The notes below the pieces were generated by a model. It saw only the letters and a program-made list of their open reading frames with translations, searched no databases and was not told the DNA's origin. Position numbers and translations under genes: made by a program. DNA of 64,000 nt, from NCBI GenBank assembly GCA_900474095.1, contig UCOA01000111.1, forward strand, positions 1 to 64,000. The letters are read 5' to 3'. Positions within the stretch are counted from its first letter, which is position 1. The number at the start of each line of letters is the position of its first letter. Below are positions 1 to 64,000 of the stretch, in pieces. This DNA is from Hyphomicrobiales bacterium. GTDB taxonomy: Bacteria; Pseudomonadota; Alphaproteobacteria; Rhizobiales; Rhizobiaceae.

Positions 1-288
1 TGGTGAGCGGTTTATAGTCCCCACCAACTTCCGAAGTCAACACCGACTTTTCAAAAAAATCACTTTTCTCATAACCATCTGTAATCACACAGAAATTTCA
101 ACAAACCAGCAACAGACCACAAAACCCACATAATCACTCAGCTTCAAACCATCCAAAATCTTGCCCATTTGGTCAAAAACCCGGACAGCCGCGAACGGGA
201 CGCTCTATGCGTCCTAAAGTGCCTCGAAGCTGCGGTTTACCTGGAACTTCCGCAACTCCAGTTCAGGGGAAGAAATCGGCTGCGGTAG
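1..288. other. AT-rich stretch without a recognised gene
   Basis: The first 200 bases are much richer in A and T than the rest of the window and show no codon-like third-position bias on either strand. I see no credible start with a ribosome binding site and no hairpin terminator. The stretch ends at an in-frame TAG (286-288) that opens the coding-like remnant described next. Confidence 0.4.
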
Positions 289-534
289 AGCACTCTTCCG
301 GCGCGCGGACGCCGGGACGTTTTCCGGTCCTTCAAAAGCGGCTGCGCTGCGATCGAGGCGCTCATCTCGTTCCGCACAGGGCTTTTCCTTGCGCACGCAT
401 CCTACGCCTGCGCCAGCACCGGCCTGCTCGACAATCCTGCTCCGAACGATAAACTCTCGGCCAATTCGGACGCGACGAAAAAGGCCGCCGGCGTCACGGT
501 GGCAGCCAAGGCAATTCTCGACCTGATCGAATGA
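289..534 (+). pseudogene. 3' remnant of an unrecognised gene
   Basis: From the TAG at 286 an open frame runs to TGA at 532-534. From about 361 onward it has the strong G/C third-position bias of a real gene (for example LLDNPAPNDKLSANSDATKK followed by AGVTVAAKAILDLIE). There is no start codon with a plausible ribosome binding site, and the AT-rich DNA upstream is not coding. This looks like the last 60-80 codons of a gene whose front has been lost. I do not recognise the family. Its stop lies 11 bases before the next gene's start, the spacing expected of a former operon partner of the aldehyde dehydrogenase. It could also be a short intact gene with an unusual start. Confidence 0.4.
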
Positions 535-545
535 GGGACGGCGCC

Positions 546-2024
546 ATGCAGGACAGGCTTTATATCGACGGAGAATGGATCAGGCCGGAAAAGGGCGGGA
601 CGCTGGATGTCGTCAATCCGGCGACCGAAGAGGTCATTCACAAGGCTCCCGCCGGCACAAGCGGCGATATCGACAAGGCCGTCAAAGCCGCACGCTATGC
701 CTTCGATTCCGGACCTTGGCCGCGCCTGATGGGAGCCGAGCGCGCCGTCTATCTCCGCGCCATCGCCGACAAGATAGCCGAGAAGCGGGAATTTCTCGCC
801 AGGCTCGAAGTCGTCGACAACGGCAAGCCGCTGCCCGAAGCGCTGTGGGACATCGACGATGTCGCCGGCTGCTTCCACTATTATGCCGGACTTGCCGAGG
901 AACTCGACCACGACCCGGAAGAAACGATCCCGCTCAGTGAACCGCGTTTCTCGGCGCGCGTGGTGCGCGAACCGCTCGGCGTCGTCGGCGCCATCACACC
1001 GTGGAACTATCCGCTGCTGATGGTCGCCTGGAAGGTCGCTCCCGCCCTTGCCGCCGGCTGCACCATGGTCCTGAAACCCTCGGAACTGACGCCGCTTACG
1101 GCGCTTGAACTTGGTGTCATTGCCGGGGAGGTCGGCCTTCCGGCCGGCGTGCTCAACATCGTCACCGGCACCGGCCCGCAGGCCGGCGAGCCGCTGACAG
1201 AGCATCCGCTGGTGGACAAGCTCGCCTTTACCGGCTCGGTCTCCACCGGCCGCAAGGTGATGATGGCGGGCGCCCAGGACATCAAGAATGTCAGCCTCGA
1301 ACTTGGCGGCAAATCGCCCTTCGTCATTTTCGCCGACAGCAACATCGAAAAGGCCGTCGAGTGGATCATGTTCGGCATCTTCTGGAACCAGGGCCAGGTC
1401 TGCTCGGCCACCTCCCGCGTGCTGGTCGAGGCGAGCATCTACGACGCCGTCGTTGCGCGGCTGTGCGAGGAAGCGGCGAAGATCAAGATCGGCAACGGCA
1501 TGGACGAGGGCATCCTGCTCGGCCCGCTCGTTTCCAAGGGTCAATACGACAAGATCACCACTGCAATCGAGCGCGCCCGCATCGACGGCGCGACGGTTGC
1601 CTTTGGCGGCAGCCGTCCGGCTGGCTTCAACAGCGGCTATTTCGTCGAGCCGACGGTGCTGACCGGCATGAGCGAGGACAGCTACGTCTGGAAGGAGGAG
1701 ATTTTCGGCCCCGTCGTCTGCGTCAAGCCTTTCAAGGACGAGGACGAGGCCGTCCGCATGGCCAATGACAGCCGTTTCGGGCTTGCGGCCGCTGTCATGT
1801 CGAAGGACGTGATCCGCGCCGAACGCGTGGCCGAGGCTTTCCATGCCGGCATCGTCTGGGTCAACTGCTCGCAGCCGACCTTCGTGGAGGCACCTTGGGG
1901 CGGCTACAAACAATCCGGCATCGGCCGCGAACTGGGTCGTTGGGGCCTGTCGAACTATCTGGAGACGAAGCAGATCACCCGCTTCAACAGCGACGAGCCA
2001 TGGGGGTGGTACATCAAGGCGTGA
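546..2024 (+). CDS. Aldehyde dehydrogenase (betaine/amino-aldehyde type)
   Basis: NAD(P)-dependent aldehyde dehydrogenase of about 492 residues, the usual family length, oxidising an aldehyde to its acid. Visible family signatures are the N-terminal YIDGEW, the cofactor-binding ITPWNYPLLM and KPSELTPLTALE, the general base in LELGGKSP (Glu about 252) and the catalytic Cys in GQVCSAT (about 286). The sequence resembles betaine-aldehyde and amino-aldehyde dehydrogenases, but no choline or polyamine genes lie beside it, so the substrate is open. I chose ATG 546 over the upstream ATG at 531 because GAGGGA at 533-538 sits 7 bases before it. The next genes face the other way. Confidence 0.9.
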   Translation: MQDRLYIDGEWIRPEKGGTLDVVNPATEEVIHKAPAGTSGDIDKAVKAARYAFDSGPWPRLMGAERAVYLRAIADKIAEKREFLARLEVVDNGKPLPEALWDIDDVAGCFHYYAGLAEELDHDPEETIPLSEPRFSARVVREPLGVVGAITPWNYPLLMVAWKVAPALAAGCTMVLKPSELTPLTALELGVIAGEVGLPAGVLNIVTGTGPQAGEPLTEHPLVDKLAFTGSVSTGRKVMMAGAQDIKNVSLELGGKSPFVIFADSNIEKAVEWIMFGIFWNQGQVCSATSRVLVEASIYDAVVARLCEEAAKIKIGNGMDEGILLGPLVSKGQYDKITTAIERARIDGATVAFGGSRPAGFNSGYFVEPTVLTGMSEDSYVWKEEIFGPVVCVKPFKDEDEAVRMANDSRFGLAAAVMSKDVIRAERVAEAFHAGIVWVNCSQPTFVEAPWGGYKQSGIGRELGRWGLSNYLETKQITRFNSDEPWGWYIKA

Positions 2025-2025
2025 G

Positions 2026-2044
2026 GCCGGCTGGGCTTGCCGGC
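2026..2044 (+). terminator. Possible hairpin terminator after the aldehyde dehydrogenase
   Basis: GCCGGC at 2026-2031 pairs with GCCGGC at 2039-2044 around a 7-base loop, 2 bases after the aldehyde dehydrogenase stop. The tail (AGTGTCTTG) has no clean T run, so it is a weak or Rho-assisted terminator at best. Confidence 0.35.
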
Positions 2045-2184
2045 AGTGTCTTGAGTTGGCGGGGTACCCGCTCCCTCGCCTCCGTCATTCCTGTGCTTGT
2101 CACAGCAATCCAGCCACCTGACATTCGTTGCGTGAGAACCACTGCACCTCCAATCCGAAATAGCGCAATCGGAAACACGATTTG

Positions 2185-2403
2185 TCAGGTCAGACGTTTG
2201 AACGTCCATTTGACGATATAGTCGCCATTGCGCTTCATTTTGGTCTTGGTGCGCACCTCGACCGGGCCGCCGAGCGCAATTTCCGCTTCTTCGAAGGCCT
2301 GACGGGCCTCGGCGATCGCCTGATGATACGCGCTGTTGTCCCGTTTCGGGCTTTCAGCAATCGCCTTGAGAATGGCGATCATGTCTCGTTTGTCTTCGGC
2401 CAT
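2185..2403 (-). CDS. Small conserved hypothetical protein
   Basis: A 72-residue soluble protein starting MAEDKRDMIA. It has an N-terminal amphipathic helical part rich in Ala, Glu and Lys (ILKAIAESPK, AIAEARQAFEEAEIAL) and a short basic, beta-like C-terminus (VEVRTKTKMKRNGDYIVKWT). No signal peptide or membrane segment is present. The frame stays open upstream to 2556, but that extension has poor codon bias, so the internal ATG at 2403 is preferred although its Shine-Dalgarno (AAAGAGAG) is weak and distant. It lies downstream of metH on the same strand with a 160-base gap. Function unknown. Confidence 0.6.
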   Translation of the reverse strand: MAEDKRDMIAILKAIAESPKRDNSAYHQAIAEARQAFEEAEIALGGPVEVRTKTKMKRNGDYIVKWTFKRLT

Positions 2404-2565
2404 GGATTCGTCGCTCTCTTTTTCGCTCCGTCGCGGCCGCGCATCAATCCATGTCGCGATGCCGAATCCAATACACCAACCAGCGCGACCTCGACGCAAG
2501 TCAACTTCCTGCTTGGATGACAGCTCTTGCCCCCGAAGCCGCCACTCGTCACCCACAATAACCGC

Positions 2566-6339
<3,774 letters not shown>

Positions 6340-6387
6340 GGGAAATCTCCCGTTCTGAAAACGACAATACAGTAGCATACAGGGATC

Positions 6388-6407
6388 ACATAAAGATATC
6401 TTTATGT
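6388..6407. promoter_or_regulatory. 20-bp perfect palindrome, candidate methionine-cycle operator
   Basis: ACATAAAGATATCTTTATGT is identical to its reverse complement. It lies 49 bases upstream of the metH start, where a repressor would cover the promoter. Its form resembles the operators predicted for ArsR-family regulators of methionine genes (SahR/SamR) in Alphaproteobacteria. That match is from memory. No such regulator gene lies in the window. Confidence 0.6.
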
Positions 6408-6445
6408 CAATATATGCATCTGTTCAATCCGACGAACGGGCAAGA

Positions 6446-6478
6446 GAAAACCGGCCAGTTTCAGTCGAAACGGCCGGT
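6446..6478 (-). terminator. Rho-independent terminator of the sugar operon
   Basis: On the minus strand ACCGGCC-GTTTC-GACT-GAAAC-T-GGCCGGT forms a 12-bp stem with one bulged T, followed by TTTTCTCTT. It lies 21-53 bases after the stop of the AGE-family gene and separates it from metH. Confidence 0.75.
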
Positions 6479-6498
6479 CATAAAATCCGTCGATTGCG

Positions 6499-7662
6499 TC
6501 AGAGCCGTTTCAGGCAGTCATCGACTTCATAGATCGCGCAGAGGATGTGATAGAAGCTGCTTGCCGGCGCCGGTTCTTCGACGAAACTGCCATCGGCTTT
6601 TTGCTTGTCGCGCCATAATCCCTTGACGGGCGTGTCGAGAAACCGCGTCAGTGCCGTTGCGGCGCGAACGGAAGAGCGGAGATAGCGCTCGCGCTCCTCG
6701 CCTTGTGTCAGCGCCGCGAAGCGGATCGCCGCCTTCAGCCATTCCGTCTGCGGCCATAGCCGGGCGATCGGATCGGCCACGGAGAAATCGTCGAGAAGCG
6801 TCATGACGGCCACGTCGCGTGGCTGCGCAATGCCGTATTGCTCGCCGATCTCGAACAGCCGGCGCGCCTTCACCAACGCATCGGCATTGCCGCGCCGCTC
6901 GCCCCAGCGTAAAAGCAGCCAGGCCCACTCGAACTGGTGACCCGGCTCGACGATGCGGCCCTTGTCGCCCGGCATCTGTGACCAGTCGTGATCGAAGAAT
7001 TCGCGCAGCGCGCCGGTTTCGGTATCGATGAAATACTGCATGCAAAGCGCTGCGATCTCATCGGCCAGATTGGTCCAGGCGACAGTGTCGAAACCATCCA
7101 CCTCTTCGCTCGCCAGGCACGCCTCGAACAGGTGCATATGCGGGTTGGAGCAGAGCGGCAAGCGCGGCGGATTGTCTTCCTCGAAGCCGGCGGAAGGATG
7201 ACTGCAATGGGCCTCGAGCTTTTGCAGCAAGGTATTGCTGCGCTCGATCATCTCCGGTTTCCGCTGCGGAAAGACCTGAGCCACGTAAGCAAAGGACAAA
7301 AGTGCGAAGGCTTGGTTGTAGAGATCGAAAGAGGCGTCGATCAGATGTCCGTCCGCGTCCGCCAAGGCACCGTAAAAGCCGTTCGGCTGCAGATAGACGC
7401 GATCGAAATAGGCGAGCCCGCCTTCAGCGACGCTCTGCCAGTCTCCCGGCCAGCCCCGTCGGCCGGCTTCCGCGAAGCAATAGACCTGACGCGGCTGGAC
7501 GCGCGACCGGCGGTTCGCCCGCGTCGGCTCTCCCGTCATGTCGATCGTCTCGACGAAGCCGCCGCTCGACGTCTCGAAACCCTTGTCGCGCCAGATCGGT
7601 AGCGCCGCACTGGCGAGCCAGTCGTTCAATTTCGCGGAAAAGCCGGCAATATCCATTGTCAT
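6499..7662 (-). CDS. AGE-family sugar epimerase/isomerase
   Basis: A 387-residue soluble protein of the N-acylglucosamine 2-epimerase (AGE) family, which folds as an (alpha/alpha)6 barrel and interconverts aldoses and ketoses or epimerises amino sugars. Family features include RVQPRQVYCFAEAGRRGW near the N-terminus, SNPHMHLFEACLA in the middle and IVEPGHQFEWAWLLLRW toward the C-terminus, with the conserved histidines of the active site (HMHLFEA, GHQFEW). The closest known functional group by eye is mannose or mannose-6-phosphate isomerase-like AGE proteins. ATG 7662 is chosen with GGA 6 bases upstream; a TTG at 7684-7686 would overlap the preceding gene. It is the last gene of a three-gene unit with a UPF0303 protein and a ROK kinase, which suggests hexose entry into central metabolism. 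Confidence 0.82.
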   Translation of the reverse strand: MTMDIAGFSAKLNDWLASAALPIWRDKGFETSSGGFVETIDMTGEPTRANRRSRVQPRQVYCFAEAGRRGWPGDWQSVAEGGLAYFDRVYLQPNGFYGALADADGHLIDASFDLYNQAFALLSFAYVAQVFPQRKPEMIERSNTLLQKLEAHCSHPSAGFEEDNPPRLPLCSNPHMHLFEACLASEEVDGFDTVAWTNLADEIAALCMQYFIDTETGALREFFDHDWSQMPGDKGRIVEPGHQFEWAWLLLRWGERRGNADALVKARRLFEIGEQYGIAQPRDVAVMTLLDDFSVADPIARLWPQTEWLKAAIRFAALTQGEERERYLRSSVRAATALTRFLDTPVKGLWRDKQKADGSFVEEPAPASSFYHILCAIYEVDDCLKRL

Positions 7663-7675
7663 TGTCCGTCCGTTC

Positions 7676-8170
7676 CTATGCGCCAAGTTTCAACGCACCG
7701 ACATCCTTGCCGAGCACCTTGACAAGCGCTTCGACAACCATGTTGTGATCTTCGCGTTGCGGCAGGCCGGAAACCGTGACCGCGCCGATGCAGCCGGTGC
7801 CTTTCACGACGATTGGAAAGCTGCCGCCATGGGGCGCGAACTCGCTGTCCGGCAAGCCGAATTTCGCCTGCAGCGTGCTTTCCTGCTTGGCAAGCGTCAG
7901 GCCGATCGCGTAGCTGCTTTTCAGGAAGCGGAAAACGCAGTTGCGCTTGCGGCGTACCCAGTTCGGATTGTCAGGCGTCGATCCTTCCAGCGCCGCATAG
8001 AACACCGGCATGGAAAACAGCGTGACGTCGATGACGACGCCCAATTTTCTCTCCACGGCCAAGGCCCGCAGCAGCGCGCCGAGCGTCCATCCGGTTTCCA
8101 GGCTGAAGCTGTCGAACTGCAGTTCGTTTTCCTGCAACGCGATGCGTTCGAGATCCTTGTCGAAATTCAT
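7676..8170 (-). CDS. UPF0303 / GlcG-HbpS-like protein
   Basis: A 164-residue protein of the UPF0303 family, related to the GlcG/HbpS heme-binding fold (DUF336). Recognisable are RNCVFRFLKSSYAIGL, FAPHGGSFPI and the C-terminal GCIGAVTVSGLPQREDH, the signature of this fold. It has no signal peptide. The biochemical role of UPF0303 proteins is not settled. It sits between a ROK kinase (21-base gap) and an AGE epimerase (13-base gap) on the same strand, so the three are probably co-transcribed. That context hints at a sugar-related rather than heme-related job, which is my inference. Confidence 0.8.
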   Translation of the reverse strand: MNFDKDLERIALQENELQFDSFSLETGWTLGALLRALAVERKLGVVIDVTLFSMPVFYAALEGSTPDNPNWVRRKRNCVFRFLKSSYAIGLTLAKQESTLQAKFGLPDSEFAPHGGSFPIVVKGTGCIGAVTVSGLPQREDHNMVVEALVKVLGKDVGALKLGA

Positions 8171-8191
8171 ATCGCCGTTTCCCCTTGTCTT

Positions 8192-9088
8192 TCAGTCGTT
8201 CCAGAGCCAGGCTGCACCGCGCACGCCGGAACTATCGCCATGCACCGCTTTGCGGATCGGCGTCTCGAAACTGTCGCCGAAAATATATTTGACGATCAGA
8301 TCCGGCAATTCGTCGTAGATTTCATCGACATTCGACAAGCCGCCGCCGAGAACGAAGACATCGGGATCGACGATGTTGGTGAGAAGCGCCAGGCTGCGGG
8401 CGAGCCGGTCGACGAAACGCTCGTAGACGGCGGTGGCAACCGGATCGCCGTTGCGCTTGTCGGCGATGATGTCGCGGCCGCGCCGATCAGTGCCCGTCGT
8501 GATCCGGTAATCGAGCTCGAGGCCGGTTCCGCAGGCATACATGTCGAGACAGCCATGTTTGCCGCACCAGCATTTGTGGCCCGGATACTCGCCCGGCGTC
8601 ATCCAGGGCAGCGGATAGTGACCGATTTCGGCGGCGATGCCCTGATAGCCTGCATGCACATGTTTTCCGATCGCGAGCCCGCCGCCATGGCCGGTGCCGA
8701 CGATGACGCCGAAAACCGTGTGCGCATCCTTGCCCGCGCCGTCGACGGCTTCGGAAACCGCAAGGCAATTGGCATCATTGGCAAGCCGCACGTCGCGGCC
8801 GAGCGCTGCCTTAAGATCGCGCCCGAGCGGCTGGCCGTTCAAGAGCACGGCATTGGAATTGCGCACGATGCCGGTGCGCGGATTGGGGCTTCCGGGGATA
8901 CCGATGCCGATCGACCCCTGTTCGCCTGCCGACTGCTCGGCCGTCGCGACAAGTTCCTGCACGGCACGGATACAGGCATCATAGCCGCTGGTCGGCGTGG
9001 CGATGCGGTGACGGGCTCGCGTCGTTCCATCGCGATCGAGCGCGATGACTTCCATTTTCGTGCCGCCCCAATCAATTCCAATGAACAT
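8192..9088 (-). CDS. ROK-family sugar kinase
   Basis: ATP-dependent sugar kinase of the ROK family, about 298 residues. The N-terminal phosphate loop reads MFIGIDWGGTKMEVIALD. The ROK zinc-binding signature is visible as HKCWCGKHGCLDMYACG (Cys-x-Cys-x4-Cys plus an upstream His). DANCLAVSEA and GTGHGGGLAIGKHVHAG match the catalytic Asp region and the second nucleotide loop. No helix-turn-helix is present, so it is a kinase and not a ROK repressor. Substrate is likely a hexose (mannose, fructose or glucose) or N-acetyl-hexosamine. ATGs at 9106 and 9121 are alternative starts; 9121 has GAGG at only 3 bases, so I favour the family-like 9088. First gene of the three-gene sugar unit. Confidence 0.85.
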   Translation of the reverse strand: MFIGIDWGGTKMEVIALDRDGTTRARHRIATPTSGYDACIRAVQELVATAEQSAGEQGSIGIGIPGSPNPRTGIVRNSNAVLLNGQPLGRDLKAALGRDVRLANDANCLAVSEAVDGAGKDAHTVFGVIVGTGHGGGLAIGKHVHAGYQGIAAEIGHYPLPWMTPGEYPGHKCWCGKHGCLDMYACGTGLELDYRITTGTDRRGRDIIADKRNGDPVATAVYERFVDRLARSLALLTNIVDPDVFVLGGGLSNVDEIYDELPDLIVKYIFGDSFETPIRKAVHGDSSGVRGAAWLWND

Positions 9089-9303
9089 GTCCGGATCACA
9101 TTCCATGCAGCTCGTTGCCATGCGCCTCGTCGGCCGGGTATCCCCGTTCCGCCGCCCCTGCTTAACATTGGAAAACCGTCCGGCGCCAGCCCCGCGCGGC
9201 TTCGAAGCTCACAGGAGAATCCAGTTCAGACTAAGCCGATGCAAAACCGCATCGGAAAACACTTGGCTTCGCGGCCGAGCTTTTGTAAGGGTTCTTTCCG
9301 GCT

Positions 9304-9380
9304 GGTCCCATAGCTCAGCAGGATAGAGCGCAGGATTCCTAATCCTGAGGCCACTGGTTCGAATCCAGTTGGGATCACCA
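9304..9380 (+). tRNA. tRNA-Arg (anticodon CCT)
   Basis: A 77-base cloverleaf with encoded CCA. The acceptor stem is GGTCCCA/TGGGATC, the D arm GCTC-AGCAGGATA-GAGC, the anticodon arm CAGGA-TTCCTAA-TCCTG with anticodon CCT (reads AGG), and the T arm ACTGG-TTCGAAT-CCAGT. A transposase remnant begins 22 bases after the 3' end. Confidence 0.97.
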
Positions 9381-9402
9381 CCGCATCCTGGTCGCTTCAC
9401 GG

Positions 9403-9655
9403 GACAACCTTGGATCCCGCAAGTGGGTGCACAAAGCAATCATCGGCGTCGGCGCTGAGCTCTTCCTGCCGCCCCGTGGTCCCGATCTCAACCCGATCGA
9501 ACAGGTCATAGCCAAACTAAGACACTGCGCAGAAACACAGCGTCGACACCGCCGCAGGGAGCATCGCCCTCTTCAGCCCAACCAAATGTGCCATGTGCCA
9601 TCTGTCCGCAAAATGCCGGCTATGCGTCCATCTAAGTCGAAAACGCGCTAGCAAT
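9403..9655 (+). pseudogene. IS630-family transposase, 3' remnant
   Basis: From 9403 one frame reads DNLGSRKWVHKAIIGVGAEL then FLPPRGPDLNPIEQVIAKL. This holds the second Asp (DNLGS) and the final Glu (DLNPIEQ) of the IS630 DDE transposase core. After about 9540 the frame is lost. A different frame near 9605-9655 recovers the usual C-terminal end as QNAGYASI, a stop, then VENALA. The front half with the first catalytic Asp is missing. This is a dead, frameshifted end of an element lying 22 bases downstream of tRNA-Arg. Terminal inverted repeats were not found. Confidence 0.8.
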
Positions 9656-9857
9656 TATTCACGCCAGCCGCGCAGCGCCGCGCGGAACGCCGCGCCACGC
9701 CGGCGACGCTGACCGGGGTGAGCGGGCGTCCGACCGTGGCTTCGGCGCTCGTGATGAAGCCAATTCCGGAGAACGGGAGTTGTTCCGAGGAGAACAGCCC
9801 GATAAGGCCGATCGCTCCGGCCAGCAGGATAACTCTCAGTTTCGTTGTCATGGTCAT
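9648..9857 (-). CDS. Small secreted protein, C-terminus possibly altered
   Basis: A 69-residue protein with a signal peptide-like start (MTMTTKLRVILLAGAIGLIG), then AEATVGRPLTPVSVAGVARR and a short basic tail. Small exported proteins with a VGRPLTPVSVAGVARR-like motif are often found next to DUF2092 proteins in rhizobia (from memory). Its ATG overlaps the TGA of the DUF2092 gene as ATGA, so the two are translationally coupled. The last codons run into the IS630 remnant (they overlap at 9648-9655), and the tail CAAGVNNC looks unlike a natural end, so the original C-terminus may have been cut by the insertion. Confidence 0.65.
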   Translation of the reverse strand: MTMTTKLRVILLAGAIGLIGLFSSEQLPFSGIGFITSAEATVGRPLTPVSVAGVARRSARRCAAGVNNC

Positions 9858-10642
9858 TGGCCATCTCCCATTGAAAACGCCTTGGGCAGTTCATCGATGT
9901 CGCCGAGCTCCTTCAAATCGACCTTCTTGGCGTCGGCCGGCGGCTTGAAGGTGAACTCGTCTGGCGCAGCCTGCTGACCGGTCTTCCAGTCGCTGATCTG
10001 GACGCTGTATTGCGGTCCCTGGTCGACGGCCTTGGAGGTTATGACGTATCGGCAGGGGTAGGGCTGCTCGCCCTGCGCGATCCATATCTGCCAATCGACC
10101 TCCTTGCCCTGAAACGCCAGATGGTCGCATTCAGTGCCGCCGATCACGCCGCTGCCGAGGTCCTTGACGTCAGTGACGTCACGCATCAGCTCGTCGTAGA
10201 CATTCGACAACAGAAGGTCAGCGCCAGGAACCGGCCTTTGGTACGTGTTCCTCAACTCGTCGATCAGATGATCCAGAGTGCCCGGGATATCGGCCTGGGT
10301 GTAGAGATTGGCATCCTTTCCGAGCAGCGTCAGCGTCTTGCCGTCAAAGATCATTTCGACAGTGGCGAACCCGCCGGAGCGGGTGGCGTGGAACTTGTCC
10401 GGCCGTTCGAGGTTCATCGTGCCCGAGCTCGCCAGCAGGAGTTTCTGATGATCCTTGGTGACGACCTCCAGGTTGGTGTCGTATCCGAACGAGATGGCCT
10501 TCTGCGCGGCGAGATAGTCGGACATGGCCTTGAGCATGCTCTTGGCTTGCTCTAGCCCATTGGCTGTCGCGGGCGGGCTTCCCAGGCCGACCGTCAAGAC
10601 GAGTGCCACGGCTGCTGTCGATCTCCATTTTATTCCGTTCAT
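9854..10642 (-). CDS. DUF2092 domain protein, exported
   Basis: A 262-residue exported protein with signal peptide MNGIKWRSTAAVALVLTVGL and cleavage near ATA-NG. The rest matches DUF2092: MLKAMSDYLAAQKAISFGYD, SSGTMNLERPDKFHATRSGG, the FDGKTLTLLGKDANLYTQ strand and GTECDHLAFQGKEVDWQIWI. The fold is expected to resemble the LolA/LppX lipoprotein-binding half-barrel, so a periplasmic carrier role is plausible but unproven. Cys pairs (CDHLAF, PYPCRYV) may form a disulfide. First gene of a coupled pair with the small secreted protein downstream. Confidence 0.8.
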   Translation of the reverse strand: MNGIKWRSTAAVALVLTVGLGSPPATANGLEQAKSMLKAMSDYLAAQKAISFGYDTNLEVVTKDHQKLLLASSGTMNLERPDKFHATRSGGFATVEMIFDGKTLTLLGKDANLYTQADIPGTLDHLIDELRNTYQRPVPGADLLLSNVYDELMRDVTDVKDLGSGVIGGTECDHLAFQGKEVDWQIWIAQGEQPYPCRYVITSKAVDQGPQYSVQISDWKTGQQAAPDEFTFKPPADAKKVDLKELGDIDELPKAFSMGDGQ

Positions 10643-10945
10643 TCGAGAACCCTCCGTTAAAATCCCTCACGTGGCGGAGCGTTGATGCGCGTTTGCGCCG
10701 CGCGGGCCTGCAATGCGCGGATTCCAATCAAGCAACTCGATTTTTTCGGCGATGCGCGTTGCGCGGCATAAGCCCCCATCGCGGGAAGCCGTAGCAACGG
10801 CGCCAGTATGGCATATTAGCGATTGAAACGAAACGGGGGTTCCCCGAGCAAAGCGTAGGTTACGCCAAACTAGCGGCGCGACAGGAGTTTTAGGTCGACA
10901 AACACCCAATCCGCTGCGGTATCCGCACACTTCCCCCACCAAAGA
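10643..10945. other. Intergenic region upstream of the DUF2092 gene
   Basis: Holds the promoter of the DUF2092 pair, reading left. No ORF with coding bias is seen. I could not identify a convincing EcfG-type (GGAAC/CGTT) or sigma-70 promoter by eye. Confidence 0.35.
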
Positions 10946-10971
10946 AAAAGGCCGGGTGAAAACCCGACCTC
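10946..10971 (-). terminator. Rho-independent terminator of the Cys/Met PLP gene
   Basis: On the minus strand AGGTCGGGT-TTTC-ACCCGGCCT forms a 9-base-pair-long stem with one mismatch, followed directly by TTTTTCTTTG. It lies about 135 bases downstream of the gene ending at 11106. Confidence 0.7.
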
Positions 10972-11105
10972 TCCGACCCGTCTCGACAACGCCTGCCAGT
11001 TCATCCGTGGTCAGCCGCTGGAAACGAATTCCATGAGCGCAATATGGCGCACGAATGTAACCGTTTCAAGACATTGCCAAAAATAAGCGCAAACCGGACT
11101 GGGCC

Positions 11106-12389
11106 TTACGCCGCATCCAGCGCCACGGTGAGATCAGCGATCAGGTCGTCCGGGTGTTCGATGCCGATCGACAGGCGGATGGTCGATTCCAGCACGCCGA
11201 TCCGCTGGCGCACGTCAGCTGGTACGCCGGAATGGGTCATGGTGGCCGGGTGGCTGGCGAGCGATTCGGTGCCGCCGAGGCTTACGGCAAGCTTGAAGAT
11301 CTGCAGCGCATTGAGAAACCGGAACGAGGCCGGCTGGCCGCCGCGGATATCGAACGAGAAGGTCGAGCCGGCGCCGCTGCACTGTGCGGCAAAGGTCTTT
11401 CCGACCGGAGAGCCGGCATCGTGATAGGGCAGATAGTGGATGCCCTCGACCTTCGGATGATCGCGCAGGAAATCGGCAATCTGGCGGGCATTGCCGTTGG
11501 CCTTTTCCATGCGGATCGACAGCGTTTCCAAGGAGCGGCCAAGCATCCAGCAGGAATGCGGATCGAGCTGCGTGCCGATTGCGCCACGCAGCGCCTTGAT
11601 CTGCTTCATGATCGCCTTGCTGCCGAGCGCCGCGCCGGCGATCAGGTCGGAGTGGCCGCCGACATATTTGGTCAGCGAATAGAGCGAAAGATCCGCGCCG
11701 TGTTCGAGCGGCCGCTGGAAAACCGGTCCGAGCAGCGTGTTGTCGCAGGCGACGATCGGCGTGGAGCCCTGCGTTTCGCCGATTCTGTCGGCGATCCGGC
11801 GGATCATCGCGACATCGACGAGGCTGTTGGTGGGGTTGGCCGGCGTTTCGATCAGGATCACCGAAACGCGGCCCTTGGCCATGGCCGCGTCCGCGGCCTG
11901 CTGCACCGAAGCCTCACTGACACCATCGGCGAACCCGACGGCGGTGACGCCCATGTTGAGGAAGGTCTTTGCGAGCAGCGTTTCGGTGCCGCCGTAGAGC
12001 GGCTGCGAGTGCAGGATGGCATCACCCGGCCGCACAAAGGCGAGCAGCGTCGTGGCGATCGCCGACATGCCGGAGGAAAACAGGGCGCAGCTTTCGGTGC
12101 GCTCATACACCGCCAGGCGATCCTCGACGATTTCGCTGTTGGGATGATTGAAGCGGGAATAGACCAAGCCCGCCCCGGTGCCCGCCGGCGGCTCGCGCCG
12201 ACCGGAGACGAAATCGAAGAAGTCGCGGCCCTCTTCCGCCGACTTGAACACGAAGGTCGAGGTCAGGAAGACCGGGGGCTTGACCGCACCCTCGGACAAT
12301 TCCGGATCGTAGCCATAGTTCAGCATCTGCGTTTCGGGATGCAGTTTATGATTGCCGATATGGGTCTTGGAGGGATGTGGAGCAGTCAT
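11106..12389 (-). CDS. Cystathionine gamma-synthase/lyase family PLP enzyme
   Basis: A 427-residue PLP enzyme of the Cys/Met metabolism family. The N-terminal half has the conserved [26 protein letters not shown] and [25 protein letters not shown] precedes the cofactor-binding Asp (VACDNT). The Schiff-base Lys lies in [13 protein letters not shown], and [20 protein letters not shown] is the C-terminal substrate region. The family includes cystathionine gamma-synthase, gamma-lyase, methionine gamma-lyase and O-acylhomoserine sulfhydrylases; the exact reaction cannot be told by eye. It is slightly longer than the 380-400 residues usual for the family. It stands alone on the minus strand and has its own terminator. 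No SAM-II riboswitch is evident upstream. Confidence 0.88.
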
Positions 12390-12689
12390 GACAGTCTCCG
12401 GGATTTTGATGTGAAGAACACAGTCTACATCAAGTTTGGTCGCTGCTTCTTGCCAATATGACCCTTCTTGGGACTAAAAATTACGTCATGGCGCTGAAAT
12501 CCGGACGAAATCCGGAATTTCCGGCGACGCGTATGGATCGGCGTACAGGGAATTGCTCAGCCGCGCCAAAGGGGTGACCCGGAAGCTCGCCCGGGAAAAC
12601 TGGGGCACAAGGCGCTGCAATCGACTGAGGTCTTCTTGTGAATATCCGGGCGCGCTGCCACCGGCCGCGGAAGCCTGCGGTCCCCTGCT
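12390..12689. other. Intergenic region between the PLP enzyme and the antiporter
   Basis: About 300 bases containing the promoter of the PLP-enzyme gene (reading left). A few short frames on the plus strand have mildly biased codons but no supported start, and no hairpin terminator for the antiporter gene was found here. Confidence 0.35.
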
Positions 12690-14438
12690 CTAATCCACCG
12701 CATCGCTTTGGGCGTCACGCACGACATTCATCCGCTTGCGCTCGCGCGCCATGTCGCTGACGGCGGCACGCAGTCGCGGATGGCGGGCCATGAAGATGTT
12801 GAAGTCGCGCCGATCGAGCTTCAGGAACTGGCAGAAATCCACCGCGATCACATCGGCCGTGCGCAATCCGCCGCTGAGCAGCGCCATTTCGCCGAAAAAG
12901 GCCCCAGCCTCTAGTAGGATGGCCTTCTTGCCCGGCAGGCGGACCTCGGCGGCGCCGGCGGCGATGAAATACATGGCATCGCCGCGCTCGCCCGCACGGA
13001 TCACCTTATCACCCGGCGAGGCCGATGCCGGCCGGAAAAGGAGGAGAAGCTCCTCCAAGGCGTGCTCGTTGACCTCTGAAAACAGCGGAAACGTGTTCAC
13101 CAGCTGCTGCTTCTTCAGCTGCTGCTGGCTTTCCTTCTCTTCCGCTTTCTCCCGGATAATATCGAGATCCCGCGTCAGCGCGGCAAATTTGGACTGACCG
13201 TACTGGCCCGCAAACGTCGGCATGGAACGGGCGAACGCCGTTTTCAATTTCGCCGCCGTGCCGAACACCAGCGGATTGAGGGTGATCGAGAGGATGGCGC
13301 CGGCAAGGATGAGGTCGTGACCTTCCTGCGACAGGAGCCCGAGCGAGACGCCGAGCCCGGCGACAATGAAGGAGAACTCGCCGATCTGCGCCAGGCTCGC
13401 CGCCACCGTCAGCGCCATCGGCAGGGGATAGCGCAACAGGAGTACAAAACCGGCGGCGATCAGCGATTTACCGCAGGTGATCAGCGCCAGAATGGCGGCG
13501 ACCGCGAGCGGCTGCTCAATCAGGATCATCGGGTTGAACAGCATCCCGACCGAGACGAAGAACAGCACCGAAAAAGCATTCTGCAGCGGCAGCGAATCGG
13601 CAGCGGCCCGGTGGCTGAGGTGGGACTCGCTCATGATGACGCCGGCAAAGAACGCGCCGAGCGCGAATGATACGCCGAAGATCGTCGCAGAGCCGAAGGC
13701 GATGCCGAGCGCGATGGCAAGGACGGTGAGCGTGAACAACTCACGAGAGCCGGTCCGGGCGACCAGGGTCAGCAGCCATGGAACGAGCCGAGGGCCGAGC
13801 ATGACGGCAATCACCGCAAAGGCGCCGAGCTTGAGCAGCGTGACAAGAATGGTGAACGCAATCGACGTGCCGCCTACGTGCGTCCCATGGGCTGCCGTCG
13901 TACCCTGGTCGCCCAGGACCTCGGCGACGATCGGCAGGAGGACGAGCGTCAGGACCATCGCCAAATCCTCGACGATCAGCCAGCCGATGGCCACCCGGCC
14001 ATTGGGCGAGTTGACGAGATTTCGTTCTTCCAGCGCCTTGAGCAGCACCACGGTGCTGGCAACGGAGACGCTGAGGCCGAAGACGAGCCCGGCACCGACG
14101 CTCCAGCCCCACAGGGTACAGAGGCCGATGCCAAGCAGCGTCGCGAGGATAATCTGGCCGATGGCGCCGGGAATGGCGATGCCGCGGACGGCGATGAGAT
14201 CCGATGCGGAGAAATGCAGCCCGACGCCGAACATCAACAAGATGACGCCGATTTCCGCCAGTTGCGCTGCAAGGTTGCTGTCGGCGGTGAAGCCCGGCGT
14301 GAGCGGTCCCATCAAAATGCCGGCAACCAGATAACCGACCAGCGGCGGCAGACGAAGCCTGTCTGCAAGATAGCCAAAACCGGCGGCCAGCACGAAGCTG
14401 ATCGCCACCGTCGCTACCAAAGCCATATCCTGATGCAC
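12690..14438 (-). CDS. CPA2 cation:proton antiporter with cyclic-nucleotide-binding tail
   Basis: A 582-residue inner-membrane monovalent cation/proton antiporter (Kef/YbaL type). About 12 hydrophobic segments cover residues 5-385, with hallmark PPLVGYLVAGILMGP, GVILLMFGVGLHF and GWLIVEDLAMVL (the ED pair of the ion site). A charged linker (IIREKAEEKESQQQLKKQQ, predicted coiled) leads to a C-terminal cyclic-nucleotide-binding fold from about 455: FPLFSEVNEHALEELLLLF, GDKVIRAGERGDAMYFIAAG, GAFFGEMALLSGGLRTADVI. The Rossmann-type TrkA-N domain usual for Kef proteins is absent. The phosphate-binding cassette GEMALLSGGLRTA is close to the cAMP/cGMP consensus. GTG 14438 has GGAG at about 6 bases; ATG 14426 is the alternative. 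Confidence 0.88.
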   Translation of the reverse strand: MHQDMALVATVAISFVLAAGFGYLADRLRLPPLVGYLVAGILMGPLTPGFTADSNLAAQLAEIGVILLMFGVGLHFSASDLIAVRGIAIPGAIGQIILATLLGIGLCTLWGWSVGAGLVFGLSVSVASTVVLLKALEERNLVNSPNGRVAIGWLIVEDLAMVLTLVLLPIVAEVLGDQGTTAAHGTHVGGTSIAFTILVTLLKLGAFAVIAVMLGPRLVPWLLTLVARTGSRELFTLTVLAIALGIAFGSATIFGVSFALGAFFAGVIMSESHLSHRAAADSLPLQNAFSVLFFVSVGMLFNPMILIEQPLAVAAILALITCGKSLIAAGFVLLLRYPLPMALTVAASLAQIGEFSFIVAGLGVSLGLLSQEGHDLILAGAILSITLNPLVFGTAAKLKTAFARSMPTFAGQYGQSKFAALTRDLDIIREKAEEKESQQQLKKQQLVNTFPLFSEVNEHALEELLLLFRPASASPGDKVIRAGERGDAMYFIAAGAAEVRLPGKKAILLEAGAFFGEMALLSGGLRTADVIAVDFCQFLKLDRRDFNIFMARHPRLRAAVSDMARERKRMNVVRDAQSDAVD

Positions 14439-14531
14439 GCCCTGCTCCCGACTGCCTGCGCTGTTGCGCCACTACGATGTTTTTTCACATCGTATGCCGT
14501 CCTCAGCGCTTTGATAAAGTGGCACATTAGG

Positions 14532-14561
14532 AAAAAGCCGGTTTTATCACCATGAGCCGGC
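14532..14561 (-). terminator. Probable terminator of the YezG-like gene
   Basis: On the minus strand GCCGG and CCGGC pair across a 15-base loop and are followed by TTTTTCC. The stem is only 5 bp, so moderate confidence. It separates the YezG-like gene from the antiporter gene. Confidence 0.45.
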
Positions 14562-14572
14562 GTCGAGGCCCT

Positions 14573-14896
14573 CTATTCCAGGCGAGGGGCGCCTTCATCG
14601 AACGTCATCTGGAACCGGCCGTCCGGCTTAAGGACCAAAACCGCACGCGTCCACGATGCATTGCCGGGCGGGTGCGACGTCTCGTGAATCTGCCGGATTG
14701 CCTTGGTGACGGAGTGGTCGAGTTGCCGGACATCCAGATGTGCGGACGCACCGCCCTGTTGCACGTACTCGCCGGTCAGGCCGATCGAATTGTCGATCAC
14801 GTCGACATAGAGCCGGATCTCGCGCCAGGGTTCATCGACGCAATCGGCCAGCGCCTGTCCAATGCGGGCATAAATGTCTTGTTCGCTTTCCGGCAT
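14573..14896 (-). CDS. YezG-like (DUF600) immunity-type protein
   Basis: A 107-residue acidic soluble protein. The pattern EQDIYARIGQALADCVDEPW, then REIRLYVDVIDNSIGLTGEY, and near the end SWTRAVLVLKPDGRFQMTFD follows the YezG/DUF600 family, whose Bacillus members neutralise LXG-type polymorphic toxins. ATG 14896 has GGGGAG 5 bases upstream; a longer frame to 14977 is open but lacks support. No toxin gene is next to it: neighbours are an antiporter and the nitrate regulator nasT. It may be an orphan immunity gene or a relative with another role. Confidence 0.55.
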   Translation of the reverse strand: MPESEQDIYARIGQALADCVDEPWREIRLYVDVIDNSIGLTGEYVQQGGASAHLDVRQLDHSVTKAIRQIHETSHPPGNASWTRAVLVLKPDGRFQMTFDEGAPRLE

Positions 14897-14998
14897 GTCG
14901 CTCCCCTCGCCGCATCGTGATACTATACGAATTAGGCAAGTCTCGACCGGCGTAAATGGCTGCGCAGCACGAATCACCGGTCACATTCTGAGCATCAT

Positions 14999-15040
14999 GC
15001 CTAAATTTTAGGCTGTCAACACAGAGCACCTATTTTAGGC
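14999..15040. promoter_or_regulatory. Palindrome plus repeated half-site upstream of nasT
   Basis: GCCTAAATTTTAGGC at 14999-15013 is a palindrome around a central T. Its right arm recurs as ATTTTAGGC at 15032-15040, 37 bases before the nasT ATG. Such spacing (about 27 bases between right arms) suits a regulator bound on one DNA face. No regulator is identified. Confidence 0.45.
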
Positions 15041-15076
15041 ATTGCCAAGAATGCTGCACTGCGTCATCTATGCGCC

Positions 15077-15664
15077 ATGGCTTATTTTGACCTCACCATT
15101 CTCGTCATCGATGAGAACGCGATCCGCGCCTCCATCATCGAGGAAGGATTGCGTGAGGCGGGACACACGAAGGTCACTGTAGTTCACGAAGTCAATGGCA
15201 TCGCCCGCATCATCGAGACGCTGCAGCCGGACGTCATCGTCATCGATCTTGAAAACCCCAATCGCGACATGATGGAGCACCTGTTCCAGCTGACCCGTAC
15301 GGTCGGCCGGCCGATCGCCATGTTCGTCGATCGCTCCGACACCGCCTCGATCGAGGCGGCGGTGGAAGCCGGCGTCTCCGCCTACATCGTCGATGGCCTG
15401 AAGAAGGAGCGCGTGAAGCCCATTCTCGACATGGCCGTCAGCCGCTTCAATGCCTTCAGCCGGTTGCAGCGTGAACTCGCCGACGCCAAGTCGGCGCTGG
15501 AGGAACGCAAGGTCATCGAACGGGCCAAGGGCATCCTGATGAAGATGCGCGGCCTTTCCGAAGAGCAGGCCTTTGCGCTTTTGCGACAGACCGCCATGAA
15601 CGAAAAGAAGAAGATATCGGATATCGCCCAGAGCGTGGTTACTGCCGCAGGATTGCTGATGTGA
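15077..15664 (+). CDS. nasT: NasT, ANTAR antiterminator of nitrate assimilation
   Basis: A 195-residue response-regulator-like protein. Residues 1-125 form a receiver domain (DLTILVIDENAIRASIIEEG, PDVIVIDLENP with the Asp at the phosphorylation position, VSAYIVDGLKKERVKPIL). Residues 130-195 form an ANTAR RNA-binding domain (LEERKVIERAKGILMKMRGL, then SEEQAFALLRQTAMNEKKKI). In the known NasST system, NasS holds NasT when nitrate is absent; nitrate frees NasT to bind a two-hairpin leader RNA and prevent termination. The partner nasS follows after 49 bases, and a matching leader lies in front of nrtA. Here the order is T then S, the reverse of many NasST loci. Confidence 0.93.
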   Translation: MAYFDLTILVIDENAIRASIIEEGLREAGHTKVTVVHEVNGIARIIETLQPDVIVIDLENPNRDMMEHLFQLTRTVGRPIAMFVDRSDTASIEAAVEAGVSAYIVDGLKKERVKPILDMAVSRFNAFSRLQRELADAKSALEERKVIERAKGILMKMRGLSEEQAFALLRQTAMNEKKKISDIAQSVVTAAGLLM

Positions 15665-15713
15665 CGAGCGCGCGCCGAACCGACATCTTCCCACCGGAGA
15701 CATGGGAGTGAAC

Positions 15714-16997
15714 ATGATCACCAAGCTCACCGAAATGAGCGGCGACGGCCGCCTTGCCGCACCGCTAAGCCTTGCCGGAGAGGGTTCGCGAATCCTGCGC
15801 GCCGGCTTCATTCCGCTCGTCGACGCCTCCGTGCTTATTGCCGCTTGCGAGTTCGGTTTTGCGCAGAAAGAGGGCCTCACACTCGACCTGGTCAAGGACG
15901 TTTCCTGGGCGAATGTGCGCGACCGGCTCGCCTTCCGCCAGTTCGACATCGCCCATATGCTCTCGCCAATGCCTGTTGCCTCGATGCTCGGCCTGGGCTC
16001 CAACCCCTCGCCCACGATCACGCCTTTCTCACTGGGGCGCGGCGGCAATGCGATTACGCTTTCCACACGGCTCTATTCCCGCATGCGCGAGGCGGCTGCC
16101 CTGCCTGAAACGGCGAGCGCTCTGGAAAACGCGCGGGCCTTGGCGAAGGTCATTGAAGGCTCGAAGGGGCGTGGCGAACCGCTGCCGACATTGGGCGTCA
16201 CCTACCCTTTCTCCTCCCACAATTATGAATTCCGCTATTGGCTTGCGGCCGGCGGCATCGATCCGGACCGCGACGTCAAGCTCGTCGTCGTGCCGCCGCC
16301 GATGACGTCGGATGCGCTCGCCGCCGGCGCCATTGACGGATTCTGCGTCGGCGCCCCCTGGAACATGGTCGCCTCGGAGCGAGGTGTCGGCCGTATCGTC
16401 GCCGCCAAGCAGGACATCTGGCCGTCCGCGCCGGAAAAAGTCATCGGCATGCGGCCCGACTGGGCTGAGACGCATTCCGAAACGGTCTCCCGGTTGATCG
16501 TTGCGCTCGATGCCGCAGCGCGCTGGTGCGACCGTGCGGACAATCACGACGCGCTGGCACAAGCGCTGGCAGATGGCCGTTATCTCGCCGCACCCGTCGA
16601 TATCATTCGCCGCGTTCTGGCAGGCGAATTCAACCTCGACGATCGGGGCAACCAGCGTGTCATCGACGACTATTTCACATTCCATGCAGGCTTCGCCAAC
16701 TATCCACGCCCGAGCCAGGCTCTGTGGATTTACAGCCAGATGATTCGCTGGGGTCAGACCACCCTCTCGGCGACGGCGATGGAGGCAGCGGCCTCAGCCT
16801 ACCGGCCGGATATCTACCGCACGGCGCTGGGCTCCGCCGCACCGCCCGCGGATCAGGATATCCGGATCGAAGGAACCGCGGCGGATGACCGCTTCCTGGA
16901 CGGGCAGGTCTTCGACCCGCACCGGATCGCCGACTATGTCGGCAGGTTTACCGTCAGAAGCGACATGCGCAGCGGATCGGCCATCGAAGAAATCTGA
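15714..16997 (+). CDS. nasS: NasS, cytoplasmic nitrate sensor (NrtA-like)
   Basis: A 427-residue NrtA/CmpA-family nitrate-binding protein without signal peptide, hence cytoplasmic. This is the mark that separates the sensor NasS from the transporter component NrtA. Shared motifs include ILRAGFIPLVDASVLIAACE, the PFSSHNYEFRYWLAAGGIDP region (compare [20 protein letters not shown] in NrtA here), GFCVGAPWN and the C-terminal MIRWGQT. It is expected to bind NasT and release it on nitrate or nitrite binding. ATG 15714 has GGGAG 5 bases upstream; the in-frame ATG at 15702 has GGAG only 2 bases away and is less likely. Confidence 0.92.
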   Translation: MITKLTEMSGDGRLAAPLSLAGEGSRILRAGFIPLVDASVLIAACEFGFAQKEGLTLDLVKDVSWANVRDRLAFRQFDIAHMLSPMPVASMLGLGSNPSPTITPFSLGRGGNAITLSTRLYSRMREAAALPETASALENARALAKVIEGSKGRGEPLPTLGVTYPFSSHNYEFRYWLAAGGIDPDRDVKLVVVPPPMTSDALAAGAIDGFCVGAPWNMVASERGVGRIVAAKQDIWPSAPEKVIGMRPDWAETHSETVSRLIVALDAAARWCDRADNHDALAQALADGRYLAAPVDIIRRVLAGEFNLDDRGNQRVIDDYFTFHAGFANYPRPSQALWIYSQMIRWGQTTLSATAMEAAASAYRPDIYRTALGSAAPPADQDIRIEGTAADDRFLDGQVFDPHRIADYVGRFTVRSDMRSGSAIEEI

Positions 16998-17156
16998 CGC
17001 AGCCTTTTGCGCTGCACAAAATTTCGCACATAACTCGGCATCGCAAAGCAATCGCCCAAATTTTTTGCACAAAACATCCGTGACGAAAAATATGCCACTT
17101 CGCTGTCCCCATGAAATTCCATTGGATTCCAAGCCTCTAATACTTCCCCTCGAATC

Positions 17157-17172
17157 TGGCACGGGCTTTGCA
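17157..17172 (+). promoter_or_regulatory. Sigma-54 promoter of the nrt-nir-nas operon
   Basis: TGGCACGGGCTTTGCA matches the -24/-12 consensus TGGCAC-N5-TTGCA exactly. Transcription would begin near 17183, giving a leader of about 170 bases before nrtA. Upstream, TGCACAAAA occurs twice (17013-17021 and 17066-17074); these could be part of NtrC enhancer sites but do not form clean TGCAC-N-GTGCA palindromes. Confidence 0.88.
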
Positions 17173-17211
17173 TGACATAAACCGCTCCGGTCAATGGCGA
17201 TCGCAGCAAGA

Positions 17212-17313
17212 CGAACGCGCGATAGGCGTTCGCAAGAGACATCGACGTCGCAAGGGTTTTGCAGTCCGGGGTTCCTCCTTCCCGCAGACGCAAATCTCCG
17301 AGCGGCGTTTTTT
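17212..17313 (+). promoter_or_regulatory. Candidate NasT-responsive leader with terminator
   Basis: Between the sigma-54 promoter and nrtA the leader can form hairpin 1 (CGAACGC 17212-17218 with GCGTTCG 17226-17232, 7 perfect pairs, 7-base loop). A smaller GCAA/TTGC hairpin (17250-17262) follows. Then comes a G/C stem ending in six T at 17308-17313 (alternatives CCGC/GCGG or AGACGC/GCGTTT). Two hairpins followed by a terminator is the arrangement bound by ANTAR proteins. The second hairpin and terminator stems are short, so the exact fold is uncertain. Confidence 0.6.
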
Positions 17314-17353
17314 ATTGCCCATTTTTCCCCGTTGTCACGGAAGGGACTGATAC

Positions 17354-18760
17354 ATGACCGAGAAATTGACGGGTGCCATGAAAACACTGCTCAACGGAGC
17401 GGCGACCATCTGTTCCGTGTTGGCAATCGGCACCTTCGCGACGCAAGCCGCTGCCGAAACACTGACGCTTGAAAAGGACGAACTGAAGCTCGGCTTCATC
17501 AAGCTCACCGACATGGCGCCGCTGGCGATCGCCTATGAAAAGGGCTTCTTTGAGGACGAGGGGCTCTACGTCACGCTGGAACCGCAGGCAAACTGGAAGG
17601 TGCTGCTCGACCGCGTGATCACCGGCGAACTGGATGGCGCCCACATGCTGGCCGGCCAGCCACTCGCCGCAACGATCGGCTATGGCACCAAGGCGCACAT
17701 CGTCACGCCCTTCTCGATGGACCTCAATGGCAACGGCATCACCGTTTCCAACGCCGTCTGGGAGATGATGAAGGCGAATGTGGCGAAGGACGCGGATGGC
17801 AAGTTGGTCCATCCGATCAAGGCCGACGCGCTGAAGCCGGTGGTCGACAAGTTCAAGGCGGACGGCAAGCCGTTCAATCTCGGCATGGTCTTCCCGGTTT
17901 CCACCCATAATTACGAACTGCGCTATTGGCTCGCTTCCGGCGACATCAATCCCGGCTTCTATTCGCCGGCAGACGTCTCCGGCCAGATCAAGGGCGATGC
18001 TCTTCTGTCGGTCACCCCGCCGCCGCAGATGCCGGCAACCCTCGAAGCCGGAACGATCGTCGGCTATTCGGTCGGCGAGCCCTGGAACCAGGCCGCCGTC
18101 TTCAAGGGAATTGGCGTGCCCGTCGTCACCGACTACGAGATCTGGAAGAACAATCCGGAAAAGGTGTTCGGCCTGACCGAGGAGTTTGTCGAGCAGAACC
18201 CCAATACGACGCTGGCGCTCACCAAGGCGCTGATCCGTGCCGCGATGTGGCTTGACGAAAACAACAACGCCAATCGCGCCGAGGCAGTCGAAATCCTGTC
18301 CCGCAAGGAATATGTCGGCGCCGATGCGAAGGTCATCGCCAATTCGATGACCGGAACCTTCGAATACGAGAAGGGCGACAAGCGCGAGGTGCCGGACTTC
18401 AACGTGTTCTTCCGCTACAACGCGACCTATCCCTTCTATTCCGACGCCATCTGGTATCTGACACAGATGCGCCGCTGGGGTCAGATCCCCGAATTCAAGG
18501 ACGACGCCTGGTACGCGGAGACCGCCAAGTCCGTCTACAAGCCGGATGTCTATCTGAAGGCCGCAAAGATGCTGGTCGAAGAAGATAAGGCCAAGGACGA
18601 CGACTTCCCCTGGAACAGCGACGGCTATAAGGCGCCCACCTCCGATTTCATCGACGGCGTCAGCTATGACGGCAAAAACCCGAATGCCTACATCGACTCC
18701 CTGAAAATCGGCCTCAAGGGCCAGCAGAAAGTCGAGGGCGCCGACATCGTCGGCGGCTGA
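17354..18760 (+). CDS. nrtA: NrtA, periplasmic nitrate-binding protein
   Basis: A 468-residue solute receptor of a nitrate ABC transporter. A signal peptide ends near TQAAA-ET; there is no lipobox, so it should be free in the periplasm, unlike the lipoprotein NrtA of cyanobacteria. Family motifs: [90 protein letters not shown] and [12 protein letters not shown] 17354 has AAGGGA at 7 bases; a second ATG 8 codons in (MKTLL) is possible. First gene after the nitrate-controlled leader and operon partner of nrtB and nrtC. Confidence 0.95.
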
Positions 18761-18796
18761 TCCCCACCCCTTCCTGACACGACAAGGCAAGCATAG

Positions 18797-19882
18797 ATGG
18801 CCCACGCAACCGATACCATCGACACCGGCAAGCTCGACAGCGCAATGCGCAGGGAGCGCGTCTTCCAGCGCATCAACAAGGCCGCCACATGGCTCAACAT
18901 TCTCGGGCTCGGCTGGGTTACGCCGATCCTGCGGATCGCTGCCGGCGACAGCGCTCGCGAACAGATGGCGGAAATCCGCAAGACCCTGGTCATCCCGCTT
19001 GCCGGCATTCTGCTCTTCCTGGTCGCCTGGGGAGCCCTGGCGCCGACGATCAAGACATCGCTCGGCGCCGTACCCGGCCCGGTCGAGGTCTTCGAGCAGG
19101 CCGGCACCCTGTGGCAGGACCACTTCGCGGAACGGGAAAAGGCGGCGGCGTTCTACCAGCGGCAAGACGAGCGCAACGCCAAGCTCGTCACCGAAGGCAA
19201 GGCGGGAGAGGTCAAGTATCGCACCTATACCGGCAAACCGACCTATGTCGATCAGATCCTCACGTCGCTGATGACCGTCGGTCTCGGCTTCCTGTTCGGC
19301 AGCATCATCGCCATTCCGCTCGGCATTGCCTCGGGCCTGTCACGCACGATCAGTGGCGCGATCAACCCGCTGATACAGATCTTCAAGCCGGTCTCGCCGC
19401 TCGCCTGGCTGCCGATCGTCACCATGATCGTCTCGGCCCTGTACGTGAACCCTTCCGACATGCTGCCGAAGTCGCTCGTGATCTCGGCCGTCACCGTCAC
19501 CCTCTGTTCGCTGTGGCCGACGCTCATCAACACGGCGCTTGGCGTCGCATCGATCGACAAGGATCTCGTCAATGTCGGCAAGGTTCTACAGCTTTCGACG
19601 GCGACCACGATCCGCAAGCTGGTTCTGCCTTCCGCCCTGCCGCTCATCTTCACCGGCCTGCGACTGGCACTCGGCGTGGGCTGGATGGTGCTGATCGCAG
19701 CCGAAATGCTGGCGCAGAACCCGGGTCTTGGAAAGTTTGTCTGGGATGAATTCCAGAACGGTTCCGAAACCTCGCTTGCCCGCATCATGGTCGCAGTTCT
19801 GACCATCGGCATCATCGGTTTTGCCCTGGATCGCATCATGTTCGCGCTCCAGTCCGCCTTCACCTTCTCGGCCAATCGATAA
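18797..19882 (+). CDS. nrtB: NrtB, nitrate ABC transporter permease
   Basis: Inner-membrane permease of 361 residues, longer than the roughly 280 typical of cyanobacterial NrtB. A first transmembrane helix (LVIPLAGILLFLVAWGAL) is followed by a charged insert of about 60 residues (WQDHFAEREKAAAFYQRQDE onward) before the five-helix binding-protein-dependent permease domain. The coupling-helix region reads LGVASIDKDLVNVGKVLQL then STATTIRKLVLPSALPLIFT. The enlarged periplasmic insert and long N-terminal tail (about 60 residues before the first helix) are features of the proteobacterial nitrate/taurine-type permeases. It lies 36 bases after nrtA and 10 before nrtC. Confidence 0.93.
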   Translation: MAHATDTIDTGKLDSAMRRERVFQRINKAATWLNILGLGWVTPILRIAAGDSAREQMAEIRKTLVIPLAGILLFLVAWGALAPTIKTSLGAVPGPVEVFEQAGTLWQDHFAEREKAAAFYQRQDERNAKLVTEGKAGEVKYRTYTGKPTYVDQILTSLMTVGLGFLFGSIIAIPLGIASGLSRTISGAINPLIQIFKPVSPLAWLPIVTMIVSALYVNPSDMLPKSLVISAVTVTLCSLWPTLINTALGVASIDKDLVNVGKVLQLSTATTIRKLVLPSALPLIFTGLRLALGVGWMVLIAAEMLAQNPGLGKFVWDEFQNGSETSLARIMVAVLTIGIIGFALDRIMFALQSAFTFSANR

Positions 19883-19892
19883 GGGAACGATG

Positions 19893-21656
19893 ATGACCAT
19901 TCTCGAACTCAGCGACATCTCGAAATCCTACGGCCAGGGGAAAAGCCGAAACGACGTTCTGGCGAACATCAACCTGAAGGTGAAGGAAGGTGAGTTCATT
20001 GCCATTGTCGGCTTCTCCGGTGCAGGCAAGACCACGCTGATTTCCCTCCTGGCCGGCCTTATGAAGCCGGATTCGGGCGCTGTGCTTTTCAACGGCAAGG
20101 AAGTCACCGGGCCTGGCCCGGAACGCGGCGTCGTGTTCCAGTCCTATTCCCTGATGCCCTGGCTCACGGTCGACGCGAACGTGTCCCTCGCCGTCGACAG
20201 CGTCTTCAAGGCGAAGAACAGGACGGAGCGCAAGGAGATCGTTTCGCGCTACGTCAGCATGGTTGGCCTCGCCCACGCCAAAGACCGCAAGCCTGCCGAG
20301 CTCTCCGGCGGCATGCGCCAGCGCGTCGCCGTGGCGCGGGCTCTCGCGATGCAGCCGGAAGTCTTGCTGATGGACGAGCCGCTCTCGGCCCTCGACGCAC
20401 TGACCCGTTCGAAGCTGCAGGACGAATTTGCCGCAATCTCCGAACAGGAAAAGAAGACGATCATTCTCGTCACCAACGACGTCGACGAGGCGATCCTGCT
20501 TGCCGATCGCATCATTCCCCTGACACCCGGTCCGAACGCAACGCTCGGACCCAGCTTTGACGTTGCTCTGCCGCGCCCCCGTGATCGCGCCCAAATGAAC
20601 TCCGACCCTGAATTCATCCGGCTGCGAGCTGCTGTCACCGCCTACTTGATGGACGTCGGCGCCGACCGCCAAACATCTGCCGGCCGTATCATTCATTTGC
20701 CGAACGTCGTTCCGATCACCCAGAAACCGCTGAAGGACAAGCTGCCGGCCGCCTATGAACGCGCCGCGCGCACGGTGGTCGAACGGCGTTTCGTCGAGTT
20801 TTCGGAGGTCCGCAAGACTTATGCAACTCCCAAGGGCCCGCTGACGGTTGTCGACGGTTTCGATCTCAAGATCAACAAAGGCGAATTCATCTCGATCATC
20901 GGCCATTCCGGCTGCGGCAAATCAACCGTCCTGTCGATGGCGGCCGGACTGAACGCGATCTCGGGTGGCGGCATCATCCTTGACGGCAAGGAAATCTCCG
21001 GCGCGGGGCCGGATCGGGCCGTCGTGTTCCAGTCCCCCTCGCTGATGCCATGGCTGACGGCGCGCGAAAACGTCGCTCTCGGCGTCGACCGCGTTTATCC
21101 CGCGGCTTCTCCGGCAGAACGCAAGGACATCGTCGAATACTATCTCGAGAAGGTTGGCCTCGGCGATTCCATGCACCGCGTCGCCGCCGACCTGTCGAAC
21201 GGCATGAAGCAGCGCGTCGGCATCGCCCGTGCCTTCGCCCTTTCTCCCAAGCTGCTGCTGCTCGATGAGCCCTTCGGCATGCTCGACAGCCTGACACGCT
21301 GGGAATTGCAGGAAGTGCTGATGGATGTCTGGACCCGCACCAAGGTGACGGCCATCTGCGTGACGCACGACGTCGACGAAGCGATCCTGCTCGCCGACCG
21401 CGTGGTGATGATGTCGAACGGCCCCAACGCCCGCATCGGCAACATCATGGACGTGCATCTGCCGCGTCCGCGCAGCCGCAAGGCCCTGCTCGCTCATCGC
21501 GACTACTACGCCTACCGCGAAGAACTCATCGATTTCCTCGAAGCCTATGAGGGCGGCGCCAATCCGTCGCCCGAACGCCTCGAAACAATTCGGCAGAAGC
21601 GTGCCGCCCGTCTCGATGAGACCGGTGGACCGCTTCCCAGAACCGCAGCGGAGTAA
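19893..21656 (+). CDS. nrtC: NrtC, fused double ABC ATPase for nitrate uptake
   Basis: A 587-residue protein holding two complete ABC ATPase domains. Domain 1 (about 1-260) has Walker A GFSGAGKTT at 40, signature LSGGM at 137, Walker B LLMDEPLSALD and VTNDVDEA, where the usual switch His is Asn195. Domain 2 (about 295-560) has Walker A GHSGCGKST at 337, signature LSNGM at 434, Walker B LLLDEPFGMLD and a normal His492 in VTHDVDEA. A fused pair differs from the separate NasD/NrtD ATPases of many bacteria. In the head-to-tail sandwich, the Asn195 defect and the LSNGM signature fall in the same ATP site, giving one degenerate and one consensus site. The ATG pair 19890/19893 follows AAGGGA. Confidence 0.93.
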   Translation: MTILELSDISKSYGQGKSRNDVLANINLKVKEGEFIAIVGFSGAGKTTLISLLAGLMKPDSGAVLFNGKEVTGPGPERGVVFQSYSLMPWLTVDANVSLAVDSVFKAKNRTERKEIVSRYVSMVGLAHAKDRKPAELSGGMRQRVAVARALAMQPEVLLMDEPLSALDALTRSKLQDEFAAISEQEKKTIILVTNDVDEAILLADRIIPLTPGPNATLGPSFDVALPRPRDRAQMNSDPEFIRLRAAVTAYLMDVGADRQTSAGRIIHLPNVVPITQKPLKDKLPAAYERAARTVVERRFVEFSEVRKTYATPKGPLTVVDGFDLKINKGEFISIIGHSGCGKSTVLSMAAGLNAISGGGIILDGKEISGAGPDRAVVFQSPSLMPWLTARENVALGVDRVYPAASPAERKDIVEYYLEKVGLGDSMHRVAADLSNGMKQRVGIARAFALSPKLLLLDEPFGMLDSLTRWELQEVLMDVWTRTKVTAICVTHDVDEAILLADRVVMMSNGPNARIGNIMDVHLPRPRSRKALLAHRDYYAYREELIDFLEAYEGGANPSPERLETIRQKRAARLDETGGPLPRTAAE

Positions 21657-21661
21657 ATCCA

Positions 21662-24112
21662 ATGGCTGAAAAACTCATCATCATCGGCAACGGCATGGCG
21701 CCCGGGCGCATGCTGGAGCACCTTTTCGAACAGGTTCCCGGGCAGTACGACGTAACGATCTTCAACGCCGAACCGCGCGTCAACTATGACCGCATCATGC
21801 TCTCGCCGGTCCTTTCGGGCGAAAAGAGCTATGAGGAAATCGTCATCCACGGCGACGGCTGGTACATCGAGCACGGCATCACGCTTTACAAAGGCCACAA
21901 GATCGTCTCGATCGACCGCGACAAGAAAACCGTCACATCCGACCATGGCGTGACCGAAAGCTATGACAAGCTGGTCATCGCCACCGGCTCCGTGCCCTTC
22001 ATCATTCCGGTGCCTGGCAAGGACCTTCCCGGCGTCATCACCTACCGCGACCTCGATGACGTGCAGGCCATGCTGCTGGCCGCCCAGTCGCGCGAAAAGG
22101 CTGTCGTCATCGGCGGCGGCCTGCTCGGCCTCGAGGCGGCAGCAGGTCTTGCCTCGCGGGGCATGGACGTGACCGTGCTGCATGTGATGCCGACGCTGAT
22201 GGAGCGCCAGCTCGATCCGGCAGCCGGCTACCTCTTGCAGAAGGCCGTCGAGGAACGCGGCATCAAGGTCATCTGCAAGGCCAACACCAAGGCCATCATC
22301 GGCGATGGCAAGGTCGAGGGCATCGAGCTCGACAACGGCACGATCATTCCGGCAACGTTGGTGGTCATGGCGGTCGGCATCCGTCCGAACGCCGGACTTG
22401 CCAAGGACGCCGGTCTCGCCGTCAATCGCGGCATCGTCGTCGATGCCGGCATGCTGACCTCCGATGGCGATATCCTGGCGCTTGGCGAATGCGCCGAGGT
22501 CGGCGGCATGGTCTATGGCCTCGTCGCACCGCTCTACGAAATGGCCCGCATCGCCGCTTCGCATCTGGCAGGCGATCGCACGCCGGCATTCGTCCATGCC
22601 GACACGCCGACAAAGCTCAAGGTCACCGGCATCAACCTCTTCTCCCTCGGCGACTTCGCAGAAGGCGACGACCGCGAGGAGATCGTGCTGCGCGATGCGA
22701 CGGCCGGTGTCTACAAACGTCTGGTGCTGAAGGACAACCGCATCATCGGCACCGTGCTTTACGGCGAAACCGCCGACGGGGCCTGGTTCAACGACTTGAA
22801 GAAGAAAGCCACCGATATCTCGGAAATGCGTGAAACGCTCATTTTCGGTCAGGCCTACCAGGGAGGGTCCCCGCTGGACCCTATGGCGGCCGTTGCAGCC
22901 TTGCCGGATGATGCGGAAATCTGCGGCTGCAACGGCGTCTGCAAGGGCAAAATCACGGGTACAATCACCTCGAAGGGACTGACCTCGCTCGACGACGTGC
23001 GGGCCCACACCAAGGCATCCGCCTCCTGCGGCTCCTGCACAGGGCTTGTCGAACAGCTGATGTCGATCACGCTCGGCGACGCCTACAATCCGGCCGCCGT
23101 TCAACCGATGTGCACCTGCACCGAGCTTGGCCATGACGACGTCCGCCGCCTGATCAAGGCCAAGGGTCTGAAGACCATCCCGGCGGTCATGCAGGAACTG
23201 GAATGGAAGACCTCCTGCGGCTGCGCCAAATGTCGCCCGGCTCTCAACTACTACCTCGTCTGCGACTGGCCGGACGAATATGCCGACGATTACCAGTCGC
23301 GCTACATCAACGAGCGCGTCCACGCCAACATCCAGAAGGACGGCACCTATTCGGTCGTGCCGCGAATGTGGGGCGGCGTGACGAATTCGAAGGAGCTGCG
23401 CGCCATCGCCGACGTGGTCGACAAGTTCGAGGTGCCGCTGGTCAAGGTCACCGGTGGCCAGCGCATCGACTTGCTCGGCATCGAGAAGGAAGACCTGCCG
23501 GCCGTATGGGCCGATCTCGGCAAGGCCGGCTTCGTCTCCGGCCAGGCCTATGCCAAGGGCCTGCGCACGGTAAAAACCTGCGTCGGTTCCGACTGGTGCC
23601 GCTTCGGCACGCAGGATTCGACCGGGCTCGGCATCCGCATCGAGAAATTCATGTGGGGCTCCTGGACACCGGCCAAGCTCAAGATGGCCGTCTCCGGCTG
23701 TCCGCGAAACTGCGCCGAGGCAACCTGCAAGGATATCGGGGTCATCTGCGTCGATTCGGGCTTCGAGATCCATTTCGCAGGTGCTGCCGGTCTCGACATC
23801 AAGGGCACGGAAGTGCTCGGCCTCGTGAAGACCGAGGACGAGGCGCTGCAGCATATTGTGGCATTGACGCAGATGTACCGCGAGCAGGGTCGCTATCTGG
23901 AGCGCATTTATAAATGGGCCAAGCGCATTGGCCTCGACGAAATCCGCCACCAGATCATGGGCGATGCCGAGAAGCGCCAAGCCTATTACGACCGCTTCGT
24001 CTTCTCCCAGAAATTCGCCCAGGTCGACCCCTGGTCGGAGCGCGTCTCGGGCAAGGACAAGCATGAGTTCCGGCCGATGGCGACGGTTGGATACTCGGAA
24101 GCGGCGGAGTGA
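21662..24112 (+). CDS. nirB: NirB, assimilatory nitrite reductase large subunit
   Basis: An 816-residue NAD(P)H-dependent siroheme nitrite reductase reducing nitrite to ammonium in the cytoplasm. The FAD/NAD(P)H domain (1-400) has LIIIGNGMAPGRMLEHL and VVIGGGLLGLEAAAGL. The BFD-like [2Fe-2S] domain has Cys421, 423, 456 and 459, and a second Cys-rich segment (CTCTELGHDD, CGCAKCRPALNYYL) follows near 480-530. The sulfite/nitrite reductase domain binds siroheme and 4Fe-4S through Cys640, 646, 680 and 684 (CVGSDWC, CPRNC). Only 5 bases separate it from nrtC, and its stop overlaps a GTG just before nirD, so it is inside the operon. Confidence 0.97.
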   Translation: MAEKLIIIGNGMAPGRMLEHLFEQVPGQYDVTIFNAEPRVNYDRIMLSPVLSGEKSYEEIVIHGDGWYIEHGITLYKGHKIVSIDRDKKTVTSDHGVTESYDKLVIATGSVPFIIPVPGKDLPGVITYRDLDDVQAMLLAAQSREKAVVIGGGLLGLEAAAGLASRGMDVTVLHVMPTLMERQLDPAAGYLLQKAVEERGIKVICKANTKAIIGDGKVEGIELDNGTIIPATLVVMAVGIRPNAGLAKDAGLAVNRGIVVDAGMLTSDGDILALGECAEVGGMVYGLVAPLYEMARIAASHLAGDRTPAFVHADTPTKLKVTGINLFSLGDFAEGDDREEIVLRDATAGVYKRLVLKDNRIIGTVLYGETADGAWFNDLKKKATDISEMRETLIFGQAYQGGSPLDPMAAVAALPDDAEICGCNGVCKGKITGTITSKGLTSLDDVRAHTKASASCGSCTGLVEQLMSITLGDAYNPAAVQPMCTCTELGHDDVRRLIKAKGLKTIPAVMQELEWKTSCGCAKCRPALNYYLVCDWPDEYADDYQSRYINERVHANIQKDGTYSVVPRMWGGVTNSKELRAIADVVDKFEVPLVKVTGGQRIDLLGIEKEDLPAVWADLGKAGFVSGQAYAKGLRTVKTCVGSDWCRFGTQDSTGLGIRIEKFMWGSWTPAKLKMAVSGCPRNCAEATCKDIGVICVDSGFEIHFAGAAGLDIKGTEVLGLVKTEDEALQHIVALTQMYREQGRYLERIYKWAKRIGLDEIRHQIMGDAEKRQAYYDRFVFSQKFAQVDPWSERVSGKDKHEFRPMATVGYSEAAE

Positions 24113-24117
24113 CGGAT

Positions 24118-24453
24118 ATGGAAACGAACTGGATCGCAATCGGCGACATCAACGACATCCCGCTGCGCGGCGCCCGCTGCGTGAAGACGCCGCAAGGCAA
24201 GATCGCCGTCTTCCGCACGGCCGAAAACGAGGTCTTCGCTATCGAGGATCACTGCCCGCACAAGGGCGGTCCCTTGAGCCAGGGCATTGTTCATGGCAAG
24301 GCCGTCACCTGCCCGCTGCACAACTGGGTCATCTCGCTCGAAAGCGGCAAGGCGCTCGGCGCCGACGACGGCTCAGTGCGGACGATCGCCGTGCGCAACG
24401 AGGACGGTGCGCTCTCCATAGCGTTCGAAAGCCTGATGATGGCGGCGGAATAG
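24118..24453 (+). CDS. nirD: NirD, nitrite reductase small (Rieske) subunit
   Basis: A 111-residue Rieske-fold subunit of the NADH nitrite reductase. It keeps both cluster-binding boxes, DHCPHKGG (Cys46, His48) and CPLHNW (Cys65, His68), so it should carry a true [2Fe-2S] cluster, unlike some NirD proteins that have lost them. ATG 24118 is preferred; the GTG at 24109 overlaps the nirB stop. It follows nirB by 5 bases. Confidence 0.93.
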   Translation: METNWIAIGDINDIPLRGARCVKTPQGKIAVFRTAENEVFAIEDHCPHKGGPLSQGIVHGKAVTCPLHNWVISLESGKALGADDGSVRTIAVRNEDGALSIAFESLMMAAE

Positions 24454-24477
24454 GCGCATGACGGCGTTCATGGCGAT

Positions 24478-24665
24478 ACCCCCCTCTGTCCCTTCGGGAC
24501 ATCTCCCCCTCAGGGGGGGAGATCGGACAGCGCATGCCGCCGCCCCGTGTGGCAAGTTGGAGGCCCTTCGTGCCCAACTCACCACCGGAGGACACGGATG
24601 GCGCGGCAAGCTCCCGATCTCCCATCTTGAGGGGGAGATGTCAGCGAAGCTGACAGAAGGGGGTG
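24478..24665. repeat. Rhizobiales mosaic intergenic inverted-repeat element
   Basis: The gap between nirD and nasA is filled by an imperfect palindromic element. The left arm (24478-24526) has ACCCCCCTCTGTCCC, then ACATCTCCCCCTCAGGGGGG and AGATCGG. The right arm (24614-24665) reads CCGATCTCCC, TTGAGGGGGAGATGTC and ACAGAAGGGGGTG, the reverse complement of the left arm with changes. The arms enclose about 90 bases. It resembles the mosaic elements (RIME-like) scattered through Rhizobium genomes, a recollection not a search result. The RNA could form large hairpins inside the operon. Confidence 0.8.
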
Positions 24666-24701
24666 AAAGCCACGGACGCCAGAATGGCGGGGGGAAGACC
24701 A

Positions 24702-27359
24702 GTGTCCACTGAAACCAAGACCACCTGTCCATACTGCGGCGTCGGTTGCGGCGTCATCGCCAGGATCGATGATAACGGCACAGTCAGCGTCAAGGGCGAC
24801 CCGGATCATCCCGCCAACTTCGGACGCCTGTGTTCCAAGGGCTCGGCGCTTGCCGAAACCATCGACCTCGACGGACGTGTTCTTTATCCGCAGATCGACG
24901 GACGCCGCGCCGACTGGGACGAGGCGCTTGACCTTGTCGCCTCCCGCTTTTCCGAAACGATCGCCGAGCATGGCCCCGATTCGGTGGCCTTCTACGTTTC
25001 CGGCCAGCTGCTGACGGAGGACTACTACGTCGCCAACAAGCTGATGAAGGGCTTCATCGGCTCGGCCAATATCGACACCAATTCGCGCCTGTGCATGTCC
25101 TCCTCGGTCGCCGGCCATCGCCGTGCTTTCGGTGCCGATACCGTTCCCGGTACTTACGAGGACATCGAGCTTGCCGATCTGGTCATCCTGACCGGTTCCA
25201 ACCTCGCCTGGTGCCATCCGGTCATCTACCAACGCCTCGCCGCCGCCAAGGCCGCCCGGCCCAGCATGAAGGTGGTCGTCATCGACCCGCGTCGCACGAT
25301 GACCGCCGACATCGCCGACCTGCACCTGGCGATCCGGCCGGATGGCGACGTGGCGCTGTTCATGGGCCTGCTGGCCCACCTTGCCGGTAGCACTGTGATC
25401 GACCAGAACTATATCGGCACGCACACCAATGGTTTCGCCGAGGCCTTCGCCGCGGCCTCGGCCCTTAGCATCGCCGAGTTGATGGAATTGACCGGCCTGC
25501 CCTCCATGCAGTTGCGCCAGTTCTTCCGCCTGTTCGAAGAAACCGAAAAGGTCGTCACCTGCTACAGCCAGGGCGTCAATCAGTCCGCTTCCGGCACCGA
25601 CAAGGTCAACGCCATCCTCAACTGTCATCTGGCGACCGCACGCATCGGTCGGCCCGGCATGGGACCTTTCTCGCTCACCGGCCAGCCGAACGCGATGGGC
25701 GGCCGCGAGGTCGGCGGCCTCGCCAATATGCTCGCGGCCCATATGGCAATTGAAAACCCCGAGGATTGCGACCGCGTCCAACGCTTCTGGCAATCACCTG
25801 ATATTGCCCGCAAATCCGGCCTGAAGGCGGTCGACATGTTCCGCGCCGTCGCCGACGGCACGATCAAGGCACTCTGGATCATGGCCACCAACCCGGTCGT
25901 CTCGATGCCGGACGCCGATGCCGTCGCCGCCGCAATCGCCGCCTGTCCTTTCGTCGTCGTCTCCGACATCCTCACCGACACCGATACGGCGAAGTTTGCG
26001 CATGTCCTCCTGCCATCGCTCGGCTGGAGCGAGAAGGACGGCACCGTCACCAACTCGGAACGTCGAATTTCCCGTCAGCGGGGCTATCTTCCCGCCCCCG
26101 GCGACGCCAAGGCCGACTGGTGGCAGTTGGCCGAGGTCGGCCGCCGCATGGGTTTCGAGGGTGCGTTCTCCTTCGGCTCCGCGACGGAGGTCTTTGTCGA
26201 GCACGCGGCTTTGTCCGCCTTCGAAAACGACGGCAGCCGCGATTTCGATATCGGCGCCTATCGGCGAATCGATGAAACGACTTACGAAACGCTGGAACCC
26301 TTTCAATGGCCGCAGCCGGAAGGCGCGCAGGTGCAAACCACCCGCTTCTTCGCCGATGGCGGCTTCTTCCATCCAGATCGCAAGGCGCGTTTCATTGCCG
26401 TCAGCGCTCCGGTCTCGGACCGGACCAGTGCCGAATTCCCGCTGACGCTCAACACCGGCCGTATCCGCGACCAGTGGCATACGATGACGCGGACCGGCAA
26501 AAGCGCCCGGCTCTCCGCCCATATCGCCGAGCCCTTTGCCGAAATTCATCCGCGCGACGCCATGGAGCTAGGCATCGCCAGCGCCGGTCTCGTCGAGATC
26601 GAAAGTCCCTACGGGAAGGCCGTGGTGCGCGCTTTGGTTACCGAACGGCAGGCTCGCGGCAGCCTGTTCGTGCCGATGCACTGGAACGATCAGTTTGCCG
26701 CCAAGGCCCGCATCGACGCTGTCGTCGCGCCGGTCACCGATCCCTTCTCAGGTCAGCCGGCCTCGAAAAACGTCGCCGTTACTGCCCGGCGACTGAAGGT
26801 TGCAAGCTATGGCTTTGCGGTTTCGGCCGCCAAACCACAGGGGCTCGACACAGCCTATTGGGCACTTGCGAAGGCCGATGGCGGCTGGCGGCTGGAACTG
26901 GCGTTCGACGCCGCGCCCGAAAGCTGGACCCAGTGGTGCCGCACCCATTTCGGTATTCCCGACCATATCGAGCCCCTCGGCTATGCTGACGCCCAGACCG
27001 GCGACCTGCGCCTTGCCTTTTTCGATGGCGATCGGTTGCTTGCCGCGTTCTTCCTCGCCCGCCAACCGGTCGCCGTCGCGCGCAACTGGGCGATCGAGCA
27101 ACTGACTGTCCGACATGCCGAATTGGCAAAACGGTTCGCCGTCGTTGCCGGGCGCCCGGGCGCTGGCCGCATGGATCCAGGTGCCACCGTCTGCTCGTGC
27201 TTCAGCGTCGGCGTCAACCAGATCGTCGCCGCCGTGCGCGGCGGCTGCCACAGCGTCGAGGCGGTCGGCAAGGAATTGAACGCCGGAACCAATTGCGGCT
27301 CCTGCCGCGCCGAAATCAGGGGGATCATCGATGGATGCCTTGCAGCTGCTGCCGAGTGA
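24702..27359 (+). CDS. nasA: NasA, assimilatory nitrate reductase catalytic subunit
   Basis: An 885-residue molybdopterin enzyme reducing nitrate to nitrite in the cytoplasm. The N-terminal [4Fe-4S] site is CPYCGVGC (Cys9, 12, 16) plus Cys44 in LCSKG. The probable Mo ligand is the Cys of NSRLCMSSS (about 131). Other family marks are GSNLAWCHPV, CYSQGVNQS, GRPGMGPFSLTGQPNAMGGR and the MoPterin-binding C-terminal NTGRIRDQWHTMTRTG. A BFD-like [2Fe-2S] domain follows (CSCFSVG about 831, NCGSC), suggesting electrons arrive through this extra cluster. There is no twin-arginine signal and no nasB/nasC-type electron-transfer gene next door. GTG 24702 with GGGGGGAAG upstream is preferred over ATG 24684. 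Confidence 0.96.
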   Translation: MSTETKTTCPYCGVGCGVIARIDDNGTVSVKGDPDHPANFGRLCSKGSALAETIDLDGRVLYPQIDGRRADWDEALDLVASRFSETIAEHGPDSVAFYVSGQLLTEDYYVANKLMKGFIGSANIDTNSRLCMSSSVAGHRRAFGADTVPGTYEDIELADLVILTGSNLAWCHPVIYQRLAAAKAARPSMKVVVIDPRRTMTADIADLHLAIRPDGDVALFMGLLAHLAGSTVIDQNYIGTHTNGFAEAFAAASALSIAELMELTGLPSMQLRQFFRLFEETEKVVTCYSQGVNQSASGTDKVNAILNCHLATARIGRPGMGPFSLTGQPNAMGGREVGGLANMLAAHMAIENPEDCDRVQRFWQSPDIARKSGLKAVDMFRAVADGTIKALWIMATNPVVSMPDADAVAAAIAACPFVVVSDILTDTDTAKFAHVLLPSLGWSEKDGTVTNSERRISRQRGYLPAPGDAKADWWQLAEVGRRMGFEGAFSFGSATEVFVEHAALSAFENDGSRDFDIGAYRRIDETTYETLEPFQWPQPEGAQVQTTRFFADGGFFHPDRKARFIAVSAPVSDRTSAEFPLTLNTGRIRDQWHTMTRTGKSARLSAHIAEPFAEIHPRDAMELGIASAGLVEIESPYGKAVVRALVTERQARGSLFVPMHWNDQFAAKARIDAVVAPVTDPFSGQPASKNVAVTARRLKVASYGFAVSAAKPQGLDTAYWALAKADGGWRLELAFDAAPESWTQWCRTHFGIPDHIEPLGYADAQTGDLRLAFFDGDRLLAAFFLARQPVAVARNWAIEQLTVRHAELAKRFAVVAGRPGAGRMDPGATVCSCFSVGVNQIVAAVRGGCHSVEAVGKELNAGTNCGSCRAEIRGIIDGCLAAAAE

Positions 27360-28821
27360 CCGCAATACCCGCCCCGCCCGCATGGCATCGCTCGCCAAGC
27401 TGCCGGTCTTCTGGGCCCTTGATGGAAAACGCGCTGTTATCGCTGGCGGGTCCGACGCCGCAGCCTGGAAGGCGGAACTTCTCGCCGCTTGCGGAGCCGA
27501 AATCCACGTCTACGCGGAAGAATTGAGCGAGACATTTGCGAGCCTCATCAATCAAGACGGCCGGTTCCTTCACCACAGGAAGCAATGGTCGCCTGCGTCC
27601 TTCCAAAGCGCCGCGATCGCGATTGCCGACTGCGAAGACGACGAGGCCGCGGCCGCCTTCTTCGACGAGGCCTGCAGAGCCGGCGTGCCGGTCAACGTCA
27701 TCGACAAGCCGAAATACTGCCAGTTCCAGTTCGGGTCGATCGTCAACCGCTCGCCCGTCGTCGTCGCAATTTCCACCGATGGCGCAGCGCCCATCCTCGC
27801 CCAGGCGATCCGTCGCCGCATCGAGACGCTGCTGCCGCCGGCCCTGAAGTCGTGGGCAGCACTGGCGCATTCGATCCGGGACAAGGTCAATACACGAGTC
27901 AGCCCCGGTGCGCCGAGGCGCGCCTTCTGGGAAAATTTCGTCGATCGCGCCTTCGGCGCGGCACCCGAGGCCGAAACCGAAGCTGGCCTTCTCGCCGATG
28001 CCGGGCGGATTGTCACGAAGAACACATCCTCCAGCGGACGCGTGACGCTGGTGGGTGCCGGCCCCGGCGATGCGGAACTTTTGACGCTCAAGGCGGTGCG
28101 TGCCCTACAGGCGGCCGACGTCATCCTGTTCGACGATCTCGTTTCCGACGAGGTTCTGGAACTTGCTCGGCGCGAGGCGAAGCGCATGCTGGTCGGCAAG
28201 CGCGGCGGCCGAACGAGCTGCAAGCAGGAAGATATCAACGCCATGATGGTCCAGCTCGCCAAGGCCGGAAAACGCGTGGTGCGGCTGAAATCCGGAGATC
28301 CGATGATCTTCGGTCGCGCGGGCGAGGAAATCGCCTGTCTCGAACGGCAAGGCATTCCAGTCGATGTCGTGCCCGGCATCACCTCCGCCAGCGCCATGGC
28401 CGCAAGGCTCGGTGTCTCGCTGACGCATCGCGATCACGCACAGGCCGTCCGCTTCGTCACTGGCCACTCGCGTCGTGGCGACCTGCCCGAACATCTCGAC
28501 TGGCAAAATCTGGCCGAAACGCGCACCACGACGATTTTCTACATGAGCGGACGTACCGCAGGCCAGATCCGCACGCGACTTCTGGCTGCAGGTATGGACA
28601 GCGCGACCCCGGCCGTGGTGATGAGCGCGGTCACCCGCAGCGATGAAAGACGCTGGATTGGCATCGTTGACGATTTGGCGGACGCCGTGGCGCGGATCGG
28701 CGTCGACAATCCGATCCTTATCGGCGTCGGCCAGGCTTTTTCGGAGGCGCGCGCCGGGGCGGTGAACGCCGAAGAACGGCAGCAACAGGATTACGGCCAG
28801 CCTCAAGCGCGGGCATTTTAA
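27331..28821 (+). CDS. cysG: CysG, siroheme synthase
   Basis: A 496-residue three-function enzyme making siroheme from uroporphyrinogen III. The N-terminal dehydrogenase/ferrochelatase part has FWALDGKRAVIAGGSDAAAW, ADCEDDEAAAAFFDEA and KPKYCQFQFGSIVNRSPVVV. A linker (DKVNTRVSPGAPRRAFWENF) leads to the uroporphyrinogen methyltransferase from about 230: VTLVGAGPGDAELLTLKAVR, VGKRGG, RLKSGDPMIFGRAGEE, VVPGITSA. It overlaps the end of nasA by 29 bases, so it is translated from the same mRNA. It supplies the siroheme that NirB needs. Last gene of the operon. Confidence 0.95.
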   Translation: MDALQLLPSDRNTRPARMASLAKLPVFWALDGKRAVIAGGSDAAAWKAELLAACGAEIHVYAEELSETFASLINQDGRFLHHRKQWSPASFQSAAIAIADCEDDEAAAAFFDEACRAGVPVNVIDKPKYCQFQFGSIVNRSPVVVAISTDGAAPILAQAIRRRIETLLPPALKSWAALAHSIRDKVNTRVSPGAPRRAFWENFVDRAFGAAPEAETEAGLLADAGRIVTKNTSSSGRVTLVGAGPGDAELLTLKAVRALQAADVILFDDLVSDEVLELARREAKRMLVGKRGGRTSCKQEDINAMMVQLAKAGKRVVRLKSGDPMIFGRAGEEIACLERQGIPVDVVPGITSASAMAARLGVSLTHRDHAQAVRFVTGHSRRGDLPEHLDWQNLAETRTTTIFYMSGRTAGQIRTRLLAAGMDSATPAVVMSAVTRSDERRWIGIVDDLADAVARIGVDNPILIGVGQAFSEARAGAVNAEERQQQDYGQPQARAF

Positions 28822-28823
28822 TC

Positions 28824-28859
28824 TCTGGCGGCGGGACGCAACACCGATCCGCCGCCAGA
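28824..28859 (+). terminator. Strong hairpin after cysG
   Basis: TCTGGCGGCGG (28824-28834) pairs perfectly with CCGCCGCCAGA (28849-28859), an 11-bp stem with a 14-base loop starting 3 bases after the cysG stop. There is no long T run, so it may end transcription with help or protect the 3' end of the nitrate operon mRNA. Confidence 0.65.
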
Positions 28860-29403
28860 TTCGCAGCTTATGACAGCAGCGAAGTTGTTGCCTAATGTGT
28901 GTTCGTCCCGTTCGACTCGCAAGCAGGCTGCGTTCTTCTCTTTGGCGGTTGAGTTGACCCAAACAGACAACCCCGTTCACCGTATCGACAACCTGCGAAG
29001 AGTGCCGTCGGCGCGGAATCCGGTCGTGAAATGATCAGCGTTTCACTTTGCGGGCATCCGGCTCGAACGATTACCTATGCAGAGCGCCCGGACGCCAAAG
29101 ACAGCGACCCTGCATTCCGGTGTGACATTACGCTCCCTGTTCCTGTGGCCAGAGGATATCAACCAAAGGTTAACCATAAATTACAATCTGCGTGATGTAT
29201 CTGTAAAATTGCAATCCTGACACGCACGCATAAGTACCGGGCCAGCCTTCCGGCAAAAAAACCGCCACAATCGATCGTCACTCGTATCGCCGAGGCATTG
29301 CGGCCATGATCGGCGCCGTTCCGCCTTGTCGGATTCCGGTCAGAGCGCCTCTCTGCCTGCTGGAGAACCTTTTAATGCCCCGGCCGGCGGCAGGAGACGA
29401 TGC
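28860..29403. other. Intergenic region of about 540 bases
   Basis: No frame shows coding bias. The only site noted is a CtrA-like motif at 29170-29184, in a locally AT-rich patch (29160-29215) that could be the promoter of the small gene at 29404. Confidence 0.4.
29170..29184. promoter_or_regulatory. CtrA-like box
   Basis: TTAACCATAAATTAC fits the cell-cycle regulator CtrA motif TTAA-N7-TTAA with one mismatch. It lies 220 bases upstream of the small gene at 29404. A chance match is possible in this AT-rich patch. Confidence 0.3.
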
Positions 29404-29616
29404 ATGACGAAATGGCGCAATGAGCCGATGCTCCCTCATCATGTGGAGCTTTGCCAGCGCGTCTTCGACGCCACCAGGACGGCCCGCAAGATCGCGCCCG
29501 AGAGCGATGCCAATGACCCGGTCGCGGCACTCGTGCTGACGCTTTATCGCCATGGCGTGCGGGAGGAGGAGGAACTGTTGCGACGGGTTCTTCTGGCGCT
29601 GGATGAGGAATCCTGA
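29404..29616 (+). CDS. Small hypothetical protein
   Basis: A 70-residue soluble, mostly helical protein (MTKWRNEPMLPHHVELCQRV, FDATRTARKIAPES, then ALVLTLYRHGVREEEELLRR). ATG 29404 is preceded by AGGAG at about 8 bases; the frame upstream to 29326 lacks support. Charged, without signal or membrane segments. I do not recognise the family. It stands alone between the nitrate operon and the FAD protein gene. Confidence 0.6.
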   Translation: MTKWRNEPMLPHHVELCQRVFDATRTARKIAPESDANDPVAALVLTLYRHGVREEEELLRRVLLALDEES

Positions 29617-29701
29617 TTGAACTCCGGCTGCACCGCCGGGCTTCAAAGCAAAACCATTTCGCTCTACGCTGCTGACGGGCTACAAGATACAGGCTTGACC
29701 G

Positions 29702-29745
29702 CCGGATAATATTGATAAAAACTATAGACTTTTAGAATTATCCGG
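29702..29745. promoter_or_regulatory. Inverted repeat at the FAD-protein promoter
   Basis: CCGGATAAT (29702-29710) and ATTATCCGG (29737-29745) are exact inverted copies 26 bases apart. They flank an AT-rich core (TTGATAAAAACTATAGAC) that could hold a promoter, 14-57 bases before the ATG at 29759. Such spacing suits a dimeric repressor or looped dimers. Regulator unknown. Confidence 0.4.
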
Positions 29746-29758
29746 ACGGTGAGATGTC

Positions 29759-31240
29759 ATGAACCAATTGATCGTCAATCCGATGACCTTGTCAGCGCGC
29801 AGTGAATCGACAGCGTCGAAAGCGAGACGGCCGGTGGTCGCCATCATCGGCGGCGGCGTCTCCGGCGCAGCCACGGCGTTTCATCTCGCACGGGCGGACC
29901 AGAGCCCGGCGCCAAAGATCATCGTCTTCGAACCGCGCGACGGCCTCGGGAGGGGCCTTGCCTATGACACGGCGGAACCCGCTCACCGCATCAACGTTCC
30001 CGCCGCACGCATGAGCCTTCTCACCGACGAGCCGGATCATTTTCTTCGCTGGATTGATGCCCATTCGGCAACCGCGGGTGATGCCGACGCACTGCGGCCG
30101 GACGGCAATCTCTTTCCCCGGCGAAACGTGTTCGGCGATTATATCAATGCAATGCTGGAGCCGCTCATTGCCGACGGCGCCGTCCAGCATCGTCGCGCAA
30201 CGGTTGCGCACCTGGTGCCCGACGGACAGCGCTGGTGTCTCGTCGAGGAGGACGGCGGCGAGACCCTGGCCGATATCGTCGTTATCGCCACCAGCCATCC
30301 GCCACCGGTAGCGCCGGGCGGACTGCAAACGCTGCTGAAGGACCATCCCCGCTTCGTGCCGGACCCGACCAGAGCCGGCGCGCTCGACGCAATCCGCCCG
30401 TACGACCGGGTGCTGATCATCGGCAACGGTCTGACCTCGGCCGACGTGATAGCCTCTCTGGCCCTCAAGGGGCACACGGGCGCGATCACGGCGATCTCCC
30501 GCCGCGGCCTGCGGTCTCGTGGACATGCGCCCTTCCCGCAAGATCCCGCAGGTGATTTCCTCGCCGATCAGGCTTTCACCGCGCGAACACTTCTTCGAAA
30601 CATCCGCAACGTCATTCGGGAGTTAACCGCAACCGGGCTGACCTGGCACGGCGTCATCGATCAGGTGCGGGCACAGGGCCAATCGATTTGGCAGCTTCTG
30701 CCCCTGGCGGAAAGGAAACGCATCGTTCGGCACCTGCGGCCCTATTGGGATGTTCATCGCTTCCGCGTCGCCCCGCAGGTGGAAGCGGCACTCGACGAGG
30801 CGATCTCGCAGGGCCGCCTTGAAATTCTTGCCGCGTCGATCGCCGGTACCAATGTCGAAGACGAGGCGGTCAACTGCACGCTTCGCGTCCGGCGCAGGCG
30901 GGAGACCTTGCAGCGGACCTATGATGCCGTCGTTGTCACCACCGGTCCCGGACATGGCGGCATCCTTGCGAGCCAGCCCTTTCTCGCGGAGCTGGCCCGG
31001 GGCGGCTATCTTGAACTCGATCCGACCGGCCTTGGCCTTTCCTGCACCCGCAATTCCGAAGCGGTCGGCCCCGTAGCCGGCGTAACACCGTCGCTGTTGA
31101 TTGCCGGCCCCCTGGCGCGCGGCACCTTCGGCGAACTGATGGGCCTGCCGCAGGTGACGGAACACGCGGCCTTCGTCGCCTCCGTGGTTGTCGAGCACTT
31201 TCAGGCAACGGTGCTTGGTCCGGCGCAAACCCCGCCTTGA
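29759..31240 (+). CDS. YdhS-like FAD/NAD(P)-binding protein
   Basis: A 493-residue flavoprotein of the FAD/NAD(P)-binding family typified by E. coli YdhS. The N-terminal dinucleotide fold is VVAIIGGGVSGAATAFHLAR with the acidic strand end IIVFEP. GRGLAYDTAEPAHRINVPAA is the family signature after it. A second Rossmann motif DRVLIIGNGLTSADVIASLA lies near 225, and a C-terminal ATG-like loop reads DAVVVTTGPGH. No signal peptide or membrane segment. The substrate is unknown for the family. It is monocistronic, and the 9-bp inverted repeat in front suggests its own regulator. Confidence 0.8.
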   Translation: MNQLIVNPMTLSARSESTASKARRPVVAIIGGGVSGAATAFHLARADQSPAPKIIVFEPRDGLGRGLAYDTAEPAHRINVPAARMSLLTDEPDHFLRWIDAHSATAGDADALRPDGNLFPRRNVFGDYINAMLEPLIADGAVQHRRATVAHLVPDGQRWCLVEEDGGETLADIVVIATSHPPPVAPGGLQTLLKDHPRFVPDPTRAGALDAIRPYDRVLIIGNGLTSADVIASLALKGHTGAITAISRRGLRSRGHAPFPQDPAGDFLADQAFTARTLLRNIRNVIRELTATGLTWHGVIDQVRAQGQSIWQLLPLAERKRIVRHLRPYWDVHRFRVAPQVEAALDEAISQGRLEILAASIAGTNVEDEAVNCTLRVRRRRETLQRTYDAVVVTTGPGHGGILASQPFLAELARGGYLELDPTGLGLSCTRNSEAVGPVAGVTPSLLIAGPLARGTFGELMGLPQVTEHAAFVASVVVEHFQATVLGPAQTPP

Positions 31241-31448
31241 GTTTTCTGAGGTGTTGCAACCGCCTTTACAGCATTCTTCGCGTGGCGGCCGCGTCGGCCA
31301 AGCCGTCGATCCAACGCAATCACCGCGATCCCGGTCACCCCTGATCCGGTCCGTTCCTGAACAGGTGATGCCTTCCTGAAAATGCCACCCCAGTCATAGC
31401 CATCGAGCGATCAATCGCCTTCGGCACGCGGATTGCTGAGGAGAAACT

Positions 31449-31871
31449 TCATCGACTATGCGCGGCAAGTCGCACGGCAAGGTTCGAATCGGCTTTCGTC
31501 AGCACCAGCGTCGTGTCCTCGACCTTCCAGGACAACCCGGACCGCAGCGCACGAAAGAATTTCGTCTCCTGACCCATCACGGCCGGAACGCACATCTTGC
31601 GCGTCGCGCCGGCGGGACCGAACACGATCTCGCTGCCCTTCAGGTTGAACGTGCCGGTGTAGCTATTGCAGCCGGCAAAACCGGAATAGGTTCCGTCATC
31701 ATTGATTGCGAGCGTCGACTGTAAGTCGTCGATCACCCCGCCACCACCGATATCCTCGGCAAGCCATGTCCCGACGAGTTCGGCCGGCACGGATACGGCC
31801 GAGACTGTCGACACAGATGTCGCATCAAGCAGCACACAGGAGCAGGACAGAAACAGCGTAAGCGTCAACAT
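31449..31871 (-). CDS. META/HslJ-domain exported protein
   Basis: A 140-residue protein with a hydrophobic N-terminal signal (MLTLTLFLSCSCVLLDA) followed by a META domain: LVGTWLAEDIGGGGVIDDLQ, the TYSGFAGCNSYTGTF signature and TRKMCVPAVMGQETKFFRAL. HslJ-type META proteins are outer-membrane or periplasmic and linked to heat or novobiocin stress in E. coli. The Cys residues near the signal end do not form a standard lipobox, so lipidation is uncertain. Two Cys in the domain (GCNSY, KMCVP) match the family's disulfide positions. Stands alone, convergent with the FAD-protein gene. Confidence 0.8.
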   Translation of the reverse strand: MLTLTLFLSCSCVLLDATSVSTVSAVSVPAELVGTWLAEDIGGGGVIDDLQSTLAINDDGTYSGFAGCNSYTGTFNLKGSEIVFGPAGATRKMCVPAVMGQETKFFRALRSGLSWKVEDTTLVLTKADSNLAVRLAAHSR

Positions 31872-32027
31872 GTGAGTACCGTCTTTTCCGAATTAGCGCG
31901 CACTCTGCCGCGATTCGCGCCTGCCCGCGACCATATCGCCACATCCTCTTTGGAGACTAGTCTTGTTGACGACCGCTTTCACCTGTAGAGCCTAGCGTGA
32001 AAAAACGAAAAACAACGGGACTTGGCC

Positions 32028-33233
32028 ATGAACTCCGGCGCACCTGAAAAACGCCGATTGACCATTCTGGGCTCCACCGGCTCGATCGGCACCAACACGC
32101 TCGACGTCATTAACCAGCTTGGCGGCCGTGACGCATTCGAGATTGCCGCCGTGACCGGCAATGGCAATATTGGCCTGCTCGCCGAGCAGGCCAAGGCGAC
32201 CGGCGCCGAACTCGCCGTGACCGCCAGCGAGGGCCAGTACGAAAACCTGAAATCCGCGTTGGCAGGCACCGGCATCGAGGTCGCCGCCGGCCGCAGCGGC
32301 CTGATCGAGGCTGCTGAGCGCGATGCCGGCTGGGTCATGGCGGCCATTGTCGGAACGGCCGGCCTCGTACCGACGCTCGCCGCCGCCCGGCGCGGCGCCG
32401 ATATCGCGCTCGCCAACAAGGAATGTCTGGTCTCCGCCGGAGAGCTCTTCGTGCGCGCGGTTGCCCAAGGCGGCGGCCGATTGATCCCCGTCGACAGCGA
32501 ACACAGCGCCATCTTCCAGTCGCTGGAGGAGGATCAGCGCCACGCGGTCGAGCGGATCGTACTGACCGCGTCCGGCGGCCCCTTCCGCACATGGTCGCGT
32601 GAGCAGATGGCAGGCGTTACGGCCGAAGCCGCTCGCGCCCATCCGAACTGGTCGATGGGCATGAAGATCTCGATCGGCAGCGCCTCGATGTTCAACAAGG
32701 CGCTGGAAATGATCGAGGCGAAGCACCTGTTCGACGTCGCGCCGAGCCAGATCGAAGTCGTCGTCCATCCGCAGTCGATCATCCATTCGATGGTCGGCTA
32801 CACCGACGGCTCGGTGCTCGCCCAGTTGGGCTGCCCCGACATGCGCACCGCGATCGGCTATGCGCTGACCTATCCGGCGCGGACGAAACTCAATGTCGAT
32901 CGGTTGGACTTCGCCAAGCTCGCGAGGCTGGATTTCGAGGCACCGGACGAAGTCCGTTTCCCGGCGCTCCGCCTTGCCCGCACTGCAATGGAGCGTGGCG
33001 GTCTGCAGGGCGCGATCATGAACGCGGCCGAAGAAATCGCCTTCCATGCCTTCGTCTCAAGCCGCATCGGCTTCCTCGATATGGCCGATATCGCCGAGGT
33101 GGTCATGGACCGCATGACGGACCTCGCCCCGGCCGCCTCGATGGATGACGTTTTCGCCGCCGACCGCGAGGCCCGTGCCCGTGCCGCCGAAGCCATCGCC
33201 GGAAAAGAAAAGGCCGCCGGAGCGGCGGCCTGA
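32028..33233 (+). CDS. dxr: 1-deoxy-D-xylulose 5-phosphate reductoisomerase
   Basis: A 401-residue NADPH-dependent enzyme of the MEP isoprenoid pathway converting DXP to MEP. The N-terminal NADPH site is LTILGSTGSIGTNTLDVI. Metal and substrate residues lie in LANKECLVSAGE, IPVDSEHSAIFQSL, LTASGGPFR, HPNWSMGMKISIGSASMFNK and VVVHPQSIIHSMV. ATG 32028 is chosen over the upstream TTG because ACGGGA lies at about 8 bases. The last codons double as the hemA terminator stem (see 33203-33230). dxr is usually near lpxD/fabZ or cdsA in other bacteria; here it stands apart, and a second dxr copy elsewhere is possible. Confidence 0.96.
   Translation: MNSGAPEKRRLTILGSTGSIGTNTLDVINQLGGRDAFEIAAVTGNGNIGLLAEQAKATGAELAVTASEGQYENLKSALAGTGIEVAAGRSGLIEAAERDAGWVMAAIVGTAGLVPTLAAARRGADIALANKECLVSAGELFVRAVAQGGGRLIPVDSEHSAIFQSLEEDQRHAVERIVLTASGGPFRTWSREQMAGVTAEAARAHPNWSMGMKISIGSASMFNKALEMIEAKHLFDVAPSQIEVVVHPQSIIHSMVGYTDGSVLAQLGCPDMRTAIGYALTYPARTKLNVDRLDFAKLARLDFEAPDEVRFPALRLARTAMERGGLQGAIMNAAEEIAFHAFVSSRIGFLDMADIAEVVMDRMTDLAPAASMDDVFAADREARARAAEAIAGKEKAAGAAA
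33203..33230 (-). terminator. hemA terminator embedded in the dxr 3' end
   Basis: On the minus strand GGCCGCC-GCTCC-GGCGGCC forms a 7-bp GC stem followed by TTTTCTTTTCC. It lies 29-56 bases after the hemA stop, inside the final codons of convergent dxr (encoding its Lys/Ala/Gly tail). Confidence 0.75.
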
Positions 33234-33258
33234 TTCAATTCAATAGGTTAGATTCACC

Positions 33259-34476
33259 TTACGCAACAGCCCTCGCCAGCGCGCAACGCGACCAGAGCTG
33301 GTGCAGCGCGCCGACCAGGTGGTCGATATCGCCATCCGAATGCAGCGGCGTCGGCGTAATGCGCAGGCGCTCGGTCTTTTTCGGCACCGTCGGATAGTTG
33401 ATCGGCTGGACATAGATGCCGCAATTATCGAGCAGTAGATCGGAGATCCACTTGCACTTGGCCGCATCGCCGACGATCACCGGCACGATGTGGCTCGGAT
33501 TGTTCAAGTGCGGAATGCCGTTCTTGTCGAGCAGATTGCGCAGGCGGCGAACCCGTTCCTGATGGGCAAAGCGTTCGATCTGGCTTTCCTTCAGGTGCCG
33601 GATCGAGGCGACCGCACCGGCAGCGAGTGCCGGCGGCAGCGCGGTCGTGAAGATGAAGCCGGAGGCAAACGAGCGGATGAAATCGCACAGCGCGCTCGAC
33701 GCGGCGATATAGCCGCCCATGACGCCGAAAGCCTTGCCGAGCGTGCCCTCGATCACCGTCAGCCGGTGCATCAGGCCTTCGCGCTCGGCAATGCCGCCGC
33801 CGCGCGGGCCGTACATGCCGACGGCATGGACTTCATCGAGATAGGTCATCGCGCCGTACTTGTCCGCGAGATCGCAGATTTCCCTGATCGGCGAAATATC
33901 GCCGTCCATCGAGTAGACCGATTCGAAGGCAATGATTTTTGGTGCGCGCGGGTCGGCGGCCGCCAGCTTGGCCTCGAGGTCGGAGACGGAATTGTGCTTG
34001 AAGATCACCCGCTCGCATTTGGAGTGGCGGATGCCCTCGATCATCGAAGCGTGGTTGCCGGCGTCCGAAAAGACGATCACGCCGGGGATCTTCGAACAGA
34101 GCGTTCCGAGCGCTGCCCAGTTGGAGACGTAGCCGGAGGTGAACAAAAGCGCCGATTCCTTGCCGTGCAGGTCGGCAAGCTCGCGTTCGAGAAGAACGTG
34201 GTAGTGATTGGTGCCAGAAATATTCCGGGTGCCTCCCGCACCCGCGCCACACTGGTCGATGGCGAGTTTCATCGCCTCCGTGACCTTTGGATGCTGGCCC
34301 ATGCCGAGATAGTCGTTGGAACACCAGACGGTGACATCCTGCTTTTCGCCGCTAGCATTGTAGCGGGTCGCCTTCGGGAATTGCCCGCGCTGGCGCTCCA
34401 GATCGGCGAACACCCGGTAGCGGCCTTCCTGATGCAGGCCGTCCAGTTCGCCTTTGAAGAAACTCTCGAAATCCAT
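33259..34476 (-). CDS. hemA: 5-aminolevulinate synthase
   Basis: A 405-residue PLP enzyme condensing glycine and succinyl-CoA to 5-aminolevulinate, the first step of heme synthesis in Alphaproteobacteria. Conserved parts: [59 protein letters not shown], and the Schiff-base Lys in [13 protein letters not shown] (Lys248 from this start). [20 protein letters not shown] is the C-terminal signature. Two ATGs follow GGAG; the second (34476) has the better 6-base spacing and gives the family's usual numbering. A FixK/FNR-type box lies about 146 bases upstream, pointing to oxygen control. Confidence 0.97.
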
Positions 34477-34980
34477 CATCGTCTCCAGAACCTTGCCGTC
34501 TTTTTGATCGAAAGACAGCCTACGTCAATCCCGAAGCTCGGGATCGCCGCAGCCTGCGGCAAAAGGCCCCTAATTTTGAACAGTTCCAAACTATCCGTCA
34601 TGAATTTCATTCCACTTAACATTGATCTGAGTCAAGCCCGCATGAAAAGGACGGCCCGCTCCCTCCTTATATTCTGTTTCAAAAAACCGACGCCAATCAT
34701 TTAAGCGGCACTGGAATTCCAGCCATGCCCCCGTCTCAGACAGGCGCGGAAAATTTCTCCAGCGCTGTCACGCCGGGAACAGCGCCTTCAGCTTCCATTC
34801 AGGTTGAATGGCATCTCTTGTCATCGAGGGGATGTTGCAGGATATCTGTAGACTTTCGCAAGCATGCAATTATCCTCGAAGTTGCAAGTTGACCGGAGGG
34901 GGACCTTACCGTCCAGCTTCCATTCCTGGGGAGAACGGACGGCGGAGAGGCAAGCTTTCGCGTCCAGATTGGAGAACCAA
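34477..34980. other. Divergent intergenic region, hemA / lipoprotein gene
   Basis: About 500 bases with a FixK/FNR box near the hemA side. A small inverted repeat (CCATTCA-GGT-TGAATGG, 34795-34811) and a 12-base direct repeat (CAGCTTCCATTC, near 34789 and 34914) lie closer to the lipoprotein gene. No coding frame is supported. Confidence 0.4.
34622..34635. promoter_or_regulatory. FixK/FNR-type anaerobox
   Basis: TTGATCTGAGTCAA fits TTGAT-N4-ATCAA at nine of ten positions. It lies about 146 bases upstream of the hemA start and about 345 before the lipoprotein gene, so hemA is the likely target. Control of hemA by FixK-type proteins is known in Bradyrhizobium. Confidence 0.6.
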
Positions 34981-35235
34981 ATGAAGAAAGCCATTGTGCT
35001 TGTGTTGATCGCATTGTCGGTCGCAAGCTGCACGCAGACCGAAAAGGGTGCGGGCATCGGTGCCGTTTCCGGCGCCATCATCGGCGGCGCGATCACCGGC
35101 GACGTCCGTGGTGCCGCCGTCGGCGCTGCGATCGGCGGTGTTTCCGGCGCGGTCATCGGCCACGTCTCGGAACAGCCCGGCCAGTGCTACTACCGCGACC
35201 GCTACGGCCGCCGCTACATCGACGATTGCCCGTGA
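34981..35235 (+). CDS. Glycine-zipper lipoprotein
   Basis: An 84-residue small lipoprotein. The signal MKKAIVLVLIALSVASC ends with a clear lipobox (SVAS-C), so Cys17 should be lipidated. Residues 25-60 are a glycine zipper (GAGIGAVSGAIIGGAITGDV, then GAAVGAAIGGVSGAVIGHV), a membrane-embedding hairpin, followed by a short Tyr/Arg-rich end with two Cys (QCYYRDRYGRRYIDDCP). ATG 34981 has GGAG at 7 bases. Members are outer-membrane or inner-membrane associated with unknown job. A strong terminator follows, so it is monocistronic. Confidence 0.8.
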   Translation: MKKAIVLVLIALSVASCTQTEKGAGIGAVSGAIIGGAITGDVRGAAVGAAIGGVSGAVIGHVSEQPGQCYYRDRYGRRYIDDCP

Positions 35236-35311
35236 TATAGCCGCAGGTTACAGGCAGCAGGACAACAACGCGGCAAGCGTCAGTTGTCCTGGAGCGCCAA
35301 AATACGGCCAG

Positions 35312-35336
35312 CCCCGGAGAAATCCGGGGGTTTTTT
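35312..35336 (+). terminator. Rho-independent terminator of the lipoprotein gene
   Basis: CCCCGGA-GAAA-TCCGGGG forms a 7-bp stem with a stable GAAA tetraloop, followed by G and TTTTTT (35331-35336). It lies 77 bases after the lipoprotein stop. Confidence 0.92.
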
Positions 35337-35505
35337 GTTTCCCGCACGTCACACTTGTCGCGGTTTTTCTCCAAATTCCGGCCTCAAGCCTTCATCACCG
35401 GAGCAATGCTGTGTAGGGTCATCGTTAATGAAGGGAAAACCTTGTCATGCAATGTTGCCCCTGCCATGACGGCAGGCGGATGTTGAAAGTAGCCTGGAAA
35501 GCGGA

Positions 35506-37428
35506 ATGCGGAAACGAAAGCGTCTGCCGACTGTAAGTGTTGCGTACCGGAACGCTGGCACCGCTTTTGCCGTCGCGGCGCTTACCGTCTGCGGGCCTTT
35601 GTCGGTTACCGACGCCCATGCTTTCAAGATCTTCGGCATCAGTTTCTTCGAGAGTGACGAGGAAAAGGTCGAGGTCATCGATCCCGTCAACTATAATCTT
35701 ACCTTGACGGAAGGCTCGGGCGACGAGGACCTGAAGGAGGCACTGGAAAACAGTTCGCGTCTGTTCCAGGACAAGGACAAGCCTGTTTCCGGCGATCTCG
35801 GCCTCGCCATCAAGGCGCGCGACGATCGCGATCGGCTCCTCGCCGCCCTCTATGAACAGGCCCGCTATGGCGGCACGGTCGACGTGAAGGTCAACGGCCA
35901 GGACATCGACACGTTGCCGCCCGACCCCGTGTTTCCCGACGGTGCTCCGGTTTCCGTCGAAATCACCGTGACCCCCGGTCCGGTTTTCACGCTTGGCAAC
36001 GTCGTGCTCAAGGGAGACGCCCTTGGGCGCAGGCCGGACGAATACCTCAAACCCGGCGCGCGGGCAGATTCCACCCTCATCATCAAGGCCGGCGAAAAGG
36101 TTGTCGAGGACTTGAAGGAGGAAGGCCGACCGCTCGCCAGGCTGACGGAACGCAGCGCCATTGCCGATCACAAGACGAATACGGTGGATGTGGTCATCGC
36201 CGCGGAAGGCGGCCCGGTTGCACCGGTCGGCACCGTGACCGTGACCGGCACCAAGACCGTTGATCCCGCCTTCGTCGCCAGCTATTCGCGCCTCAACGGC
36301 GGCAAGCCCTATTCGCCGGAAAACCTGCGCAAGGCCTCCGAACGGCTGCGCCAGCTCGGCGTGTTTTCGAGCATCACCATCAAGGAAGCCAATGAGCTGG
36401 CGCCGGATGGCACCATTCCGATGACCATCGAGGTCTCCGAAGGCAAACACCGCTATTTCGGCGCCGGCGCGCAGTACTCGACGACAGACGGTTTCGGCAT
36501 CCAGGGTTATTGGGGTCATCGCAACCTCTTCGGTCGAGCCGAATCATTGCGCGTCGAGGGCTCCGTCAACCGCATCGGCGAGACGGCCGATGTCGGCAAC
36601 CTTGATTATTCGGCCGGCCTCCTCTTTGCCAAACCCGGTGCCTTCGGACCGGCTTCCATCTTCAATGCCAGCCTGAAGGCGCAGCTCCTCGACCCCGACG
36701 CCTATAGCGCGACGATCTTCACCGGGGCTGCCGGCGCAACCTTCGAGCTGTCCGATACCGACACGATTTCCGGAGGCGCCGAGCTGAGCTGGGCCGACGT
36801 CGACGACGCCTTCGGCTCAAACGAATATCTGACGGCGGCGATCCCGATCGAGTATGTCCGCGATACGCGCGACGACAAGCTGAACCCGACAGCTGGCTAC
36901 CGAGCCTCAATCAACGCCAAGCCGAGCTATGAGATCAACGGCCAGGCCTTCTTCAGTTCATTCGAAGGCTCGGCCTCGGCCTATCTTGGCCTCGGGGAGG
37001 AAGATCGCTTCGTGCTGGCCGGCAAGCTCAGCGCCGGTGTGCTGGCCGGCGGTGACGGCCTTGACTCCATTCCAGCCAACCGGCGCTTCTACCTCGGCGG
37101 CGGCGGCACCGTGCGCGGCTATTCCTATCAGGAAATCAGCCCGCGCAACGCCGATGACGAAATTCTCGGCGGACGCTCCTATGTCAACGCCTCGGTGGAG
37201 GCACGCATCGACATCACCGAAAAGATCGGCATCGTCCCCTTCATCGACGCCGGAACCGTATCGGCCAAAACCGCGCCGGATTTTTCGGATATACGTACGG
37301 GCGCCGGTATCGGCATTCGCTATGCAACGCCATTCGGGCCGATCCGGCTCGATTTCGCGGTGCCGCTGAACGCCTATCCGGACGGCACCAAATACGGGAT
37401 CTATGCCGGCATCGGGCAATCCTTCTGA
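35506..37428 (+). CDS. tamA: TamA, outer-membrane translocation and assembly factor
   Basis: A 640-residue Omp85-family protein. A signal peptide ends near TDAHA-FK. POTRA-like domains cover about 50-300 (YNLTLTEGSGDEDLKEALEN and FTLGNVVLKGDALG; GTVTVTGTKTVDPAFVASYS). A 16-strand beta-barrel covers about 310-640, with the strand-12/13 signature RRFYLGGGGTVRGYSYQEIS (variant of VRGY/F) and a C-terminal Phe (GIYAGIGQSF) as expected for barrel insertion. TamA works with the inner-membrane-anchored TamB, encoded 68 bases downstream, to insert certain outer-membrane proteins and aid phospholipid transport. It forms a two-gene unit with tamB. Confidence 0.93.
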   Translation: MRKRKRLPTVSVAYRNAGTAFAVAALTVCGPLSVTDAHAFKIFGISFFESDEEKVEVIDPVNYNLTLTEGSGDEDLKEALENSSRLFQDKDKPVSGDLGLAIKARDDRDRLLAALYEQARYGGTVDVKVNGQDIDTLPPDPVFPDGAPVSVEITVTPGPVFTLGNVVLKGDALGRRPDEYLKPGARADSTLIIKAGEKVVEDLKEEGRPLARLTERSAIADHKTNTVDVVIAAEGGPVAPVGTVTVTGTKTVDPAFVASYSRLNGGKPYSPENLRKASERLRQLGVFSSITIKEANELAPDGTIPMTIEVSEGKHRYFGAGAQYSTTDGFGIQGYWGHRNLFGRAESLRVEGSVNRIGETADVGNLDYSAGLLFAKPGAFGPASIFNASLKAQLLDPDAYSATIFTGAAGATFELSDTDTISGGAELSWADVDDAFGSNEYLTAAIPIEYVRDTRDDKLNPTAGYRASINAKPSYEINGQAFFSSFEGSASAYLGLGEEDRFVLAGKLSAGVLAGGDGLDSIPANRRFYLGGGGTVRGYSYQEISPRNADDEILGGRSYVNASVEARIDITEKIGIVPFIDAGTVSAKTAPDFSDIRTGAGIGIRYATPFGPIRLDFAVPLNAYPDGTKYGIYAGIGQSF

Positions 37429-37496
37429 CTGCTTCAGGAGACCGGCGGCAGAGAGAAGCAATTTCATCGCGACGTAACTTGGACTATGGATAAACC

Positions 37497-40400
37497 ATGA
37501 ATCGTTTCCTCCGTTTCCTGAAAGCCGCGTCGCGCTGGTTCCTCTATTGCCTCGGTCTCGTCCTTGTCGCCGCGGTGTTGTTCCTCGTCTTTGCCGGCTT
37601 TACGGCGCCCGGCGCGCGGCTTGTCGCCGCGATGATCGAGAAATACGCCTCGACCCCCGACCAGATCGTCCGCATCAATGATCCGAGTGCGCTGCTCACG
37701 GGCGATTTCACCGCTTCCAGCGTCACCCTGTTCGACAGCAAGGGCGTTTATGCGGAAATCCGCGAAGTCGCCATCGACTGGTCGCCGACAGCGCTTTTTG
37801 CCAAACGTTTCGAAGCGACGAAACTGTCCGCCGGATCCGTGCGTCTTGAACGGTTGCCGATCCCTTCGCAGGAAACCCGCGAGGTCCGTGAAACCTTCGC
37901 CTTGCCGCTCGATGTCAAGATCGATGCCTTTGACCTTGAAGACGTCGTCATCGGCAAGGAGATCGCCGGCGTCGATCAGTTCCTGAGTGCCGAGGGCAAG
38001 CTGGACGCAACCAATGCCAGCATTGCCACAGCCCTTGCCGTCGCGCAGCGCGACCGGCCGGACGCCAAGGCGATCGCGGACATCGTCTTCAATCCGGCCG
38101 GCAACGAGTTGAGGCTGGAGACCACGATCGAGGAGCCCAAGGGTGGACTGCTCGCCAAGGCCATGCGCCTGCCTGGCGAACCGGCGATCAGCGTCAACGT
38201 CACCGGCCAGGGGCCGCTTTCCAACTGGAGCGGCACGGCAACCGCCGCACTCGATGGCAACGAGGTGCTGAAGCTCGGCGGCCAGCACACGTTGGCGGCC
38301 GATGGGTTCCGCACCGTCTCGCTGAAGGGCGGCGGCACGTTCAGCGATCTTCTGCCGGCCGCCTTCAGGCCGCTGTTCGAAGGCACGACCGACATCGACC
38401 TTTCCGCAGCCATCGACGGCAAGACCGTCCGCATCCAGACGGGCAATGTCTCGACCGGCGCGCTGACGCTGTCGGCGTCCGGTACCTACAGCACGGCGGG
38501 GCAAAACGACCTGCACGCGAGCCTCACCGGCAAGAACGGCCCGATCGATTTCCGCCTGCCGCTGGAAAAAGGCGAGGCTCAGCTCGCAATCGACAAGGCA
38601 AGCGTCTCGTTGATCGGCGATGCACAAACTGCCGTGCTCGACATCGGCGCCGAGGTCGGCAAGGCAACCCTGCCCCAAGGTGAGATCGAGGCGATCAAGC
38701 TGCACGCCTATAGCGACGCCTTCAACCTTACGACCCGCACCGGCCCGCTGAAAACCACGATCGAAACCGGTGCGACCCGCTTTGCCAGCGCCGATCTCGA
38801 CCGGCTCCTCAAGGGACCGGTCAAGCTCGACGGCACGCTGTCGCTGACGCCGGAAACGGCATCGTTCGATCCGATTACGATCGAGAGCGCCAGTATCGGC
38901 GGCACATTGATCGGCTCCTACACGATCGCCGAAAACACGGTCGCGACCGGCTTCAAGCTCTTTGCCGTGCCCGCCGTCCTGCCGCCGGCGCTGGCTGCGA
39001 AATTTGACACGACGATTGCGATTGAAGGCAACCTTGGAACCGGCGCCAATGGCCGCGTCGATGTCAGCGACCTAACCATAAAGTCCGGAACCGTGAGCGC
39101 CGCGGGCTCGGCTGCTCTCGAACCCGGCAATCTCACCGCCGAGATCACCGGCACTGTGCCGGAAATCGGCAAGCTTCTTGCCGACGCCAAGGGTGCCGCC
39201 GCCTTCAGCGCCGACGTGACCGGGCCTCTCGATGCGCTCGCCGTCAAGGCGAAGATCACATCGAGCGAGACAACGCTTGCCGGCCGCACCCTGAACGATC
39301 TTTTAGTCAACGCCGACGCCGTCGTCGGCCGCGATGGACCGACGGGGACTGTCACCGCCAGCGGTAGCCTGGAGGGACAGGCGATCAACGCTAAGGCCGA
39401 TATCGCGACGGCGAAAGGCACGACCAATGTTCCGTCATTCGAGGCGGTGATCGGGTCAAACACCCTGAAAGGTTCGCTGGACCTGACGGCGGAATTTGAG
39501 CCGAGCGGCTCGCTGGCCTTCAACTTCCCGGATGTCGGGCTGCTGGCCGCGATGGCCGGGCAGATCGCGTCCGGCGATCTCGCCGGCTCGGCCAGCATCA
39601 AGACGGAAAACGGCGTCACCTCGGTGGCGGTCAAGGCCAATGGATCCGGCATAACACGCGGTGATCTGGTGATCACCAGGCCAACGGCCGACATCACCAT
39701 CGCCGATCTCGAAGCGCTCGCAATAAAGGGTGCCGTGACGGTCGAGGAAGTGAAGCAGGGCAGCAACCGCCTCGCCAGCGTCAATCTCGGCTTCGAGCAG
39801 CAGGACAACAGGACGAATTTCGCCCTCGACGGCACCTATGACGCCGCCCCGCTCAGCGCCCGCGGCGATCTGCACAGCGCTGCCGGCCGCACGACGATCA
39901 ATCTGCAATCCTTCGCGGCAGCACCAAAGAAAATCCCGCTGGAACTGGCCAACCCGACGACCATCGTCCTCGAGAACGGCGCGGTCAACCTGCAGCGACT
40001 GGCGATCGGAGTGTCGGGTGGAACGGTGACGCTCACCGGCAGCGCCGGCGAAAGACTCGCCTTGACAGCGGAACTTGCCAGCATCGAATCCAGCCTGCCG
40101 CTTGAAGGCGGCGAGGCACGTATGGCGCTCGATACCGGCACCGCCTCGATCAACGGCGATATGCATTCCGCCGTTCTCGACGTGACGGCCAATGTTGGCG
40201 AGATCGCACTGCCGCAAGGCCGTTTCGAGGCCGTCAAACTGACGGCGCACAGCGACGCCTTCAATCTCACCACGCGCACCGGCCCGGTTGCGGCGACGAT
40301 CGAGGCCGGTGCGACGCAACTTACAAATGCCGATCTCGACCGGTTGGTCAAAGGCCCGCTCACGGTGGCAACGACGCTCGCCGTGACGCCCGAAACGCTC

Positions 40401-43208
40401 GGTTTCAGCCCGATCACGATCGGCAGCGCCAACCTCGACGGCGCGCTCGCCGGCACCTTCAGCCTTGTCGACAACAGGCTGAACACCACCTTCAGGCTTT
40501 CCGCCCGCCCTGCCGCCCTGCCCGCTTCCGTCGCCGCGAAATTCGATGCGCCGGTGAACGTCGCCGGCACGCTTGCGACTGGCCCCGACGGCGCCGTCGA
40601 CATCACGAATCTCAACGTGACCTCCAGCACGCTCCAGGCCGCCGGTTCTGTTGCGCTCAGGGCGCAGACCCTGACGGCCGCGCTGACCGGCACGGTGCTC
40701 GACCTCGGCAAGGTCCTGGCTGATGCAGAAGGCCAGGCCAACTTCACGGTTGATGCCACCGGCCCGCTCGACAATCTCGGCGTCAAGGCAGACGTCACGT
40801 CCCGCGGCGCGACGCTTGCCGGCCGCACATTGAGCGACCTGCAACTGACGGCCGACGCAACCGCCAACCCGAAGAACCCGCAGGCCAAGATAACCGCCAC
40901 CGGCGCGCTCGGCGGCCAGGCCATCAACGTCAAGGCCGACCTCGTTTCCAAGGACGGTCGCACCAGCGTGCCGGTTCTTCAGGTGCGGATCGGCGAAAAC
41001 ACGCTGAACGGCGTTGTCGACTTCACGTCCGACTTCCTGCCGCAGGGGACGATCGACTTCACCTTCCCCGATGTCGGGCTGCTGGCGGCCATGGCCGGGG
41101 AAAAGGCCTCCGGCGATCTCGCAGGGTCGGCGTCCATCAAAAGCGATGGTGGCACAACCTCGATCGCGCTCAAGGCCAGCGGCTCCGGCATCAAGCGCGG
41201 TGACCTCGTCATCACTAAACCGGTAGCGGACATCACCATCGCCGATTTGAAGGCGCTGGCGATCAAGGGCAATCTTTCCGTCGAGACCTTTGCCCAAGGC
41301 GCAAATCGCGTCAGCGGCCTGAAGCTCGATTTCGTCCAGCAGGCAAACCAGACCAATGTCGCTCTCGACGGTAACTATGATGGCGCGCCGCTCAAGCTGC
41401 GCGCCGATATCCAGACGGCGGGAGGCAAAACGACGGTTGATCTCTCCTCCTTCACCGCCACCCCGAGAAAGATCCCGGTCAAACTCTCGGCACCGACGAC
41501 GGTCACCATCGAAAACGGCACGGTCAGCCTGCAGAAGCTGACGATCGGGGCATCCGGCGGCACGATCGCCATCACCGGATCGGCCGGCGAAAAGCTTGAT
41601 CTCGCCATCACCCTCAATGCCCTGCCCGCCAGGCTCGCCAACACCTTCGCACCCTCGCTCGGGGCGGACGGCGCCATCAGCGGCACGGTTGGGGTCAAGG
41701 GCACATCGGCGGCACCGGTCGCTACCTATGACCTGCGCTGGGCGAACGCTGCAGTCGCTCAAGCCAAGTCGGCGGGCGTTGGGGCGCTGGACATTAGCGC
41801 CAAGGGCCAGTTCGCCGACAACACAGTCACGCTCGACGCGACGATCAGCGGTTCGGGTGGCCTTTCTTTCCGGGGCGGCGGCAAGATCGGCCTGACCGGC
41901 AACCGGCCGATCGACATGAAATTCTCCGGCAACCTTCCCTTCGGCCTCGCCGCCGGTCTGCTGGCGCAGCAGGGCTTCACGCTGACGGGCGCTGCCAACG
42001 TCGATCTCGCCATCAGGGGCGCGGCGACCGCGCCGCAGATAACCGGCACGATCTCGACCTCCGGCGCCCGCCTTGTCGATGTCCGCCGCAACCTCGCGAT
42101 TACCGATCTGACGGCCAATATTTCGCTCGATGGCAAACAGGCGACGATTTCCAAATTATCCGGGCGGCTTGCCAGCGGCGGTTCGCTCGATGTCACCGGC
42201 ACCGTCGGCATCGCGCCCGGCTCCGGCTTTCCGGCCGATCTTTCGATCCGACTCGACAACGCAACCTATGTCGACGGAAGTCTGTTTACGGCCAATGTCG
42301 ATGGCGCTCTGACCCTCAAGGGCTCGCTCACGGCGACGCCGGTGCTGGGCGGCAAGGTCACCATCCAGAAAGCGGCGATCACTATCCCGGAAAAACTTCC
42401 GGCTTCGCTGTCTGAAATCAACATCAAGCACAAAAATGCTCCGGCCAGGGTCCGCCAGATGCAGGCGGATGTCCAAAGCGACACTGCAAGCAGCGGCGGA
42501 GCCAAGGGCGGCGGCGTGGCCTTCGACCTCGCCGTCCATGCGCCTGGAAAGCTATTCGTCCGCGGTCGCGGTATTGACGCCGAACTCGGCGGCGATCTGA
42601 CGATCCGCGGCACCGCCGCCCAGCCGGCCGTCACCGGCGGTTTCGAGATGCGGCGCGGCCGATTGGAAATTCTCGGCAAGCGGCTCGACTTCTCGGAAGG
42701 CACGATCAGCTTCGGCGGCAACCTCATCCCGACGCTCGACCTCGATGCGACGTCGACTGCAGGTTCGACGACGATCACCGTCAATGTCGCCGGTCTTGCC
42801 AACAATCCGACCATCACCTTCTCATCTTCGCCCGCTCTGCCGCAGGACGAGATCCTGGCGCAGCTGATCTTCAACCGGTCGCTGTCCAACCTGTCGGCCC
42901 TGCAGATCGCGCAGCTCGCAAGCGCCGTCAGCCAACTGGCAGGCGGCGGCTCCAACTCGCTGCTCGACGGATTGCGCAACAAGCTTGGCGTCGACGACCT
43001 CGATGTCTCGACCGACGCCAGCGGCGGCGCCCAGGTCACGGCCGGCAAATATCTGAACGATCGGACCTATCTGCAGCTTCAATCAGGCTCCGAGGCTGGC
43101 GGCGGCAAGGCGATCATCAATCTCGACGTCGGCCGCGGCGTCAAGCTGCGCGGCGAAGCCGGCAGCAGCGGCACAGGTGCGGGTATCTTTTACGAGAAGG
43201 AATATTGA
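37497..43208 (+). CDS. tamB: TamB, giant with internal tandem duplication
   Basis: A 1903-residue AsmA-like periplasm-spanning protein, well above the roughly 1260 of E. coli TamB. A single N-terminal membrane helix (WFLYCLGLVLVAAVLFLVFA, about 15-37) anchors it. The body is a long beta-taco groove for lipids. The C-terminal DUF490 domain starts near 1560: KLFVRGRGIDAELGGDLTIR, RRGRLEILGKRLDFSEGTI, LPQDEILAQLIFNRSLSNLS. Residues about 354-866 and 867-1370 are two copies of one 513-residue unit in perfect register (1539 bp; anchors LPLEKGEA/LPLEGGEA, SDAFNLTTRTGP, FPDVGLLAAMAG). Partner of tamA. Confidence 0.93.
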   Translation: MNRFLRFLKAASRWFLYCLGLVLVAAVLFLVFAGFTAPGARLVAAMIEKYASTPDQIVRINDPSALLTGDFTASSVTLFDSKGVYAEIREVAIDWSPTALFAKRFEATKLSAGSVRLERLPIPSQETREVRETFALPLDVKIDAFDLEDVVIGKEIAGVDQFLSAEGKLDATNASIATALAVAQRDRPDAKAIADIVFNPAGNELRLETTIEEPKGGLLAKAMRLPGEPAISVNVTGQGPLSNWSGTATAALDGNEVLKLGGQHTLAADGFRTVSLKGGGTFSDLLPAAFRPLFEGTTDIDLSAAIDGKTVRIQTGNVSTGALTLSASGTYSTAGQNDLHASLTGKNGPIDFRLPLEKGEAQLAIDKASVSLIGDAQTAVLDIGAEVGKATLPQGEIEAIKLHAYSDAFNLTTRTGPLKTTIETGATRFASADLDRLLKGPVKLDGTLSLTPETASFDPITIESASIGGTLIGSYTIAENTVATGFKLFAVPAVLPPALAAKFDTTIAIEGNLGTGANGRVDVSDLTIKSGTVSAAGSAALEPGNLTAEITGTVPEIGKLLADAKGAAAFSADVTGPLDALAVKAKITSSETTLAGRTLNDLLVNADAVVGRDGPTGTVTASGSLEGQAINAKADIATAKGTTNVPSFEAVIGSNTLKGSLDLTAEFEPSGSLAFNFPDVGLLAAMAGQIASGDLAGSASIKTENGVTSVAVKANGSGITRGDLVITRPTADITIADLEALAIKGAVTVEEVKQGSNRLASVNLGFEQQDNRTNFALDGTYDAAPLSARGDLHSAAGRTTINLQSFAAAPKKIPLELANPTTIVLENGAVNLQRLAIGVSGGTVTLTGSAGERLALTAELASIESSLPLEGGEARMALDTGTASINGDMHSAVLDVTANVGEIALPQGRFEAVKLTAHSDAFNLTTRTGPVAATIEAGATQLTNADLDRLVKGPLTVATTLAVTPETLGFSPITIGSANLDGALAGTFSLVDNRLNTTFRLSARPAALPASVAAKFDAPVNVAGTLATGPDGAVDITNLNVTSSTLQAAGSVALRAQTLTAALTGTVLDLGKVLADAEGQANFTVDATGPLDNLGVKADVTSRGATLAGRTLSDLQLTADATANPKNPQAKITATGALGGQAINVKADLVSKDGRTSVPVLQVRIGENTLNGVVDFTSDFLPQGTIDFTFPDVGLLAAMAGEKASGDLAGSASIKSDGGTTSIALKASGSGIKRGDLVITKPVADITIADLKALAIKGNLSVETFAQGANRVSGLKLDFVQQANQTNVALDGNYDGAPLKLRADIQTAGGKTTVDLSSFTATPRKIPVKLSAPTTVTIENGTVSLQKLTIGASGGTIAITGSAGEKLDLAITLNALPARLANTFAPSLGADGAISGTVGVKGTSAAPVATYDLRWANAAVAQAKSAGVGALDISAKGQFADNTVTLDATISGSGGLSFRGGGKIGLTGNRPIDMKFSGNLPFGLAAGLLAQQGFTLTGAANVDLAIRGAATAPQITGTISTSGARLVDVRRNLAITDLTANISLDGKQATISKLSGRLASGGSLDVTGTVGIAPGSGFPADLSIRLDNATYVDGSLFTANVDGALTLKGSLTATPVLGGKVTIQKAAITIPEKLPASLSEINIKHKNAPARVRQMQADVQSDTASSGGAKGGGVAFDLAVHAPGKLFVRGRGIDAELGGDLTIRGTAAQPAVTGGFEMRRGRLEILGKRLDFSEGTISFGGNLIPTLDLDATSTAGSTTITVNVAGLANNPTITFSSSPALPQDEILAQLIFNRSLSNLSALQIAQLASAVSQLAGGGSNSLLDGLRNKLGVDDLDVSTDASGGAQVTAGKYLNDRTYLQLQSGSEAGGGKAIINLDVGRGVKLRGEAGSSGTGAGIFYEKEY
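38556..41600 (+). repeat. 1539-bp tandem duplication inside tamB
   Basis: Copy 1 begins about 38556 and copy 2 about 40095. Three anchors far apart give the same offset of exactly 1539 bases: LPLE at 38556/40095, SDAFNLTTRTGP at 38712/40251, and FPDVGLLAAMAG at about 39531/41070. There are therefore no net indels between the anchors. DNA is still clearly alike in the last third, which argues for a fairly young or gene-converted duplication. The right end is placed near the SAGEKLDL motif and is approximate. Confidence 0.88.
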
Positions 43209-43266
43209 GCGGAAATATCTCGTTTATTCCCGGCCGTGTGAGAGTGTGCGCTCGAAAGGAACCGTT

Positions 43267-43395
43267 GTGCGCTTAAACCAAGTAACAGTGACGATGCCGG
43301 ACCTGGATGCGGGCTGGCTCTTTTATTGTGCGCTTGGCCTCAAGCCCGTCGTTGGCGCGCGTCCGCGGTACGCGGCCACCATGCTCCGCCTCGGC
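43267..43395 (+). pseudogene. VOC/glyoxalase-like protein, N-terminal fragment
   Basis: GTG 43267 has AAGGA 6 bases upstream and begins RLNQVTVTMPDLDAGWLFYC, then ALGLKPVVGARPRYA, the typical first strand and helix of a small vicinal-oxygen-chelate protein. After RPRYA the family sequence stops, and the frame enters the 3' end of the convergent Lrp gene. A functional VOC protein needs about 120 residues; here only about 38 remain. A deletion joined the gene front to the regulator's end. Confidence 0.65.
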
Positions 43396-43399
43396 AAAG

Positions 43400-43843
43400 C
43401 TAGAACCCCGTCGTCATCTTGCTCGTCTTCAGCAGGATATTCGTCTCAGTCAGGTTGATCCCGTCGATCAGCCGGATGCGCCGTAGCGTTTCGTCGAAAG
43501 TGGCGAGATCCTTGTCTTCAAGCTCGGCGATGAAATCCCAGCGGCCATTGGTGGAATGGAGCGCCCGCACCTGCGGCAGGCCGCGCAGTTGCGCAGCAAC
43601 CTTGTCGGCCATCTTGCCGTGAATCTCGATCATGACGATGGCCCTGACGCCGCTGCCGGACAGCTCGGCGCCGGTGCGGATGGTGAAGGCGGCGATGGTG
43701 CCCGACGACACCAGACGGTCGATGCGGGCGGCAACGGTGGCACGCGATGCACCGGTTGCCGCAGCCAGCGACGAGACCGGCGTGCGGGCATTATGGCGAA
43801 GCGCACTGATCAGCGTATGATCCAGATCGTCAAGGCTTATCAT
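43400..43843 (-). CDS. Lrp/AsnC-family regulator, likely of arginine catabolism
   Basis: A 147-residue transcription factor. The N-terminal helix-turn-helix covers LDDLDHTLISALRHNARTPV, SSLAAATGASRATVAARIDR. The RAM/AsnC ligand domain follows (RAIVMIEIHGKMADKVAAQL, WDFIAELEDKDLATFDETLR, INLTETNILLKTSK). It is divergent from rocF, the standard placing for an autoregulated Lrp-type activator, so control of arginase and ornithine aminotransferase by arginine or ornithine is inferred. ATG 43843 with GGGA 8 bases upstream is preferred over 43852. A second, truncated gene abuts its 3' end. Confidence 0.87.
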   Translation of the reverse strand: MISLDDLDHTLISALRHNARTPVSSLAAATGASRATVAARIDRLVSSGTIAAFTIRTGAELSGSGVRAIVMIEIHGKMADKVAAQLRGLPQVRALHSTNGRWDFIAELEDKDLATFDETLRRIRLIDGINLTETNILLKTSKMTTGF

Positions 43844-43982
43844 TATGCTCATCCCGATTTATCAAAGTGCCGATAATAGCCTTCTATCTGTCAGTTATCC
43901 ATCTTTTTGCTAACATCTGAAACGGCAATAATCGGCACACCAACCGGGCAAACCGGCATCACGCAAACCTGCGGGGAAATCC

Positions 43983-44918
43983 ATGGCTGAATCCAAGAAA
44001 AGCATCGCGCTGATTGGCGCCCCACTCGAGGAAGGCTCCGGCCGCCGTGGTTGCGCCATGGGCCCAGCGGCGCTGCGCATCGCCGGCATCGACACCATCC
44101 TCGCCGGTCTCGGCCACAGCGTTGCCGACGAAGGCGACCTGAAGCCGCTGCCGGCCCGCGACCTTGCCAACCATCCAGGCGCCAACAACCTGCAAATTGT
44201 CGCTGCCATGACACGTGCGCTGGACGAATCGGTGTCTCACGCCGCCCGCGCCGGCAGGTTTCCGCTGATCCTCGGCGGCGATCATGCCCTGTCGATGGGC
44301 TCGGTCTCGGGTATGGCCCGTTATGCAAAGGAGCAAGGCCGCCCGCTCTTCGTGCTCTGGCTCGATGCCCATGCCGACTTCAATTCCCCTGCGACCTCGC
44401 CGTCCGGCAACATGCATGGCATGCCTGTCGCATTTTTCTGCGGCGAGGCTGAATTCGCCCCGGTCCTGGACAAGGACCGTCCGCTGGTCGATCCGAGGCA
44501 CGTCTTCCAGGTCGGCATCCGGTCCGTCGACGACCGCGAGCGCGAGGAAATCGCCGAGCACGGCGTCAATGTCTACGACATGCGCGCCATCGACGAGACC
44601 GGCATGGCGCATATCATGCACGAGATCATCGCGACGATTAAGGGCGCGAACGGCATGCTGCATGTCAGCCTCGACGTCGATTTCCTCGATCCGGAACTGG
44701 CGCCTGGCGTCGGCACCACCGTGCCCGGCGGCGCGACCTTCCGTGAAGCGCATCTGATCATGGAAATGCTGTGCGACAGCGGCCTCGTCTCGTCGCTCGA
44801 TCTCGTCGAACTCAACCCCTTCCTCGACGATCGCGGCAAGAGCGCCCGCATTCTCGTCGAACTGACTGCCAGCCTGTTCGGCCGCCGCGTACTCGACCGC
44901 CCAACCCGCAGCGCCTGA
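43983..44918 (+). CDS. rocF: Arginase
   Basis: A 311-residue manganese enzyme of the ureohydrolase family, hydrolysing arginine to ornithine and urea. The two Mn ions are held by residues in LGGDHALSMG, LWLDAHADFNSP and SLDVDFLDPELAPGVGTTVP. GNMHGMPVAF and LVELNPFLDD are further family blocks. The N-terminal IGAPLEEGSGRRGCAMGPAA is typical of arginases rather than agmatinases. rocD follows after 30 bases. The pair converts arginine to glutamate-5-semialdehyde. Confidence 0.94.
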   Translation: MAESKKSIALIGAPLEEGSGRRGCAMGPAALRIAGIDTILAGLGHSVADEGDLKPLPARDLANHPGANNLQIVAAMTRALDESVSHAARAGRFPLILGGDHALSMGSVSGMARYAKEQGRPLFVLWLDAHADFNSPATSPSGNMHGMPVAFFCGEAEFAPVLDKDRPLVDPRHVFQVGIRSVDDREREEIAEHGVNVYDMRAIDETGMAHIMHEIIATIKGANGMLHVSLDVDFLDPELAPGVGTTVPGGATFREAHLIMEMLCDSGLVSSLDLVELNPFLDDRGKSARILVELTASLFGRRVLDRPTRSA

Positions 44919-44948
44919 ACCCACGAACCCGAGCCACCCGGAGGACCC

Positions 44949-46154
44949 ATGCATACGACGAACGCACTGATCGAAACCGAATACCGGCTCGGCGCACACA
45001 ACTACAAGCCGCTCGACGTCATCCTGTCGCGCGGAGAAGGCGTCTATGTCTGGGATCTCGACGGCAATCGCTATCTCGACTGCCTGTCGGCCTATTCCGC
45101 CGTCAACCAGGGCCATTGCCACCCGAAGATCCTCGCGGCGATGATCGAACAGGCACAGAAGCTGACGCTGACTTCGCGCGCCTTCCGCAACGACCAGCTG
45201 GCGCATCTCTACGAGGAGCTGGCAGCGCTCACCGGCAGCCACAAGATCCTGCCGATGAACTCCGGGGCCGAAGCCGTCGAAACCGCCGTCAAGGCCGTGC
45301 GTAAATGGGGATACGAGGTCAAGGGCGTTCCGGAAAACAAGGCCGAGATCATCGTCTGCTCCAACAACTTCCATGGCCGCACCATGGGGATCGTCGGCTT
45401 CTCGACCGATCCGGATGCCCGCTCCGGCTTCGGCCCCTTCGCGCCCGGCTTCATCACCGTGCCCTTCGGCGACATCGACGCCTTCCGCGCCGCGATCAAC
45501 GAAAACACCGTCGCCTTCCTGATCGAGCCGATCCAGGGCGAAGCCGGCGTCGTGATCCCGCCGCGAGGCTATTTCCCCGAGGTTCGGGCGCTGTGCTCGA
45601 AGCACGGCGTCACGCTGATCCTCGACGAGATCCAGACCGGCCTTGGCCGCACCGGCAAACTGCTTGCCGAGGAGCACGAGGGCATAGAGGCCGACGTGAC
45701 CCTGATCGGCAAAGCGCTCTCCGGCGGCTTCTATCCGGTTTCGGCCGTGCTTTCGAATTCCGAGGTGCTCGGCGTTTTGAAGCCCGGTCAACATGGCTCG
45801 ACCTTCGGCGGCAACCCGCTTGCCTGCGCTATCGCCCGCGCCGCGCTGAAGGCGCTGACCGAGGAAGGCATGATCGAGAACTCCGCCCGCATGGGCGATC
45901 GCTTCCAGACGGGGCTGAAGGACATCCGCTCCAACATCATCAAGGAAGTGCGTGGCCGCGGCCTGATGCTTGCCGTCGAATTGGTGCCGGAAGCCGGCGG
46001 CGCGCGCAAATATTGTGAAGCGCTCAGGGAGCGCGGTATCCTCGCCAAGGACACCCACGGCGACACGATCCGTATCGCCCCGCCGCTGGTCATCACGGAG
46101 GATCAAGTCGACTGGGCGGTCGAGCAGTTCACGGGTGTTCTGACCGCAGGCTGA
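44949..46154 (+). CDS. rocD: Ornithine aminotransferase
   Basis: A 401-residue class III PLP aminotransferase moving the delta-amino group of ornithine to 2-oxoglutarate, giving glutamate-5-semialdehyde. Family marks: YDERTDRN-free N-terminus [101 protein letters not shown] and the Schiff-base Lys in [28 protein letters not shown] completes the site. It is downstream of arginase in one unit. A hairpin AGCTGC-AAATC-GCAGCT (46168-46184) just after the stop may aid termination. Confidence 0.95.
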
Positions 46155-46526
46155 TTCGCCGTGCGGCAGCTGCAAATCGCAGCTTCCCGTGCCTTTGAGA
46201 TGCGATTTGTTCTAGCCCCTGTACCCTGCGTTGTGCCAAGTGCATTCATTTTTGGTATTTTAGCAATACTGAGACGAGAACGGCATTTCTTAAATATCTA
46301 ATTAAGACTTGAGCCGCTAAATGTTGCTATCGCGATCGGTACCAGCCGAGCATGAAGCAACCGCGTAAGGCCGATAAACCGGCATGTTTTATCGATGCGG
46401 GCCGTCTAGGCACCTCAACCAGCCAACGCCAGGCGCGCACATCCCCGATCCAACAAGAACCGCCCATGCATGCGGCGCGCGCAGGCGCGCTTTTGCGGAC
46501 CATGCGCGCAAAGACCGCGAGAGCTC
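46155..46526. other. Intergenic region upstream of the chemoreceptor gene
   Basis: Besides the small hairpin after rocD, an AT-rich stretch (46240-46325) probably contains the chemoreceptor promoter. No coding frame is supported and no clear operator was found. Confidence 0.35.
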
Positions 46527-48316
46527 ATGCGAAAATTTCTATCGCCATTCGGCAGCGACGCCAAAGCCATTCTGGATGCGATGCAGCGATCGCAGGCCAT
46601 CATCGAATTCGACATGCAGGGAAAGATTCTGACCGCCAACGAAAATTTCTGCCGTGCGCTGGGCTATGCCCTGTCGGAAATCGTCGGCCAGCACCACCGC
46701 CTGTTCGTCGATCCGCAAGATGCCGCAAGCTCGGACTACCGGGAGTTCTGGGCGCGCCTCGGGCGCGGCGAGTTTGACAGCCGCCAGTACAAGCGGATTG
46801 GAAAGGGGGGCAGGGAAATCTGGATCGCGGCTTCCTATAATCCGGTTTTCAAGGGATCGAAACCTTTTAAAGTCATCAAGTTTGCCACTGACATCACCGC
46901 AGCGAAGCTGAAAACCGCCGAAGATGCCGGCAAGATCGATGCAATCTCCCGCGCTCAGGCCGTCATCGAGTTCACGCCGAACGGCGACATCCTGAACGCC
47001 AACGAAAATTTCCTGTCTACCGTCGGCTACCAGCTGTCCGAAATCCAGGGCAAACACCACAGCATGTTCTGTGAGCAGGCCTATGCCCGCAGCGATGACT
47101 ACCGGGCCTTCTGGGCAAAGCTGCGAAGCGGACAGTTTGTCGCCGACGAATTCAAGCGCATCGGCAAGGGCGGCAAGGAAGTCTGGATCCAGGCAAGCTA
47201 CAATCCGATCTTCGGCTTGAACGGATCCGTCATCAAAGTCGTAAAGTTCGCGACCGACGTAACCGGTCGCGTCAACAACAGCCAGGAACTGGCCGAAGCG
47301 CTGCGCGATCTGGCCAATGGCAATCTCGACCACACGATCGGCAAGCCGTTCATCCCGGCGCTTGAAAATCTGCGACTCAGCTTCAACGATTCCGTCGACA
47401 AACTGAAACAGGCAATGCGGGCGGTGGGCACGAATGCCCAAGCGATCGCAGCCGGTTCGAGCGAAATCCGCAGTGCCGCCGAGGATCTTTCCCGGCGCAC
47501 CGAGCAGCAGGCAGCATCCATCGAGGAAACCGCCGCCGCCCTTGAGGAGATCACCACGACGGTCACAGATTCCAGCCGCCGTGCCGAAGAAGCCGGCAAG
47601 CTCGTAGCCCAGACAAAGCTGGGTGCGGAACGCTCCAGCGATGTCGTGAGGAACGCCGTCAAGGCGATGGGCGAAATCGAGAATTCATCTCGCGAAATCA
47701 GCAACATCATCGGGGTGATCGACGAAATTGCATTCCAGACGAACCTTCTCGCCCTGAATGCAGGCGTCGAGGCGGCCCGCGCCGGAGAAGCCGGCAAGGG
47801 TTTCGCCGTGGTCGCGCAGGAAGTCCGCGAACTCGCTCAACGTTCTGCCAAGGCGGCAAAAGAAATCAAGAGCCTCATCACAGCGTCTAGCGAACAGGTC
47901 AAGAGCGGGGTCTCCCTCGTCGATCAGACCGGCAAGGCGCTGGAAGAAATCGTGACGCAGGTGCAACAGATCAACACCAACGTGGCAGCAATCGTCGAGG
48001 GTGCGAAAGAACAGGCCGTGGGTTTGAAAGAAATTAACCAGGCTGTGAATACAATGGACCAAGGTACACAGCAGAACGCAGCGATGGTGGAGCAGTCCAC
48101 GGCTGCCAGCCACACTTTGGCGAAGGAAGCGGAAGGCCTGTTCAGTCTTCTCAGCCAGTTCAAGGTCGGGCAGGCGGCGCAGGTTCGTATAGCGCCAGCG
48201 CGGCATGACGCAAAACCGGTCGCTTCCCCGGCCCGGAACATGACCAACCGGGTGGCGAAGGCCTTTAGTTCAAACATGGCAGTTGCCGCCAATCAGGAAA
48301 GCTGGGAAGAATTTTG

Positions 48317-48317
<1 letters not shown>
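46527..48317 (+). CDS. Soluble tandem-PAS methyl-accepting chemotaxis protein
   Basis: A 596-residue chemoreceptor without membrane segments, hence cytoplasmic. Two PAS domains are in tandem: about 15-130 ([20 protein letters not shown]) and 137-255 ([20 protein letters not shown]), each ending with a PAC-like [20 protein letters not shown] / [25 protein letters not shown]-like stretch ([20 protein letters not shown]) follows, then the coiled signalling domain with hairpin tip [20 protein letters not shown] near 399. The C-terminal ESWEEF resembles the xWxxF tether for CheR/CheB. The layout matches S. meliloti McpY-type receptors (from memory). ATG 46527 is family-like; its stop overlaps cheW. 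Confidence 0.92.
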
Positions 48318-49341
<1,024 letters not shown>

Positions 49342-49384
49342 TCCAGAGAAACAACAATGCATGCGGCGACGAGATCGGCCACTC

Positions 49385-50764
49385 TCAGGGCGCCGGCTTC
49401 GCAGCCTGCCTGCGATCGAATCCGTCGAGGATACGCTTCACCAGCGCCGGATAGTCCTCGTCGAAATGGTGACCGCCGTCGATTGCCAGAACCTCGACAC
49501 CGGTGCCCGCCAGCGTCGGACAGAGATCGTCTTCCTCGTCCTTCCCGTAGATGCACTGAACAAGCGCAGGATTGATTTTGGCGATGTCGTCCCCCGGATC
49601 GCCGACGCCGTCTGAGCCGGTCGCGCCGAGCCAACCGAGCACCGAGATCTTGTAGTCGACCTGATGCGACACCGCCATTAGCGAAATCTGCGCGACCCGA
49701 TCGCGATCCGCCTTTGACAGCAGATTGTATGTTCTCGGCAGGATATCCGCGCCGAAGGAATAGCCGACCAGCAGAACATGCTTCACGTTCCAACGCTTGC
49801 CGTAGAACGCGACGATGCGGTGGAGGTCGTCGGCAGTTTCCTGCGGCTGGCGCTCGGACCAGAAATATCGCAACGAATCGATCCCGACCACCGGCACTCC
49901 CTGCTGCTGCAGAACATCGCCAACCTCCTTGTCGATATCGCGCCAGCCACCGTCGCCGGAATAGACGATTGCCATCGTGTCGCGGCTCGGCTTGGCATCG
50001 AGCACGGTCAGCGGCAAGCCGAGCGGATTGTCGTCATCCTCCGACGCGGAAATCAGAGCGGACAGCGTGTCCGACAGAGCCTTCCAGCCATCGTCATCGG
50101 TCTCTGTTGTCTGGATGTCGCTGTGTTTGGACGTCAAGGTGGCAACATGCGCTCGACCGCCCGCCGGTGCCGCGCCGCTGAACAGCACTGTCACCGGGTC
50201 GGGCAGCGGTCCATCGGTCAGACCGTACGTCATCCGATCTCCGGCTGCTTGCTTGTCCGCTGGGGTGCATAGCTGTTTCGTCAACGCGATGCCGGCGTCG
50301 GGATCAACAGCAATCGTTTGCCCGATCGTGGCGGCAGGCGTCTGCGCGGCAATCGCCAGGGCAAGCGCGCCGCCGGCGCCGACGCCTGTCACGATAGGCA
50401 GTCGATAATCGTCGTTCTTTGCTGCGCGTTGGACCTCCTGGCTCAGCGCCTCGATGTCCGACACCATGTAGACGCAATCGCCATCATCCTTTGAAAGCGA
50501 CGTCAGATAGGCCGGAAGATCGATGCCGATTACAACGGCGCCCTCTCCCGTCAGCGTTTTTGCCAGCGCGTCTTCCTTTTCCGACCAGCCGGTCTTGTCG
50601 GAGATCAGGAATACCGTCGCGGCAAGGGCACCTTCGGGCATCATGATATGCGGAAAGGGAATCATGCCCGTGTCGAAGCCAGACGCATCCCGCGCCCGCG
50701 CTCCGGCCGAAGAAAAAAACAGACACGCGACGAGCGCGGTGCGAACCATGTTCTTCCAGATCAT
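49385..50764 (-). CDS. atvA: AcvB/AtvA (VirJ family), lysyl-phosphatidylglycerol hydrolase-like
   Basis: A 459-residue periplasmic protein: signal peptide ending near AGARA-RD, then two VirJ-like halves. The C-terminal half is an alpha/beta hydrolase: AIVYSGDGGWRDIDKEVGDV, the nucleophile box VGYSFGAD (Ser336) and a C-terminal His in IDGGHHFDEDY. AcvB of Agrobacterium hydrolyses lysyl-phosphatidylglycerol and is needed for virulence; AtvA of Rhizobium tropici is needed for acid tolerance. Its ATG overlaps the lpiA stop (ATGA), so synthase and hydrolase are coupled. The symbol follows the Rhizobium name; acvB is the Agrobacterium name. Confidence 0.9.
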   Translation of the reverse strand: MIWKNMVRTALVACLFFSSAGARARDASGFDTGMIPFPHIMMPEGALAATVFLISDKTGWSEKEDALAKTLTGEGAVVIGIDLPAYLTSLSKDDGDCVYMVSDIEALSQEVQRAAKNDDYRLPIVTGVGAGGALALAIAAQTPAATIGQTIAVDPDAGIALTKQLCTPADKQAAGDRMTYGLTDGPLPDPVTVLFSGAAPAGGRAHVATLTSKHSDIQTTETDDDGWKALSDTLSALISASEDDDNPLGLPLTVLDAKPSRDTMAIVYSGDGGWRDIDKEVGDVLQQQGVPVVGIDSLRYFWSERQPQETADDLHRIVAFYGKRWNVKHVLLVGYSFGADILPRTYNLLSKADRDRVAQISLMAVSHQVDYKISVLGWLGATGSDGVGDPGDDIAKINPALVQCIYGKDEEDDLCPTLAGTGVEVLAIDGGHHFDEDYPALVKRILDGFDRRQAAKPAP

Positions 50765-53364
50765 TTTTTCACGATCCCCTTCACACCGCCGCCGACGAGG
50801 AATGTCGCATCCATCAGTGCCAGGATAGGATTGATCCCGCCGCCAGCCGCCATGTAGCGGGGTTGCCAGTGTGGATGAAACTTCGATTTGAACGCCTTTA
50901 GCCCCTTGAAATTGTAAAAGCGCTCGCCGTGCTCGAAGACCGTTCGCCCGATTTTGTCCCAGACGGGCGATGACCTGCGCGCCGAAAGCCCTGCCAAAGG
51001 AGCCATGCCAAGGTTAAAAGTCTTGAACCCCTTGTCGCGAAGAAATTCCATCAACGACACGAACAGGAAATCCATCGATCCCTTGGGGGCATCCGGGGAA
51101 AATCGCATGAGATCCACCGACCCCTCCTCGAGCGTTTCGGTGACAAGGACATTGGCGAAAGCCACGATCCGTCCATCGACCCTGAGAACAGCAACCGGCT
51201 GGCCTGCGATATAATCCGCGTCGAACACACCCAGCGAAAAACCTTTTTCCTTTGCCCGGTGATGCGCAAGCCAGCTGTCGGAAACAGCGGCGAGCGCGTC
51301 CATGATCGCCGGCACCCCTTTTGGTTCGACCATCTCGAATTGCAGCCCGTCCCTTTGTCCGCGGCTGACCGTCTGGCGCAGATTGGCCCATTTGCTACCC
51401 TTGAGCTCAAATTTCGTCAGATCCGCCACCGCCAGTTCGCCGAGCCTGAACGCACGCAGGCCAGCATCGGCATAGTAGGAAAGGCCAGCAGGGGAAACCT
51501 GATAGAAAACCGGCCGGCAGCCACAGAATCTCGCCGCCTCGACGAATTGCCAGATCAGAGCCGGCCAGGCGTCGCGCGGGCCGATCGGATCGAACAGCGC
51601 GATCCACGAACGCGCATGCCGCCCATACATGATGAACGCGCGCCCGTCCGGCGAAAACATGAGCCTCTTGTCCTTCATCCGCACGAGATTGGCGTCGGAC
51701 ATATCCTGTTTCGCCGCGATGGCGATCGCGTTGCGAAGCGCATCGTCGGACGAGACACCCACAAGCTCCCTTGCGGGACGCAGCAGGCTCCACAACGCCA
51801 CGGCACCGGAGAAGATCGTCAAGCCGAGAACTGCGCGAAGACCGCGCGGCGCCTCAGCCGACAGCTCGAACTGCCACCAAAGGCCGTGGCTGTATTCGAC
51901 ATCGCGGTAGACGAACAGGAGCACGGTGCCGGCGAAGATGCAGAGCGCCAGCATGGCCGAAAGCCAGGACGGGGTCAGCGGTTCGCTGGTGAATGCTGCC
52001 GGCCGGTCGAAAATGCGGCGAGTGGCAAGAAGGCTGATGACGAAGAAGGCCAGGAGGCCGGCCTCGACCAGCGCCACGGCCTTGATGAGCGAAAGGAGCA
52101 AGGCAACCGAAGCGATCACCAGCGCCGCCCACCATGCGCCGTCAAGACGCCGTGCAAGACCGCGCGCAACGATCACCAAAACCAGGCCGAGCAGGCTCGC
52201 CAGGAAATGCGCTCCCTCCAGGATGGGAAGTGGAACGTAGCTTGACAAGAAAGCCAGGTTTTCATCCGGCGTCGGTGTGACGCTGGAAAATACCAGCATG
52301 GCGGCGAGCACCAGCGCCAGGGTGGCAAGGAGTATCGGCGTCAGCCGCCCGGCAACACGGCGCAGGCTGGAGGCAACGGGACGGCGAGAAAGGCCGCGCA
52401 CCTCGGCGCCGACGACGAAGATGACCGCCAGCAGCAGAGGCAGCACATGATAGATCACCCGATAGAGCATCAACGCGCCAAGCACGGCGTCGACATCCGC
52501 CGTCCGACCGAGGGCCGCGATGATGACGGTTTCGAAGACACCGAGGCCTGCCGGGACATGGCTGAGGACGCCGAGCCCAATGGCAACCGAATAGACGGCC
52601 AGGAAAGCCGGCCAGCCCATGACCCCGCCAGGCAGGAGCACATAGAGCACCGTCGCCGACACTGCGATGTCGAGAGCGGAGACGAGAAACTGGCGCGACG
52701 CGGTGCGGGAATCGGGAAGTCTGAGCGCAATGCCGCCGACCTGCAGAACGCGGCCGCCCCGGCCCGCGATCATCAGGCCGCCAAGACCGGCAAGCACCAT
52801 CACGGCGATGCCGCGCAGCCAGGAAGGATCAAGCCCAACCACCGGCGCGATTTCCGGCGCAATGGCCAGAAGGCTGAACGAGGCAATGCTGGCAAGTCCC
52901 AACCCGAAAGCAAGCGTGACGAAAGCGATCACGCCGGCGATTTCTTCAGGCTTCAGGCCGAGCCGGGAATAAGCCCGATACCGAATGGCGCCGCCGCTCA
53001 AGGGACCGAAACCGGCGGTATTTCCCACCGCATAGGCGGCAAACGCCGTCAAGGCGACGTCCGGATAGGGCAGCTTGCGCTTCACATAGATGAGCGCGCC
53101 GAGATCATAGAATGTCAGGGCGACAAAGCTCACACCAGTGAACGCGATGGCGAAAGCGATCGACTGCCAGGACGTTGCCCGCAGAGCCGATACAACATCG
53201 TCATAACGGACTTCACTTGTCAGCTGGACGATGGCAAAGCCGATGATGACGAGGATTAGGGCGGTTGCCCCGCCTTTCAAGAGCCATCTGTTGCGGCGCA
53301 AACGCTGAAACAGGGAGACGGCGGTTTCGTCGCTTGCCTCGGTCCGTTCGGAAAATTCTGTCAT
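50761..53364 (-). CDS. lpiA: LpiA (MprF), lysyl-phosphatidylglycerol synthase/flippase
   Basis: An 867-residue membrane protein. Residues about 30-330 and 340-530 hold the flippase transmembrane helices (about 14), including AFAAYAVGNTAGFGPLSGGA and VLSHVPAGLGVFETVIIAAL. The C-terminal DUF2156 synthase (about 545-860) transfers Lys from Lys-tRNA to phosphatidylglycerol: MFSPDGRAFIMYGRHARSWI, FYQVSPAGLSYYADAGLRAF, LRFSPDAPKGSMDFLFVSLM-like block, FNLGMAPLAGLSARR and KFHPHWQPRYMA. ATG 53364 has AAGGTG 6 bases upstream; the open frame that continues to 54348 is antisense to the channel gene and not coding. lpiA is low-pH inducible in R. tropici. Operon with atvA. Confidence 0.93.
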   Translation of the reverse strand: MTEFSERTEASDETAVSLFQRLRRNRWLLKGGATALILVIIGFAIVQLTSEVRYDDVVSALRATSWQSIAFAIAFTGVSFVALTFYDLGALIYVKRKLPYPDVALTAFAAYAVGNTAGFGPLSGGAIRYRAYSRLGLKPEEIAGVIAFVTLAFGLGLASIASFSLLAIAPEIAPVVGLDPSWLRGIAVMVLAGLGGLMIAGRGGRVLQVGGIALRLPDSRTASRQFLVSALDIAVSATVLYVLLPGGVMGWPAFLAVYSVAIGLGVLSHVPAGLGVFETVIIAALGRTADVDAVLGALMLYRVIYHVLPLLLAVIFVVGAEVRGLSRRPVASSLRRVAGRLTPILLATLALVLAAMLVFSSVTPTPDENLAFLSSYVPLPILEGAHFLASLLGLVLVIVARGLARRLDGAWWAALVIASVALLLSLIKAVALVEAGLLAFFVISLLATRRIFDRPAAFTSEPLTPSWLSAMLALCIFAGTVLLFVYRDVEYSHGLWWQFELSAEAPRGLRAVLGLTIFSGAVALWSLLRPARELVGVSSDDALRNAIAIAAKQDMSDANLVRMKDKRLMFSPDGRAFIMYGRHARSWIALFDPIGPRDAWPALIWQFVEAARFCGCRPVFYQVSPAGLSYYADAGLRAFRLGELAVADLTKFELKGSKWANLRQTVSRGQRDGLQFEMVEPKGVPAIMDALAAVSDSWLAHHRAKEKGFSLGVFDADYIAGQPVAVLRVDGRIVAFANVLVTETLEEGSVDLMRFSPDAPKGSMDFLFVSLMEFLRDKGFKTFNLGMAPLAGLSARRSSPVWDKIGRTVFEHGERFYNFKGLKAFKSKFHPHWQPRYMAAGGGINPILALMDATFLVGGGVKGIVKK

Positions 53365-53577
53365 GCGACACCTTGCCGATGCTGCTGGGAATTCCAGCAT
53401 TGGCGAGGATATACATCCGCTTCGCACTGCAAAAAAGTGAACTTCCTGTAATCTGTCGGAGGGGAAGCGCAAACGACAGAGCGCCGGAGCCTGCGCCCCT
53501 GCCTTTTTGGCCGGCGCAGGCGCCGGTATCAACCCGCGATCATTGACCCGCTTCGGGTTGCGGTCTATCTCGCTTTC

Positions 53578-54378
53578 ATGGCCGAACCGCGGGACACATC
53601 GGGCGAATGGAAATTGGACGCGGTTCGGGAACGGCTGCGCTCGCTTTATCTCGGGACGAGCCGCAAAGCGGTCCGGTTCCAGGTCACCATGGCGATCATA
53701 GATGTCGCCATCATCGCATTCTTTCTGGCCGGCCCTTATTTCGGCGCCGGGCGCATCTATCTGATCATCGACTATGCAATCGCCGTGGTGATCGCCTTCG
53801 AGCTCGGCGCGCGGGCATTGATCGCCTCGAACCTCAGGCGCTGGCTGACACGACCGATGACCTGGGTCGATGCCGCGATCCTCGCGACGCTGCTCTTTCC
53901 GGCGACATTCTCGAACTTCGCCTTCCTGCGCGCCTTCCGCATCTGGTCGCTCGGACAGAGCAAGGTTTTCGCGCTGCTGATCAAGCGGGCCGGCTATGGC
54001 GAGTGGGAAGACGTCATCCGCGCCTGTATCAACTTCCTCACCTTCCTCTTTCTCGTCACCGGTTTCGTCTACACCGCATTCTTCTACCACCAGGCGGCGG
54101 GGGTGGAAGGGTTCGTGGACGCGCTCTATTTCACCGTTGCCACGATCACCACGACGGGGTTCGGCGATATCACGCTGCCCGGCACGCTCGGCAAGCTGAC
54201 CTCGATCGTGACGATGATCTTTGGCATTTCTCTCTTCGTGCGCCTCGCCCAGGCGATCGTGCGGCCGCACAAGGTCGTCTTTCCCTGCCCGCAATGCGGC
54301 CTGCAGCGGCATGATGCTGATGCCGTGCACTGCAAGGCCTGCGGGCATGTGCTGAACATACCAGACGAGGGGAGTTGA
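53578..54378 (+). CDS. Potassium-channel-like protein with C-terminal zinc ribbon
   Basis: A 266-residue membrane protein with six hydrophobic segments (about 35-55, 60-80, 95-112, 153-172, a pore loop and 205-225), i.e. a voltage-gated-like ion channel fold. The pore has VATITTTGFGDITLPG, the TTTGFGD filter of K+ channels. The S4-like helix (FAFLRAFRIWSLGQSKVF) is only weakly charged. After the last helix come two Cys pairs, CPQCGLQRHDADAVHCKACG, a zinc ribbon of a kind not usual in this family. No ribosome binding site is evident before ATG 53578. It is divergent from lpiA with a 213-base shared promoter region. Confidence 0.85.
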   Translation: MAEPRDTSGEWKLDAVRERLRSLYLGTSRKAVRFQVTMAIIDVAIIAFFLAGPYFGAGRIYLIIDYAIAVVIAFELGARALIASNLRRWLTRPMTWVDAAILATLLFPATFSNFAFLRAFRIWSLGQSKVFALLIKRAGYGEWEDVIRACINFLTFLFLVTGFVYTAFFYHQAAGVEGFVDALYFTVATITTTGFGDITLPGTLGKLTSIVTMIFGISLFVRLAQAIVRPHKVVFPCPQCGLQRHDADAVHCKACGHVLNIPDEGS

Positions 54379-54678
54379 GGAGTCGTGCGGAGACGAAGAG
54401 CATCGTTTGCGGGATGTGTGACTGTATCAACCAAGAAAACCCGGTGTTCCTGAGTAAAACGGCCGCGGTTTACGCCGCCACGTCATGAAGGCAAAAAGCA
54501 AAAATCGCTGACAATGCAAATTGCCAAATCCCATGGCGGCAAACCAGATCTGCCTTCGATGTGGCCTTCGTCGCCATGCCAACGCTGACGCCCCTGAGGA
54601 AGCGCCCAAATTTGGCATTCTCAACAAGTGGATGACGGGCGTATGGGCACGGTCCTGCCGGCAAGACCCTTCACCCGT
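54379..54678. other. Intergenic region between the channel and dehydratase genes
   Basis: About 300 bases with no supported gene or hairpin terminator on either strand. Both neighbours converge here. Confidence 0.35.
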
Positions 54679-55800
54679 TTAAATCCGCGTCGCCTTCAGC
54701 CGATCCTCGTCGAGCATTACGCCGAGCCCTGGCGCCTGGCCAAGCTCCAACCAGCCGTCCTTGTGCTTCAGCGGCGAGACCATCGGATAGTCGCGACGCT
54801 CCTCGCTCCATTCGGGATTGTCGTAAGGATATTCGAGGAACGGCGCATCACCGGCGCCGGCGGTGAGGTGGGCGTTGGCGAGCACGCCGATGCCGTTGGT
54901 CCAGGAATGCGGGGTAAACATCACGCCTGCCTCCCGGGCCTGGTAGGCCAACCGGCGACAACCGGTGATGCCGCCGACCAGAGCGACGTCCGGCTGGATG
55001 ACGTCGAAGGCGCGTTCCTCGATGATGTCACGGAACTCGTAGAGTTCGCGGGTCATCTCGCCGCCGGCGATGCGCACGCTGGTGGCATCCGACAGGCGGC
55101 GCATGCCTTCGAGGTCGGAGCGGAACAGCGGCTCTTCCATCCAGTAGATATCGAGCTTTTCCAGCTCTTTCGCGACCGCCAGAGCATCCTTGAAGGTCCA
55201 GGGCAGCGTCGTGTCCCACGGCATGCGCCAGCCCTGGTTACAATCGACCATCAGCTCCAGCCGGTCGCCGACGCGGGCGCGGATGGCTTCGAGCGCCTTC
55301 ACGTCGATCTTCCAGCTGCCGCGACCGCCGGCCGAGGAGGAAAAGCGCACCTTCATGGCCGGGAAACCTTCCTCGATATAACGCTCGGCCTGATCGGCCA
55401 TGGCCGATGGCTCGCGCAGCACGCCGGAGGAGGCATAGAGCCGGACCTTGTCGGCCCGGCCGCCAAGCATGCGCCAGACCGGTTCTTGCGTGATCTTGCC
55501 GGAAAGGTCCCAGAGGGCGAGGTCCATCGGCCAGCAGCGACCATAGTGGAAGGAGATGTGGGACAGCACCTCGTAATGCCGCTCCAGATGGCGCGGATCC
55601 TGGCCGATGAACAGCTCCTCATGCCCCTCGAAACCCTTCATCAGGTCGCCGGAGCCGATGCCCTCGCGGCCTTCGTCATCGCGGACGCGCACGATCGTCG
55701 CGTCAAAATGGTTGCGCGGACGACCATCCCAGCTTGCCTTGAAGGCCGGATCGAGCCGCAGCCGGTGATGGGTGATCTCGATGGAAACGATCTTGCTCAT
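54679..55800 (-). CDS. Enolase-superfamily (mandelate racemase/muconate type) dehydratase
   Basis: A 373-residue Mg-dependent enzyme of the mandelate racemase/muconate lactonising enzyme family. The N-terminal cap starts VSIEITHHRLRLDPAFKASW. In the barrel, AMKVRF carries the Lys on strand 2. The metal ligands are Asp in LMVDCNQGW, Glu in YWMEEPLFRSD and Glu in RIAGGEMTR. A C-terminal His/Trp loop reads VMFTPHSWTNGIGV. This set is typical of acid-sugar dehydratases, but a racemase cannot be excluded. It is the last gene of a three-gene unit with aldehyde and alcohol dehydrogenases. Confidence 0.87.
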   Translation of the reverse strand: MSKIVSIEITHHRLRLDPAFKASWDGRPRNHFDATIVRVRDDEGREGIGSGDLMKGFEGHEELFIGQDPRHLERHYEVLSHISFHYGRCWPMDLALWDLSGKITQEPVWRMLGGRADKVRLYASSGVLREPSAMADQAERYIEEGFPAMKVRFSSSAGGRGSWKIDVKALEAIRARVGDRLELMVDCNQGWRMPWDTTLPWTFKDALAVAKELEKLDIYWMEEPLFRSDLEGMRRLSDATSVRIAGGEMTRELYEFRDIIEERAFDVIQPDVALVGGITGCRRLAYQAREAGVMFTPHSWTNGIGVLANAHLTAGAGDAPFLEYPYDNPEWSEERRDYPMVSPLKHKDGWLELGQAPGLGVMLDEDRLKATRI

Positions 55801-55815
55801 GGGGCTCTCCTCGCC

Positions 55816-57315
55816 TCAGCCGAAATGCTGCCAGATGGTCTTGTAGTCGCAATATTTGTCGATCGCATGCACCGACCGGTCACGGCCCAAGCCGGACTGC
55901 TTGAAGCCGCCGACGGGCGTGGCGAAATTCGACATGTCGTAGGTATTGATCCACACCGTGCCGGCATGTAGGCCTTCGGAGAAGCGGTGGGCGCGGCCCA
56001 TGTCCGTCGTAAAGACAGCGCCAGCCAGGCCGTAAATCGTGTCGTTGGCAATCCTGAGAGCTTCCTCTTCGCTGTCGAACGGGATGGCGGCAAGCACGGG
56101 ACCGAAGATTTCCTGGCGGGCAAGACTCATGTCGTTGGTCATGTCGACGAAAACGCCCGGCGAGACATAGTAACCGCCGGTTTCCGACAGCACACGCTCG
56201 GCGCCGAAGGCACGACGCGCGCCTTCCTTCTCGCCAGCGGCGACCATGCCGAGCACCTTGTTCATGTGCTCCTCCTCGATCAGTGCACCGATCTGGGCCG
56301 ATGGCTCAAGGGGATGGGCAAGGGTGATGTCGCTCTTCGTCACCGCCTCGATCTTCGCGATAAGCGCATCCTGCACCGAGCGCTCGACGATCAACCGCGT
56401 CGAGGCATGGCAGGTCTCTCCGGAATTGTAGAAACAGCCCCAGGCCACAGCTGACGCAGCTGCATCGAGGTCGGCATCGGCGAAGACCACCAGCGGCGAC
56501 TTGCCGCCGAGTTCGAGCGCCACCCGCTTGACGTTGGACTGGGCGGCATAACCCATGATCAGCTTTCCTACCTCTGTCGAGCCGGTAAACGCGATCATGT
56601 CGACATCCATGTGCAGCGCCAGAGGCTTGCCGGTTTCCTCGCCATAGCCGGTGACGACGTTCAGCACCCCCGCCGGAAGGCCCGCCTCAAAGCCGAGCTG
56701 GGCGAGGCGGATGGCGGACAACGATGACTGTTCGGCCGGCTTGAGCACGACGGAGTTGCCGGCGGCGATGGCCGGTCCGAGCTTCCACGCATCGATGATC
56801 ATCGGGTAGTTCCAGGGCGTGATCGCGCCGATGACGCCAATCGGCACCTTGCGGATGATAGCGCGCGCGCTCGGCGGCGTCGGTGCGACCTCGTCAAGGA
56901 GCTTGTCGATCATTTCGCCGTAGAACTGGATGCCGTCGGCGCAGAGACGCACGTCGACATTGAGCGAGGCCATCACCGGCTTGCCGACATCCAGTGTTTC
57001 GAGCAGCGCCAGCTCGTCGCCGTGGTCACGGATCGCCTGGGCCCATTTCAGCATGACCTTCTTCTTCTCGGACGGGTCCTTGTGCCGCCAGATGCCGCTC
57101 TCAAAGGCCGCGCGGGCAGTCGCCACCCCCCGGTCGATATCGGCGGCATTGCCGCGTGCCAAGGTGCCGCCCGGCTTGCCGTCCATTGGACGCTTGCGGG
57201 TGAAGGTCTCACCGGACGAGGACATCGACAGTTCGCCGTTGATGAAATGGCGGCCTTCCGGCCTCAGGACCGAGAGGACGTTTTCCCAGTAGTCGCGGGT
57301 ATAGGGCTTGGTCAT
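55816..57315 (-). CDS. Aldehyde dehydrogenase (second copy in the window)
   Basis: A 499-residue NAD(P)-dependent aldehyde dehydrogenase. The N-terminal HFINGEL, ITPWNYPMIIDAWKLGPAIA, LKPAEQSSLSAIRLAQLGFE, FTGSTEVGKLIM, general-base LELGGKSPLVVFADADLDAA, catalytic Cys in YNSGETCHAST and C-terminal FATPVGGFKQSGLGRDRSVH are intact. ATG 57315 with GAAGG at 11 bases is chosen; the frame continues to 57729 inside the next gene and is not coding there. It is 2 bases from the alcohol dehydrogenase stop and 15 from the dehydratase gene, so one operon. It differs clearly from the enzyme at 546-2024. Confidence 0.93.
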   Translation of the reverse strand: MTKPYTRDYWENVLSVLRPEGRHFINGELSMSSSGETFTRKRPMDGKPGGTLARGNAADIDRGVATARAAFESGIWRHKDPSEKKKVMLKWAQAIRDHGDELALLETLDVGKPVMASLNVDVRLCADGIQFYGEMIDKLLDEVAPTPPSARAIIRKVPIGVIGAITPWNYPMIIDAWKLGPAIAAGNSVVLKPAEQSSLSAIRLAQLGFEAGLPAGVLNVVTGYGEETGKPLALHMDVDMIAFTGSTEVGKLIMGYAAQSNVKRVALELGGKSPLVVFADADLDAAASAVAWGCFYNSGETCHASTRLIVERSVQDALIAKIEAVTKSDITLAHPLEPSAQIGALIEEEHMNKVLGMVAAGEKEGARRAFGAERVLSETGGYYVSPGVFVDMTNDMSLARQEIFGPVLAAIPFDSEEEALRIANDTIYGLAGAVFTTDMGRAHRFSEGLHAGTVWINTYDMSNFATPVGGFKQSGLGRDRSVHAIDKYCDYKTIWQHFG

Positions 57316-57317
57316 GA

Positions 57318-58469
57318 TCAGGCAGCCTTCGGAAGGGACATGATGGTGGCGGCGAAACGGGCGATGTCCTCGTCGCTGATCTCGCGGATGGTGGAGCGGC
57401 GCATCGGCTGGTTTTCCGGCGCCTTCATCTCGTTCGCGAGTGCGCCCGAACCGATCGCCTCGAATGCATTCGGCAGGGCGCGGACAATGCCGCAGCGATC
57501 CATCAGACCAGAGACGAAAGCCGGAAGGTCCGCCGCCTTGGCAAGACCGCAGGCTTTTGCTGCCGCATTGAGATCTGCGGTATCGGCCTCGACCAGCCAG
57601 GCAAGCGTCGCCTCGAAGCCGAGAGCGGTGGCAAGACCATGATGTATGGGAGCCAGGCCCGCCAGCGCATGGCTGACAGCGTGGGCGACGGCTGTGCCGC
57701 AATTGTCGATGGCGATGCCGGCATAGCACGAGCCGAGCAAAACTTTGCCGCGCGCCTCCATATTGTCGGGTTGCTTGACGGCTGCTTCCAGCGCGCCCGT
57801 GACAAGGCGCAGGGCTTCATGCGCATAGAATTTGCCGCCGGCATGGGTATTGCGGTTGGTGGCGGCCTCGAAAGCATGGATGAAAGCGTCCATGCCGCAC
57901 CAGGCCGTGAGGTCGGCGGGCAGCGTCGCGGTCAGCGTCGGGTCAAGCAGAACGAGATCAGCCTTCGTCTCGGCACCCCAGATCCAGAGCTTTTTGCCGG
58001 CTGGCCCGGCGAAGATGTTGGTGGCGGACGTTTCCGATCCCGTCCCTGCCGTCGTCGGCACCATGATTTTCTTCAGAGGGCTCTTCGGCAGCGGATTGGC
58101 AGCGAGCGCATAATACATCGCATCCTCACCGGAAGCCGCGCAGCAGGCGGCGATCTTGGCGATGTCCAGTGCCGAGCCGCCGCCGATACCGATCACCAGG
58201 TCCGCGCCCGTGACCACCTCGGTCGCATGCCGCACATGGGCGATCTTCGGCTCGCCGGCGAAATCGGAAAAGACATACGCCTCGATGCCTTCGGCCTGCA
58301 ACTGGGCTGTAATGCGATCGGCAAGGCCGCGCTGCGCCAGGAAACCGTCGATGACGATGGCGGCCGCTTTCGCGCCGAACGACGAGGCAGCAGAGCCGAT
58401 GGTTTGGTGGAGATTGTCGCCGAAACGGATTTCGGGAACGAAAGAGGTGGAAAAAGCCACGGTGATCAT
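57318..58469 (-). CDS. Iron-type alcohol dehydrogenase
   Basis: A 383-residue metal-dependent alcohol dehydrogenase of the iron-containing family. The NAD-binding part has GADLVIGIGGGSALDIAKIA and VPTTAGTGSETSATNIF. Metal ligands come from WCGMDAFIHAFEA (Asp, His) and HAVSHALAGLAPIHHG (two His). The C-terminal helices end PMRRSTIREISDEDIARFAA. It probably oxidises a hydroxy-acid or alcohol whose aldehyde product is passed to the aldehyde dehydrogenase beside it. ATG 58469 is family-like; ATG 58481 is an alternative and neither has a strong Shine-Dalgarno. First gene of the unit, divergent from the LysR gene. Confidence 0.9.
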   Translation of the reverse strand: MITVAFSTSFVPEIRFGDNLHQTIGSAASSFGAKAAAIVIDGFLAQRGLADRITAQLQAEGIEAYVFSDFAGEPKIAHVRHATEVVTGADLVIGIGGGSALDIAKIAACCAASGEDAMYYALAANPLPKSPLKKIMVPTTAGTGSETSATNIFAGPAGKKLWIWGAETKADLVLLDPTLTATLPADLTAWCGMDAFIHAFEAATNRNTHAGGKFYAHEALRLVTGALEAAVKQPDNMEARGKVLLGSCYAGIAIDNCGTAVAHAVSHALAGLAPIHHGLATALGFEATLAWLVEADTADLNAAAKACGLAKAADLPAFVSGLMDRCGIVRALPNAFEAIGSGALANEMKAPENQPMRRSTIREISDEDIARFAATIMSLPKAA

Positions 58470-58574
58470 CCTGCAATGCATGTTTGATGCTGCTTCCAGC
58501 CTGCATCACAATCTGATATTTTCAAACACCGGCATTTTTCGGCCATTTTAATAATCTGAAGTCATGGAGACGGG

Positions 58575-59477
58575 ATGCTGAGTCATATTCCGCTGGAAGC
58601 GTTCCGGGTGTTCGACGCCGCCTGCCGGCAAATGAATTTCTCGAAAGCCGGGCGCGAGCTCAACATCACCCAGGCAGCCGTCAGCCGCCGCATCAAGGGG
58701 CTCGAGGAACACCTCGGCGCGCCGCTGTTCACACGGCGCGGCAAGAACCTGGAACTGACGCCGCAAGGCGCACGCCTGTTCCAGCGGGTTCGCGCCGCGC
58801 TGGATTATCTGGAGGAGAGCCTCGACCCCTTCCGTTCGGCAAAAGGCGGCACGATCGCCATCGCAGCGAGCGGTTCGGTGTCGCATCTGTGGCTCGGCCG
58901 TCGACTGCGCGATTTCGGCAAGGAAAACCCGGCGATCTCGCTCAGGCTGCTGACCTCGGACACGTCATCCGATCTGGCCGCCGAAACCAATGATATCGTC
59001 ATTCTTTATTCGACCGGAGAACACCCTCGCTGGGACCTGACGCTGATGATGCCCGAACGGCTGATGCCTGTTGCATCACCGGAGTATCTCGACAACCGCG
59101 GCCTCGATGCCGGGACCTTGACCGTCGAGCAGATCGCATTGCTGGACCTCATCGACTACGAGCGCTTCAACGCGCACTGGATTTCCTTTCGGCAATGGTT
59201 CGGCCGCGTTTCTTTGCCACCCCTGCTGAAGCTGCAGAATCCGCGTTTTTCCTTTTCCACCTATATCATGGCGATCGATGCCGCTCTTCGCGGAGACGGC
59301 ATCGCGCTTGGCAGCCTCGGCCTGATCGAAGAACAGCTCGCCGATGGCCGGCTCGTGACGGTCGGCTCGGAGTACCTTTCCACCGGCTACGGCTACTATC
59401 TCGGCCTCCCCAAATTCAAGACCGTCTCGCCCGAAGCGCGGCAGCTGCATGCATTCCTGACTGGCTCAGAGAGCTGA
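58575..59477 (+). CDS. LysR-family transcriptional regulator
   Basis: A 300-residue LysR regulator. The N-terminal winged helix-turn-helix (LEAFRVFDAACRQMNFSKAG, RELNITQAAVSRRIKGLEEH, LGAPLFTRRGKNLELTPQG) resembles the GcvA-like branch. The effector domain starts IAIAASGSVSHLWLGRRLRD. It is divergent from the alcohol dehydrogenase with a 105-base gap, the standard setup for a LysR activator of the operon 58469-54679. Its ATG is preceded by GGAGACGGG at close range. Confidence 0.92.
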   Translation: MLSHIPLEAFRVFDAACRQMNFSKAGRELNITQAAVSRRIKGLEEHLGAPLFTRRGKNLELTPQGARLFQRVRAALDYLEESLDPFRSAKGGTIAIAASGSVSHLWLGRRLRDFGKENPAISLRLLTSDTSSDLAAETNDIVILYSTGEHPRWDLTLMMPERLMPVASPEYLDNRGLDAGTLTVEQIALLDLIDYERFNAHWISFRQWFGRVSLPPLLKLQNPRFSFSTYIMAIDAALRGDGIALGSLGLIEEQLADGRLVTVGSEYLSTGYGYYLGLPKFKTVSPEARQLHAFLTGSES

Positions 59478-59657
59478 GAGCTCTCGCCGCTTCGATTGTG
59501 CGATGCAAACGAATCATGCGATGGTCTTCCTGTCTTTGCCGTGGCATTTCCGCGAGCAGCCGGAGAGCCGCAAGGCCTCTGCAGCCAGCAACCACGTTGA
59601 ACGGTATGCCTATCCTCAGCCTCTCTTTCTCCCCCTTGAATTTCCGGCCCCTACCCG

Positions 59658-59855
59658 ATGCCATGGTCAAATCTGCTGCTTTCATTTTACATCTTGATAT
59701 GTCTGTTTTTTCTCGACAATACCTATCGCGAGGGTGAGGCCGTCGGCGGCGCCTGGGATAAAATGCGTGTTCTCGGATTGTCTTTGTGCCTGCTTTGGCC
59801 ACTTATCCTCGTTCATGTGATCATCTCGGCCTGCAGGAACCGGCAGGCGGGCTGA
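59658..59855 (+). CDS. Small two-helix membrane protein
   Basis: A 65-residue protein with two hydrophobic helices (LLLSFYILICLFFL and VLGLSLCLLWPLILVHVIIS) joined by a short charged loop (DNTYREGEAVGGAWDKMR). ATG 59658 lacks a clear ribosome binding site (CCCTACCCG), so start and reality are moderate. It lies 120 bases before the next gene on the same strand and may be its operon partner. Confidence 0.5.
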   Translation: MPWSNLLLSFYILICLFFLDNTYREGEAVGGAWDKMRVLGLSLCLLWPLILVHVIISACRNRQAG

Positions 59856-59975
59856 CGTCCGCAATCTTGCCCGGCGCGCGCCAGGATGGCTTGGCATGGA
59901 TCGAAGGCACCGCAGTCGGCAGCGCGCAGAAGCGGCGGCTAACGCTGGTGGAAGCCGCGGAGTTCGGGTGTCGGC

Positions 59976-60845
59976 ATGAAGGAGGAGCAGAAAAGCCGGT
60001 CTGGAAAGATGTTCTTTCTCGTCGCTGTCGGCCTGATCTTTGCCGGGATTCTGGCGACGGTGCTGCTCGCCAACGGCCAGCGCAATCTCCATCTGCTGCT
60101 TGCTTATCTCGGCTATCCCGATTTGCTGGCAACGGTTGAACCGGCGCCCAAACAGGTGAAGATCATCCGGAGCAAAAGCGTGCGCCTGCCGCCGGCCCGC
60201 GTGGTCCTGCCGGTCTATGCCTTTGCCGATTTCAAAGCGCCGCAGCAGCTGTTCATCCGCGTGATCCAGAGCGATCCGCGCACATTGTGCGAGCAACTGC
60301 GCGCCGGGGGTTTCGGCGGCCTGAACTGGACCGTCAGCGCCGCCAACAAGGACAATTGGGAATGCTCGTCCTCCATCGAGCTGCCGGCAAGCGGAGAGAC
60401 GGCGCAATCCTCCGTCTTCATCTTCATCAAGGGCGACGGCGAAAACCGCGTCACTTCCTTCCGCGTCAAGCTGAACATCGAAAAGCCTGCGGACAGCGCA
60501 GAGATCGCCAATCTCGCCGGCAACGCCGCAAACATCTTCCTGCGGCAGGTCCGGTGGGAAAACTCCTCCGAAATCATCGGCAAGATCCGCGCGCTCGAGG
60601 CCTTCGACATCCGCAGTTTCGGCAGCCGGATCCAGTTCAAGCGGGAATTCGGCGAGACGCCGCGCTACAACTTCCTCGCGAACCAGCTCAGCAAGCGGGG
60701 GCCGAAGACACCTGGAGACCTGTTCTTCGATCGGGGCGAATGGTTTCCGCTGACCGGCAGCGACGGGCTGCCGATGATCGACGGCATGATGGCGGGCGAA
60801 AGTGCCGAAGGGCTGACGCTGGGCGTTGCAGGCAAGCGCCCGTAA
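59976..60845 (+). CDS. Membrane-anchored hypothetical protein near exopolysaccharide gene
   Basis: A 289-residue protein with one N-terminal membrane helix (MFFLVAVGLIFAGILATVLL) and a periplasmic body. The body includes QQLFIRVIQSDPRTLCEQLR, WECSSSIELPASG, SVFIFIKGDGENRVTSFRVK and a C-terminal GDLFFDRGEWFPLTGSDGL. Two Cys could form a disulfide. I do not recognise the domain with certainty. ATG 59976 has AAGGAGG overlapping it oddly (GGCATGAAGGAGG), so the true start may be slightly different. It precedes the sugar transferase gene by 426 bases. Confidence 0.7.
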   Translation: MKEEQKSRSGKMFFLVAVGLIFAGILATVLLANGQRNLHLLLAYLGYPDLLATVEPAPKQVKIIRSKSVRLPPARVVLPVYAFADFKAPQQLFIRVIQSDPRTLCEQLRAGGFGGLNWTVSAANKDNWECSSSIELPASGETAQSSVFIFIKGDGENRVTSFRVKLNIEKPADSAEIANLAGNAANIFLRQVRWENSSEIIGKIRALEAFDIRSFGSRIQFKREFGETPRYNFLANQLSKRGPKTPGDLFFDRGEWFPLTGSDGLPMIDGMMAGESAEGLTLGVAGKRP

Positions 60846-61271
60846 CGAAAGGCCGCGCCGTCACAAAAGTTTCAAATGGACCGCCGGTGGGAACGGCAAC
60901 CGGCGCACGCTGTCGCAAAACGGCACAGCCCGCCGCAATCTCTTGGAACGACAACCGCAATTGACCCAAAAATGATCCGTTTCGGGATGCTGCAAATTAA
61001 CCACAGGTAGAAAAATTGCACATACGGAGACTTGTCAAAGACGATCATATTTAATAAACGATTAAAAACAAAAAATGCTTTTTGCAAAAATAACTCCAGG
61101 GACGGCAACACTCCAAGGCGCCGCGTACAGAACCTTGCCGCAAGGCAGGGAAGATAATTTTTTTGAGAAAATAAAAACTGAACGGCTTTGCCGGACAAAC
61201 ATAAATTTATCAGTGACGGCCACTCACAGGTGGTCGGCCTGCCTGCCAAGAGTGCCAGGAGTATTTAAAGC
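60846..61271. other. AT-rich leader upstream of the sugar transferase gene
   Basis: About 425 bases, much richer in A and T than the rest of the window from about 60960 on. A 12-base palindrome TTTTTGCAAAAA lies at 61079-61090. This is probably the promoter and operator region of the sugar transferase, as for other exopolysaccharide genes with long AT-rich leaders. No coding frame is supported. Confidence 0.45.
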
Positions 61272-62033
61272 ATGACGGAAAAAATGATGTTGCAACAATC
61301 AGCGGCTATCGGAGTGGAGGATAGCATGTTGAGTGGAAATATTTCCGGGAGATTTGCCGTTCACAGCAAAGAACGGCGTGCAGACGAAAGCAATTTTTAC
61401 ATTAACCCGGCCAATGCGCCGAACATGCCTCTTCAGCTTGCGATCAAGCGGGTGATCGATGTTGTCGGCGCATTCCTCGGTCTTCTTGTTCTTTCACCGG
61501 TTATTCTTCTGATTGCCGTGCTCGTTAAGCTGGAAAGCAGGGGCCCGGTTTTCTTCAGGCAGCTCCGGACGGGCCTCAACGAGATACCGTTCGAGATCCT
61601 GAAATTCCGTTCCATGCACACCGATCTCTGCGACACGAGCGGTGTGCGGCAAACGATCGACAACGATCCGCGCATCACCCCGCTCGGACGTATTCTGCGT
61701 AAGACCAATCTCGATGAAATGCCGCAACTGTGGAACGTGCTGATTGGCGACATGTCGCTGGTCGGGCCGCGTCCGCACGTTCCGGACATGCTGGCGGCCG
61801 GTCGCAACTATGCCGAACTGGTGCAGGGTTACGAATATCGGCACCTGATGCGACCGGGCCTCACGGGTCTCGCCCAGGCCCGCGGGCTGCGCGGCCCGAC
61901 CGCACATCGCTGGCTGGCGATCCGCCGGATCGTCTGTGACGTCGAATATGTCCGGCAGTTCTCGCTGCTTCTGGACATCAAGATCATCGTTCGCACGGTG
62001 ATCAATGAGCTGAAGGGCGGCACCGGCCTCTGA
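61272..62033 (+). CDS. ExoY-like undecaprenyl-phosphate sugar transferase
   Basis: A 253-residue sugar-1-phosphate transferase that starts a polysaccharide repeat unit on undecaprenyl phosphate in the inner membrane. One hydrophobic anchor (IDVVGAFLGLLVLSPVILLI, about 65-85) is followed by the catalytic domain: GPVFFRQLRTGLNEIPFEIL, KFRSMHTD, TPLGRILRKTNLDEMPQLWN, GDMSLVGPRPHVPDM and RPGLTGLAQARGLRG. This is the bacterial sugar transferase domain of ExoY/PssA proteins, not the long WbaP form with extra helices. The first ATG is followed by further ATGs (61284, 61326). A strong terminator follows, so no other glycosyltransferases are co-transcribed here. Confidence 0.92.
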   Translation: MTEKMMLQQSAAIGVEDSMLSGNISGRFAVHSKERRADESNFYINPANAPNMPLQLAIKRVIDVVGAFLGLLVLSPVILLIAVLVKLESRGPVFFRQLRTGLNEIPFEILKFRSMHTDLCDTSGVRQTIDNDPRITPLGRILRKTNLDEMPQLWNVLIGDMSLVGPRPHVPDMLAAGRNYAELVQGYEYRHLMRPGLTGLAQARGLRGPTAHRWLAIRRIVCDVEYVRQFSLLLDIKIIVRTVINELKGGTGL

Positions 62034-62107
62034 GGCTGGCGTGGGGCTCCTGCCGACGGGCAGCCCTGTGCCTCGCTTAATGCGGAAATAGGGCTTTCAG
62101 TTAGCTG

Positions 62108-62146
62108 AAGCCGTTTGCAGCGGGCGTTGCAAGCGGCTTTCTTTGC
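62108..62146 (+). terminator. Rho-independent terminator of the sugar transferase gene
   Basis: AAGCCGTTTGCA (62108-62119) pairs with TGCAAGCGGCTT (62128-62139) through 12 base pairs, one a T-G wobble, with an 8-base loop, followed by TCTTTGC. Confidence 0.85.
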
Positions 62147-62164
62147 TGAAGATTTCTTCACCAG

Positions 62165-62572
62165 TTGTCGGATTTCAAAGATCGACGCAAAACCATCGCT
62201 TCAATTTGGAAGTCTGCGGTCATTGCAACATCCGAAGCTTGGCTTGGAGCCCTCGACGGTGTGCACGAAGCGGGTCCGGCGGGTGCCTGGGTATTTGATG
62301 GTCGGATTGCTCATCGCGAGGATGGCTTCCAGATACCCTTGCTGCGCTATGTGCTGGAATGTTGTTCAACGACGGCGGAAGCTATCGAAACGTTGAGCCG
62401 CATTCCGATCCAGATGGTCAACAACGTCATGGTGCTGGATATGCGCGGAGACCATGCACCGGCCGGCGACCGGAACCGTCGTATTGTTGGCCCGACCGCC
62501 CCCATTGGACGCAGTGAATGGATAGCTTTGTCGAAGGAGAGCAGGAATTGCCGGTCTGACATCGCTCGCTGA
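62165..62572 (+). pseudogene. C45-type acyltransferase/hydrolase, internal fragment
   Basis: A 135-codon frame whose middle matches the peptidase-C45 (acyl-CoA:6-aminopenicillanic acid acyltransferase-like) family: WLGALDGVHEAG, IPLLRYVLECCSTTAEAIET, LSRIPIQMVNNVMVLDMRGD. A whole enzyme is about 350 residues with a catalytic Cys near the start of the mature beta chain; both that N-terminal part and the normal C-terminus are absent. After GDH the sequence degenerates. No good ribosome binding site precedes it. I read it as a decayed gene piece. Confidence 0.6.
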
Positions 62573-62669
62573 TTTCCACGACAAAGACCGCAAAGACAGC
62601 CGGGCGCAGGCCGGAGCAGGCAAGGCCGACCGCACGCCTGCCAAAACAAGACGATCCCAAAACGCAAAA

Positions 62670-62692
62670 CCGCCCGGGCAGAACCCGGGCGG
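62670..62692 (-). terminator. Rho-independent terminator of the binding-protein gene
   Basis: On the minus strand CCGCCCGGG-TTCTG-CCCGGGCGG is a perfect 9-bp stem followed by TTTTGCGTTTTGGG, 28-50 bases after the stop at 62720. Confidence 0.92.
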
Positions 62693-62719
62693 CGATGTTT
62701 CAGAGAAAAGCGAGACCGC

Positions 62720-64000
62720 TTAGTTCGACGCCCAGCTCTTCACCAGTTCGTCGTAGTTGATGGTCTGCGGCTTTTCCTTTTCGTTCTCGACCTTCAGCTG
62801 GGGCGCGAGGTTGCCGGCCTTGACAGCTTCCGCGTTCCAGTATTCGAGATCGTGCTCTTCGGCGAGCTTCGGACCCATTTCGCCCTGGATGCCGGCGCGT
62901 TCCAGGCGCTGCAGAACCTTTTCCTGCTCAGCGCACAGCGAGTCCATGGCTTCCTGGGCGGTCTTCGCACCCGAGGAAGCATCACCGATTGCCTGCCACC
63001 ACAGCTGGGCCAGCTTCGGATAGTCCGGAATGTTCGTGCCGGTCGGCGACCACTGAACGCGGGCCGGCGAACGGTAGAACTCGATCAGACCGCCGAGCTT
63101 GGGCGCACGTTCCGTGAAGCTCGGATGCTGGATGGACGATTCGCGGATCAGCGTCAGGCCGACATGGCTCTTCTTGACGTCGACGGTCTTCGAGACGACG
63201 AACTGCGCATAGAGCCACGCGGCCTTGGCGCGGTCGTCCGGGGTGGACTTCAGAAGCGTCCAGGAACCCACGTCCTGATAACCGAGCTTCATGCCGTCCT
63301 TCCAGTAGACGCCGTGCGGCGAAGGGGCGAAGCGCCACTTTGGCGTGCCGTCCGCGTTGACCACAGGCAGGCCCGGCTCGACGAAGTTCGCAGTAAACGC
63401 CGTATAGGTGAACATTTGCTGGGCGACCTCGCCCTGCGACGGCACCGGCCCGGATTCGCCGAAGGTCATGCCCTGGGCGGCGGGCGGCGCATAAGCCTTC
63501 ATCCAGTCGAGATACTTGCTGATCGAGTAGACCGCTGCAGGGCCGTTGGTGTCGCCACCGCGAGCAACGCAGGAGCCGACCGGCTGAGACTTCTCGTTGA
63601 CCTTGATGCCCCATTCGTCGACCGGAAGCCCGTTCGGAAGACCCTTGTCGCCGTTGCCGGCCATCGACAGCCAGGCGTCGGTGAAGCGCCAGCCGAGCGA
63701 CGGGTCCTTCTTGCCGTAGTCCATGTGGCCATAGACCTTCTTGCCGTCGATTTCACGGCCGGTGAAGAACTCGGCGATGTCCTCGTAAGCGGACCAGTTG
63801 ACCGGAACGCCGAGGTCGTAGCCGTACTTCGCCTTGAAGTCCGCCTTGTTTTTCTCGTCGTTGAACCAGTCGTAGCGGAACCAGTAGAGGTTCGCGAACT
63901 GCTGGTCGGGCAGCTGGTACAAATCGCCGTCCGGGGCGGTGGTGAATTTCGTGCCGATGAAGTCGGCGAGGTCGAGACCGGGATTGGTCACGTCCTTGCC
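62720..64000 (-). CDS. Sugar/polyol ABC-transporter substrate-binding protein, partial
   Basis: The C-terminal 427 or so residues of a periplasmic solute-binding protein; its start lies beyond the right end of the window. Visible parts: DGDLYQLPDQQFANLYWFRY, GWRFTDAWLSMAGNGDKGLP, QQMFTYTAFTANFVEPGLPV, AAWLYAQFVVSKTVDVKKSH, MDSLCAEQEKVLQRLERAGI and ending YDELVKSWASN. The total size would be well over 500 residues, larger than most family members, as in the GlpV-type glycerol/polyol binding proteins of rhizobia; that identity is a guess. Expected upstream (off window) are permease and ATPase genes, with this gene last before a strong terminator. Confidence 0.8.
   Translation of the reverse strand, partial: GKDVTNPGLDLADFIGTKFTTAPDGDLYQLPDQQFANLYWFRYDWFNDEKNKADFKAKYGYDLGVPVNWSAYEDIAEFFTGREIDGKKVYGHMDYGKKDPSLGWRFTDAWLSMAGNGDKGLPNGLPVDEWGIKVNEKSQPVGSCVARGGDTNGPAAVYSISKYLDWMKAYAPPAAQGMTFGESGPVPSQGEVAQQMFTYTAFTANFVEPGLPVVNADGTPKWRFAPSPHGVYWKDGMKLGYQDVGSWTLLKSTPDDRAKAAWLYAQFVVSKTVDVKKSHVGLTLIRESSIQHPSFTERAPKLGGLIEFYRSPARVQWSPTGTNIPDYPKLAQLWWQAIGDASSGAKTAQEAMDSLCAEQEKVLQRLERAGIQGEMGPKLAEEHDLEYWNAEAVKAGNLAPQLKVENEKEKPQTINYDELVKSWASN

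Follow-up and report, generated by a model that had tools for sequence, protein, structure and literature searches.

A doubled 513-residue segment lengthens TamB in a soil Rhizobiaceae bacterium and in its relatives

TamB is a grooved protein that probably carries lipids between the two membranes, and the locus described here encodes a long form of it. The gene lies in a 64,000-nucleotide stretch of DNA (the window; contig UCOA01000111.1, positions 1 to 64,000, assembly GCA_900474095.1) from a soil bacterium of the Hyphomicrobiales, family Rhizobiaceae. It occupies positions 37497..43208 of the forward (+) strand and encodes 1903 residues, whereas E. coli TamB, a member of the TAM complex for which a TamAB cryo-EM structure is available, has 1259 (PMC12800296). 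The C-terminal TamB (DUF490) domain (residues 1554-1903; 42156..43205, +) matched PF04357 with E 6.6e-59 and 200.5 bits against a Pfam cut-off of 22.4, and was recovered at the same place in a whole-genome search. The upstream gene (35506..37428, +; 640 aa), which ends 68 bp 5' of tamB, is tamA-like, with an Omp85 barrel (E 6.8e-64) and POTRA (E 1e-11) according to Pfam. A PDB sequence search with the protein returned solved TamB chains (23sp_B and 9xdc_B), and the predicted C-terminal fold was matched by Foldseek to 9xdc_B (E 9.6e-9), 9xdd_B (1.2e-7) and 5vtg_A (4.2e-3). The window's TamB resembles that of E. coli in its C-terminal DUF490, its adjoining TamA-like gene and its match to the 9xdc_B fold, and may resemble it in having a long beta-groove; it differs in being about 640 residues longer, with a 513-residue segment doubled.

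When all self-diagonals of the protein were scanned, residues 327-867 aligned with residues 840-1380, always 513 residues (1539 bp) apart, over 541 gap-free columns of which 295 (55%) were identical. This diagonal scored 1500 and the runner-up 71, while shuffled versions of the sequence reached at most 65 (100 shuffles) and single-copy TamBs 50-62 (n = 11). A first-pass annotation of the window had proposed an exact, in-frame, head-to-tail duplication of 1539 bp without net gap; the single gap-free diagonal bears out the arrangement and the length, but "exact" does not extend to the sequence, as the copies share 64.6% of their DNA and 288 of 513 residues. Because the diagonal exceeds the 513-residue offset by 28 columns, the block may begin anywhere in residues 327-355 (38475..38561, +; codons 38475-38559), a stretch to which similar sequence recurs at residues 840-867 and 1353-1380. 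We placed the borders, whose phase is arbitrary within that range, so that copy A comprises residues 340-852 (38514..40052, +) and copy B residues 853-1365 (40053..41591, +), consistent with the span of 38556-41600 proposed earlier. The duplication also explains, as had been suggested, the length of the protein: 1903 minus 513 leaves 1390, the size of the single-copy TamB of relatives (1393 in G001, G091 and G169, and about 1395-1400, after correction, in the R. tropici group). The window's TamB is therefore about one third longer than its single-copy relatives through a doubled middle stretch.

The same annotation had taken the strong DNA similarity of the last third of the copies to suggest a recent event or continued recombination, and here the data point the other way. 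Identity between A and B is 0.70, 0.75 and 0.49 at the three codon positions, no exact run exceeds 18 nt, and fourfold residues share their third position at a rate of 0.544, against 0.456 for random choice among the gene's own codons. The divergence (NG86) amounts to dN 0.36 and dS 0.97, the latter near the limit of the method; with synonymous sites so close to saturation the event is old, and a recent duplication is ruled out. The lack of any long exact tract argues against continued recombination in this gene, as does the fact that, within the genus, A copies and B copies fall into distinct clades. As for the last third, its higher DNA identity (68%, against 62-63% for the others) reflects constraint, since in 6 of 7 comparisons between species, too, no other third was more similar. 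Purifying selection acts on both copies, if somewhat less strictly than on the flanks (dN/dS 0.03-0.21 for A and B in 8 species pairs of the genus; 0.02-0.12 for the N and C flanks).

The doubling is widespread. An intact TamB with an offset of 513 or 516 was found in 22 of the 24 genomes of the genus, among whose named members Rhizobium giardinii H152, R. herbae and Pararhizobium polonicum carry the repeat, and 23 are doubled if we count G020, where the frame is contiguous across the A/B junction, yet the gene is spread across two contigs and has two frame breaks. All 14 of loci L057-L070 had the repeat, and no self-diagonal above 110 was seen in any of 26 R. tropici-group loci (L071-L085, L087-L090 and L092-L098; L086, with broken frames, and L091, cut off, were left unscored). 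Beyond the genus, seven genomes (G114, G031, G131, G160, G033, G074 and G125) harbor a two-copy block with a main offset of 516-542, and in G077 collinearity extends across both copies, interrupted by a single frame break near residue 990. The frame breaks in the tamB of L121 (G077), L023/L026 (G020) and L086 represent either sequencing error or decay. That the whole duplication is an assembly artefact, or a one-off event, is an idea to which the draft state of the window's genome (279 contigs) lends some colour; a doubling common to 23 of 24 congeneric genomes is not an artefact, however, and copies only 64.6% alike in DNA are not what one would produce, so that we regard this explanation as having a negligible chance of being right.

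When mapped on a 59-genome rpoB tree (60 genomes were asked for, and G117 gave no match), the 513-like state required 6 changes, whereas 500 shuffles required 16.9 on average and never fewer than 12. In a tree of the repeat units (78 rows), one clade (100/99) united the B copies from the genus with those of G114, G031 and G131. G160, G074 and G033 may share the duplication of the genus: their blocks measure 518-520 residues and overlap that of the genus in their start, and their B copies grouped with the other Bs in a first-half tree (SH-aLRT 90-93); in the full-unit tree, however, both their A and B copies sat with the single-copy L042/L044 (100/97). The duplication probably dates to an ancestor that the Pararhizobium / R. 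giardinii group shared with some neighbouring genera, both copies having since been retained.

One member of this otherwise doubled genus, G001 (L134), has a single-copy TamB, and the rpoB tree places it as sister to the duplication-bearing G020 (99.8/100). The first ~200 residues of its unit are A-like and the following ones mostly equal or B-like, so that it looks like an A/B recombinant, and derivation by loss of one copy is likely. It is not proven, because the half-unit trees do not bear it out (G001 lies outside G020_A in the first half and is unplaced in the second) and because A's start and B's end are the slower-evolving parts in general. A single-copy member inside the genus nevertheless implies that the second copy is dispensable or open to loss.

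Elsewhere in the family, TamB carries two-copy blocks that differ in size: 619 residues in G120, 622-626 in G093, G170, G283, G417 and G441, 562-569 in G084, 531 in G100, and 477-479 in G154 and G065, with G104 as a complex case. In the numbering of the window's TamB, in which its own block starts at 327-355, these begin near 224, 262-312, 215-220, 222-228 and 413-472, and the block of G125 at 368-386 (all hand-read estimates). A single ancestral duplication for all block forms was rejected: a clade of all A copies gave an AU p of 7.7e-7 (delta log-likelihood 784), in a test of 32 rows on a quick tree where gene conversion can mimic independent origin. With this reserve, the differing end points and the rejected clade indicate at least five further duplication events besides the window's. 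Genus g71 comprises block-duplicated members plus two single-copy ones, G453 and G455. Gene conversion probably does occur in the family, as suggested by the G120 copies (L111), which are identical over 1751 nt with a diverged junction of ~106 nt between them; their identity reflects either recent conversion inside an older duplication or an assembly effect.

TamB has also been extended in much smaller units. A module of ~101 residues, found once in single-copy TamBs and once in the window's (residues 1337-1437; 41505..41807, +; the L103 module profile gave one match to L001, the window's TamB, at open-frame positions 1338-1438), occurs 2-9 times in tandem in many others. Tandem modules of 101-107 residues were detected in L099-L110, L117, L118, L128-L133, L198-L200, L203, L204, L206-L209 and L218; L101 gave 10 matches, the tenth extending into the C-terminal domain. 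Module number and corrected TamB length were correlated with r 0.991, at 96.6 residues per module, in 36 proteins that exclude the block-duplicated L001, L112 and L116 and the uncorrected L225. TamB length in the family consequently climbs in steps of ~100 residues from ~1390 to ~2270, through 1388-1393 aa (1 module), 1497 (2), 1600 (3), 1703 (4), 1793 (5), 1999 (7), 2097-2103 (8) and 2187-2199 (9 or 10), up to the longest, 2267 (G265, 9 modules). Congeners may stand a single module apart, as do G050 (3 modules, 1600 aa) and G145 (4, 1703 aa), or G051 and G146 (7 each) and G490 (8).

These lengths were corrected for upstream stop-free stretches, which inflate stop-to-stop frames (L099 from 2826 to ~2103; corrected values 2195 for L100, 2199 for L101, 1548 for L135, 1551 for L136, 1438 for L201, 1553 for L202, 1449 for L205, 1443 for L223 and 1449 for L224). 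In L099, L100 and L101 some 530-740 stop-free residues run in frame with tamB; they match neither the window's TamA nor any Pfam entry and are probably non-coding, a fusion with tamB being possible. After correction, a TamB of 1800 aa or more was present in at least 31 of 141 family genomes among the matches listed and in 11 of the 85 genomes matched across the order, with internal repeats in each one that could be checked; beyond the order (124 matched genomes), the sole listed open frame of that size was that of G454 (2043). A putative class of long repeat-free TamBs vanished with the correction, save for two frames from outside the order without an N-region match: L226 (G454), which showed no self-diagonal above 110, and L228 (G380), of 1676 residues, with a weak one (offset 102, score 231). 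L227 (G443, same class, another order) bears a 100-residue TamB repeat that does not match the 101-residue module profile and is perhaps a different module. TamB in the family grew by several separate block duplications (478-626 residues) and by tandem module amplification.

Residues 1-1050 and 850-1903 were modelled separately with AlphaFold (34 sequences each; pLDDT 76.8 and 74.1, pTM 0.48 and 0.43), and these moderate-quality models contain ~30 strands of at least 5 residues in A, ~32 in B and ~102 groove strands in total. All 29 A strands used had a B strand centred within 3 residues of the +513 position, whereas at 146 other offsets the number with such a partner averaged 10.8 and never exceeded 21; predicted strands in such register suggest that the duplication added about 30 strands. 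Confidence drops at 810-841 and 1321-1365, equivalent places at the ends of both copies, and given this and the moderate quality of the models, a continuous groove across the two copies is not proven; a longer or coiled groove is possible. A helix at residues 2-33, a candidate for the N-terminal inner-membrane helix of TamB, was predicted with pLDDT below 50. Foldseek with the N-terminal model returned nothing closer than remote, large beta structures (ApoB, for instance), which were not used, and no VPS13 chain appeared among the best 50 matches of either model.

A wider envelope, which the first-pass annotation had listed among the possible consequences of the greater length, might instead have demanded the longer bridge. 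The published dimensions leave room for this: models of E. coli TamB measure 17.8 nm, and 24.6 nm under simulated stretching, where the periplasm is ~26 nm wide (PMC11014939), and plain proportion gives 26.9-37.2 nm for 1903 aa. In a wider envelope, YhdP, a parallel bridge, would be expected to be longer as well. YhdP-like frames nevertheless measured 1132-1229 aa irrespective of TamB length (rho -0.007; 28 genomes, stop-to-stop frames), with a median of 1162 where TamB is below 1500 (10 genomes) and 1150 where it exceeds 1800 (18 genomes). The set stems from a PF13116 search of 42 genomes, 32 of which matched and 28 of which were usable (9 of these scored below the Pfam cut-off; G020, G033, G072 and G122 were dropped); since the 10 unmatched genomes include most 101-residue arrays, the comparison spans block duplications and two 107-residue arrays only. 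Within that range the flat YhdP-like length speaks against a simply wider envelope, as do genera g1, g28, g29 and g71, each of which holds TamBs of unlike length. We therefore consider it unlikely that TamB length merely follows envelope width; from the flat YhdP-like length we favour slack or a tuned length in TamB itself as the effect. A literature search found no published periplasm width for related bacteria.

The main competitor of that inference is neutral growth, whereby an in-register duplication is tolerated by the stacked-strand fold, drifts and is later kept as its copies diverge and come to need one another, the length itself bringing no benefit. The many block sizes and end points, gain and loss within genera (G001; g71) and the constant YhdP-like length are all in keeping with it, and we hold it to be a real possibility, though not the one we would choose, as long forms recur in this family far more than in the genomes listed beyond the order and as selection has been purifying on both copies. 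Alternatively, copy B, chiefly its first third, may have turned into a docking or regulatory surface rather than groove. Between L001 and L014 that third retains 57% identity, compared with 84% for the first third of A, and its fast evolution may mark a changed or relaxed role; the remaining thirds of B are conserved as well as those of A or better. Every predicted A strand has its counterpart in B, however, and Pfam detected no new domain in the window's TamB, which makes such a specialisation improbable.

The reading we prefer, with a probability of roughly 0.75, is that a central groove segment (513 residues, ~30 strands) was doubled in frame before the Pararhizobium / R. giardinii group and some neighbouring genera diverged and was then retained, yielding a longer bridge that keeps the role of TamB with slack. 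Because the groove would be a stack of similar strands, copying a segment in register would add length and leave the fold intact. The longer protein would still serve outer-membrane assembly, and probably also phospholipid flow to TamA, and the slack would be taken up as a coiled, tilted or bent groove instead of bridging a wider periplasm. The window's TamB would then be one instance of a general habit of the Hyphomicrobiales, in which TamB length is changed by copying groove modules.

PqiB and LetB are MCE-ring envelope bridges whose length varies. Together with elongated MlaD, an envelope lipid bridge also of variable length (PMC10665443), they offer a trans-envelope lipid path of adjustable length, but their folds are other than that of TamB and their length is set by ring number or helix length. 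VPS13C and VPS13D, bridge-like lipid transfer proteins, gained extra groove length via internal duplications of ~500 residues, with repeated central duplication (Levine 2022, PMC7613979); there too a bridge was lengthened by internal duplication of groove segments, although these proteins are eukaryotic and the TamB duplication would be an independent event. Among alphaproteobacterial TamBs, Brucella suis MapB (1579 aa) has a second, incomplete DUF490 match at 916-1088, consistent with repeats in the corresponding region; no 500-residue block is reported there, and module amplification is not known to be described for it (PMC6377625). An earlier survey described a TamB length that varies little apart from a handful of very long proteins (Heinz 2015, PMC4494059); against this, long TamBs are frequent in one order, and those of 1800 aa or more after correction that were checkable all contain internal repeats. 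TamB and its groove are thus already known, as is bridge growth by ~500 residues, and in the sources covered by our search, which took in few subscription journals and preprints, we found no report that TamB has been lengthened repeatedly, whether by blocks or along a module ladder.

More tentatively, and at somewhat less than even odds, TamB of the Hyphomicrobiales may be a quantised, evolvable bridge, changing in ~100-residue steps or 478-626-residue doublings, shifting within genera without a matching change in YhdP-like length, and acting less as a taut rod matched to periplasm width than as a slack or spring-like conduit tuned to, for example, places where the envelope curves, grows or divides. 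How bridge length relates to the gap crossed is an open question for TamB and VPS13-like bridges alike; for the latter, the relation of domain number to contact width is reported as yet to be studied (Levine 2022, PMC7613979). The repeated lengthening of TamB in relatives, by copying other stretches, provides a natural test of what causes bridge length, with ready-made pairs one module apart (G145/G050; G490 versus G051/G146) or one block apart (G001 versus the rest of its genus; G453/G455 versus the rest of g71).
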